Source: Hydnum rufescens UP504 (Eukaryota > Basidiomycota > Agaricomycetes > Cantharellales > Hydnaceae). Taken from it: a stretch of 49,319 bases of DNA. The DNA lies in the NCBI GenBank assembly GCA_014904985.1, contig MU128949.1, positions 288,549 to 337,867 on the forward strand, in the 5' to 3' direction. Of this stretch, positions 1 through 49,319 are shown piece after piece. The position numbers and the translations under genes were made by a program. Below the pieces are notes generated by a model. That model was given only the letters and a program-made list of their open reading frames with translations. It was not told the origin of the DNA and did no database searches. How positions within the stretch are numbered: position 1 is the first letter of the stretch; the number at the start of each line of letters is the position of its first letter.

Positions 1-327
1 TTGTCACAGCTAGGAACATCCGCCTCAATCAAGTGATGTCCAAGATGGAGGTCAACAATGCTGTTAATGATTCGCTTGCCGATTGGGATCTTGCCAAAGG
101 GTTAACTCATGCACCCGACAATCAGCCATCCTCTCCACCCTCCATAACTCTTCCCGGCAAGTCCAGTACTGCTAAACAGAGCCACCACTGAAGTCAGGAG
201 CACTGTCCTAACTTCAAGTGAGCAGTGATCCAACCAGGCCGGAGTTTCGATGCCTTGCTGGCTAGTGGGGAGTATGCTGCCCAGACCTTGTCCGGCATGT
301 TCGTAACTTGCAGTATGCACCTCTCCC

Positions 328-615
328 ATGTTTGCTGTCAAGGAGATGGCTGAACGCCGCCTGTCGAATATTGCCTACCCCACAAAAATCGAGGTTGACA
401 TCATAACCTCAAAGAAGAAGACTGTTATCAACACTGATGACTTTGCCACAATGGAACGATCTATCACCCATGATGAATTCATCGAATGTTACCAAGGGTT
501 TCAGTGTGCCCTGCATTTCGCGCTCCAAGGTTCCAGCCCAATAGGTCTGGTTCCCTTCCCCCATCTAGCTGTGACCAGGAATGAGCTATTATCTAACCTT
601 CACATGAAAGAATAA
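328..615 (+). CDS. Short open frame of unknown function, probable repeat-derived remnant
   Basis: A 95-codon frame runs from 328 to 615. It has a hydrophilic start with a Lys-rich stretch (SKKKTVINTDD) and no motif I recognise. The sequence before it (1-340) also contains a partly open stretch of protein-like sequence, so this may be the tail of a larger decayed gene. Its end runs straight into a repeat family that recurs three more times in the window, which suggests it is part of a transposable element and not a host gene. No signal peptide or membrane segment is evident. It could equally be a chance frame. Confidence 0.2.
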   Translation: MFAVKEMAERRLSNIAYPTKIEVDIITSKKKTVINTDDFATMERSITHDEFIECYQGFQCALHFALQGSSPIGLVPFPHLAVTRNELLSNLHMKE

Positions 616-790
616 TTATACAATTACGTTGGCCTGAAGAAGCGCCGGAACCAACCAAATGCTATAAGAAGGGGTTCATGCTCGAAATCACCTCCCTCTC
701 ACGACACCCCCTCCTCGCGAGCTCATGCACTCGAGAATCTCCAGAGAATTCGTGGATCCCCTCAACCATGAGAGTATAGTACGTGGGCCA
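600..790 (+). repeat. Dispersed repeat family, copy 1 (of four)
   Basis: This stretch shares clear similarity with 14385-14475, 17265-17400 and, inverted, 48755-48945. Shared landmarks are CATGAAAGAATAATTATACA, an AACCAACCA...CTATAAGAA block, GAAATCACC...CTCTTA and ACACCCCCTCCTC. It continues at 750-790 into the arm of a palindrome that is complete at 14466-14585. It is a non-coding repeat; the class is not identified. Confidence 0.7.
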
Positions 791-800
791 CTACTCTTCA

Positions 801-1117
801 CGCTCTACACCGCGCACTTCCTCAGTACATTTATTCATTCTTATCAGTCCATGTACTCTTTCCTTGAACTCAATGCGGATAGAACTTATCGCCTATAATC
901 ATATTATATACTACTGATTGAGCCACTCCCATACATGGCGGAATAAATAATACAAATATTCTTTGTATTATTTATTCCGCAATGCATGGGAGTGGCTCAA
1001 TCGGTAGTATATAATATAATCATATGTGATAAGTTCTATCCGCATTCATGTCGAGAAAAGAGTACATAGGGCGATAAGAAAGATTAAGTGTACTGAGAAA
1101 GTGTGCGGTGTAGAGCG
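801..1117. repeat. Long palindromic (fold-back/MITE-like) element
   Basis: The sequence from about 801 to 965 is the near-perfect reverse complement of 966 to 1117. The centre falls at the AATACAAATATTCTTTGTATT block around 955-972, and the outer ends are CGCTCTACACCGC and GCGGTGTAGAGCG. There is no coding capacity. The two arms differ by small indels, so one long hairpin of about 150 base pairs would form. It interrupts another palindrome whose left arm (750-800) matches 14466-14515. Confidence 0.85.
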
Positions 1118-1488
1118 TCCTGTATATCCGAAAAATGAGTGGGTTGTTGAAATTCGCATCCGATGGGCGGTTTGGGCAAGTAACCCCTATTTGCACAGAA
1201 CCAAGTGTGCCTACGGTATTTGGAGGACTGCTCGTGGGTACTAAGCATCGACTGCCAGCGGATCCTGATTTCTGAAGCGTACTGCTATCGTCGTCACGCC
1301 TTCTTCAGATATTCTTATGGTCAAGTTTCAAATAAATTATTGTATTTTCTCTATCTTCGCGAAGGGAATGTATCGCAAGTAACGATCCAATTTGTCTCCC
1401 ATGGCCAAGCGTCTTTTCTTTCAATGAGGTTCCGACGACAATGTATCTCAAAGCGTATCTATCCCCATTTCCTTTATTTGCCATGATA
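1118..1488. other. Gap without a supported gene
   Basis: Open frames exist here but they lack intron signals, homologous copies or protein-like composition. I see nothing that supports a gene between the palindrome and the left end of the Tc1/mariner element. Confidence 0.5.
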
Positions 1489-1925
1489 TGGGCATTATAC
1501 TGTAAAAAAAATAAATGTCTGAACAAATGAACATTTGAACGAACAATTTGAACAAACAAACATTTGAACAAGTGAATATTTGAACAAACGAACATTTGAA
1601 CGAGTGAATATTTGAACAAACGAACATTTGAACGAGTGTTTGAATGAACGGACTTTTGAACGAACGAACTTTTGAACAAATGAACACATATTGGGGTGAA
1701 TGGACTAGTCGGTCTGCTACTTTGAGAACTGATTTCTCTAAGTCCACCTGTACCTAACTGAAACTAGACGGGAGCCCGGTGTTGGCCCCAGATCTTTTAA
1801 TCCCACAACCTGTCAACCACCCATGGGTGTTACAAATCGAGTCAAATTGACTAATATAAAGACATGTGAGCAGGGAACAGAAAAATAGCCCTTACAGCGA
1901 TACTCATATCGATAGGGAAATTCAA
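1489..1925. repeat. Left terminal inverted repeat with internal tandem repeats
   Basis: This arm matches 5931-6445 in reverse complement for about 430 bases. Its outer part (about 1515-1685) is a run of short units of about 10-12 bases built on TTTGAACGAACG and TTTGAACAAACA. Such sub-repeats in the arm of a mariner-type element could act as multiple transposase binding sites; that role is inference. Frames read through this stretch give repetitive SFVQIFTCSNV-type peptides, which are translation artefacts. Confidence 0.85.
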
Positions 1926-2097
1926 TTTTTGCACCTAGTTTGATCCGCACCATTTCTAGAGGACTCCGAGATGAAATTCTCTGCCCACATGATTATGCGT
2001 ATTGATCTATTCCCTCCGGAGAGTGCCGAGCCTCTTTTGTTCCCTCTTACACCCGACCCGTTTGCCCCCCCTGAGTACAGTTCCACACCTGTAAACC

Positions 2098-3274
2098 ATG
2101 CATGGCAATCATCGCCATGTCCCTGACCCGCAGAAAGAACTTGTTCTTACGATGCTTGAGAGTGGAATGAAGCCATCCCAAGTTAGGGCTGCTACACAAC
2201 TCGGACTTAACACCATCTATTGTCTGAGGAACAACTGGAAATTATATGGTCGTGTATCGAGACCGGCTCTGGCCCCCGGTCGTCCCAGAAAGCTAAATTC
2301 AATGGAACTGGATGTAAGTTCTCAGCAAGTTGTTTTAGGAATCTACTTACATGTTTCAAGTACCTCGAGTCTCTAATAGAACTCCAACCGGACATCTATG
2401 TTGATGAAATGAAGGATACCTTACGTCGGGTGCTTGGTGTATTTGTAAGCGGTGATACGATTGTGCGTGCCCTGAAGCAATGGGGGTTTACACGAAAACG
2501 AGTACATATTCGCTATTTTTGGTCAAGTCTATTTGCTAATAGTATCTACTATGTGGTAGCTCACAAGGCCAGCTTGTGAACGTAATGAAGAGGACCGTGC
2601 TCGATATGAAATGCATGTGGCAATGCATTATACCGCCGACCAGCTCGTTTTCATAGATGAAGCTGGCTGTAACTGAATCACATCAATTCGAACCCATGGG
2701 TGGGCTCCTAGTGCAAGGCAAGCCCACCGCCATGAATTCTTTGTACGCGGCCAAAAGTGAATAACCTCGCCCTTGTGAGAATCTGGGTTTTACTCATGCT
2801 CCTTCTAGGTATTCGATACTTCCAGCGCTCTCCCTTGATGGGATCCTACATCTTGACATTCAGGTTGGAGCATACACTGCCGAAACATTCAAGAACTTTG
2901 TCAGTGGTGTCCTAGAGTGTATGCGCCCATTTCCCGAGCGAAATTCTGTCATCGTGATGGACAATACATCAATCCACAAATCCGACGAGCTAAAAGAAAT
3001 GATCGAGGCTTGGTGTGTTACAATCTTTAGCAGCAAAACCATGAAGCTAATATCCCTTTATAGTGGGATGCGTCTCATTTTTCTTCCCCCCTACTCCCCC
3101 AACTTTAATCCCATTGAGGAGGCTTTCTCCTCAATCAAGGCATGGATACGATGAGATCGGAACTATATACAAGGGGAGTTGATAGGGAATGCTCACCAAA
3201 TATTTGTTGAAGCTGTATATACTGTAATGCCAGAGAAGGCTCGGGGCTGGTTTGCCCATTCAGGCTACTTGTAA
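2098..3274 (+). pseudogene. Tc1/mariner DD34E transposase, broken by two TGA stops
   Basis: Cut-and-paste transposase of the host element. Five exons are visible: introns 2314-2360, 2502-2559, 2757-2808 and 3013-3063 all have GT...AG ends and 47-58 base lengths. The spliced frame would give about 322 residues, normal for Tc1 proteins. The N-terminal third is a helix-turn-helix region (QKELVLTMLESGMKPSQV) followed by a GRPRK basic motif. The catalytic triad is FIDE, VIVMDN and NPIE; removing the fourth intron leaves exactly 34 residues between the second Asp and the Glu. The protein ends in GWFAHSGYL. In-frame TGA codons at 2674-2676 and 3152-3154 both sit where Arg (CGA) would fit. An alternative first exon from 1971 with an intron ending at 2140 is possible. 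Confidence 0.85.
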
Positions 3275-3590
3275 ACCTGCGTACAATAAACAAATTTTTA
3301 CATTGAAAGTCGTATGTAACGTAATGAGCGATCATACAAGTTCATCTACAACTAGGGATACAAATACTACGCAAAGGTACAATGTGCGGACAGGGTGGGG
3401 AGGTTGTGAAGTGTGAGTAAAGGAGAACCAAACAAATGTACCAAGATGTGAATTATGGACAGTAATACAGACATTATACCAGTTAGAGTTTTGGCCGGCG
3501 AACACAGGGCACAGGGGAATAGAGACAGAAGTGTACAAATGTACGATGGAAATGGATGGGGCGTGAAGTTCAGTGGCCAAAGACCTTCAG

Positions 3591-5798
3591 TCAGATCGAT
3601 GCAAGGGCCGCTCGGCGGAGGGTCCTTGCTGCGTTCTCAGAGATAGATAGGTTCTCGATGAACCATCCAACTTCCTGTGCTGCGACACCGTTCACATCAG
3701 TTATCGAGCAATCAATTAGTGGCTGACCTAATTGATCAAAATGGAGGGCAGGCTGTGTGTGGTGGAGATCCCGCAAGAGTGTGAGGATAGGGTACTCATC
3801 CATTGGCTTTGGCTTGGTGAACCTAACCACGTCCATATCAAGCTCGGTGTCGGAAGTTGAGATATCAATTGGAGAGGAGGATATATCGAAGGTATGGTGG
3901 GGATTATCAGCTTGGGCCCAGGGATAAGTAGCAAGGACCATGACATCAGAGTCATCAGAGAACTTGTCCGTGGAAGGAAGTTCAAATTTGACTCGTTTTG
4001 ACGCACGGCGAGGGTTCTCCTGTTGTATGTAGGCTGTGGAGGGACCAGCAGCATCCCCAGTGGTGGCGGGAACGATCCGAGATGAATCTGGACTATCCGC
4101 CCTTTGTTTCAAAGCCTTCTTGCCCGGTGATTCACGTGTCGCAGTACATTGGCTGTCGAACATCACATTATTTGGAGGGTGGTCTTCATCAACAGATTCA
4201 TTTGATACCTGAATGTACAAGCATCAGTAGATCTATTAGACACCTCAAATCCTTGAATGGGGGAAGACACACCATTTCCATTGCCCACAAGGTCATCATT
4301 TTGTTCGTTAGTGGAAGGTGCTCACCACGCTTGCTTGGCTGGGGCCAACAGTACTTGGACCCATCATTTGCAAAACACTCTCGGGCAATCTTTAATTTCA
4401 GGAAAGCATTGAGACACTCGCCGGACAGTTCGGATGACAGTGGCTGTGGATAGAGAGGTTTCTTCTTCTCTTGTGAGTTCTTCCGTTTCTCCACAGGTTG
4501 CTGAAAGAACAGGATTAGTAAGGTACAGTGGAGAATGTATGGCCACCCACATCATTGAAAATGCGCAAGACTTTAAGTTTAGTCTTCACATGTGCAATCT
4601 TGTCCTTCATCAATTCAAGTGCGATGTGCATATCATTTTCGTCCTTCAGCTCCCGATGCACGGATTTGCAGTCATCGGGAATTTGAAAGACTATATTGTC
4701 ACGAGGCAACTCAAGTCCCATTTTTTGTAGAATCAGAGCAAGGGCTCCGGTGGGATCCGATGCATCTACAATGATCTGCAGCGTGGTTGTTGGTACATCA
4801 GGACTTCGTGTGTTGCGTTCAATTTCACAGACTACCCTAGAAGCTATAAGGGCAGTCAGGTATCACCCTAAGTCAATACTGAGGCAGAACTGTGCTTACT
4901 ATCAATAACGTGACTATGATCCTGGGTGCGTGGTGGGGCTATCACAATATATCAATGTAAATCAAAGGAGAACCTGTTATGAATAGTCTATATACCTTGG
5001 GGGCCAGAAAAACTATGGTATGGATGTGGCATTGGGTCAAAGACAGGAGGAGTGGAATCATATGTACGAGGTTGTGTGTATTGTGGATAATTGTACAGCT
5101 GGTGAGGTGAGGGTGTCGAAGGGCCAGGGCCCAAGAGTTGATAACGAAGAGGCTGGATTTTTGGAGCTGGGGATGGCATTGGCAAGATCCGGGATGGCAT
5201 TGGTGGTGGCGGCAGCAGCCTAGTGGTATGATTGTATTGCTGTGGTTGCGGGTGTGGTGGTGGGGTCTGGTGGAGGGATTGTAGTGGTGGTAAGTCCAAG
5301 CCTGAGCCCGAGTGTGGGTGCTGGGAAAGGCAGGAGTGTAGGTATGGCCGTTCTTGTTGGTCGCGCAGATTGACACGTGACAAGAACACAACGGTACATT
5401 CACAAACAGGATCACCATCAGGCAGGTCAAGATCTATAAAATAGCATGCTTGGTCAGTGTATGAGATGATGAGCGGAAATACACCTACAATTATCAGGCA
5501 CATTTATGCTTGCCATCAACTTGGAAGCATCAGGGTGCTCAAAGGCATTGAGAACCTTGGTAGTGCCTTGGGGAAGGTAATTTGCGTGACCTTGAATCAG
5601 AAAGTTTTCAATAGCTGTTTGAGGATCGGGAGGGAGAGGCTCGGGGGCCAAGCCAGCCAGCCATAGGAGCATTTGCCCTCCTCAAAGCTTGGGATTTTTA
5701 GTGAGGTCTGATTCAGTAAGCATGTTGACGACGAAGGAGTCATACCTGGTGCATCACACTTTTATAGGGACACACTGGTAGGTGACCTGGTGACTCAT
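3591..5798 (-). pseudogene. Unrecognised multi-exon gene carried inside the Tc1/mariner element
   Basis: A minus-strand gene lies wholly between the transposon arms. The reading starts with MSHQVTYQCVPIKV at 5798 and continues through TGA at 5754-5756 and at 5682-5684 (both CGA-compatible). It then runs through MLLWLAGLAPEP... to an intron at 5434-5488. The next exon is extremely Pro/Gln/Tyr/His-rich (about 5430-4990). Later exons include a region around 4840-4540 ending MKDKIAHVKTKLKVLRIFND, an intron of about 50 bases, then QPVEKRKNSQEKKK. The last exon (4220-3591) has an acidic SDDSD...DISTSDTELD section and the end AARTLRRAALASI. I recognise no domain. It is either a passenger gene captured by the element or a second element protein. 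The total spliced length is about 550-600 residues. Confidence 0.55.
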
Positions 5799-5930
5799 TT
5801 GCTCTCGTTCCTTGCGGCTTTGGTGGAGTAGTGGTCACAAGCACAGTCACGGGGGGAAAATACCTCACATGGTCAACTTATTCTGCGCAAATCTTTTCGG
5901 GCACTCCCAAGGCAACAAAACTAAATTTCC

Positions 5931-6445
5931 CTATCAATATGAGTATCGCTGTAAGGCCACCCATTAATTTCCTTATATAGTGGGCACAAGCCTAAGTCCG
6001 TGTGCCCACTATATAAGGAAATTAATGGGTGGCCTTAAGGGCTATTTTTCTGTTCCCTGCTTGCACGTCTTTATATTAGTCAATTTGACTCGATTTGTAA
6101 CACCCATGGGTGGTTGACAGGTTGTGGGATTAAAAGATCTGGGGCCAACACCGGGCTCCCGTCTAGTTTCAGTTAGGTACAGGTGGACTTAGAGAAATCA
6201 GTTCTCAAAGTAGCAGACTGACTAGTCCATTCACCCCAATATGTGTTCATTTGTTCAAAAGTTCATTTGTTCAAAAATTTGTTCATTCAAAAGTCCATTC
6301 GTTCAAAAGTCTGTTCGTTCAAATATTCACTCGTTCAAATGTTCGTTTGTTCAAATATTCACTTGTTCAAATGTTTGTTTGTTTAAATTGTTCGTTCAAG
6401 TGTTCATTTGTTCAGACATTTCTTTTTTTTACAGTATAATGCCCA
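5931..6445. repeat. Right terminal inverted repeat of the Tc1/mariner element
   Basis: This arm is the reverse complement of 1489-1925, including the TTTGAAC-type short repeats (about 6245-6420) and the end ACAGTATAATGCCCA. It is interrupted at 5954-6035 by a small palindromic element that is absent from the left arm. It diverges from the left arm inside about 5931. Confidence 0.85.
5954..6035. mobile_element. 82-base palindromic MITE nested in the transposon arm
   Basis: The left arm of the host element reads straight through the target as GCCCTTACAGCG (1888-1899). In the right arm the same site is split by AGGCCACCCATTAATTTCC...GGGTGGCCT with TA on both sides (5952-5953 and 6036-6037). The insert is an almost perfect palindrome with only about ten unpaired central bases. 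The TA duplication places it with Tc1/mariner-type MITEs. The empty site in the other arm makes the boundaries exact. Confidence 0.9.
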
Positions 6446-6742
6446 TACTATGGTATGACATGGCCCTTTATATAAAAAACGAGCGGCCTCTTGTTTGGAT
6501 TCGCATACACGGCTGGAATAATTGTTGTGCTCTGAGATTTCTGGCACTGGATAGTCTGGAGAAGTTCCTGGGATTTCTGTGGATCAGACAATATGAGCGA
6601 CGTCAACAAGAGGAATGGTGAAAGCAGTGGACTTGGGAACGGGACATTCGATAGTCGTGCTTGAGCTCATGGGCCATGGCATTATGGTGACTTTAGGAAT
6701 CATCAGGGCAGTTCCATGATACGATGACTAAGCACCACTGCC
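6446..6742. other. Gap between transposon and G1 gene; possible promoter
   Basis: No coding frame is supported here. A TATATAAAAAA stretch at about 6469-6479 could be a TATA-type promoter element, but it lies more than 250 bases before the G1 start and may be incidental. Confidence 0.3.
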
Positions 6743-8650
6743 ATGACAGACTGTTCTTGGTCCTTTGCACTTCGGGAAGGGGAAAACTACACCGACCCAG
6801 AGTCCGAAGGCTTGGACGAAGATTCACATCCATCCCAACCTGCCGTTTCCTCCGCATCGCAGCCTGAAGAAGGGCAGGTCAAATATCAGCCAAATCCCTG
6901 GTCTATCGCAAAAATCAACGCCGCTACTCGCGTCAATGCTCCCCGTTCCCACACAAAGGCCATGGACCGCACCACCGGCGACACATCTCCCTCCCAGCGA
7001 GCCAGCGTGACCTCGGGATTCGCGTCGCATCAATCACCAAGAATCAGGAGACAAGCATCTATTCTAACAGTGTCCGTGAATCCGAAGCAAGAGGTCGCCC
7101 GTTTTTCATCTAGAAAGGACCGTGTCATTCCATCAAAGATGCAAGGACATCGCCCAACAACATCCGTGGCTGTCTTACCGCCCCCTCGTTCCTTGCCTCT
7201 TCCCCTCAAGAGCAATGCAACATTAGCTTGTCCAGAAGCCGAGGGCGAAGATTCTATGGAACCCCCATATCCATTCGCTCATTCCCTGGATGATTTGGCA
7301 CCGTATGTGCCTAACTTGTCAACAACTCGGTCGACTTTGGCACCGGTTTACAATGACGCTGGTATTCAAGATGTTGCCCTTACTGTTATTTCCACTGTGC
7401 CTCAATCACCTTCTCAATATTCTGATGCTTCGAATACGTTCAAAACTTACGACGTGAATATTCCCTGGACTCCACAATCTCTCCCAAAGTATCCCAGGGG
7501 CCGGCCCGAAGACTACATGTCGGATTCTTTTGCTACCTCCACAAGCCCCAATACTACCTTCTTGGGTCGTTCCAATGCCGATTCACACGAGCACCATTTT
7601 TCTTCAATCCTACACTCATCGTCCTGCCCAGTCAGTCAGATATCACCCGTTGATGCGAGAGAAGTGCCAGCTATGCTTTGCTCCGATTCTCCGCACGATT
7701 TTCAGGTCATTATGCAGCATGCGCATTCTCAACCGACAGAAAAAATCTTGTTGCCTTCTCCTCAAATGACGTCGCCTCTAATCGCTAAGAACAAATCGTC
7801 CGATGGCCCATTTTTACATTCATTATCTCAGTTCGCCAGTCAATATTTGGGATCGAAATCTCGTGACGTGCCTAATTTGCAAGCATCAGCGCAAAAGCGA
7901 CCTTGCTCCGCCTCTTCTACCCCTCCGTCATCGCCAACCCCTCAGTCACAGAACTGGAGGCCTCCTTACTTGCTGAAAACTTCGAAATCCGCACCGTATC
8001 CCCATTTGCCACCGATCCGGAGAGCAAATCTCGAAGCGGCGGACGATGTCGTTTGGTCCACACTCCCTGTGCGCAAGCGCAAGACTCCAAAAAGGAAGGC
8101 AAGGGATTCTGGGATTATCACAACGGCTCGTTTCTCCCTACCTTTAGCAGCCTTCGGCGATGGTCGTGGTCGACCAGTGCAAAGCACTGCAAAGCCAGCC
8201 TATCGCCCTCCGCCGAAGCATGCTCCTCACACAAACACGTCTGTTGGTTGCGAACCCGGATGGCCGGTGGCAACGACTGAGTCTAATGTCTCGACATCAT
8301 GTGCTACTTCGACGAGAAAAATGGTTCAAGTGAATCAAAGCGAGGTCTTGACCTCGCAAAATGGTCTGTTGTCCCCCATGTTGTTCCCCTATCTAAGATT
8401 CTACTACCAAAACGGAAATTAAACCAGTCGTCAGCGCTTCCGATAACGAAGACTCCCCGCAGATTACTTCGATTTCGTTGGGTCGACTTGTGCAGACGTA
8501 CCCGGAAACGCGAGAGAAGATTCGAGAAGTGCTTCTTTTCACGTTCTTCCCCAGTCCTAAGTGCTGATTCACTTTCCCTATCCCTGGCAGCGCTATAAAG
8601 CATACATGTCCTTGGGAACTGAGAACGATGTCAAGGAACTCGCGACCTAA
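6743..8650 (+). CDS. Ser/Pro-rich protein of unknown function (G1), intact copy
   Basis: The frame is open from ATG 6743 to about 8300. It encodes a Ser/Thr/Pro/Gln-rich, probably disordered protein with a basic cluster (VRKRKTPKRKARDSG, about residue 450) that could be a nuclear localisation signal. The end needs splicing: a frame with LGRLVQTYPETREKIRE lies at about 8440-8528. An intron 8529-8590 (GTGCTT...GGCAG) then joins RYKAYMSLGTENDVKELAT and TAA at 8648-8650. A further intron must lie between about 8300 and 8397 to change frame; its exact donor is uncertain. The C-terminus is conserved in the copy at 39750-40985, which supports it as coding. It is convergent with a coiled-coil gene remnant. 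I recognise no family; a regulatory nuclear protein is a guess from composition. Confidence 0.65.
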
Positions 8651-8884
8651 TACACGCTCTTGGGCAGCACCTGGGCACTCGCTTTCTGAATCTTTCTGAC
8701 TGGACATCTGTAGCTTGGGGAATAAGATGGGCTCTCACCCCTGCTACTTGGATATTTAGATCTGCCCAGAACCACTGGAGTAAGGTCTTGCGCCTTTGCG
8801 TAGTCCCAGTCCAATACGTGCTATCCATATTGCCATTTCAGAACAGATTCTAAATCCCTGCCTAAGGGAATATCCACAATAGTT

Positions 8885-9240
8885 TTACCTCATAGGATCG
8901 AAAATACGATGCACTCAAGCTACTAGCTACTTGAGTCTCGAAGGCCCTGGCCCACTTAAGAGATCTTGGGGGCACTCTCCGGGGATCTAGGGGAGAAAGG
9001 ATGCCTGGAATTCCGATTCCACCGACGTCTTAAGAGGATGACGGGCACGATCAGTCAATAGCTGATCTTGAGAACGAGCGAATATACTCACACTCGAGCC
9101 CCAATCAAAGGTGGGCATATTATCCGTACCGAGCACACCGCCTAACTTGCGTATTCGTTTCTTCTTCGGTTCTCCTTCCGCCTCTTCGGGTGCAGGTGGA
9201 CGTGATCTACTGCCAGCCTTCTTAGTCCGAGGGGCACGTC
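8885..9240 (-). pseudogene. 3' end of the coiled-coil gene (copy 1), 5' part missing
   Basis: Read on the minus strand, this encodes PAPEEAEGEPKKKRIRK, then LGGVLGTDNMPTFDWGSS. An intron with GTGAGT and TTAAG ends follows, then DVGGIGIPGILSPLDPRR. The same sequence ends the full-length gene at 37330-39527. Homology stops at about 9240, just before the SLY1 promoter, so this copy has no start. Against the other copy it is one base longer in the KKAGSRSRPPAP section, so this copy keeps the frame that the longer copy has lost there. Confidence 0.7.
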
Positions 9241-9348
9241 CTGTTACACGGCAGATTGCGGGGGTGATTTTGGACCCGCTACTGACAGCGCGTTCACTGT
9301 TCGGAATATAAATTAGACCACAACCACCATCACTACTGGCAGTGCCTT

Positions 9349-11849
9349 ATGACAACAATACAAGCTGCTCAGTCCGCCTCCCTCTTATCTCTGCTCCAAC
9401 TTAGTGATTCCAGCACAAGTGGCGCTGCGCGTTCTCCTGTGTGGAAAATCCTCGTTCTTGATGAAACCTCCAAAGATGTGCTGGCTACTGTGTTGCGCGT
9501 GCAGGATCTTCGGGATGCGGGTGTGACATTACACGTGTCTGTCCCCCCCAGGTTTTGTTAGAGCTTCTTGGCTTACCTGTATAAATAGTCAATTGCAGTC
9601 CGTGCGTCCACCTCTCCCTGATGTGCCGGCAGTATATCTCGTCGCCCCAACAATTCCTAATGTTCGGCGAATTGCGAACGTACGGAGGGGCTTCTACCAT
9701 CTATGGAATCGTATCTCATTTGGTTAAACAGGATCTGTCACTATCCCTGTATGAATCCTATCATCTCAACTTCACATCCCCTCTTCCCCGTGCCGTCCTG
9801 GAAGAACTGGCCACTCTTGTGGCAAAAGATGGAACAGGAGATCTAATTGCAAATGTACGGGTCATTATGTGCATCTGTTCTTATTCTCAAATCGGTTTTG
9901 CACAGGTTCTCGATCAATACCTTGAATTTCTTGCACCCTCGCCCTCGTTATTTTCCCTCGTTCCTCGAGAATTTTCACGTCCACTCCATCCAGCAGGACA
10001 GCCCATGGACCCGGAAGATCAGGTCTCTTACAGACTACTGAACTCACCCAAGTCAAGCGAGCATGAAATCGAGATGGAAGTCGAGAGAATTGCTGCGGGA
10101 TTGTTCTCCGTCATCGTTACTCAAGGTTTGGTGGCTTTAATCCTCCGATTGGAGACTCTCGCTCAGATAGTTGAGCCGACTTAGGTCGGGTTCCATATAT
10201 TCGTGCCCCTCGGGGAAACGCCGCCGAAATGGTGGCACGGAAGCTCGAGCTTAAGATTCGAGACCAGTTAGTTTCAGGGGGTGCTAGCGCCAATTTACGG
10301 CTAGCCGGGGGGGCATATCCCCCCGGTGGTGGGCTATTCAGAGAAGCATTAGGAGTTGGTGATCTCGATAGGCCGGGTGGGTTTTTTTTTGCTGGTGCCA
10401 CCTGATTGCTTCAATTCTGGACAATCAATAGTGCTCATAATTCTCGATCGCAATCTGGACCTCGTGCCTATGGTCTCCCATTCATGGACGTATCAAGCCC
10501 TGGTTCATGACGTTATGGATATGCGACTCAATCGCGTCACTCTCACAGTCAGCCCGTCTAGTTTGATATTTCAGAAGCAACCTACCAAGGCTGTTAACTG
10601 TAGATCACTGAAGCCGGCCGAGCGCAGAAGAAGGCCTACGATCTTGACACAAAAGACTTCTTTTGGCATCGAAATGCCCCAAATCCATTCCCGCAGGTCG
10701 CCGAAGACATCGACGCGGAGTTGAACAGGTTTGACGTGTAACACTCCCGCACTTTGCAAGTTGTCATACGTTCATGTATTCACAGGTATAAACAAGATGC
10801 CGCCGAAGTTACGCGATCCGCCTCAGCATCGCATCTAAAAACGGCTATAACGGCATTGCCAGAGCTAACCGCCCGGAAACAGACTGTGGACACCCACATG
10901 AATATCGCGACTACATTGCTGAGCTCTATCAAATCGCGGGGGTTGGACGAGCTGTATCAATTCGAAGAGAATGCTTCTCGCCAGGTCAGAGCGTGGCTTC
11001 CGCCCACCAGGTTTACTAACCTAAGGCTGATCCCAACAGACCTCGGCCTCCCTACTTGACATGCTCCGCTCGTTCAAAGGACCCAATGCGGCTAATCCTA
11101 CTCCGGAAGATCGAGTCCGCCTCGCCATTGTAGTGTATCTCTCCTCTCCATCGACCTCATTTGCGAAAGAAGATTGGGTCGAAATTGAAGAGGAGCTACA
11201 GAATGCTGGAGCCGACATTAGATCCTTGAATTACGTTAAACGGTGCGTGTTTTTGTGTCACGACATTGACCAAGATCCTGACACCTCAGGCCGGTGTAAG
11301 AATGCGCGAGATAAACCAGTTGACCACACTCACTATCACCCAGGGTAGTGGGCAAGGTCAGGGTGGGGAACTCTTCAAGGGATTCAGTCGCGTGAGTTGG
11401 ACTTCATATAATCTTAAGGCTCATCTAATCTCCTGTCTTAGTTGACCGACCGACTAAAGGAGGGTGGTTTTGACAACCTGCTTTCTGGGGTCAAGAACTT
11501 CCTGCCAGCTGATAAGCTGCTCCCTGTGACACGAGTGGTCGAAGCCATTATGGATCCAGCAAATGCATCCACCGCGTCTCTCCAGACAACCGACGATTAC
11601 TTGTTGCTCGATCCCAAGTCCCCTCGTTCCTCCGGATCCAAACCCAGACGCATGAACTTCAACGAGGGCGTCGTTTTCATGGTAGGAGGTGGTGGCTACG
11701 TCGAACATACGAACATTGCGGAATGGGCGAACAAGTCATCGACTAGTTCGGCTCTGACTGGAGGGAATGGGAAGAAGGTGACCTATGGCGGGACGGAGCT
11801 ACTATCTCCTAGGGAATTCCTCGACGTACTGGGAAAATTAGCAGATTGA
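9349..11849 (+). CDS. SLY1: Sly1-type Sec1/Munc18 (SM) protein, ER-Golgi vesicle fusion
   Basis: Cytosolic SM protein that binds the syntaxin Sed5/Ufe1 and promotes SNARE-complex assembly in ER-Golgi transport. The N-terminus has [20 protein letters not shown] and [11 protein letters not shown]. After an intron at 9535-9598 it continues with [16 protein letters not shown]. Further exons carry [14 protein letters not shown] and [19 protein letters not shown], a stretch starting [28 protein letters not shown] (the SM-family hallmark), [38 protein letters not shown] and [10 protein letters not shown]. The end is [18 protein letters not shown] and then MVGGGGYVE. Around ten short introns are needed and all have GT...AG ends. 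No stop remains after splicing, so this is the probable functional copy; two broken pieces lie at 13982-14235 and 14607-15597. The start fits family N-termini, with a TATAAA-like box about 40 bases upstream. Confidence 0.9.
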
Positions 11850-12155
11850 GGGTCATTCGCACCTCGGCCCATCATCCGATGCGGGCGTCAATAAGGACCC
11901 ACCGAACCCCCTTAGGTTGGAAGCCTGCCTGCATGCTCCAACTGTGAACCGGGAATCAGACTGGTTCTGGACATTCTAGCCCCATGAGCGGATGATCATA
12001 CTCCCCCTTGACTAGTGTACGGGCTACTTGTAGGTACTTAATCCACGGGCATACTGAAATTCATCCAACAAGACATTACACCGCTAAATACTTCAAGTGA
12101 AAAAAAGGCCAGAAGGAGCAAACACCACAGGTTCCGATGAGAAATCCAGACGAAT
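11850..12155. other. Convergent intergenic region between SLY1 and CNT copy 1
   Basis: No gene is seen. Parts recur beside the other copies: GGTTCTGGACATTCTAG also occurs near 23028, TTGTAGGTACTTAATCCAC also near 18810, and the SLY1 3' flank near 15540-15597. Confidence 0.6.
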
Positions 12156-13981
12156 TTAAACCAAGGTCCCCGGAATTCCCGCAGTTTGCATCGTGGAGAT
12201 GAACCCACAGAACAGTGCTGAGGGGGCAGTGCTGAGGGGGCGATTGTGGCGATAACCCTTGCGCGGGAGGGTGCGAGGGCTGACAGCACGCCGATCTGGA
12301 TGCCGACAGATCCTAAGTAGTAGAGAGCAAACAAGACATTGAATCCGGCGAAGAAGAGGGGCAGATCATGCGAGTAATAATAATAATTTACCCAAGTTCC
12401 CAAAGCCACAAAGAGCGTAGCTTGCGATGGTGTATGCCCGTAAGGAGAGGGGCTGCGGCCCCTTCTGGATAGCTTGCAAATCGAGGTATGCAACAAACTC
12501 GTCGGCAACGAATTTCGTTCCAATGAGGCGCGACATGCGAAAGATTTCCGGTCGCGGGATGCCTTAAGAGGGAGGCAACAAGTGCATGATCAGCTAGACG
12601 AAGCCGAGTAAAAGAGAACACAACTGACGCATGAGGAATGTGAGGATAAGAAATATACCCAAATATGAGCTCAAGGGTCAGGTGGTGGATGGCAAAGCCC
12701 TTGCCAATGTATGTGAGAAGGCCGTCTATCGTATACACGAGTGCCAAGACCGTCAACACATTGGTCAAGATCTGACCGGCGACCAGCAGTCCGAATGATG
12801 CACCGTTGCTGAAAGCCTACAAAGAGACAGAGCATAAATCTCTAAGACCGAATCTTACAGTCATGAGGGGCGTACGTGAAGGGCGTTTGCAGGCTGATGT
12901 TTTGACTCTATGCCGCGGTCAACCACCACATTTCCCCGAGTGATGGGTTCTTCTCTCTCAGGAAAGCGGAGTTTGCTTATAGCGATAGAAGCTGGAATAG
13001 ACATCACTGAAGATGTCACAAGTGTTCTGACAAGGCAGGGCATGAAGCATACAAAATTACACGAGGGTTGAATTACATACGTTGCGGGGACGCCCAGATT
13101 GATGTATGCGGTGAGCACAGAACCAGCGATAGTGGAGAAACCTAATAAACATATCCCTTGACTCTCCTATAATAATACGTATCTTTGAACATCACGAACC
13201 GGAAGTCATCGTCAAGTGAATTTCCGAGGGTGTCATGAGGTCGACATAAGGCCGAACGAGACATGCGCTTTCGCCTTGGCCAATGAAGGGTGAAGAAGCA
13301 GCAACGACAGCCTCGGCACCCGAGACGCCCATGGTCTTGAAGAAAAACCATGCACTGGATGGAAAGTCAGTCCACATCACTTAGGATCCAAGTGATATCA
13401 ATGCCACGAACAATTTTGCGATCAACTACTGCATTACGCCGAACTACGGATATGACGGTTTTAGAGTGGAACACGAGGATACCGAAACAAGGAACCCTAC
13501 ATAGTACATCCTAGTGGACAAGGTTGAATCCACACTGTACGAGGTCAAGATGAATGTGGCTCACATCTGAACGAACAATCGCGCTCAAAGTGTTGACGAA
13601 AAATCAATGCTTGGCAATGATATCGGCATCGAAGAAGAACTGGGCGGCAGGTGCGGCCTCGCCTAGGAAATCTTGAGCCAAGATCGCAATCCACTTGAAA
13701 ATCTTGAATTTTGCATCGGACTTCAAGACGAACAGTGTGATGACTTGCTGAAAGAAATAACAGTATTCCAGGGAATATCGTTCCGGGCGTTCGAGGCCAG
13801 ATAGAAGCCGAATTGGAATACAGTGCGACCAAACGCGGATATCGCACGGTCTCCGTAGGTGCCACCCTGAGGGCCCGATTACAAAACCATGAGGACCCTG
13901 TCCCGAAGTGAAATGAACAGCTACTTGCTGGAGGGAGGTTAAGTCCAAAGGCTGACCCGAAAACAATGCCAATGAGTGCGA
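12156..13981 (-). pseudogene. Concentrative nucleoside transporter, copy 1, truncated and frameshifted
   Basis: CNT (SLC28/NupC-like) transporter remnant on the minus strand. Recognisable parts include [14 protein letters not shown] at the left break, [16 protein letters not shown], the signature [57 protein letters not shown] and [17 protein letters not shown]. The first exons (signal region and two membrane segments) are missing: homology to copies 2 and 3 ends at about 13981, where SLY1-derived sequence begins. Near the 3' end a 14-base unit CAGTGCTGAGGGGG is duplicated in tandem (about 12215-12242), which shifts the frame before the final MQTAGI-type end. Both defects mark it as a pseudogene. 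Confidence 0.85.
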
Positions 13982-14235
13982 GGGGGGAGATGGACACGTG
14001 TAATGTCACAGGGCCATCCCGAAGATCCTGCACGCGCAACATAGTAGCCAGCACATCTTTAGAGGTTTCATCAACCGCAAGGGTTTTCCACGCAGGAGCG
14101 CGTAGCGCCACTTGTGCTGGAATCGCTAAGTTGTAGCAGAGACAAGAGCAAGGCGGACTGTGCAGCTTGAATTGTTGCCATAATGCACTGCCAGTGGTGG
14201 TGGTCTATTTTATACTCCGAACAGTTAACGCGCTC
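13982..14235 (-). pseudogene. SLY1 promoter and first-exon fragment, fused to CNT copy 1
   Basis: On the minus strand, 14235 down to 13982 matches 9290-9545: the upstream TATAAA region, the ATG (14182) and IQAAQSA...[14 protein letters not shown], then [19 protein letters not shown] and GPVTLHV. A two-base deletion in the section after SSTSG breaks the original frame. At 13981/13982 it joins directly to the middle of CNT copy 1. A continuous frame crosses the junction (VTLHVSISP then [12 protein letters not shown]), but no ATG starts it, so a chimeric protein is unlikely. Confidence 0.85.
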
Positions 14236-14237
14236 TA

Positions 14238-14376
14238 GTGTTGCGACGACTCGACTTGGCTCGACTTCGGGCGACTCCGCGCGACTTCCGAAAGACTTGG
14301 CTTACTGTATCTCCGAATCTTTCGGAAGTCGCGCGGAGTCGCCCGAAGTTCGAGCCAAGTCGAGTCGTCGCAACAC
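14238..14376. mobile_element. 139-base palindromic MITE with TA duplication
   Basis: The ends GTGTTGCGACGACTCG and CGAGTCGTCGCAACAC are perfect inverted repeats. Pairing continues inward for about 57 bases per arm with very few mismatches, leaving a loop around 14297-14315. TA flanks both sides (14236-14237 and 14377-14378). It is inserted at the edge of the duplicated SLY1 promoter. It is very GC-rich and has no coding frame. Confidence 0.85.
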
Positions 14377-14384
14377 TAGGCAAC

Positions 14385-14475
14385 ACTAGCTTCGAGCGGG
14401 AAATCACCACCCTCTTACGACCAACAACACCCCCTCCTCTCGAGCTCATGCACAATCTCCGATGAATTTGTGGAT
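14385..14475 (+). repeat. Dispersed repeat family, copy 2
   Basis: It matches 660-760 (GAAATCACCNCCCTCTTACG, ACACCCCCTCCTC, GAGCTCATGCAC, GTGGATCCCCTCAACC). It runs directly into the palindrome at 14466-14585, the same arrangement as in copy 1. Confidence 0.7.
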
Positions 14476-14585
14476 CCCCTCAACCGTGAGGGTATACTCA
14501 GTGAAGTCCACTGCTACCTTTATAGAAGTAGCGGTGGACGACTTCACGCTTTATGCCCTCACGGTTGAGGGGATCCATGGATTCC
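14466..14585. repeat. Palindromic element, about 120 bases
   Basis: The arms GGATCCCCTCAACCGTGAGG (left) and CCTCACGGTTGAGGGGATCC (right) are perfect complements. Pairing continues through GTGAAGT/ACTTCAC and the GTAGC/GCTAC section to a small central loop (CTTTATAGAA). It is the complete version of the half-palindrome at 750-800. Confidence 0.8.
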
Positions 14586-14606
14586 CCAGAGATTGTGTAG
14601 CACATA

Positions 14607-15597
14607 CGGGCTCTATCAATTTGAAGAGAATGCTTTTCCCCAGGTCAGAGTGTGGCTTCTGCCCACCAGGTTTACTAACCTAAGGCTGATCCCAATAGAC
14701 CCCGGCCTCCCCACTTGACATACTCTGCTCGTTCAAAGGACTCAATGCAGCCAATCCTACTCCAGAAGATCAACACCGCCTCGCCATCGTAGTGTATCTC
14801 TCCTCTCCATCGACTTCATTTGCGAAAGAAGATTGGGTGGAAATTGAAGGGAAGCCACAGAATGCTAGATCCTTGAATTACGTTAAACGGTCCGTGTCTT
14901 TGTGTCACGACATTGACCAAGGTCCTGACACCTCCAGGCGGTCCAAGAATGCGCGACATAAACCAATTGGCCACACTCACTATAACCCAGGGAAGTGGGC
15001 AAGGTCAGGGCGGGGAGCTCTTCAAGGGATTCAGTCGCGTGAGTGGGACTTTATATAATCTTGAGTTAACAAAGACCCATCTAATTTCCTGTATTAGTTA
15101 ACCGACCGACTAAAGGAGGATCTGACAGCCTGCTTTCTGGGGTCAAGAACTTTCTGCCAGCTGATAAGTTGCTCCCTGTGACACGAGTGGTCGAAGCTGT
15201 TGCTATTATGGATCCAGCCAATGCTTCCACCGCTTCTCTCCAGACAACTGACAATTACTTGTTACTCATTCCCAAGTCCCCCCGTTCCTCCGGATCCAAG
15301 CCCAGACGCATGAACCTCAACGAGGGCGTCATTTTCATGATAGGAGGTGGTGGCTACGTTGAATATACGAACATTGCAGCATGGGCGAACAAGTCATCGA
15401 CTAGTTCGCTGTAACTGGAGGGAATGGGAAGAAGGTGACATATGGCGGGACGGAGCTACTATCTCTTAGATGTACTGGGGAAATTAGCAGATTGAGTGTC
15501 ATTCGCACCTCGCCTATCATCCGATGCGGGCATCAATAGGACCCACTGAACCCTCTTAGGTTGGAAGCCTGCATGCTCCCACCGGGAATTTTAGACT
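14607..15597 (+). pseudogene. SLY1 3' fragment
   Basis: This stretch matches 10950-11945 of SLY1, beginning at [12 protein letters not shown] sequence and running through the last exons and 3' flank. Defects: the codons for GADI are deleted near 14860. KEGGFDN is changed before the [11 protein letters not shown] block, and two extra codons (AVAI instead of AI) occur near 15200. A stop (TAA) is created after SSTSS at about 15412. The segment encoding SPREFLD is deleted near 15465. Upstream exons are absent. It is a dead partial duplicate. Confidence 0.85.
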
Positions 15598-15781
15598 CGC
15601 TTCGCACGGTTCTCCAGGTGTTCGAAGCTCAGAAATTTTGCTTGTTTACTATCCAAGAGATGCACCGCGGTGTGACAATGTGACCGCAAGGGGACGACGT
15701 GGATCCTGCGACTGGTACCACCGAAGAATAGGAAGACTGCGGGCGATATAACCAGGATATCGCCTAGGCAAGCAGACGATC
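15598..15781. other. Unassigned stretch before the intron array
   Basis: I see no gene here. If the array at 15782-17100 is one transcript, this may hold its first exon or promoter. A short inverted pair, GGGCGATATAACCAGGATATCGCCT (15743-15767), lies just before the first module. Confidence 0.3.
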
Positions 15782-15810
15782 ACACCCGCCGCTGCGGGTG
15801 TGGTTAAAAG

Positions 15811-15916
15811 GTCCGTTTTTTCTATGCTAGTAGATACAACGGCGCAAAAAGAGCAGCTTTCGCTGCTCTTTTTGCGCTGCTTTGAATTTCTTTACTAACA
15901 ACATTTATTATTATAG
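15811..15916 (+). other. Predicted intron 1 of the array, with hairpin
   Basis: The donor is a weak GTCCGT. The hairpin at 15842-15877 is GCGCAAAAAGAGCAGC, loop TTTC, GCTGCTCTTTTTGCGC (16 perfect pairs). Branch-like TTACTAAC lies at about 15890, and the acceptor TTATAG ends at 15916. Confidence 0.6.
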
Positions 15917-16084
15917 GTCATGGTCTGGTCCCAGGTGCCAAACGACGAGGCGCGACCGGCCAGAGCCCATATGGCAACACACCAAACAAAATGCAACACG
16001 ACGAGAATGCAGGAGGCGGCCACGCGCCGACCGAGTAGCTATGTGAACCACACACCCACTGCGGCGAGTGTGTGGTTCTCTAAT

Positions 16085-16183
16085 GTAAGTAGCACTGTGC
16101 ACCCCCAACGGCGCAAAAAGAGCAGCAAATGCTGCTCTGTTTGCGCTGGTTTCAATTTTCTAACTAATAATCTATTATTCTAG
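16085..16183 (+). other. Predicted intron 2 of the array, with hairpin
   Basis: The donor is GTAAGT. The hairpin at 16111-16146 has arms GCGCAAAAAGAGCAGC and GCTGCTCTGTTTGCGC and loop AAAT. The branch region is CTAACTAAT and the acceptor is CTAG. An exonic stem GAACCACACAC/GTGTGTGGTTC ends seven bases before the donor. Confidence 0.7.
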
Positions 16184-16352
16184 GCTATTGCCACAAATGA
16201 AGACCGGTGGAGCGAACCCCCCCTCCCCGAAGGTTAGCCCGCCCGCAAAGCGAGACCCGCGAACGACGACGATGCGCCAAATGAACGCACGAAGTGACGC
16301 TAAACCGCATGAACCGCAGACCCGATACTGCGGATGTGTGGTTGTATACAAG

Positions 16353-16453
16353 GCAAGTAATGTAGTGCACCCCAACGGCGCAAAAAGAGCAGCCCTTGCT
16401 GCTCTTTTTGCGTTCGTTTTAATTTTTAACTAACACATTATTTATTATTTGAG
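16353..16453 (+). other. Predicted intron 3 of the array (GC donor), with hairpin
   Basis: The donor CAAG|GCAAGT is a rare GC-AG type with otherwise ideal consensus. The hairpin at 16378-16412 is GCGCAAAAAGAGCAGC, loop CCTT, GCTGCTCTTTTTGCG. Branch AACTAAC, acceptor TTGAG. Confidence 0.65.
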
Positions 16454-16610
16454 GTTATCGCCTGAACCACCCGCCAACCGAGAGCCGCAAACGCGACCTG
16501 CCAAGGAACCTCCGCCAGACGAAACCTGGGAACGGGAGCACACGACACAAGCCCGCAGGGACCCCAGACGAACCACCCACCCGCTTCTGCGGGTGTGTAG
16601 TAATTTCAAG

Positions 16611-16722
16611 GTAAGTATTCTCGGTGTATAAGTACGATCGCGCAAAAGGAGCAGCGTATGCTGCACCTTTGTGTGGCCTTCTTTCCCTCCCTTTTTTACT
16701 AATGTATTATTTATTATCCTAG
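16611..16722 (+). other. Predicted intron 4 of the array, with hairpin
   Basis: The donor is CAAG|GTAAGT. The hairpin at 16640-16675 has the arm GCGCAAAAGGAGCAGC, loop GTAT and a complementary arm with one mismatch plus G-T pairs. Branch TACTAAT, acceptor CCTAG. An exonic stem CACCCGC/GCGGGTG lies at 16578-16595. Confidence 0.7.
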
Positions 16723-16905
16723 GTTTTCATCTGAACCCACAACCCCCAATCAATATCTGTGACCCCGCCGAACAAACACGCGAGAATGGCAACCCACCCC
16801 CCAAACGAAACCCACGAACGGCAACAAGTCGAAAACACGACACAAGACCACAGAAACCCTGGGTCAAACCCCACACCCGCTTCAGCGCGTGTGATAATTT
16901 TTGAG

Positions 16906-17014
16906 GTAAGTATTCGCCGTCCATAAGTACGATCGCGCAAAAGGAGCAGTGTGCACTGCTCCTTTTGTGTGGTTTTTCTTTTTTTACTAACTTATTATTT
17001 ATTTATTATCATAG
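16906..17014 (+). other. Predicted intron 5 of the array, with hairpin
   Basis: The donor is GAG|GTAAGT. The hairpin at about 16935-16973 has arms CAAAAGGAGCAG and CTGCTCCTTTTG. Branch TACTAAC, acceptor CATAG. It differs from introns 1-3 by a matched A-T to G-C change in the stem. Confidence 0.7.
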
Positions 17015-17239
17015 GTATTTTTCTGAACCCACAGTCCGCATCAACCCCCAACCAAACCCTCTCCCTCCCCCCCGACCCAAAACCTGCGACCCGGGGTGAG
17101 GGGGGGATATAGATAATTATAATTATAACCAAAACTCACGCAGAGCGGTATGTATAATATAATAATGAACAACTTAGAGATACAAGAATATCTTAGAATA
17201 TTATTTCAAAATTTATTTTGAGCCCCTACACTTGTGCTG

Positions 17240-17700
17240 AGGGGTGTTGTTAGTGTTGCTTTATGTATACCTGAAAAAGTGCAGAAACCAACCATCTGCT
17301 ATAAGAATTGCTTTGAACTTGAAATCACCCCCCTCTTATAACCAAATGACACCCCCTCCTCACACTCAACATGATATCAGAAGAATCTGTACATAACACC
17401 CACCAAGACATGACCCTACGCAAACTGTACATGTAGGATTGCTTCATGGTTGGTGCAGTGTACTGATTCTCCCAATACAATGTAACATGTGTGAGGATGA
17501 TAGGGGTTTGAACCCGCAACCTCCTGCCTTTTAGTCAGGTGCTCTACCCACTAAGCTACCCCCCCAATTCTGGAGATGAAACTTGTTATCCAACATGAAG
17601 ATTTTTGCAAGAATGTTGCAGGCATCCATGACAAGACAGAACCTGTGAAATGTAGAGCAACCATCCAGTGTGAAAACCTTTGGCACTGAACAACTTCCCA
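17240..17700 (+). repeat. Dispersed repeat family, copy 3, CpG-poor
   Basis: 17265-17400 matches 630-720 and the inverse of 48755-48890 (AACCAACCA...CTATAAGAA, GAAATCACCCCCCTCTTA). 17605-17690 matches 48940-49015 through GGCATCCATGACAAGACAGA and TTGGCACT. The two regions therefore hold related elements. A tRNA-like segment lies inside this copy. Confidence 0.65.
17492..17566 (-). tRNA. tRNA-like sequence, probably a decayed lysine-type tRNA
   Basis: On the minus strand the order GGTAGCTTAGTGGGTAGAGC, ACCTGACTAAAAGGCAGG, AGGTTGC, GGGTTCAAACCCC has the D-arm, anticodon-arm, variable and T-arm layout of a tRNA, with both internal promoter boxes recognisable. The acceptor stem (GGGGGGT against the 3' ATCATCC) pairs poorly, and the T stem has a mismatch. 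The anticodon loop CTAAAAG would give AAA at the anticodon, which is not a usual choice. I take it as a tRNA pseudogene or a tRNA-derived part of the surrounding repeat. Confidence 0.5.
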
Positions 17701-17871
17701 CAATTCAACATGGTTCTCTGAGTACGTCACGCTCCGCGTGACGTCTGCTTCCAGACGCGGGGGTCTTAGTGTTAGGTCCCCAATTCGGCGTTAAAGGCCT
17801 CCGCCGGAGTTATATTGTATATCCGAATTCACGTGACCCAGCCTTCTAACTAGCTCAGGACAAACTCCCTC

Positions 17872-18050
17872 ATGTCTCAATTGCCTAAGACGCCTATCAT
17901 TCAGCGAGATCAGGAGTCGGTCTCTACGCCTCAAAATTACACTCCAAGGAAGACTGATTCCGAGAAAATTGATGCCATATTTGATGCAATCGAGGCCAAC
18001 AAGTCAACATTTCCCCTATTTCTTGATAAAGCCTTGGCATTCATGCACTA
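17872..18050 (+). pseudogene. Short protein-coding fragment inside the TIR element
   Basis: The frame MSQLPKTPIIQRDQ, DAIFDAIEANKSTFPLF and LDKALAFMH is protein-like and ends in TAG at about 18048. The following sequence reads on in another frame (ARRLEKPSSFN). It looks like the 5' piece of a transposon protein left in a deletion derivative. No domain is recognised. Confidence 0.35.
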
Positions 18051-18212
18051 GGCATATGGCTAGACGATTGGAGAAGCCCTCATCCTTCAACAGCTTATCA
18101 AAGGCGGGTGAGATGAGGAGTTCCAGAAAATGGCTTGATATTTTCCTTTCCGGCGCTGCGTCCCAGAGGTCAAGATGGGGCAGCCGGAGCCGCCGCACGC
18201 AGCGTACTCTGG

Positions 18213-18587
18213 TTAATTTCCACAGCGATCACTCCCTTCCCCTCCATGTTCCGGACCTATTAGAATAAGGTAGGATCCAAGCTTGTATATAGGATCCGGA
18301 CTAACTTGGTCACTCTCCAAGAGATCTATTGGCGAGGCTATGATGGCAACTATACCCGGTTCCATCATGAGTGGGCTGTATATTAGGGCGGATTTTCCGT
18401 CCTCCGTAGCTCTGAGAAAGAACAGGCCTGTCCCATTTAGAATAGTACCGATGCCTCGTAGCGGCCCGTCGTCTAGATTATATCCCAGGGGGTCTCGAAG
18501 CTTACCTTGGATGTCGGACAGACTTTCAGATGTTGTCCAGTCAACTCTAGTTCTTCTAGACCAGTCAAAAGGGAGCGTCTGGCTCAT
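18213..18587 (-). pseudogene. Second protein-coding fragment inside the TIR element
   Basis: The minus-strand frame begins MSQTLPFDWSRRTRVD and continues with LRDPLGYNLDDGPLRGIG, FFLRATEDGKSALIYSP and IASPIDLLESDQV. The codon pattern and composition look like real coding sequence, but no motif is identifiable and it is cut short. Both fragments point outward from inside to the ends in opposite directions, as in a two-gene element that has lost its middle. Confidence 0.35.
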
Positions 18588-18948
18588 ATTGGGGTTGTTT
18601 ACAGTGATTTACATGTAAATTTTGATCAAAGTAAATAAAGTCACTTGACCGTGCAGCAAGCCGGATAACTCCGAAATTGGGACCTAACAGTAAGCTTTTT
18701 GATCTGGAAGCAGACGTCACGCTCCGCGTGACGTCTGCCTAGGGAGACTATCTCTGAGGGGAATTTGCTTCCGCCTGCAGTGGGCCTTGACAAGTGTACG
18801 AGCTAATTGTAGGTACTTAATCCACACGCATACTGAAATTCATCCAACAAGACATTACACCGCTAAATACTTCAAGTGAAAAAACAAGAAAAAAAGAGGC
18901 CAGAAGGAGCAAACACCACAGGTTCCGATGAGAAATCCCCAGACGAAT

Positions 18949-21363
18949 CTAAACCAAGGTCCCCGCAATTCCCGCAGTTTGCATCGTGGAGATGAACCCA
19001 CAGAACAGTGCTGAGGGGGCGAGTGTGGCGATCACCCTTGCGCGGGAGGGTGCGAGGGCCGACAGCACGCCGATCTGGATGCCGACAGATCCTAAGTAGA
19101 GCAAACAAGGCATTGAATCCGGCGAAGACGAGGGCAGATCATGCGAGTAATAATAATAATAATAATTTACCCAAGTTCCCAAAGCCACAAAGGGCGTAGC
19201 TTGCGATGGTGTATGCCCGTAAGGAGAGGGGGTCAGACCCCTTCTGGATCGCTTGCAAATCGAGGTATGCCACAAACTCGTTGGCGACGAATTTCGTTCC
19301 AATCAGGCGCGATACGCGAAAGATTTCCGGTCGCGGGGTGCCTTAAAGAGCGAGGCGACAAGTGCACGATCAGCCAGACAAAGGTGAGCAAAAAGAAAGC
19401 ACGACTGACCCATGAGGAATGTGAGAGGATAAAAAATATACCCAAATATGAGCTCGAGGGTCAGGTGGTGGATGGCAAAGCCCTTGCCAATGTATGTGAG
19501 AAGGCCGTCTATCGTATACACGAGTGCCAAGACCGTCAACACATTGGTCAAGATCTGACCGGCGACCAGCAGTCCGAATGATGCACCGTTACTGAAAGCC
19601 TACAAAGAGACAGAGCATAAATCTCTAAGACCGAATGACCGAATCTCACAGTCATGAGGGGCGTACGTGAAGGGCGTTTGCAGGCGCATGCTTCGACTCT
19701 ATGCCGCGGTCAACCACCACATTTCCCCGAGTGATGGGTTCTTCTCTCTCGGGAAAGCGGAGTTTGCTTATAGCGATAGAAGCTGGAATAGACATCACTG
19801 AAGATGTCACAAGTGTTCTGACAAGGCAGGGCATGAAGCATACGAAATCACACGAGGGTTGAATTACATACGTTGCGGGGACACCCAGATTGATGTATGC
19901 GGTGAGCACAGAACCAGCGATAGTGGAGAAACCTAATAAACATATCCCTTGACTCTCCTATAATAATACGTATCTTTGAACGTCACAAACCGGAAGTCAT
20001 CGTCAAGTGAATTTCCGAGGGTGTCATGAGGTCCACATAAGGCCGAACGAGACATGCGCTTTCGCCTTGGCCAATGAAGGGTGAAGAAGCAGCGACGACA
20101 GCCTCGGCACCCGAGACGCCCATGGTCTTGAAGAAAAACCATGCACTGGATGGAAAGTCAGTCCACGCCACTTAGGATTCAAGTCATATCAATGCCACGA
20201 ACAATTTTGCGATCAACCACTGCATTACGCCGAGCTACGGATATGACGGTTTTAGAGTGGAACACGAGGATACCGAAACAAGGGACCCTACATAGTACAA
20301 CCTAGTGGACAAGGTCAAATCCACGCTGCACGAGGTCAAGATGAACGTGGCTCACATCTGAACGAAGGCCACGAAGAAGATAATCGCGCTCAAAGTGTTG
20401 ACGAAAAACCAATGCTTGGCAATGGTATCGGCATCGAAGAAGAACTGGGCGGCAGGTGCGGCCTCGCCTAGGAAATCTTGAGCCAAGTTCGCAATCCACC
20501 TGAAAATCTTGAATCCTGCATCGGACTTCAAGACGAAGAGTGCGATGACTTGCTGGAAGAAGAGGCCGACAATAACCGTATTCCAGGGAATATCGTTGCG
20601 GGCGTTCGAGGCCAGATAGAAGCCGAATTGGAATACAGTGAGACCAAACACGGATATCGCGCGGTCTCCGTAGGTGCTACCCTGAGGACGCCATTACAAA
20701 ATTATGAGGACCTGTGGCGAATCGAAACGAAGAGCTACTTGCCGGAGGGAGCTTAAACCCAAAGGCCGACCCGAAAACAATGCCAATGAGTGCGAGCCAC
20801 CCCATGGCAAGGCGGGTATGATAAGGGATAGAGAAGAAAGGGCGCGATATCAAGGGTTCCCAGACTGTACCGACGGGTCTCGTTACGACGGAGTTTGGAA
20901 TAAACCGGAAAGCAATGATCCTTTGGACAAGTCAGAATGAGATAAGAGCGCGACGCACTCAATACCCGGACTCACAACATAAAGGTCCATGCCCAAAACG
21001 TATGAGGGATCTAATGGATATGCACGGTAAATTGAGCAACGGCAGGAAGTGTGGGTGTATTTGGTCCATACTGACCCAACGATGTCGAGAACTTGGCACA
21101 ACGAGGGAACTAATCCACCACCCAAGGATAATGGCGATCCAAACGCAAAGAATGAACACCCTGTACTTGGCATACCATCCTTGCCCAGTCCTATCCCGTA
21201 CCTCTTCCTGCGGTACGGCTTCTTCGATTGCTTTCGCGTGTATCCCCTTGTCCTGTGAGGACGTATAGAATTGGGCGGGATCTTTTTCCTCGTTTACCTC
21301 GTTCTTGACCTCCAATGACGGCGGCTTTCGCTGTATGACCTGGACCGATTCGAGTTCAGCCAT
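18949..21363 (-). CDS. Concentrative nucleoside transporter (CNT), copy 2
   Basis: Plasma-membrane symporter of the CNT/SLC28 family, expected to import nucleosides with protons or sodium. It starts [15 protein letters not shown], a charged cytosolic N-terminus of about 70 residues. The first membrane segment follows ([20 protein letters not shown]), then a 36-base exon ([11 protein letters not shown]) and [16 protein letters not shown]. The NupC N-domain follows ([28 protein letters not shown]). The core signature is [52 protein letters not shown] and [18 protein letters not shown]. The C-terminal segments are [19 protein letters not shown] and [20 protein letters not shown], then [17 protein letters not shown], with the end [11 protein letters not shown]. 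About ten introns are needed. I see no disabling change. Confidence 0.85.
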
Positions 21364-23223
21364 GCCGTCGGGAGCCAGCAGAGGGGACAAGCGAATATTT
21401 TTCTATTGAGCTGCATGTTATATGGAGTTATCCGACGCTTGACAAAAAATCAGAAGCTTAATGCTCCATGTGGGTACAGTACATGATAAGCCGACTCCCG
21501 GGCTCTTCCCGCCGCCCGCGCTACCTTGCGGATCAAGCCTCAGAGCTTTCCTCTGTGCTCCCGTCGCCGGTGCGGTTATGGGGCTACGTGGCTTCGGGGT
21601 TTCCAATTATGCGAGTTCAGCTTGCTTCGGTCTGAGTCCCTCAACGGGGCCCGGGAGATAGTCATTTTCGCTTGGCTCATGCTGTCTATTAAGCGCTATC
21701 AGGTTATCGCTACCTTGCGCTACCTTGCATCAGGTACGGTCAGACGAGCATGATTAATCTTAATTATGATCGTATGGCATATAATACTGTATGCTACTGC
21801 ATACATACTAGCAGTCCAGTCAGTTCGCGGCACATAAGAGACCAGGTCTCCTACGGATCGATCCTCCTCCCATTTTTGCTCGCGTGAGAACATCCGAGCT
21901 ACTAGCCCTACCGGGAGCTCAAGGTGAAGCAGCATCGGTGAGTCGCTGATTCAGAGTGCGGTGTTGAAAAAAAAAAACGTCACACTACGTACATGGGCCT
22001 CTTGCGGGCGGGATCGTATGCCGCTCTCCATACTGCCGCTTGAAGAGAGAGATAGGCAACACCATGGCGGCTACTGTGCCTAGTCGCACCTCTGTAAGGC
22101 GGTAGAAGGCGGCCTGGTGCATGCAATATTTCCGTGCCCCTGTCGGGGATAGCCGCACCCCCGTCATTTTAAACTTGGGTAGGGCCGACTGCGCGGGAAC
22201 GACCTTGGGGGGCTGTCTTCTTCAGGTAGCTGGGCGTAATCCCCCTGTTCCCCAAAAACTTGGAGGGAAAACTTGGCCCGGCCACATTTACCGATGATTA
22301 TCTGTAGCCGTACTGGGGTCTTTGGCGGGTGACTTCTTTAGGGCACCTTTACTTCGGATGGATCGAAGCTTCACCTTAGACTTGTCAGTACCTGCACGAG
22401 TCAGTCTTAAGTCCAGATGCTTACCCTCATCGGATTTCGTCGTAGGGCTTCATTTCTTGGCGACCCCGGCTTACAATATCTAGGCCACTTCGGACCTTGT
22501 ATACTCGAATTTAATTTGACGGGGTACTTGCTTGGGAAACTAGAAATGTTCAGTAGCATTGGTCTTCTGGTGGACCACCACTGAGGCTATAATCAAGGTT
22601 GTAAGAGGCCTCACTGGATCTAATATTGCTATAGTGGAAGAAGACAAGGTGACAGAAGATTTAGAAATATAGTCCATGTTTTTCTTTCATAGACTTGATA
22701 CTGAAGATGGATGGCGTGGGAACGCAACCGGGAACGAAAGAAATACCGGAATTGGCAGAGTAGGGCAAAGTTTCTGTGTGACACCACCCTCTGTGACGCG
22801 TGACAAAAGCAAAGGCTCTACGACACGTGACATGAACCTACGGTGTGCTTGTCTCCGACATCACACCTGGTCATTAATTGTCATTATTGCTCATCACAAA
22901 AAAGTCACATGCCACACTAGATGTGTAGATGTATCACTTATAACTCATACCTCCCGTCTCATCACCTGGGACCGTAGGGCTGACTTTCAGGCCCTTGGTT
23001 GTCTCGCACGTTGAACAACCTTGGTTCTGGACATTCTAGTAGCCCCGTGAGTGGATCAAGGAATGCTGCCAAAACTCTTGTCGACAAGCATATGCATGTC
23101 ATTGTGGTACCCAATCTACACCCAAACTGAAATACATCCAACAAGACATTGAACCCCTGCATGTGAAAAGGAAAAAAAGCCAGAAGGAACACCGCAGTGT
23201 CCCACGAGAAATTCAGACAAATT
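21364..23223. other. Spacer between CNT copies 2 and 3, with minus-strand coding-like remnants
   Basis: 21390-21830 (upstream of copy 2) is a diverged duplicate of 25640-26050 (upstream of copy 3). From about 22460 to 21980 the minus strand has protein-like basic stretches with possible introns (TDKSKVKLRSIRSKG, ALKKSPAKDPSTATDN, FGEQGDYAQLPEEDSPP, MTGVRLSPTGARKYCMHQA), perhaps a decayed small gene. 22480-23020 holds nothing I can support; GTGTGACA/CACGTGACA-type motifs there also occur near 29340-29420, suggesting repeat debris. Confidence 0.4.
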
Positions 23224-25613
23224 TTAAGCCAAGGTCCCCGCAATCCCGGCAGTTTGCATCGTGGCGATGAACCCACAGAATAGTGCCGAAGGAGCGATTC
23301 TGGCGATAACTCTTGCACGGGAGGGTGCGAGGGCTGATAACACACCAATCTGGATACCCACAGATCCTAGAGCAAACAAGGTATTTAATCTAGCAAAACA
23401 AGGCTGGATCGTGCAAGTAATAATTACCCAAGTTCCCAAAACCACAAAGAGCATAGCTTGCAATAGTGTATGCCCGTAAGGAGAGGGGGTGAGGCCCCTT
23501 TTGGATAGCTTGCAAATCAAGGTATGCAACAAACTCGTTGGCGACGAATTTCTTTCCAATGAGACGCGACACACGAAGGATTTCCGGTCGTGGGGTGCCT
23601 TAACAGGTGGCAAATGCAAGATCAACTACACGGAGCCGAGAAAAAGAGAGTACAACTGACCCATGAGGAATGTGAGAGGATAAAAAATATACCCAAATAT
23701 GAGCTCGAGGGTGAGGTGGTGGATGGCAAAACCCTTGCCGAGCCATGTGAGAATGCCGTCTATCGAATATACAAGCGCCAAGATCGTTAACACATTGGTC
23801 AAGATCCGACCAGCGACCACCAGTCCGAATGATGCACCGTTACAGAAAGCCTACAAAGAGACAGATCATAAATCTCTAAGATCGGATCTTAGATACATGG
23901 GAGGCGTACGTGAAGGGCGTTTGCAGGCTCATGCTTCGACTGTATGCCGCGGTCAACCACCACGTTTCCCCGAGTAATAGGATCCTCTTTCTCGGGGAAG
24001 CGCAGCTTGCTTATGGCAATCGAGGCCGGAACAGACATTACTGAAGATGTCAGAATTGTTCTGACAAAGTACGGCGTGAAGGATACGGAATTACGGGAGG
24101 GTTAAGTTACATACCTTGGGGAAATACCCAGAGTGATGTATGCAGTGAGCAATGAACCGGCAAGGGTGGAGAAACCTAACAAAGATATCACTTGACTCTC
24201 CTATAATACATATCTTCGAACAGCACGAACCGGAAGTCATCGTCAAGTGAATTTCCGAGGGTGTCATGAGGTCCACATAAGGCTGAACGAGACATGCGCT
24301 TTCACCTGGACCGAAGAAGGGAGACGAAACAGCGACGACGGCCTCGGCACCCGAGATATCCATGCTCTTGGAGAAAAACCATGCACTGGATGGAAGGTCA
24401 GTCCACACCGCTTAGGATCCAGTCATATCAATGTCACGAACCATCCCGCAATCAACCACTGCATTACGCCGAACTATGGATATAGCGATTTTAGAGTGAG
24501 ACATGAGGATACTGAACAAGGAACCCTACATAGTACAACCTAGTGGACAAGGTTAAATCCAGGCTGTACGAGGTCAAGATGAATGTGGCTCACATCTGAA
24601 CGAAGGCCACGAAAAAGATAATCGCGCTCAAAATGTTGATGAAAAACCAATGCTTGGCAACGGTATCAGCATCGAAGAAAAACTGGGCCCCATGTGCGCC
24701 CTCGTCTAGGAGTTCTCTAGCCAAGCCCACAACCTTCTTGAAAATCCTGAATCCTGCATCGGTCTTCAAGGCGAAGAGTGCGATGGCTTGCTGAAAGAAG
24801 AGTCCAACAATAACCGTATTCCAGGGAATGTCATTCCGTGCGTTCGAGGCCAGATAGAAGCCGAATTGGAATACAGCAAGACCAAACACGGATATCGCAC
24901 GGTCTCCGTAGGTGCTACCCTGAGGGCCCGATTACAAAATCATGAGGACCCTGTCCTGAATCGAAATAAACAGCCACTTGCCGGAGGGGGCTTAAATCCA
25001 AAGGCTGACCCGAAAACAATGCCAATGAGTGCGAGCCACCCCATGGCAAGGCGAGTACGGTAGGGGATAGAGAAGAAAGGACGCGATACGAAGGGACCCC
25101 AGACTGCACTGACGGGTCTCGTTACGACAGAGTTTGGAGTAAACCGGAAAGCAATGACCCTTTGGACAAGCGGGGGTCAGAACGAGATGAGGGCGTGACG
25201 CACTCGACGCTCGGACTCACGAGACAAGGTTCCATGCCAAAACCGTTAGAGTAATCTGATAGACATATACGATAAATCGAGCGGCGGCAGGAAGTGTGGA
25301 TTCGATCCATACTGACCCAACGAGGTCGAGAAGTTGGCACAACGATGGAACTAATCCACCACCCAAGGACAGCGATGATCGAAGCACAAAGAATGAACAC
25401 CCTGTACTTGGCATACAATCCCTGAGCTTTCCCATCCTGTGCTTCGACCTCTTCTTCCGATAGGGCTTCTTCGACTGCTTTCACGTGTGCCTCCTTGTCC
25501 TGAGAAGACGTATAGGATTGGGCGCGTGCATGGTCTTTTTGCCCAGTTACATCGTTCTGTACGCCCAAGGACGGTTTTTGCTCGATGACCTGGAGGGTTT
25601 CGAGTTCAGCCAT
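23224..25613 (-). CDS. Concentrative nucleoside transporter (CNT), copy 3
   Basis: A tandem paralogue of copy 2 with the same exon layout. It starts [20 protein letters not shown] and carries the first membrane segment ([20 protein letters not shown]) and the short exon [12 protein letters not shown]. It continues with [93 protein letters not shown] and the end [11 protein letters not shown]. It differs from copy 2 by many substitutions, including in the N-terminus and in the FFGPGES region, so the duplication is not very recent or has been selected. Start and stop match copy 2. No stop or frameshift is evident after removing GT...AG introns. Confidence 0.85.
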
Positions 25614-26941
25614 GTCGTCTGGGGCCAGGAGAGAGGGGACAAGGGAAATTTTTTCGATCGAGCTCCATCTTATATGGAGCTATCGACGCTTCACAGAAAA
25701 TCAGCAGTGTAGTACCCCATGTGGAGAGGATACATGATAAGCCAACTCCCGGGTTGTATTCGCGCTACTTTGCGGATCAAGCTTTCCCCATCGGTGCCCC
25801 CGACGTCGACGCGGCTATGCAGCTACGCGACGTCAGGGGTTACGATTACGCAAGTTCAACTTGCCTGGGTATGAATCCCTCAAGAGGGTCGGGGAAATGA
25901 TCATTTTCGCTTGGCTTGGGCTGTGTAAGCGCTATCCTGCGCTATCAGGTTATCGCTACTTCGTTTCAGGTACGGTCAGACAAACATGGTTAATCTTGAT
26001 TATGATTATATGGCATCCAGTACGATTGGCACATACCAGCAGTGCAGTCAAGTTGCGCCGTTGGCGAGAGAACTCGGCTCCGGAATATTTGAAATTCTGA
26101 ACGAGGGTTTGGCGTTTGCCGAAAGTTTCGTACGCCTTTGCCGACCGCAACAACACCACTCAGCTTCTCGCCATCCACGCACCTGTTGCATCTGACTTAA
26201 GCGCGAGAACCCATCCGCCGTTGGGAGAATATGTGGATCACACACACACCAAAACTCGACCCTGAATGGCCTAGAACTGATACCATCTGAGTGTGGGCCA
26301 AACCCTTTCCGTGGTAGCGTCGGCATCTGCAGCCGTACAACAACGGAAAGTAAGCAGGTGGGTTGAAAGTCCTCTGCTTTCGATAACCGATAGACGTGCC
26401 AAATGGTCAAAATGAATTTGTCAGACGTGTAGATACAGTAGGTGTACAAGTGTCATGGCAAAAATACACAAACTCAAGCCGTCAATTGGGTCCCACGAGA
26501 GCTGGTGGCTGCGCATTTCAGGAGGGGCCGTGCCCGGCCTCCGACCAAATTACTTGAAGGAACCGTCCACAGTCGCTGATAGGGCAGACGGACCAGGATG
26601 AATGAATGAGCGCGCCTGTTTTCGGGGATTTCCGGGCGCCAAAATGTCACACCAGGGATATTTGGTAGCAATGGGTTTTAGCCAGTCTGTATGGTTTATA
26701 TCTGGCCTCAAAGCCAACGTTTGCACCTGACGACTGCAGTGGGTATCAGCCTCCCCATTGTCCTTGAATTAGTGGGCAATCAAGTTCACCTGGCTCAAGC
26801 ACACTCCTGCATACCCCATCGAGTCCCGGATTTGGGACATCTCCAGTCCTGGTTCTAAAATAGGCACAGACACTCAGGAACTCGAGGGAAGCGCCGGGAG
26901 TTAAAATTCTGAATATCCTGCCTGTTATTATTGATCATATC
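25614..26941. other. Upstream flank of CNT copy 3 and gene-poor stretch
   Basis: 25640-26050 duplicates the flank of copy 2 (shared GCTATCAGGTTATCGCTAC and CAGGTACGGTCAGAC). From 26050 to 26941 there are only short frames on both strands without intron structure or recognisable motifs; I see no supported gene. Confidence 0.5.
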
Positions 26942-28358
26942 TCACAGGTGTGCTGCTCTGTTTCCACGAGTCTGGCATGGGGCTTGTTCCCTTGCCAGCC
27001 GCTTATTCACACCAACAGTGCTTGTCAGGGCCATCTGCCTTGCGATCGCCACGCACAACATCTTATCCCGCCACTCCTCAGTCCCAGAGCCCAACTCCCT
27101 CTTCCTCTTCTCCCCAATAGCGCAGGGAGCAGTCCAAATTTCCGCTTGGGCCTATGTTCCCGTTAGAAAAGACGAATGTTAATATTCTCATGTAATGAGA
27201 CGATGGACAATTGAGGGGTCGTACGTCGTGTCTTCCTTGATGGATGAAGCGTCCTGTGCTGAAAACCCCGAAAGTACGCGGGGCAGTGCAGGCTGGCAGA
27301 GAGGACAGTTTTACTTTGAATTCAATTGCCAGCGTGAGCGTCGGATACCAACTACATTGTTTTAGAATGCCTTCGCGTCAAGTCCTTGAATTATGGAGCA
27401 GTACTAACACTCACGGTGAGATTGGTCTATCACACTTTGGCAGGATCCCCGGAGCATTCCGGCCCAAATCGGCAAGGAACGCAACGGCGGGCATCGAAAG
27501 CCTGGAGCCCTTGTCTTCTCCAAGTATCTCATACCCTAAGATATCAGCACCCAGATGAGGGCTCACATAGAAAAGGAGAGAAGGGCATCAGATGACGGCA
27601 GACGGGAACTTACATGCCCCATAATCAAAACATCCGTTACCCTCCTGAGGAGCATTGGCCTTGGCATGAGACCGTTCTTCTACGATCCTATCGAAACTCG
27701 CCCGTAACTGCGAGCGGAAAGCGAGTATACTCGGAAGTTGGTCAGGGTCAGACATGGAAGGGTGCTGCCTAAATGGCGTCCGTATGGCAAATGGATGCGG
27801 AGGAATGATTGTTAGGCAACTCCGATCGTTCGTCATCACTGCTGGAGCAAGCGTGCCAACAATGACGTGCGAAGTGATGTTAATTTGGTTCTTTGAGCGA
27901 GGTAAATACCAGAGTAACCCAAGTATTGCTATTCGACTCACATTTTGAAAGAAATGGGCGATGAGATTTGAGAATTGTCGTCCTGTTCGGACGCGAGATA
28001 TGCGAATTTCATATGCGCCTGGCCGGGATGCAGCAAGAAAGTGAGAGGAGAGATGTATTGGGTCAGGCTGCCCCGTCGTCGATTGAGAATGTATCACCGC
28101 TTCGAGGATACAGCCCAAAAGATAGCCTTAAAGAGATCAGTAGTAAATCGTCTTCAATCTATTCCAAGGAAGTCAATCCATACCTCCATGGGGCACACTT
28201 GGATAAAGAAACGTAAGAACTACACCCAGGTATTCACGGCGGGGAAATGAGTCTTACGATCCTATAGTCCAGAAGGGATCAACAGTCCCCATGTATACAC
28301 GCGTCTCATCATCCAAGATGCGGTCAAAGTGAACAGCGACCGCTTGCGAGAACAACAT
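26942..28358 (-). CDS. Thioesterase-like hot-dog protein, copy A
   Basis: It resembles the fungal acyl-CoA thioesterase-like (double hot-dog, 4HBT/TesB-type) family, which hydrolyses acyl thioesters. The start is MLFSQAVAVHFDRIL at 28358. Exon 1 ends FWTIGS, followed by short introns and VPHGG/YLLGCILEAV. The typical core then follows: DPIHLSSHFLAASRPGAYEI, RTGRQFSNLIAHFFQN, INITSHVIVGTL. A later exon has LAIEFKVKLSSL, then the second hot-dog strand set FSTGRFIHQGRHDV and EIWTAPCAIGEKRK. It ends with EEWRDKMLCVAIARQMALTS, followed by a stop at 26942-26944. All breaks fit GT...AG introns of about 50-80 bases. It appears intact. Copy B lies head-to-head 3.6 kb away. Substrate unknown. Confidence 0.75.
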
Positions 28359-28394
28359 TGATCCTTAGGGGCGGTCTCACATCGACTCTTAAGT

Positions 28395-29010
28395 TATATA
28401 ACGCAGTCTTGACTTTCCGCCCCGGCCGGATGCAAACCGAGAATTTGGCGCACTAGTTTGGATCCAATCAGAGTCATGCCTCGGCGGCAGATCAGGAGTG
28501 TGTTATATACGTACGAAATGATATCTGCATGCGTCTAGTGTGTAGTGCAGGGTGATAGAGCTGGGGGCTTTCGAATGAGTTTTTGGCGTACCGCCTGTTT
28601 AATTCCCGCCGAAGTTGAAGTTTTTTCAATGTTCGAATTAAGCGCTCACCTGGTACTCCGGCTTGCACCATGCAAGATCTTCGTGCTATTGTATGGGGTC
28701 ATCTACATGATCCCCCCTACCTTCATAGTCGCGCGCGCAAGAAGGTGGAAATTTCCTTTTCGGAATTCTTGAGAATCTTCTCCAAACCCGTTCAGTGCTT
28801 GTCAAATAGTTTAATTTATGAACTATTTACTTATGTTTCCGCTACCTAGAGACCGTATCTAGTAACCTAACCATCCTCAGCTTGTGCCGCCGTTGAGTTA
28901 TTTCTTGTTTTGCATCCGGGTGGTGTTGAGTCGCGTTCAAAATAAATTGCGCCGAATTCTCGGTTCTCGGTTTTACATCCGGGCGGGGCGGAAAGTTATA
29001 TAACGGGTAG
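28395..29010. mobile_element. Possible small element bounded by inverted repeats
   Basis: The outer sequences GTTATATAAC, CTTTCCGCCCCG, CCGGATGNAAA, ACCGAGAATT and GGCGCA at 28395-28470 recur in reverse complement at about 28935-29010. The left end overlaps the upstream region of thioesterase A. The interior (28500-28900) has no recognised gene. A non-autonomous DNA transposon or two solo repeat ends are both possible. Confidence 0.45.
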
Positions 29011-29879
29011 GCGGGGAACGCCGAGACTGGCCCCTGGCGCCGACTGTTCCCCAAACTGCTCTTGGTTGGTCAGTGCCTGTGAACTGGGAATCCCTATGTG
29101 GAAGAGGAAAAATTATAAATGCAAATACGCTGAGACTAGGGTTCAGATTTCCCAGAGTCGATTACTAATCACTGAGACATGGGCCAAAACACCCAATCTG
29201 GGCCCAACCGATAAGGCCAACCGTCTAGGGCTCGTGGCTCAATCCCTCACAAGATGTGCCAATATTACTTCTTTTTCCTTCTGATTCTAATCCCAAGTTG
29301 TTGCGAATATCTCAATCTTACATGCACTTTTACTGTAGTGCGATATGTCACACGTCACACTGGCAGTATCGTGTCACACGTCACAAGAGCCAATATCATT
29401 ACGTGTCACAAGTGAAAAAGGGGCTGGAAACTACGGGAAATGAAGCTAGAACTATGCCTCGTGCTTCTCTCGCCCCACACGCGAGTTCCTGGGCACATAG
29501 AGGCCATCATCGGTGATTATTTCTTTCGCATCCTCGTCCCCCTTGTGATTCCACCATGTACAGTAGTTTGACACTGCTTCCGCAGATCAGATTTCTGGCA
29601 CTACATTCTGGAAGCAGGGGGATAGTTTTTGGGCCGACAGCCCCAGGAGGTCATCGCTAATTGGGGGGGTGTCACACCCCCCGAGGGGTATCGCCAGATC
29701 CGGGGTGTGACAGAAATTACGTATTGCCACGTGATGTCGCTAAGATCGTAAACACTACAGTATTTTGTATCTCCTTCAATGCATCAACCGAAATTGAAGA
29801 CGGTCTTGTGAGCCATGCGGATGTTCTCCCGTCATATGCATTCTAGTACCCAACCGAGACTATACAGCGACAATTGAAT
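29011..29879. other. Gene-poor stretch with short repeats
   Basis: No gene is supported. Clusters of TGTCACACGTCACA-type motifs lie at 29345-29420. A GGGGTGTCACACCCC palindrome lies at about 29666-29682, with the related GGGGTGTGACAG just after it (29703-29714). These look like repeat ends, possibly LTR debris, but I cannot define boundaries. Confidence 0.4.
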
Positions 29880-31430
29880 GCGTTTGGCCCAAAATGAGTC
29901 ATTCGTGAAATCTGTCCTGATACCCAAACGAGGGCCCTTGTCCCACAATGGAGAATCTTTATCATCGCGGACCAAACAGGGCGTGTTGATCGACATCTGA
30001 ATCATGGGAAGAGCTGAACTTGGATGAATTCAACGTGGCAATATCCGGTACCTCCTTGAGCAGCCCACCAACCTCTCTACACACACCTGGTACAGTACCA
30101 TTAAGCATCTGGCGATAGTGCCTGCCAAGGCAGAGCCTCATGCTGCAATTATCATTATCAAACCGCTTTTCGAATCGATAAGCAGGACATGAGAACGCTA
30201 TCCATTGTCGTACGCTACGAGTACGATATGAAGAATTTAGAGACACGGATAGAGATCGCGCGTAATGTTGAGATTGGACGTGAAGCGCGAGGGACAATGT
30301 CACGAAGCGAGCCCCTCGGTAATGGCTAGGTGATCACCAATTCCTTCGTACTTACAGATACTGTGGCCCATCATCTGTAGTGCATAAAATAACCGATAGT
30401 ATAAAAGGCAGGAGTGGCGATATTAGAAGATGCGTAATCCGTGAATTCACGCATGTTCCTTCATGTAGGGCGTGAGAAGGCGAAAGCCAGAATTCCTGAA
30501 GCACCGCATTTCGGGCATGAATTACTCTCCCCAAAGATTAAGCCAAGTCATCGGAAACAGGAATATCTGAATTGAAGAGGCAAGGTTCGACCGGATCGGA
30601 TCTTGGATTTGTTCGCGAGATCGGGTAGACAACCGCTAATTCAACGGTAAAACAAATCGACTTGAGGGCACCGTAGCTGGATATCATTTGGGGTGAAAAT
30701 CCCCCAGAACCACAGTCCGATCTACGAATGAAGAGTAAAGAAGCCGAGGACGTCAACTCAACTTGGATACCAATATCTGATGAATGTCATGTGAGTTGCA
30801 CAGGAGAAATGGAATCTCCTACGATACCTTTCTCAATTCATGAGACACAGCCGCCTCTTTGGTGACCCTAATGAAATCGAGAATGATTCCACCACTTGAG
30901 GTGGCACAGGGGGCAAGACCACCATTATAGACTAGGTCTGCATAAAGACATTCTTCACTCAATGTACCAAAGCTAATACATACTGCGATGTTTTCCGAAA
31001 AGTGAAGATCGCAAGTCCGAGTCCACGAGTTCAATTTGCATTAGAAGGAAATTGATGAGGATTTGGCTGGTGTCGGGGCGTGTGTCGATATAGAAAACGA
31101 AGTATGAATGACCCTACAGGTGGGGGACGGGCTTAAATTTCTCGTCACCCAAGCTGGAATCGAGGAATACTGTATGTGATGGACAACCGCAATGTACACA
31201 ATGGAGTTTCAGAATTAGTCCGTATGAGAACGCAAGTGGCCTCCGAGACCTTCTGGAGGGAGTGTTCGAGATCTTGGGGAAGAGATTGACAAAAAACGAT
31301 AACGTATAACATGTGAGCTGCGACCAAAGACAGATAATCGACGACAGTCCATCCTTCTATAGGGGAGAAATGAAGAACGGTAAACGAGGCACGTTCAAAA
31401 AGATGGAGACACAGGCGCCCGTGAGACATT
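29880..31430 (-). CDS. Possible multi-exon gene of unknown function
   Basis: Several protein-like minus-strand blocks follow each other in one direction. They are MSHGRLCLHLFERASF (31429), SLVAAHMLYVIVFCQSLPQD, then CDLHFSENIAVCISFGTLSE and YNGGLAPCATSSGGIILDF (31030-30820). After these come SSASLLFIRRSDCGSGG (30755-30540), and near 29960-29880 LGIRTDFTNDSFWAKRIQLS. Blocks are separated by gaps that could be introns, but I could not assemble a clean frame. No family is recognised. It may be one gene, two genes, or a pseudogene. Confidence 0.35.
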
Positions 31431-31984
31431 GATTACACAAAGGAGGATAGACAAAAGGCGAAGAGGACGGTTTCCGTGCCGAGGATTAATGCTAGGAAGA
31501 CCAGGTCACGGGAAAACCTCGCAAGGCGCTGTGGATAGGGCGCTGGTGGATCTGTCCATGTCCGTCCCCGGAGAGAGATCTAGAGACGACATTGTCTCGA
31601 TGTGCGCATGGCCTGAGATAGTCCTGAGATGCAGAGTACTCCCACTGAGTTGGCGACGTGGATGTACCATTCCTCCAAGAATCAATCAGTCGGTGTCTGA
31701 CGATCAATTGCTACAGTGATCATAGGCGTATACGCCAAGTTGCGAACCGCCTTGGATGACAAGGGAGACCAGAGCACCCCACGCCCCAGCGCATGCTGTC
31801 ACCCCACGCAGAATAGGCTTCGCAGACGCGAGAACAGCAGGGTGATCAATGACGAATAGATCCTTATCGACGGTCCCTCAATACGTGCTGCCATACGTGG
31901 TCCGGTAGAGGAAGAACCCGAAAAACATCCGGTTCCTTTAAATCGTCACCCGTGGGCACTTGGGAGACTGCGCTGTAACGGTCG
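31431..31984. other. Upstream region of thioesterase B, no supported gene
   Basis: A plus-strand frame from 31429 contains GRPGHGKTS, which resembles a nucleotide-binding loop, but nothing around it supports an NTPase. The interval is probably the divergent promoter region between the minus-strand unknown gene and thioesterase B. Confidence 0.4.
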
Positions 31985-33399
31985 ATGCTGTATTCACAGG
32001 CCGTCACCGTTCGTTTTGACCGCACTCTAGATGATGGGACGCGTGTATACACGGGGACTCTTGACCCCTTCTGGACGATAGGAGTGTAAGTGTGACTTCT
32101 CTTGTGTGAATAACTGGTTTGGTTGTCCTCATCGTTTTCCATCCAAGTGTGCCTCATGGAGGTATGGGTTAATGTCTCGAGTCCCACTGAAGAGGTTTCA
32201 TTGCCCACCCCTTGAAGGCTATGTTATGGGTTGCATCCTTGAAGCCGTCCTCCATTCTCAATCAACGACGGGGCACCCTGATCCAATCCACATCTCCTCC
32301 TATTTTCTTGTTCCATCTCGACCAGAGGCTTATGAGGTTCATATACGTCAACTGCGGACAGGACGCCGATTCTCAAACCTCATCGCCGATTTCTTTCAAA
32401 AGGTAAGCCCGACACTCGCAACATTCCACCCTGGTATTCACCTCGTGCAAAGGGCCAGCTGAATCTTACATCCCATGTCATCGTTGGTACGCTTCCCGAT
32501 CTGACGGCCGGGAGTGGTGATCGTAGTTCCCCAACAATGATACCTCCTCATCCATTTGCTACACGAATACCATTCAGGCAACACCCGTCCATCTCTGAAT
32601 CTTTCCTACTTGAAACAAAAACGACGCCCCGCTCCCTATTGAAGACGAGTTTTGATAGGACTATAGAAGAAAGGTTTCTTGCCAAGGCTATTGCTCCTCG
32701 TGAGAATGATGGTGGTTTTGACCGTGCGGAATGTCAGTTTGTGGATTCCGTCGTCTTATGACCCCACTCTACCTTTGCTGAATGCCTCCGCCAAATCTGG
32801 GCCACTGATATCTCAGGGTACGAAATGCTTGGCGAGGAGAAAGGCGTCAGGCTTTCCCTACCCGCAATAGCATTCCTCGCTGATATGGGACGCAGTCCGC
32901 CGGAGCTTTTTCCAGAGGGTGATCGACCGGGCCTGAGGTGTGTACTGCTATTGTCCTATGGTTCACCACCCTCATGATACTAAAATGAACTAGTTGGTTT
33001 CCAACGCTCACGCTGGCACTCGAGTTCAAAGTGAAGCTATCGTCCTTGCCGCATTACATTTCTCCGCATACATTTGGAATCTTCAGTACAGGACGCTTCA
33101 TTCATCAAGGAAGACACGATGTACGAACCCTAGGTTCTCTGTCGTCTCATAGTATGGAACAGGCTGACACGCCCCGTTTCCCTATATCGCACAGCTTCGA
33201 TCGGAAGTGTGGACCGCACCCAGTGCTATCGGAGAGAAGGGTGTGCTGAACCCAGACGATGAGGAGTGGCGAGACAAGATGTTCTGCGTGGCTGTCTCAA
33301 ATCAGGTCGCCTTGACTGTCCCAATTGACGTCAATAGGAGGAAGGCGAGCACGCAGTCATCAGCCCAAGCTAATGGAAACAGGCTGCCGAAGCTGTGAT
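31985..33399 (+). CDS. Thioesterase-like hot-dog protein, copy B
   Basis: A paralogue of 26942-28358 in opposite orientation. It starts MLYSQAVTVRFDRTLDD at 31985. Exon 1 ends FWTIGV before GTAAGT, and the next exons give VPHGG and YVMGCILEAVLHSQS. The core carries DPIHISSYFLVPSRPEAYEV, RTGRRFSNLIADFFQK, LNLTSHVIVGTLPDL. Later exons give YEMLGEEKGVRLSLPAIAFL, LALEFKVKLSSL and FSTGRFIHQGRHDV. The last exon encodes SEVWTAPSAIGEKG and then DEEWRDKMFCVAVSNQVALT, ending in NGNRLPKL and TGA. Introns are short GT...AG types at the same places as in copy A. It is longer at the C-terminus than copy A in the VPIDVNRRKAS tail. It looks functional; substrate unknown. Confidence 0.75.
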
Positions 33400-33420
33400 A
33401 ATAGTATACCATATATGTGC

Positions 33421-33760
33421 TTAGACTTGTGGCGCCCAGCGCTTCCGCCATTTCAATCCAGCGTTGAACACTGGTTTCGAATGCTCCACTATCCCCAAAG
33501 GGCACATCACATTATCACCTATTTCAACAGCATGTATCTCGATTTCAGGTGTTGACTCATACGGGGTGCCTCGAAATTATCGACGTCTCTTACTGTAAAG
33601 AACTACGTGTCCATTTCTGCCTCCGACTGCAACTTCAGTGGCAATCTTCCCTTTGGTCTTTCTCCTTTAGCATCGCAATCAGGTGTGCTCCCAAAAAGTA
33701 TTCCTCCATTCACTCTAAAACAATTGATAATAGAGGAAATACAGGGTTTGTCGGCTCTGT
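33421..33760 (-). CDS. Unknown minus-strand gene end, convergent with thioesterase B
   Basis: On the minus strand NGGILFGSTPDCDAKGERPK and GRLPLKLQSEAEMDT (about 33720-33612) are followed, after a possible intron with a GTAGTT donor, by TPEIEIHAVEIGDNVMCPL. It goes on through GIVEHSKPVFNAGLKWRKR to WAPQV and a stop at 33421-33423. The blocks are protein-like and run in one direction, which supports a real gene. The 5' end is not resolved and may extend towards 34000. No family recognised. Confidence 0.4.
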
Positions 33761-33796
33761 CTCTGCTCTGTTAATAGCCTTGCCGGGATTGATTTT

Positions 33797-34279
33797 GTGA
33801 TATCCAATTATTTAAGCACCGTGTGGACACCGTGCTGGAGGGTAGGCGTGGGGGATGGGCGTGTACGTAATTGCGTTTCTCCCTCATTCTGGTCTGGTTG
33901 GGGGACTAAGAGTGATGGTGGATCGCGTCAGTCGGCTCTGTCTGCTCCAGTCACAATTTCCATGGCAACAAACCCGCCTTATTCTTTCTCTGCTACATCC
34001 AAGCGTCCAGAAATGAAGGGGGTATTAGCAGAGTTGTCGAGTCACGAGTCGTGTGAGTCGCATGGCACTGGGCACCACACGGCCCCTAAAGACTGAATAA
34101 CGAGAACAACAAGAACTAAGTCGCAGGAGGGCCAGTCGGCTTTTCAATCCGATGTTTGTATGCTCCCGTGCAGGAATATAGTGTATATATGGGTATAAGT
34201 TGTTCAGTGTAAAGGTAAGCCATGAAGAATACGAGGTATCATCATAAAAATGAGGGGCCAGAAGGGTGAAAAATCCCCA
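33797..34279. other. Gap without a supported gene
   Basis: Short frames on both strands only. It may contain the 5' part of the minus-strand gene ending at 33421. Confidence 0.35.
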
Positions 34280-35608
34280 TCAAGGCACCCTTGGCCTGTT
34301 TCTCTCCGCCGCCTCTGCCAAGTGAGCCCAAATTTCAGCCTGTTTCTTCCAAAACGCAGATGCGTACGTCTCAGACAAATATTCAGCATGCCTCCAAACC
34401 TCAGTCTGCTTAGCCTGAAACTCGGATCTGTATGCAGAGGCGCCTGTCTTAACAATCGCGCGTTTAAGATCGTGAGACGTAGCTGTCGTGGGCTCCCCGT
34501 GAGGGTAGGTGGTGAGGGCGAAACATGCAATTACAACAGGTAGAATCAGGGGAGCGAGGAAACGGAGTGTGGGTTGCTGCATTTGGATGGGCTCCGCGTC
34601 AGGTTCTGCGTAGGGCTCCATGCTGAGTACCGCGTCAGGTCCCACGTCAGGCTCCACTGCGGAAACAGGTCTAGGACCAAGGAATGGTATGACAGGTTGA
34701 AGCGTCATTCCAAGAGCATCAAATGAGGGCTTGAAAGAGAAACGGATGGAATTTATTCACCAGGTTGTACGCCCTGGAATGAGCAGGGGGTGATCGAACG
34801 ATAAGAAAATCTTTCTTTCTTCCGGGAATTCTAACGGTCACAAGAAACCGGATGTTTTTGCCAGGAATTCCTTCCAGGACCGCCGGTTTGCGTCTAATGA
34901 AACGGAATTCATTTCTATGAGAGGTATCTGAGTGAGCAGATCTATATATCCTGGTTCCCAATACGTACATGCGGCGAAAATGATACGAAATCCCAGGGAG
35001 GATGGAGTCCATGTCAGGTGGAAGGCTTCCGGTAACGATGCGGCGCATGATATGTTGTGGTAGCACCATGGTGTTAGGGGGTAGGTACCGATCCGTCCTC
35101 AACGCGCAGGCCTATTCCACTCTTGACGATCCGCCAAATTACACTTGTCAATGAGAACATCCTGTACGTGCTTTGGTCAACTCCCTCTCACTGAGGATTG
35201 GCTGGAGGCTCTTTCCAGAGCCTCGGTTACTTGGCTTCGCGCGCTTCCCCGATATATAAACATTGACAGATATCAGGCTAATCCACCGAAACGCATCTTC
35301 GTCCTTCACATGCATCAGCACGTCGCGGTCAGCTCTGACGCCGGAACTCTTGGGGTACCGTCAGATTCGAAGTGGATCCCTTTGGTCTTGATTTAAACAT
35401 CAAGTCATCGGCCCAGCGAGAGCCATTGATTACCTGCAGTATGTCCCAGGGAGCGATCGAGCTTTGCGCTCCGAACTGATGCAAAACTATTGTCGGTAAG
35501 AGATTCAAGCTTCAGGAGATTAGCCCGTCGTCCATATGTATATGTCGGGAAAGGCCAAGGGTCGGCCCTGTGTTTCGCTCGAATGAATGATTGTATCCCA
35601 TATATCAC
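34280..35608 (-). CDS. Possible multi-exon gene with one membrane segment, unknown function
   Basis: Minus-strand protein-like blocks run from MIYGIQSFIRAKHRADP (35608) through DRDVLMHVKDEDAFRW, ISLISVNVYIGEARERLRTE and AFHLTWTPSSLGFRIIFAAC. Then come YIDLLTQIPLIEMNS and SWKEFLAKTSGFL, and finally a longer frame 34708-34280. The last frame has an acidic repeat section (EPDVGPD, MEPYAEPDAEP), one hydrophobic stretch (FLAPLILPVVIACFALTT), and a Trp/Glu/Ala-rich helical tail (AEYLSETYASAFWKKQAEIW). Introns are implied but not all resolved. It could also be two genes, with the last frame a separate single-pass membrane protein starting at 34708. Confidence 0.35.
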
Positions 35609-35923
35609 TTATTGTGCGCACGCACGATAGCCTCTACCGAGTCAGATATTGAGGATCTGTTCTGGATTCCGCCCTGAGGGCCATACAAATACAGTTGGCC
35701 ACGAGAAGAAGAATTTGGAAGGCCAGCAATGACCAGTTCAAACAGGTGGGAATAGCCGTAAGCAGGATCTGTTGGTATCTATTTGGCCGATCCCCAAAGA
35801 GTCCAGCACAGTCTCACGGCGTCCCCACCACATGTCGAGCGACAAGGACACCGTATATAGTACTGCCTCACGCCGTCAAGGTGCGTGTACTCGGTACCTC
35901 AGTGATGCACCCTGTTTCTTGTC

Positions 35924-36931
35924 GTGCTTATGCCCATCGTCTCAGGCCAAAGTAAGAAGCCTGAAGGCTTTAGCATTAAGAAAGCATATCTTTTTGCCTA
36001 TAATGCCCTGTCGACGACCGGCTGGGCGTACGTGCTTTATATCACAGTCTCCCATATCTTGGGGGGTACTCCAGCTCCGCCAATAAATCCCACCGCGGCA
36101 GAGACTGCTAGGAACGCAATACAACGCTTGATCACGAAGATACCTTTGACCCTGCGGAACGCGACACCGCTTACGCAGGCTAAGGTACAGATTTACAATG
36201 CTATGCCTCCCTTGCTCCTTACGTACTTGGACCGCACAAAGACGCTGTACTCTGTCGTCGGTCTGAAAGTTGCGCTAGTCCAGAGCTTGCGATCCTTGAA
36301 GTTGTCCATGTCTTTCTTGGCCTGGTTCGTAGTCCCTTGGGGACTACTGCGATGCAAGTTGCCAGCCGGTTGACTCTTGTATGGGGCATCGTTGAGAATT
36401 TTGCGGAGGTACTTCAACCCTCGTTGCCTGATTTTCTTGTAATCTCACGCGATACTTTAGACCCGCACCAATCCGATTTATGCGAGTATGGTGACGGCTT
36501 GGTCGATCGCGGAAATCATTCGATATACTTTCTACGCGTTGGCGCTGCTTGGGTATGAACCATATATTATGCAGTATATTCGGTAGGCCCTGTCTTCCCC
36601 CCCCCCCCCCTCGGATAGTGATCTAATCAGGATTTTCTGACAAGATATACCGCCTTTTGGGTAAATTATCCCGTGGGCGCCTCTTCTGAGGCGTTCCTGA
36701 TGCTCTCCACGGTTCCGCCTCTCGCCACCCTGTTTTCGGGGAGTTGGACCATTAAGGAATATACTTCGCCTCGTCCTTTTCATTTCCTGGTGGCCTGGTG
36801 CGTTATTGCCCCGAACAAACTCAAGCTTTACACTTATGTACTTTATGTACTTTCTCTCAGGTCTGTACATAATGATGAGCCATATGGCGCGGCAACGGCG
36901 CAAGGTTCTCAACAAACGCAAGACTCAATAA
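35924..36931 (+). pseudogene. PHS1: Very-long-chain 3-hydroxyacyl-CoA dehydratase (Phs1/HACD), with a frameshift
   Basis: ER membrane enzyme that removes water from 3-hydroxyacyl-CoA in the third step of fatty acid elongation. Exon 1 has AYLFAYNALSTTGWAYVLY and SVVGLKVALVQSL. The frame then shifts by one base near 36288 (AGCTTGCGATCC, where one more base would restore the family sequence ILEVVHVFLG, then LVRSPLGTTAMQVASRLTL). Later exons carry VWGIVENFAE, EIIRYTFYALALLGYEPY, and NYPVGASSEAFLMLS with the catalytic Tyr and Glu seven residues apart, as in yeast Phs1. The C-terminus is HMARQRRKVLNKRKTQ, a basic tail like the ER-retention tails of the family. An intron near 36583-36643 contains a run of about 14 C. 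The single frameshift may be real or a sequence error. Confidence 0.85.
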
Positions 36932-36932
36932 A

Positions 36933-37250
36933 CTAGACCTTAGGTACGATACCCGTCTTCCCTCTTGTATTGTCGGATTGCATCACCATTGTGAAGTCAG
37001 TCACTGGATTCGTTCCCATCGTGAATTCGTTGAACGTCCATGAGTAGCGAGCCAAGTTCACGTAGCTCACCATAGGAGCTGTGGCTGCCCTGGTCGTGGG
37101 GTTCCGGAGGGACTTAGGGAAATGGAATGGGTAGTGAGCCGACCACCATAGCACCTTCTCTTTTAGTTGGGATGATACGGACCAGTAGCGCATCCCCCAT
37201 GTCCCAACCTTCTAATACCTTTCTCGAGGAGGAAATGGTGCGGTGCGTAA
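36933..37250 (-). CDS. C-terminal part of an unknown protein, 3' end abutting PHS1
   Basis: On the minus strand WDMGDALLVRIIPTKREGAM and VVGSLPIPFP (about 37230-37130) lead into PTTRAATAPMVSYVNLARYS, WTFNEFTMGTNPVTDFTMVM and QSDNTRGKTGIVPKV, with a stop at 36933-36935. It looks like strongly conserved coding sequence. It ends one base after the PHS1 stop on the opposite strand, so the two 3' ends are essentially back-to-back. The 5' part is missing: the coiled-coil pseudogene begins about 80 bases away. I cannot name the family. Confidence 0.5.
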
Positions 37251-37329
37251 CTGAATGATCGAGGTTCCTCATTGGGAGCATTTTGCATCCGCAGGGAACA
37301 CCTTCAAGTTCAGCTCTCAACTTCTCATT

Positions 37330-39527
37330 ATGATTCGTTCTCCACCACCCAAGGCCACGAATAGAGCCCCAGCGAAACCTGTTATAGATCCACCTTCCCG
37401 GTCCTCGTCGTCTTTGGATGTGTCCACTCCGCATCCGACTGGTGTGACGCCCTCCCTGACAGCCCGGTCCCCGCGGCCAGAAGAAGCTCGCTTTGCGTAC
37501 TTAAATGCCCAACTTGAAAATCTGATCTCCGAGCGCAATGCAGCGCGGAAAGATGCTGAAGTGACAAAAGAAGAGAGAAACTTCGCATTGCGAGGAATTC
37601 GGCAGCAATACGCAGAAGAGAAGCAGGATTGGGTTGAACTGTGTGAAACCGTTCGCACCATCGTCTTTTACGGAGTCTTTTGTCTTGGTTGATGCTTACT
37701 CTCCAGATACAAGCGATCCATGATCTTTCTCGCCTGCGAGTACAACTCGAAATGGACGAGGAACGTTTGCGAATGTTCAGTGATTACGAACAGCCGCTTC
37801 GCGAACTCAAGATAGCGGCTTTGATGCGTGATCACAAGCTCGCCCAGTTTCAAAACCAGGAATATTGGATGAAAGAGGAAATGGACGAACTCAAAGTGCG
37901 ATTTATGTTTCCCACAACTATGTACTTACGTCAATCCCTTGAGTATTTTGGATTCTCAGGAGGAGAGGCGGCTCTCCCTCGTGAACAGTAGGACTGAAAT
38001 CGGACTTGTCCAGGACCAAGCAGATGCTAGCCTGCGAGAAGTAAGAGCACAATTAGATGCTTCCGAGAGTCTCGAGACAGGCCCTTTTCGCCAAGCTTGC
38101 CCACTTCAAGCGGAAAAATGAGGACCTGGAGGTAAATCCCACGCCGTCTTATCCTATAGCGACCGCCCTTTTCCCAACATAGAATGAACTTTTAGGCAGA
38201 TCTTGACCGCACTCGGGCAGCTTATGAAGCGCTCGAATCCAAATTGACGGATGTTTCGGCCAAGTTAGAACGGGCCGAGCTGAACCTGGGGTCTGCGAAG
38301 CAGGACTTGGCAGAGAAGATTGAAGAAATCAAGAAATGGCATAGGCTGGACAAGCGTGAGGATCAAGAACTCGAAGAGCTTCGGAGAATCAAGGCGGACT
38401 TGGAGACCAGGGTCAAGGAGCTGGAGGACCGTGTCCAGGATGATGCAATCAAGATCAAGAGGGGTAAGGCAGATAGGAAGAGCTGCTTTCTTCCAAAGAA
38501 GAGGTTGCCCGACTCGAGGTCAGCTGCCCATCACCTCTCGCGCGAGCTGCTGAATCTACCGTGCTGTCACATCCAGTCTGAACTGGAGAATGCCCGTGAA
38601 ACTATCGACCACTTTCAGGAAGCAGCGAAAGTCTAGGCCGCAGCCCAATAAATCGTCCCGGGATGCGACTTCTAAGAAGACTCAGTCGCAAGCACGATCG
38701 GCCACAGGGAGCGATGACGATAAGGTTCAAGAGCAGAATGTGGACGAATCTGCCTCTGAGGTGACGCCCCCTCGAAAGCCAAGGAGGGCCTCCAAGAAGG
38801 CATGTACCGTCCATCTCACTCATGGTTTCGAAAACGCCAATGCGGTATGGGGTTGACATTTTTAGCCCGCGGGGAAGGCGCGGTCCAGGAAACCAGTTAC
38901 GTCTGAGGGAGAAATGGTCGGATCCAATCAGGATGATAGGGACTCGGAACGAGAATCGAGTGTTCCTCCGCCTCCCAAACCTAAAACGCAACCCAAGCCC
39001 AAGCCCAGGCCTCGGAGGGTATCCAAGGATACCACTGCAAAACCTGCATCAAAACAAACTAATATTAAGCGCCCAGTCGTCAATGTGGAAACCGACGAGG
39101 AGGAAGAGGAAGAACGACGAGTGAAACCGAGTCGCACAGCGCTCGGGAAACGTGCAGCGAGGGATGAAGAGGAGCAACCTTCTGCCCCTCGGACTAAGAA
39201 GACTGGAATGCATCGCGTCCATCTGCACCCGAAGAGGTGGAAGGAGAACCGAAGAAGAAACGAATACGCAAGTTAGGCGGTGTGCTTGGCACGGATAATA
39301 TGCCCACCTTTGATTGGGGCTCGAGTGTGAGTATATTCACTCGTTCTCAAGATACAGCTATTGACTGATCATACCCGTCATTGTCTTAGGACGTCGGTGG
39401 AATCGGAATTCCAGGCATTCTTTCTCCCCTAGATCCCCGGAGAGTGCCTCCAAGATCTCTAAGTGGGCCAGGGCCTTCGAGCTCAGTAGCTAGTAGCTTG
39501 AGTGCATACATATTTTCTATGAGGTAA
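37330..39527 (+). pseudogene. Coiled-coil protein gene (copy 2), several frameshifts
   Basis: The start is MIRSPPPKATNRAPAKP. A long heptad-rich coiled coil follows (FAYLNAQLENLISERNAARK, LSRLRVQLEMDEERLRMFSD, YEALESKLTDVSAKLERAEL, EELRRIKADLETRVKELEDR, SELENARETIDHFQEA). A basic tail with acidic runs (NVETDEEEEEERR, GKRAARDEEEQPSAP) then leads to the conserved end LGGVLGTDNMPTFDWGSS and DVGGIGIPGILSPLDPRR. Introns are visible near 37664-37709, 37899-37961, 38132-38195 and 39330-39388. Frame breaks lie near 38073, 38478, 38632 and 39210, so this copy is a pseudogene. The size (about 600 residues) and layout suggest a structural or chromosome-associated protein, but this is not established. 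Confidence 0.7.
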
Positions 39528-39749
39528 AACTATTGTGGATATTTCCCTAGGCAGAGATTTAGAATGGGTACCGATGGCTATATGGATAGCACGTATTGGC
39601 CTGGGACTACGCAAAGGCGCAATACCTTACTGCAGTGGTTCTGGGCAGATCTAAATATCCAAGTAGCAGGGGCGAGAGCCCATGTTCTTCCCCAAGCTAC
39701 AAATGTCCAGTCAAGAAAGTGAGTGCCAAGTGCTAGCCAAGAGTCTGTA

Positions 39750-40985
39750 TTAGGTCGCGAGTTCCTTGGCATCATTCTTAGCTCCCAAGGACATGTATGG
39801 TTTATAGCGCTGCCAGGAATAGGGAAAGTAAATCAGCTCTTAGGACCGGGGAAGAACGTGAAAAGAAGCACTTATCGAATCTTCTCTTGCGTTTCCGGGT
39901 ACGTCTGCACAAGTTGATCGAACAAAATCGAAGTAATCTGCTAGGGGTCTTCGTTATCCGAAGCGCTGACGACTGGTTTAATTTCCGTTTCGGTAGTAGA
40001 ATCTTGGATAGGGGAACAACATGGGGGAGGGATAACGGACCATTTTGCGAAGTCAAGATCTCATTTTGATCCACTTCAACCATTTTTCTCGTCGAAGTAG
40101 CACATGATGTCGAGACATTAGACTCAGTCGTTGTCACCGGCCATGGGTTTGCAACCGACAGACGTGGTGTGAGGAGCGTGCTTCGGCGGAGGGCGATAGG
40201 CTGGCTTTGCAGTGCTTTTCGCTGGTCGACCGCGACTATCGCCGAAGGCTGCTAAAGGTAGGGAGAAACGAGCCGTTGTGATAATCCCAGAATCCCTTGC
40301 CTTCCTTTTTGGAGTCTTGCGCTTGCGCGCAGGTAGTGTGGACCAAACGACATCGTCCGCCGCTTCGAGATTTGCTCTCCGGATCAGTGGCAAATGGAGA
40401 TATGGTGCGGGTTTCGAACTGTTCAGCAAGTGAGGAGGCCTTCAGTTCTGTGGCTGAGGGGTTGGCGATGACGGAGGGGTAGAAGAGGCGGAGCAAGGTC
40501 GCTTTTGCGCTGATGCTTGCAAATTAGGCACGTCACGATATTTCGACCCCAAATATTGACTGGCGAACTCAGAAAATGAATGTAAGAGTACGTCATCCGA
40601 GGATTTGTTCCCAGGGATTAGAGGCGAGGTCATTTGAGGAGAACGCAAAAAGATTTTTCTGTCGGTTGAGAATGCCCATGCTGCATAATGGCTTGAAAAT
40701 CGTGTGGAGAATAGGAGCAAGGCCTAGTTGGCTCTTTTCTCACATCAACGGGTGATATCTGACTGATTGGGCAGGACGATGAGTGTATGATTGAAGATGA
40801 ATGGTGCTCGTGTGAACTGGCATTGGAATGGCCCAAGAAGGTAGTATTGGAGCTTGTGGAGGTAGTAAAAGAATCTAACCCATAGTCTTCAGGCTGCCTC
40901 CTGGGATACTTTGGGAGAGATTGTGGAGTCCAGGGAATATTCACGTCATAAGTTTTGAACGTATTCGAGGCACCAGAATATTGAG
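39750..40985 (-). pseudogene. G1 gene copy 2, lacking the 5' third and frameshifted
   Basis: The minus-strand sequence matches 7420-8650 of G1: TYDVN-type MNIPWTPQSLPKYPR, TTFLGHSNASSHEHHSS, SSSCPISQISPVDVR, RPCSASSTPPSSPTPQ, RANLEAADDVVWSTLPARKR and the C-terminal RYKPYMSLGAKNDAKELAT. Frames change several times (around 40640, 40430 and 40030), so it is inactive. Together with the coiled-coil gene at 37330-39527 it forms an inverted duplicate of the 6743-9240 region. Confidence 0.8.
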
Positions 40986-41045
40986 CAGGTGATCGTGGCC
41001 TTGTGTGGTGGAGAACGAGTCATAATGAGAAGTTGAGATCTCAGC
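40986..41045 (-). pseudogene. 5' end of the coiled-coil gene joined to G1 copy 2
   Basis: Read on the minus strand, 41045-40990 matches 37306-37370: the leader CTCTCAACTTCTCATT-type sequence, the ATG (41023-41021) and TCGTTCTCCACCAC-CAAGGCCACGA. It stops abruptly where G1 sequence (ATATTCTGGTGCCTCGAATA) begins. About 55 bases are shared. The fused frame MTRSPPHKATITCSIFW ends quickly, so no functional product is expected. Confidence 0.75.
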
Positions 41046-41297
41046 TTGGAGGCTCTCAATGAGAAAACTCGATTCAGTTTTGCACCCACCTTGGACACCA
41101 ACCATCCCAACCTCAGCCCTTTTCCTATTGATATACCACCTGTGAAACTGAGGTTAATAGATCTTATCAAGGCGAGATAGCAACTCAACAGTATACTACA
41201 TCAAAACCTATCCCCTTCGTTTAGCGCTTGCTTTCCCCCAGTCTTGGGATTGCCGTGCTCGTCCGGACCTGTGACGAACGTTAGTTGAAATCCCATA
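41046..41297. other. Gap without a supported gene
   Basis: Short frames only. It separates the chimeric fragment from the kinase pseudogene. Confidence 0.4.
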
Positions 41298-41990
41298 TCA
41301 GGTAGAGGTTGACGCACCGAGTTTCGGGCTCGCCACCATCCACAAAAGCGAGGAGACTGTAGCCATCTAGGCATTGGAACTGCCCGGCAAGCTCAAAGCG
41401 ATGGCGATAGGGGCGAGGCATTTCCCCGAAGACATGGTATGCGCGACAAAGGTTTCGGGCAACACCCATATCTCCGCGAAATCCATCAGGCCCGTCTTCC
41501 CGTCCTGGTCGGCGCCGAAGTTGCTGGGGTCCATGTCCGACTAGGTGAACATGAGGCGATCACCGCGTATCTCGATGGGAGACAGTTACTTTTGGGCCTG
41601 GGTCAAGAACAACGGGTACGCCTGGCCCAGATTGCACCTTAGCCAACGGTGGATGCTCGAGAAAATGAAAGCACAGACGCACCTTGCACATGTACCATTG
41701 TAGGGCCTCGACGCTTGAGAAAAGCAGAGGTGCCGTGTCCTCCTTAAAGAATTTATGGCGGATGCGACCGCCCCTAAGCGACCAATCACATGGTTGGGAG
41801 GTGGGATGCTCGAGAGCCATACGAGAGCCTGTGCTGTCCGGTCGATGAGGTCTAGAGGGGCGGCTGTGAGCGTAATGAACTCCTTGGTCCTGCTGTCTCC
41901 GACGTGGTGCACCACCCACCAGCTGATTATTTTCTGAGCCCCATCTTACTAGCTGGAAAATAGCGTGGCGAGGTGCCAGAACTGTGGAGA
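41298..41990 (-). pseudogene. APH/protein-kinase-like phosphotransferase remnant
   Basis: The minus strand carries the catalytic end of an aminoglycoside-phosphotransferase-like kinase of the type expanded in basidiomycetes. RTAQALVWLSSIPPPNHVIG, GGRIRHKFFKEDTAPLLFSS and VEALQWYM are followed by SDMDPSNFGADQDGKTGLMD and FAEIWVLPETFVAHTMSSGK. The SDMDPSN block corresponds to the catalytic-loop HxDxxxxN motif and MDFAE to the metal-binding DFG-like site. A TAG directly precedes SDMD where Gln (CAG) would fit, and a one-base loss near 41772 shifts the frame between RLG and GGRIRH. The N-lobe is absent or unrecognisable. It is a pseudogene; the substrate of this family is mostly unknown. Confidence 0.65.
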
Positions 41991-41999
41991 GCATCAGGA

Positions 42000-42294
42000 A
42001 CACCTAAGAAGAGGTGCCCACAGGATAATTTACTTCAGCAGCTAAGTGTGAGGCAGGATTACCTAAATGCAAGGCTAGATAACAAGTGTATTACGTAAAA
42101 TTATTTCTGCATTCCAGACTGCTGTTGAATACCTGGTTGTTTTAAACAACCCCTTTTGGACTGGGTTAAAAACACACCTAACACCTGAGGTCAACTTTTT
42201 GGTGTCTAAAATACCCTCAGCATTTGTGCCAAGTAGTCAATGTTCTCCCCATTTCTATGAGCACACCCCATCCTCAGGCTCCCTCCCTACTACA
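42000..42294. other. CpG-poor gap before a short open frame
   Basis: Only one or two CpG dinucleotides occur. No gene is seen. This is the left edge of the low-CpG block that runs to the end of the window. Confidence 0.5.
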
Positions 42295-42540
42295 ATGTCT
42301 GACCCTTTCAGGGTTCAACTAAGTACCTTGCAACACCTTCTGCAGCATATCCCTGATTCCCTCACCTCCCTCAGCAATCTGAAGCTGTATCCTTTTGCAC
42401 ACTACAGTATTGATCAAGATTGGCTTCATAAAATTGAGTCAGAAGGAGGTGTTGTCAATCATGATCTTGCTTGCATTGTTCAGAAAGACACACTCAAGCA
42501 CTTAGTTACATTTCATGAGCATGACCAGGGTGGACAATGA
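42295..42540 (+). CDS. Short frame of unknown function, probable remnant
   Basis: The frame MSDPFRVQLSTLQHLLQHIP, DSLTSLSNLKLYPFAHYS, IDQDWLHKIESEGGVVNHDL and IVQKDTLKHLVTFHEH ends TGA at 42540. It is protein-like with an amphipathic helical start, but it is only about 81 codons long and directly precedes a repeat element. It may be the first exon of a decayed repeat-encoded or host gene. No family recognised. Confidence 0.3.
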   Translation: MSDPFRVQLSTLQHLLQHIPDSLTSLSNLKLYPFAHYSIDQDWLHKIESEGGVVNHDLACIVQKDTLKHLVTFHEHDQGGQ

Positions 42541-42570
42541 CAAAGATGAGATTTGGGTGGCATGCAAGTA

Positions 42571-43616
42571 TGGTTGCTGAAGTCAGGTTACAAACCCTGG
42601 AAACCTGAGTTTGAACCTGAACCTGACCTGTGGTCAGGTTCAGGTTTTTCCCTCATGGGTGATTTCAGGTTTTGGGCCCCAATGTTATCAGGTTCAGGTC
42701 AGGTTCAGGTTTAACCCAGGTTCAAACCTGAGCCCCTTCAGACATGAGAAATATCTGAGCTGAACACTGATTTTAACCATAATCTAGAATGAGTCATCAA
42801 TTCTGGCAAGTTCCAGAATTATGTAAGCAGGTTCCTTGGTGGAGAAATAGGTTACTTTGAACTGAAGTTAAACATAAAACCTTATGCAAAGTTTATATTG
42901 ACTATGCATAGTCAATATAAACTTTGCATAAGGTTTTATGTTTAACTTCAGTTCAAAGTATGATGCTGCGGTTCAGGTTTAAACCTGTGGAACCTGAGTT
43001 TAAACCTGAACCTGACCCAGGTCAGGTTCCATCAGGGTCAGGTTTCATTTCATTTTCTTCCAGTCAGGTTCAGGTTTGCCCTTGCCCTGAATCCAAAAAC
43101 TCGGTCTGAAACAGGTTAAACTGAACCTGAAAGGTAGGGTGTAGGTTCCATTCCATGTAAATTGACCACTATTCTGGCACCAAATCTGGCAATTTACACA
43201 TGTGACTATAGTTCTGGAGTCAGAAGTCACATGACTTGGCCATCAAATGAGGTAATTGGTGCAGGTCACAAGTCACATGACAGAATGTAGTGACTAAATA
43301 CCATCTCCAGAAGATGTGTGGAGCAGTAAATTGAAGTGAAAGGGGCTAGGAAGGAGATGTGGATCTAAAGCAGGATGTAAAGGGAGTGGCAGAGGCAGAG
43401 ACTTGAGCAGAGGGGTAGATATTCTGTAGTACCCCCTGAAAATGTTGGCTTCCCTCATACCTCAGGTTTCAGGTTTAAACCAGGTTTAAACCTGAACCTG
43501 ACCTGAATGAGACCGAACCTCAGGTCAGGTTCAGGTTTTTGCCCTCATGGGTGATTTTGGAACCTGTCAGGTTTAGGTTTTGCCCAAATTGGCAAAACCT
43601 GACCAAAACCTGACCA
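42571..43616. mobile_element. Fold-back element A built from AGGTTC-type hexamers
   Basis: The left part (42571-42855) starts TGGTTGCTGAAGTCAGGTTA and is rich in CAGGTT/AACCTG runs. A palindrome of about 106 bases follows, centred near 42904 (CTTTGAACTGAAGTTAAAC with its exact complement). The right part (42962-43616) again contains dense CAGGTTCAGGTTTAAACC repeats and ends ACCTGACCA. TA flanks both ends (42569-42570 and 43617-43618). The right part lacks the closing GCAACCA seen in copy B. No coding capacity. Confidence 0.7.
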
Positions 43617-43617
43617 T

Positions 43618-44240
43618 AGGACGTCGGTGGAATCGGAATTCCAGGCATTCTTTCTCCCTAGATCCCCGGAGAGTGCCTCCAAGATCTCTAAGTGGGCCAG
43701 GGCCTTCGAGGCTCAAGTAGCTAGTAGCTTGAGTGCATATGTATTTTCTATGAGGTAAAACTATTGTGGATATTTCCCTAGGCAGAGATTTAGAATGTGT
43801 GCTGAAATGGCTATATGAATAGCACGTATTAGACTGGGACTATGCAAAGGCGCAAGACCTTACAGTGGTTCTGGGCAGGTCTAAATATCCAAGTAGCAGG
43901 GGCGAGAGCCCATCTTGTTCCCCAAGCTACAAATGTCCAGTCAAGAAAGTGAGTGCCAAGTGCTAGCCAAGAGTCTGTATTAGGTCGTGGGTTCCTTGAC
44001 ATCGTTCTTAGCTCCCAAGGATATGTATGCTTTATAGCGCTGCCAGGAATAGGGAAAGTAAATCAGCTCTTAGGACTGGGGAAGAACGTGAAAAGAAGCA
44101 CTTCTTGAATCTTCTCTTGCATTTCCGGGTACGTCTGCACAACAAGTGAGGAGGCCTCCAATTCTGTGGCTGAGGGGTTGGCGATGACGGAGGGGTAGAA
44201 GAGGTGGAGCAAGGTCACTTTTGTGCTGATGCTTGCAGAT
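43618..44240. pseudogene. Third copy of the coiled-coil/G1 3' ends, with internal deletion
   Basis: 43618-44105 matches 39388-39890: the last exon of the coiled-coil gene (plus strand, GACGTCGGTGGAATCGG...) and the C-terminal exon of G1 (minus strand, stop at 43980-43982). At about 44142 it skips from the equivalent of 39911 to that of 40428, with a shared CAAG at the join, and ends near 44240. Unlike the surrounding sequence it keeps many CpG sites. It is non-functional. Confidence 0.8.
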
Positions 44241-44745
44241 GATGCACCCCAGGGTTTTGTTTCTGGTTCATAATATAGAGCTTGCAAAGCACAAAAGGTG
44301 TTGACCAGGTGAGAGTACTATGCTAGATAGTCCCATGGATTTATCATAATTTTGAATTAATCCCTTGATGAATGTTCTATTCATGATCACATTGATGATT
44401 CAAAAAAGTACAGTACAGTCTTTCACCACTCAATGAGCCATCTCCCTATATCTCCTTCAATGTGAAAGATTTCCTTTCACTTTTTTTTTGTATCTTAGAG
44501 GGATACATGTAATGAATCTTTGTGCCAAATTTGAACAGAAATGGATGCACAGAAAATATGCATGCAAGGCATTAAGGCTGAATTGAGCCATTTTGGACAA
44601 GATGCAATTCCTCTATAGGTTTTTCTCATTCCCTGTAGCCTACAGACCCCCCAAAACATATTGAAGTCCTTAGAGATGCATAAACAAGGAATTTTTCTTA
44701 TTAATGCCAGGCTTCATTATCTGTTTTGATGATAAAATATGTTGT
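44241..44745. other. CpG-poor stretch without a supported gene
   Basis: AT-rich sequence with no supported coding frame. TACAGTCTTTCACCACTCAA (44411-44430) recurs inverted near 47211-47230, so it is probably part of an older repeat split by later insertions. Confidence 0.45.
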
Positions 44746-44753
44746 AACAGTGA

Positions 44754-45468
44754 TAGGGCTCCTCACAGATCGGATCTCTGCGGATCGGATCCGCAGATCT
44801 TCGGATAGGCTCGGATCCGGATTCCCCCGTGGGTGGGCCTCCATCCGAGGATTGGGATCCGACAAAATCTGCAGATCATCTGGATCCGCAGATCCAGGCT
44901 ACGGACAGGCAACATGGATGCATTTGGATGGTAAATCAGCTTCAACCACTATAAAAATGCAATGAAAATACTGTAGCTGAAACAAAATAGATGCCCTTGC
45001 ATTCTAATGAAGCCTAGACCTGAGAAATAGTATACGGAAGTTCGAGTTGTTGACACGGCTAATTCCGGAGTGTGGGCGATTACCTTTTATGGCAATAAAG
45101 TCATGTGCTGGGTTCAGGCCCCCGGACACCCCCCCACCCAGGGCTTGTAGAGGTGTGCTCGTACGAGGCCCTAGCTTCATCAATTTTTAGTCCCAGTCAA
45201 ACATCTGTATTGTACTTGTGAGTAGCTATGAAAAACTATACATCTCCAGTGCCGGAAAGCCCAGCTGAAAGGCACCAGGGGCATCTCCGAGAGAAGCTTG
45301 TCTCCCTCCTGCATGGTAGTCCATTGCTAGGACCTTTATATTGCGATCTGCGGATTCCATCCGCAGATTGACAGATTTGGATCTGCAGATTCGGATCCCC
45401 CCTTGAGAGGTTTCAATCCAAACGGATGCCATCCGATCCGCATCTGATCCGATCTGTGAGGAGCACTA
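44754..45468. mobile_element. Non-autonomous hAT-type element with 8-base target duplication
   Basis: The ends TAGGGCTCCTCACAGATCGG and CCGATCTGTGAGGAGCACTA are inverted repeats with one or two mismatches. They are flanked on both sides by AACAGTGA (44746-44753 and 45469-45476). An 8-base duplication and TAG-type ends are the hallmark of the hAT superfamily. Clusters of GGATC/GCAGATC-type repeats lie inside both ends (44765-44905 and 45345-45455), as expected for subterminal transposase sites. There is no transposase gene in its 715 bases. It retains CpG sites, unlike its surroundings, so it arrived later. Confidence 0.88.
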
Positions 45469-45619
45469 AACAGTGATAATCACCATTCATCTCAGCTCCC
45501 CTCCCTGAGCCCCATGCATCCACTTACTGCTTGTTAACTAGTTGCCTACTCATTATGACACAAGTTCAGAAGGTGAGAGCAACATTGAGGAATAGTAGCT
45601 CAGTACACAGCTGGGTGTA

Positions 45620-47010
45620 TGGTTGCTGAAGTCAGGTTACAAACCCTGGGAACCTGAGTTTGAACCTGAACCTGACCTGTGGTCAGGTTCAGGTTTTGGT
45701 CAAGTTCAGGTTTTGGGCCCCCATGTTTTCAGGTTCAGGTCAGGTTGAGATTTAACCCAGGTTCAAACCTGAAATTATGCAGCCCTTCAGACATGAGAAA
45801 TATCTGAGCTGAACACTGATTTTAACCATAATCCAGAATGAGTCATCAATTCTGGCAAGTTCCAGAGTTATGTAAGCAGGTTTCTTGGTGGAGAAATAGG
45901 TTACTTTGAACTATGGTTGCCATGGTCAGGTTTTGGTCAGGTTTTGCCCAATTTGGGCAAAACCTAAACCTGACCAGGTTCCAAAATCACCCATGAGGGC
46001 AAAACCTGAACCTGACCTGAGGTTCGGTCTCATTCAGGTCAGGTTCAGGTTTAAACCTGGTTTAAACCTGAAACCTGAGGTATGAGGGAAGCCAACATTT
46101 TCAGGGGGTACTACAGAATATCTACACCCTCTGCTCAAGTCTCTGCCTCTGCCACTCCCTTTACATCCTGCTTTAGATCCACATCTCCTTCCTAGCCCCC
46201 TTTCACTTCAATTTACTGCTCACACATCTTCTGGAGATGGTATTTAGTCACTACATTCTGTCATGTGACTTGTGACCTGCACCAATTACCTCATTTGATG
46301 GCCAAGTCATGTGACTTCTGACTCCAGAACTATAGTCACATGTGTAAATTGCCAGATTTGGTGCCAGAATAGTGGTCAATTTACATGGAATGGAACCTAC
46401 ACCCTACCTTTCAGGTTCAGGTTTAAACCTGGTTTCAGACCAGTTTTTGGATTCAGGGCAAGGGCAAAACCTGAACCTGACCTGAAGAAAATGAAATGAA
46501 ACCTGACCCTGATGGAACCTGACCTGGGTCAGGTTCAGGTTTAAACTCAGGTTCCACAGGTTTAAACCTGAACCGCAGCATCCATACTTTGAACTGAAGT
46601 TAAACATAAAACCTCATGCAAAGTTTATATTGACTATACATAGTCTATACATAGACTATGTATAGTCAATATAAACTTTGCATGAGGTTTTATGTTTAAC
46701 TTCAGTTCAAAGTAACCTATTTCTCCACCAAGAAACCTGCTTACATAACTCTGGAACTTGCCAGAATTGATGACTCATTCTGGATTATGGTTAAAATCAG
46801 TGTTCAGCTCAGATATTTCTCATGTCTGAAGGGCCTCATGATTTCAGGTTTGAACCTGGGTTAAACCTCAACCTGACCTGAACCTAACCTAAGATAGGTT
46901 TTCTTCAGGTTAGGTTCAGGTTTTGCCAATTGAGGAGATTCAGGTTTTGGTTAAGTTCAGGTTTTGCCCAAATGGGGCAAAACCTGACCTGAACCTGACT
47001 TTGGCAACCA
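45620..47010. mobile_element. Fold-back element B, full-length relative of element A
   Basis: The ends TGGTTGCTGAAG and TTTGGCAACCA are inverted and flanked by TA (45618-45619 and 47011-47012). The left arm (45620-45905) matches 42571-42855. 45913-46583 is the inverse of the right part of element A. 46587-46715 is the central palindrome with an extra TATACATAGTCTA expansion, and 46716-47010 is the inverted left arm. An internal TATGGTTGCC at 45914 looks like another element end, so the middle may be a nested insertion. The family is dominated by AGGTTC-type hexamer arrays. Confidence 0.72.
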
Positions 47011-48754
47011 TAGCTAGGTGGCTCAAGGACTGGGAATGGCTGAAATAGCCCCTACTTTGTAATTTCTCTCATCCTCCCTCAATTCCTACTCCATTACTAT
47101 GCTACTACACAGAGTAATGCACAAGGACCCCCTCTACATGCTGGTGAAAATTTGAGGCAAAATTTCCCATATTTGCATGAATGAGAATCAAAATACAAAT
47201 TCTGGCTCATTGAGTGGTGAAAGACTGTATAAGAAAGAATGAAAGTGAGGAACATAGTAACACCTGAATGTGGTATAGGGGATGTAGCATATATAGTTCC
47301 AACATGATGAGGAAGTGCATGGTGATAGTTAGTTGTGGATTATACTGGACAAATGAGTGCACATAGTCACCCCCAATGACTTGAGGCAACCCCAATGATC
47401 CCCTTGGATCTGCTGGAGTTCAATTTGAGCAGTGTGATCTTCACCATATCTTCAGCCCACATTGAGTGGCCAGTTCTGCACTCTTTGATGCCAAGTGTGC
47501 CCCATGTTTTTCCACTTCAACAACAACCAGTGTGTGCCTTTGAACAGTTTCCACATTCATAGCCAAAGCACTGGTGACAAGCACTGCCTGTGCCAAAGCA
47601 TGACAAGAACTCACTGAGTTTGATTCCACAAGTCCAATCCTGTAGGACAGAGTCACCACAGCTCTGGAGTAATGATACTGAAACCCAAAAGTGAACAGGA
47701 GGCCAACAAATACAATGTTGCAGGAGATAATGTGACAGCAACAACAGACTTGGGCACCAGCATTTCTATGGTGGTTATGGGGGACATCTTGGGTGAGGAC
47801 TGGGGGGTATCTTGGGCAGGGAGGTCAGGTTGGGGGGTGTGAAGGTTGTTAAGGGTCATTCCTAGTATGGGGAGTGATTATGTAATCAGGCCAAATAGGA
47901 ACAGGAAGCCCTTAATATATCTGACAAGTGAATTTGCAAAGTGAATGATTATGTAATGTTGCGAAAGACAAGAACGCAGAGAGCAGGGTGGAAGAACTGA
48001 ATTCCCAAGAGACTTGAGACAAGAGAGAATGAATGAAGAGAGAGTCAGGTACAGACATATATTCTTGATTGTTCTAAGGAGCTAGAGTAATGGAGATAGC
48101 TACTTATATAGAGATCAAGGACAATAAGGGAGGAAATACAATAAGGTGAGGGGGATGAGGTCATGTGATGGGGTTATGTAAGAGGTTGTGAGTACGACTC
48201 ATAACAAAGGTGAGGTTTGCTGTGTGGGGGAACTTCAACTTTGGCCCAAGTGGCCTCCAATGCTAACTTAATTTCATCCTGTTTGTTCAGTATTTTGAAA
48301 GGGTCCAATGAACATCCTTCCATTTTTGAAAAAAAGAATCATGCATACTCTCTTTCTCATCTTGAGCTCTTCAGGGGCATGAGGGAAGCTGTATTTGGTA
48401 TACATATGAGTGGCCCCAATTGGTTCCTGCTTCACAGGAACTTAATTGCCCTTATATCACCAAAAGAATAAATAAATATTACCTTGCCCAGTTGTCATGA
48501 TGTCACAATATCAATCATCAGGGTAGTACTTGTAGCCCCACAAAGGGGCACAGAAAGGGGGAGGTGAATATTGTTAATTGGCAACACATCCACAATGGCA
48601 GTCTGTAGACATGGGAAGTGAATTCCCCCACTATGAAGGAGCCATCAGCCAGCATGTTTTAAATCACATGTAAAGAACAGAACAATCATGCTGTAGAAGT
48701 GGTGGCACAATTCTGGTAGGATTATGTCATAGTTTGTATCATGAACAAATTCTC
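47011..48754. other. Long CpG-depleted stretch, no confident gene
   Basis: Minus-strand frames around 47860-47440 (SPKMSPITTIEMLVPKSVVA, TLSPATLYLLASCSLLGFSI, SYRIGLVESNSVSSCHALAQ) and a plus-strand frame at 48217-48471 are protein-like in places but are not assembled and may be decayed coding DNA. The purine-rich sequence at 47940-48200 could be LTR-like. CpG is almost absent except for a few sites near 47960-47980 and 48194. Confidence 0.35.
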
Positions 48755-49015
48755 CAGAGAGGGTGTAGTGCATATGGTGAAGGGGGGGGGGCAATTTTGT
48801 TGTAAGAGGGGGTGATTTCAAGTTTGAAGCTATTCTTATAGGGGCAGGTGGTTGGTTCTGGTGCTTCTTCAGACAATCTCTATTTGGATCTTTAGGCTAG
48901 TAAAATTAATTGTATAATTATTCTTTCACATGAAAATTTCACAGGCATCCATGACAAGACAGAAGCAGTGAATTACAACAATCTAGCATTGTCAAAACCC
49001 ATTGGCACTAATAGA
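48755..49015 (-). repeat. Dispersed repeat family, copy 4, inverted and CpG-poor
   Basis: Read on the minus strand, it follows the order of 600-720: CATGAAA/ATAATTATACAATTA, TCTGAAGAAGC, AACCAACCA...CTATAAGAA, GAAATCACCCCCTCTTA. 48940-49015 shares GGCATCCATGACAAGACAGA and CATTGGCACT with 17610-17690. A run of about ten G lies at 48782-48791. Confidence 0.7.
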
Positions 49016-49079
49016 CATTTTTTTAGTGCTTGGAAATTTGCAAGAACCTACATATAAATGGGGTGCTTATTCAGTGCTT

Positions 49080-49235
49080 CCATGGTCACCATCCTTGGTT
49101 TCAGAAGCAAATTTTCACAGCCATGTTGAAGAAAGGACCATGCCATTCTATCCAAGATGCAAGGTCATTGCCCAACAAGATCCATGACTGTCCTACTGCC
49201 TCCCCAGTCCCTACCTCTTCCCCTGTTGGAGGGAT
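49080..49235 (+). pseudogene. Fourth G1 fragment, stripped of CpG
   Basis: It aligns with 7060-7215 of G1: AGATGCAAGG-CAT-GCCCAACA, GAAAGGACC-TG-CATTC and CCTCTTCCCCT are shared. At the positions where the intact gene has CG, this copy has CA, TG or CC. The G1 reading frame is lost and homology is limited to about 155 bases. Confidence 0.65.
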
Positions 49236-49319
49236 AAATCCCTACACTATAGAATCCTCATCCAAGGCCAATTTTCCTTATGAATGAATGAATTAATTAT
49301 CATTCCACTCATTAAATTC

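Follow-up and report, generated by a model that had tools for sequence, protein, structure and literature searches.

The stretch of the Hydnum rufescens UP504 genome analysed here (contig MU128949.1, positions 288,549 to 337,867; 49,319 nucleotides, hereafter the window) contains a tandem array of intron-like modules, and it raises the question of what kind of genetic object such a chain of introns belongs to. The array had been predicted from the letters of the window as five modules with two hairpins each, and this description is supported by the analysis below. We asked how the array is built, how it is distributed in the genome, and which explanation best accounts for its hairpins and its splice signals.

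Five head-to-tail modules occupy window positions 15769-17017, and each repeats one order: a hairpin in the exon, the donor, a hairpin in the intron, the branch site and the acceptor. From 55 modules, of which three come from the window, a covariance model (R1) was built; it recovered full modules at 15769-15919, 16039-16186, 16305-16456, 16564-16725 and 16860-17017, all on the plus strand and with E-values of 4e-23 to 9.9e-27, which upholds the five-module array of the original prediction. R1 found no full module elsewhere in the 49-kb window; at E-values up to 1 there were six further rows, which are partial antisense matches to the same hairpins. In each module a T-poor exon ends in a hairpin, the donor follows a few bases on, and the intron measures 99-112 bases; the window introns have a hairpin of up to 20 bp, a CTAAY branch site and an AG acceptor. 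The reported T-poverty of the exons was confirmed across 18 copies, with 13.2% T in exons and 36.3% in introns.

With its leader and an A/T-rich tail the array spans 15674-17257, and all of its parts are given here for the plus strand. The leader (15674-15777) resembles the leader in other copies; its left edge lies at or before about 15674, without a recognised terminal inverted repeat. It is followed by the first exonic hairpin (15778-15805; GATCACACCCGC / GCGGGTGTGGTT) and by predicted intron 1 (15811-15916), with donor GTCCGT, branch site TACTAAC, acceptor TAG and an 18-bp hairpin at 15840-15879 whose loop is TTTC. Exons 2 to 5, all T-poor, lie at 15917-16084, 16184-16352, 16454-16610 and 16723-16905, and have hairpins at about 16046-16078 (terminal), 16314-16342 (imperfect), 16575-16600 and 16871-16894, respectively. 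Predicted intron 2 (16085-16183; GTAAGT, ACTAAT, TAG) has its hairpin at 16111-16146, with one mismatch and the loop AAAT; predicted intron 3 (16353-16453; GCAAGT, ACTAAC, GAG) at 16377-16414, with the loop CCTT; predicted intron 4 (16611-16722; GTAAGT, TACTAAT, TAG) at 16640-16673, with one mismatch, one missing base and the loop GTAT; and predicted intron 5 (16906-17014; GTAAGT, TACTAAC, TAG) at 16931-16974, with the loop GTGC. The last exon and the A/T-rich 3' region (17015-17257) are recognisable in other copies to about 17257, and from the composition of this region one might guess at a poly(A) or terminator role.

The donors of all five introns are thus as originally claimed. The TAG acceptors are present in four of the five introns, the exception being intron 3 with its GAG; among the best 150 of 164 module matches, 129 have TAG. 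The donor GTCCGT of intron 1 is peculiar to the window copy; of the 17 other aligned copies, 9 carry GTGAGT there. It had also been noted that the stem of intron 5 carries a matching C in its other arm. This is correct for intron 5, although it is not exclusive to it: the right arm of intron 4 has a matching C as well, separate from its mismatch and missing base, and the two-sided change is therefore found in introns 4 and 5. Near the array, at 17491-17565 on the minus strand, lies a tRNA gene that was called as Phe with anticodon AAA (Rfam, 40.3 bits). An A at the wobble position is unusual for tRNA-Phe, and this gene is perhaps a pseudogene.

To place the array we searched one genome, the 63.2-Mb assembly of 539 contigs. 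With the array as query, and with 40 of 1,545 candidates scored, there were at least 208 matches; because the search scores part of the candidates, element counts are lower bounds. One type of hairpin arm, AAAAAGAGCAGC with its complement, has 2,348 exact forward matches in the genome and none in the reversed control. The original prediction had been staked on the existence of further copies, and these are plentiful. The hairpin pattern with a four-base loop occurs in 106 stretches of a prokaryote collection of 257 billion bases and in 4 stretches of viral contigs, and set against 2,348 these numbers put the hairpin density of this genome in another order. The window array is one copy of a dispersed mobile DNA repeat family; all averages given here pool its young and old copies. 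Decay is stronger at CpG columns in array copies L009-L028 and in the window, consistent with cytosine methylation of repeats; beside the array of L028, from about 6295 in reverse-complement orientation, there is a run of N (a masked stretch).

The order of the modules in an array is inherited. In 14 copies, some of them close pairs, 69 of 70 modules had their nearest neighbour at the same array position, and this was true of 50 of 50 modules when the comparison was repeated with ten less related copies. Mean divergence between modules was 0.329 within one array and 0.166 at the same position in other copies. Because nearest neighbours follow array position, the chain is old and has been inherited as a unit. 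That the duplication of the chain is ancient, and that its links are nevertheless still intron-like, points to selection in the active lineage.

Array copies are found within inverted-repeat elements of several kinds: a 2-kb type A, others with different termini, and foldback elements. Three copies (L011, L013 and L015) belong to a common 2.0-kb unit of about 96% identity with sharp ends at unrelated places, which is also matched by L017 (1.65 kb, 91%) and L027 (0.93 kb, 94%). This unit ends in inverted repeats (type A) and is flanked by target duplications of 8 bp, which are exact in L011 and L013 and match at 7 of 8 bases in L015. The same array sits in another terminal repeat (type B) in L016, which has an exact 9-bp target duplication, and in L018, for which no target duplication was evident; L014 represents a related third terminal type, and L009 and L020 a fourth. 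Pairs of type A repeats on contigs C498 and C202, 4.9 and 8.3 kb apart, enclose matches to PF10551, the MULE transposase domain, and the C498 element has an exact 8-bp target duplication. No modules were found in these two transposase-bearing elements (L043 and L044) at E-values up to 0.1.

Target site duplications of Mutator-like elements measure about 8-11 bp, a range that includes those of L011, L013, L015, L016 and the C498 element. Terminal repeats in common with a transposase-encoding element were found in the type A group alone (L011, L013 and L015). From their sequence, array elements of type A resemble Mutator-like elements that are non-autonomous and carry the array as cargo. We infer that a MULE transposase acts on these copies: array copies would be non-autonomous, and the mobility of the type A single-arm copies would be supplied in trans by Mutator-like transposases. 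Domain matches in the genome at E-values up to 0.001 comprised 90 to the hAT dimerisation domain and 13 to the MULE domain, some of them with in-frame stops. As a mover of the arrays hAT was set aside, since none of its 90 matches adjoins a listed array in a rough comparison of coordinates by eye. For the window array itself we found no inverted repeat within 2.5 kb on either side and no recognised duplication, and its edges are diffuse; this copy is probably truncated or worn. Lacking terminal repeats and a duplication, it is not filed as a MULE, but as a relative of array copies that are.

A second architecture was seen in all seven two-arm loci examined (L025, L027, L028, L029, L030, L031 and L032), where arrays diverge from a centre. 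The space between the arms is self-inverse in each of the seven, with nine palindromes of 433-1071 bp and 71.5-94.7% identity. Long, internally repetitive inverted arms around a centre are thus present in these loci, which have the architecture of foldback elements, and absent from single-arm copies like that of the window. In L029 and L033 the arrays extend outwards to one shared terminus, TGACTGACCAGCCTG (type D), of which the genome contains 152 forward and 168 reverse occurrences. Five end pairs, chosen by coordinates and orientation, carry type D repeats in inverted orientation, and none of the five showed a target duplication; the interior read was the first 1.3 kb of one of them, the C32 pair. 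L025, L029 and L030 hold, within 10 kb, type D ends together with several arrays that run in both directions; here elements lie beside or inside one another.

The window contains other repeats of this general form. An inverted repeat of about 410 bp at 1487-1894 and 6036-6447, 95% identical, contains 16-bp tandem repeats and starts TATGGGCATTATACTG; the pair makes up another foldback-like element, of 5 kb, in whose flanks no clear target duplication was found. A further inverted repeat (42690-43617 and 45922-46885; 95%) is accompanied by a perfect 108-bp palindrome at 42853-42960. With these additional inverted repeats and palindromes, the window is dense in foldback-like structures. A 2-3 kb unit in which A exceeds T is also present there three times in the same orientation, at 12006-13982, 18785-20796 and 23101-25035.

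The two-arm loci bear directly on an alternative explanation, in which the palindromes act in DNA, as sites for binding or folding that recur along a foldback transposon, are kept perfect by arm-templated repair, and carry intron signals that are incidental. The layout of the two-arm loci, all seven of which have divergent arrays about a palindromic centre, is what such an explanation would lead one to expect, and foldback elements with internally repetitive arms are known (PMC3573991, PMC3169594). We consider this explanation unlikely, and our reasons lie in the pairing of the hairpins and in the splice signals.

Pairing was examined in two sets of modules. For the first (A1), 124 modules found by a motif script were reduced to 89 by donor and length limits and to 64 by taking out near duplicates, of which 60 were aligned by script and 55 retained, nine rows having been removed in all. 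The second (A2) drew on 23 sources, with L012, L013, L015 and L024 left out as close duplicates, and consists of the best 150 of 164 matches. In these best 150 of 164 modules, 93.8% of stem cells hold standard pairs, and 23 of 31 pairs show two-sided changes, in 220 cells, where shuffles gave 85.2 and slid controls no more than 65; the count includes shared descent and comes from an alignment fitted to structure. In a MAFFT alignment of 55 modules, 14 pairs are two-sided, with 67 cells as against 29.2. The covariation claimed at the outset therefore stands, and the excess of 220 over 85.2 is the opposite of covariance no better than that of a plain inverted repeat. Loops in reverse-complement form (TTTC, AAGG) do exist, however, so arm-templated repair in DNA may make some of the paired changes.

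Loops that are unusually stable in RNA include cGNRAg and cUNCGg. In the best 150 of 164 modules, 46 of 150 intron loops are of GNRA type, compared with 4 reverse complements, and 25 of 150 exon loops are TNCG, again compared with 4 reverse complements. Genome-wide there are 636 GAAA loops and 79 TTTC loops; 45 of the 79 have a spacing of 41-44 bases and, judged from one 42-base case, are the antisense reading of the GAAA hairpin. The majority of loops fall outside both the GNRA and the TNCG type. The commonest loops are nonetheless stable RNA types in the sense orientation, and this bias to the sense strand, like the T-poverty of the exons on that strand, argues against a function in DNA; the GAAA excess may simply be ancestral. 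Other observations favour DNA. Loops occur in both orientations, and decay at CpG ignores wobble. Over all stem cells G-U exceeds A-C (236 to 87 in introns, 93 to 72 in exons), with few pairs carrying most of the difference, and at the four CpG-bearing pairs wobble accounts for 75 cells and unpaired departures for 100, which is no wobble preference and runs against expectation. At these pairs most copies therefore look like neutrally decaying DNA, and most copies probably do decay neutrally. When modules were folded alone (80 of the 150), donor and branch site were not left open, with mean pairing of 0.60 and 0.44.

The splice signals weigh more clearly against incidental introns. In 11 representatives of the 18 aligned copies, splice-signal columns outside CpG had a mean identity of 0.960 compared with 0.915 for base-matched background, a value reached by 0 of 5000 random draws; among the same 11 copies, identity outside CpG was 0.979 in the arms of the intron hairpins and 0.806 in their loops. 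A GT or GC donor, a CTRAY branch site and an AG acceptor, in the order of a spliceosomal intron, are all kept in 122 of 150 modules (the best 150 of 164), and this in spite of the divergence of about 33% between modules of one array. Conservation of donor, branch and acceptor above a matched background is not what palindromes acting in DNA would lead one to expect.

A second alternative, which we regard as improbable, is that the intron hairpins are small-RNA precursors and the array a small-RNA cluster acting against or for the transposon. The stems are compact and the loops stable, and there are weak Rfam microRNA matches below threshold. However, a stem of 16-20 bp closed by a loop of about 4 bases is short for a Dicer substrate, and the microRNA matches are far below the gathering score, as are all Rfam matches to the array at E-values up to 1. 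No known RNA family was found in the array at the Rfam gathering threshold, the only match of that level in the window being the tRNA.

A third, still less probable, is that the array descends from a decayed multi-exon protein gene family caught by transposons, in the manner of Pack-MULEs. Mutator-like elements do capture sequences in this way (PMC8277862), and terminal repeat A is Mutator-like. Against this origin, gaps in the exons relative to the window copy are multiples of three in 67 of 231 cases (18 copies), which is not above chance, and the longest open stretch of the joined exons in the sense direction was like that of shuffles in 18 of 18 copies (smallest fraction 0.065). On these two grounds we rejected protein coding in the sense direction, and the original statement that no single frame crosses the exons is supported for that direction. 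The coding tests leave room for the array as a captured noncoding unit. On the antisense strand of the joined exons, open stretches were longer than those of shuffles in 6 of 18 related copies (fraction at most 0.035), the window's included, which is a point for a captured gene; these antisense stretches reach 216 codons, for example at window 15740-17090.

Least probable of all, although the original prediction implied such a kinship, are introner-like elements, single hairpin introns that multiply by insertion into genes and have piled up here: fungal introner-like elements do have predicted stable secondary structure or inverted repeats (PMC8469720), but here the exons are common to copies together with the introns, the modules are chains inside inverted-repeat elements, the five array modules are the only full ones in the 49-kb window, array order is inherited, and the four apparently single matches that were opened, among the other matches in the genome, were multi-module arrays in four of four cases.

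We therefore return to the explanation that we favour. With reasonable though not high confidence, we take the array to be the interior of a family of DNA transposons in which no sense coding signal was detected, and we predict that short hairpin introns are spliced out of their transcript all along the chain; the identity as an intron-array transposon is, if anything, slightly the more secure part. To judge from the conserved signals, the intron chain is probably spliced, and it would likely keep the element's transcript abundant. Transcription would start in the leader, upstream of module 1, and in two-arm copies it would run from the central palindrome outwards in both directions. Each pair of hairpins would isolate its module. 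The intronic stem would shorten the distance from donor to branch site, the stem in the exon would close off its end, and the step from a U-poor exon to a U-rich intron would mark the boundary. We propose that the two stems and the U contrast together would allow every intron to be removed in its place.

What the element might gain from this is harder to say. In Cryptococcus neoformans, introns have a cumulative positive effect on mRNA levels (PMC3744415), and transcripts whose splice signals are poor become stalled in spliceosomes and lead to siRNA production against transposons (PMC7763443). By analogy, efficient removal of many introns could raise the accumulation of the element's RNA, and efficient splicing could avoid the stalled spliceosomes that in Cryptococcus feed RNAi against transposons; both steps are weaker than those above, and the mechanism as a whole, in which many good introns raise element RNA and evade spliceosome-fed siRNA, is doubtful. 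The full account can be put forward tentatively, with slightly more assurance than that mechanism: a DNA transposon whose whole body is an intron chain, with no protein, two RNA hairpins per link, extra-stable loops and U-poor spacers, in which an active lineage has been selected for splicing, splicing is the working part that lifts the RNA past nuclear decay and spliceosome-coupled silencing, and different termini have taken up the same chain.

If splicing does take place, the family would offer a natural case of introns that a selfish element has optimised without any duty to code. The donor, branch site, acceptor, hairpins and spacer composition could be read from many diverged copies, and it would become testable whether RNA structure in introns and at exon ends speeds fungal splicing, and whether transposons evade spliceosome-linked RNAi by means of good introns. 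The array family would also offer genes a concrete source of hairpin introns.

Among the matches listed from the open-access literature, none describes an intron-array transposon. Fungal introner-like elements and symmetrical stwintrons (PMC8469720) resemble the array as many near-identical introns with inverted-repeat structure in fungal genomes; introner-like elements, however, are described as integrating singly and seamlessly at new gene positions, without flanking duplications, whereas the array consists of exon-intron chains inside transposons. Pack-MULEs (PMC8277862) are, like the array elements, Mutator-like with captured internal sequence, and differ in that the cargo here is a repeated intron array without a sense coding signal. 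Galileo, of the Foldback type in Drosophila, is placed with P elements by its transposase; the excerpt of PMC3573991 does not mention intron modules. The nearest published system, within the literature that was searchable, is Tm1, the Mutator/Foldback elements of root-knot nematodes of the histone-hairpin class (PMC3169594). Tm1 has a Mutator-like transposase in the family, composite foldback-like terminal repeats and 9-bp duplications, as has the array family, and the available text gives it an internal transcript without obvious coding potential, drawn with introns, and one RNA hairpin motif. The Tm1 unit measures about 900 bp, eight such elements are reported with one hairpin motif, and that text describes neither a chain of introns nor a hairpin at each donor. 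Compared with Tm1, the array family is a chain of links, with two hairpins per link, on a larger scale.
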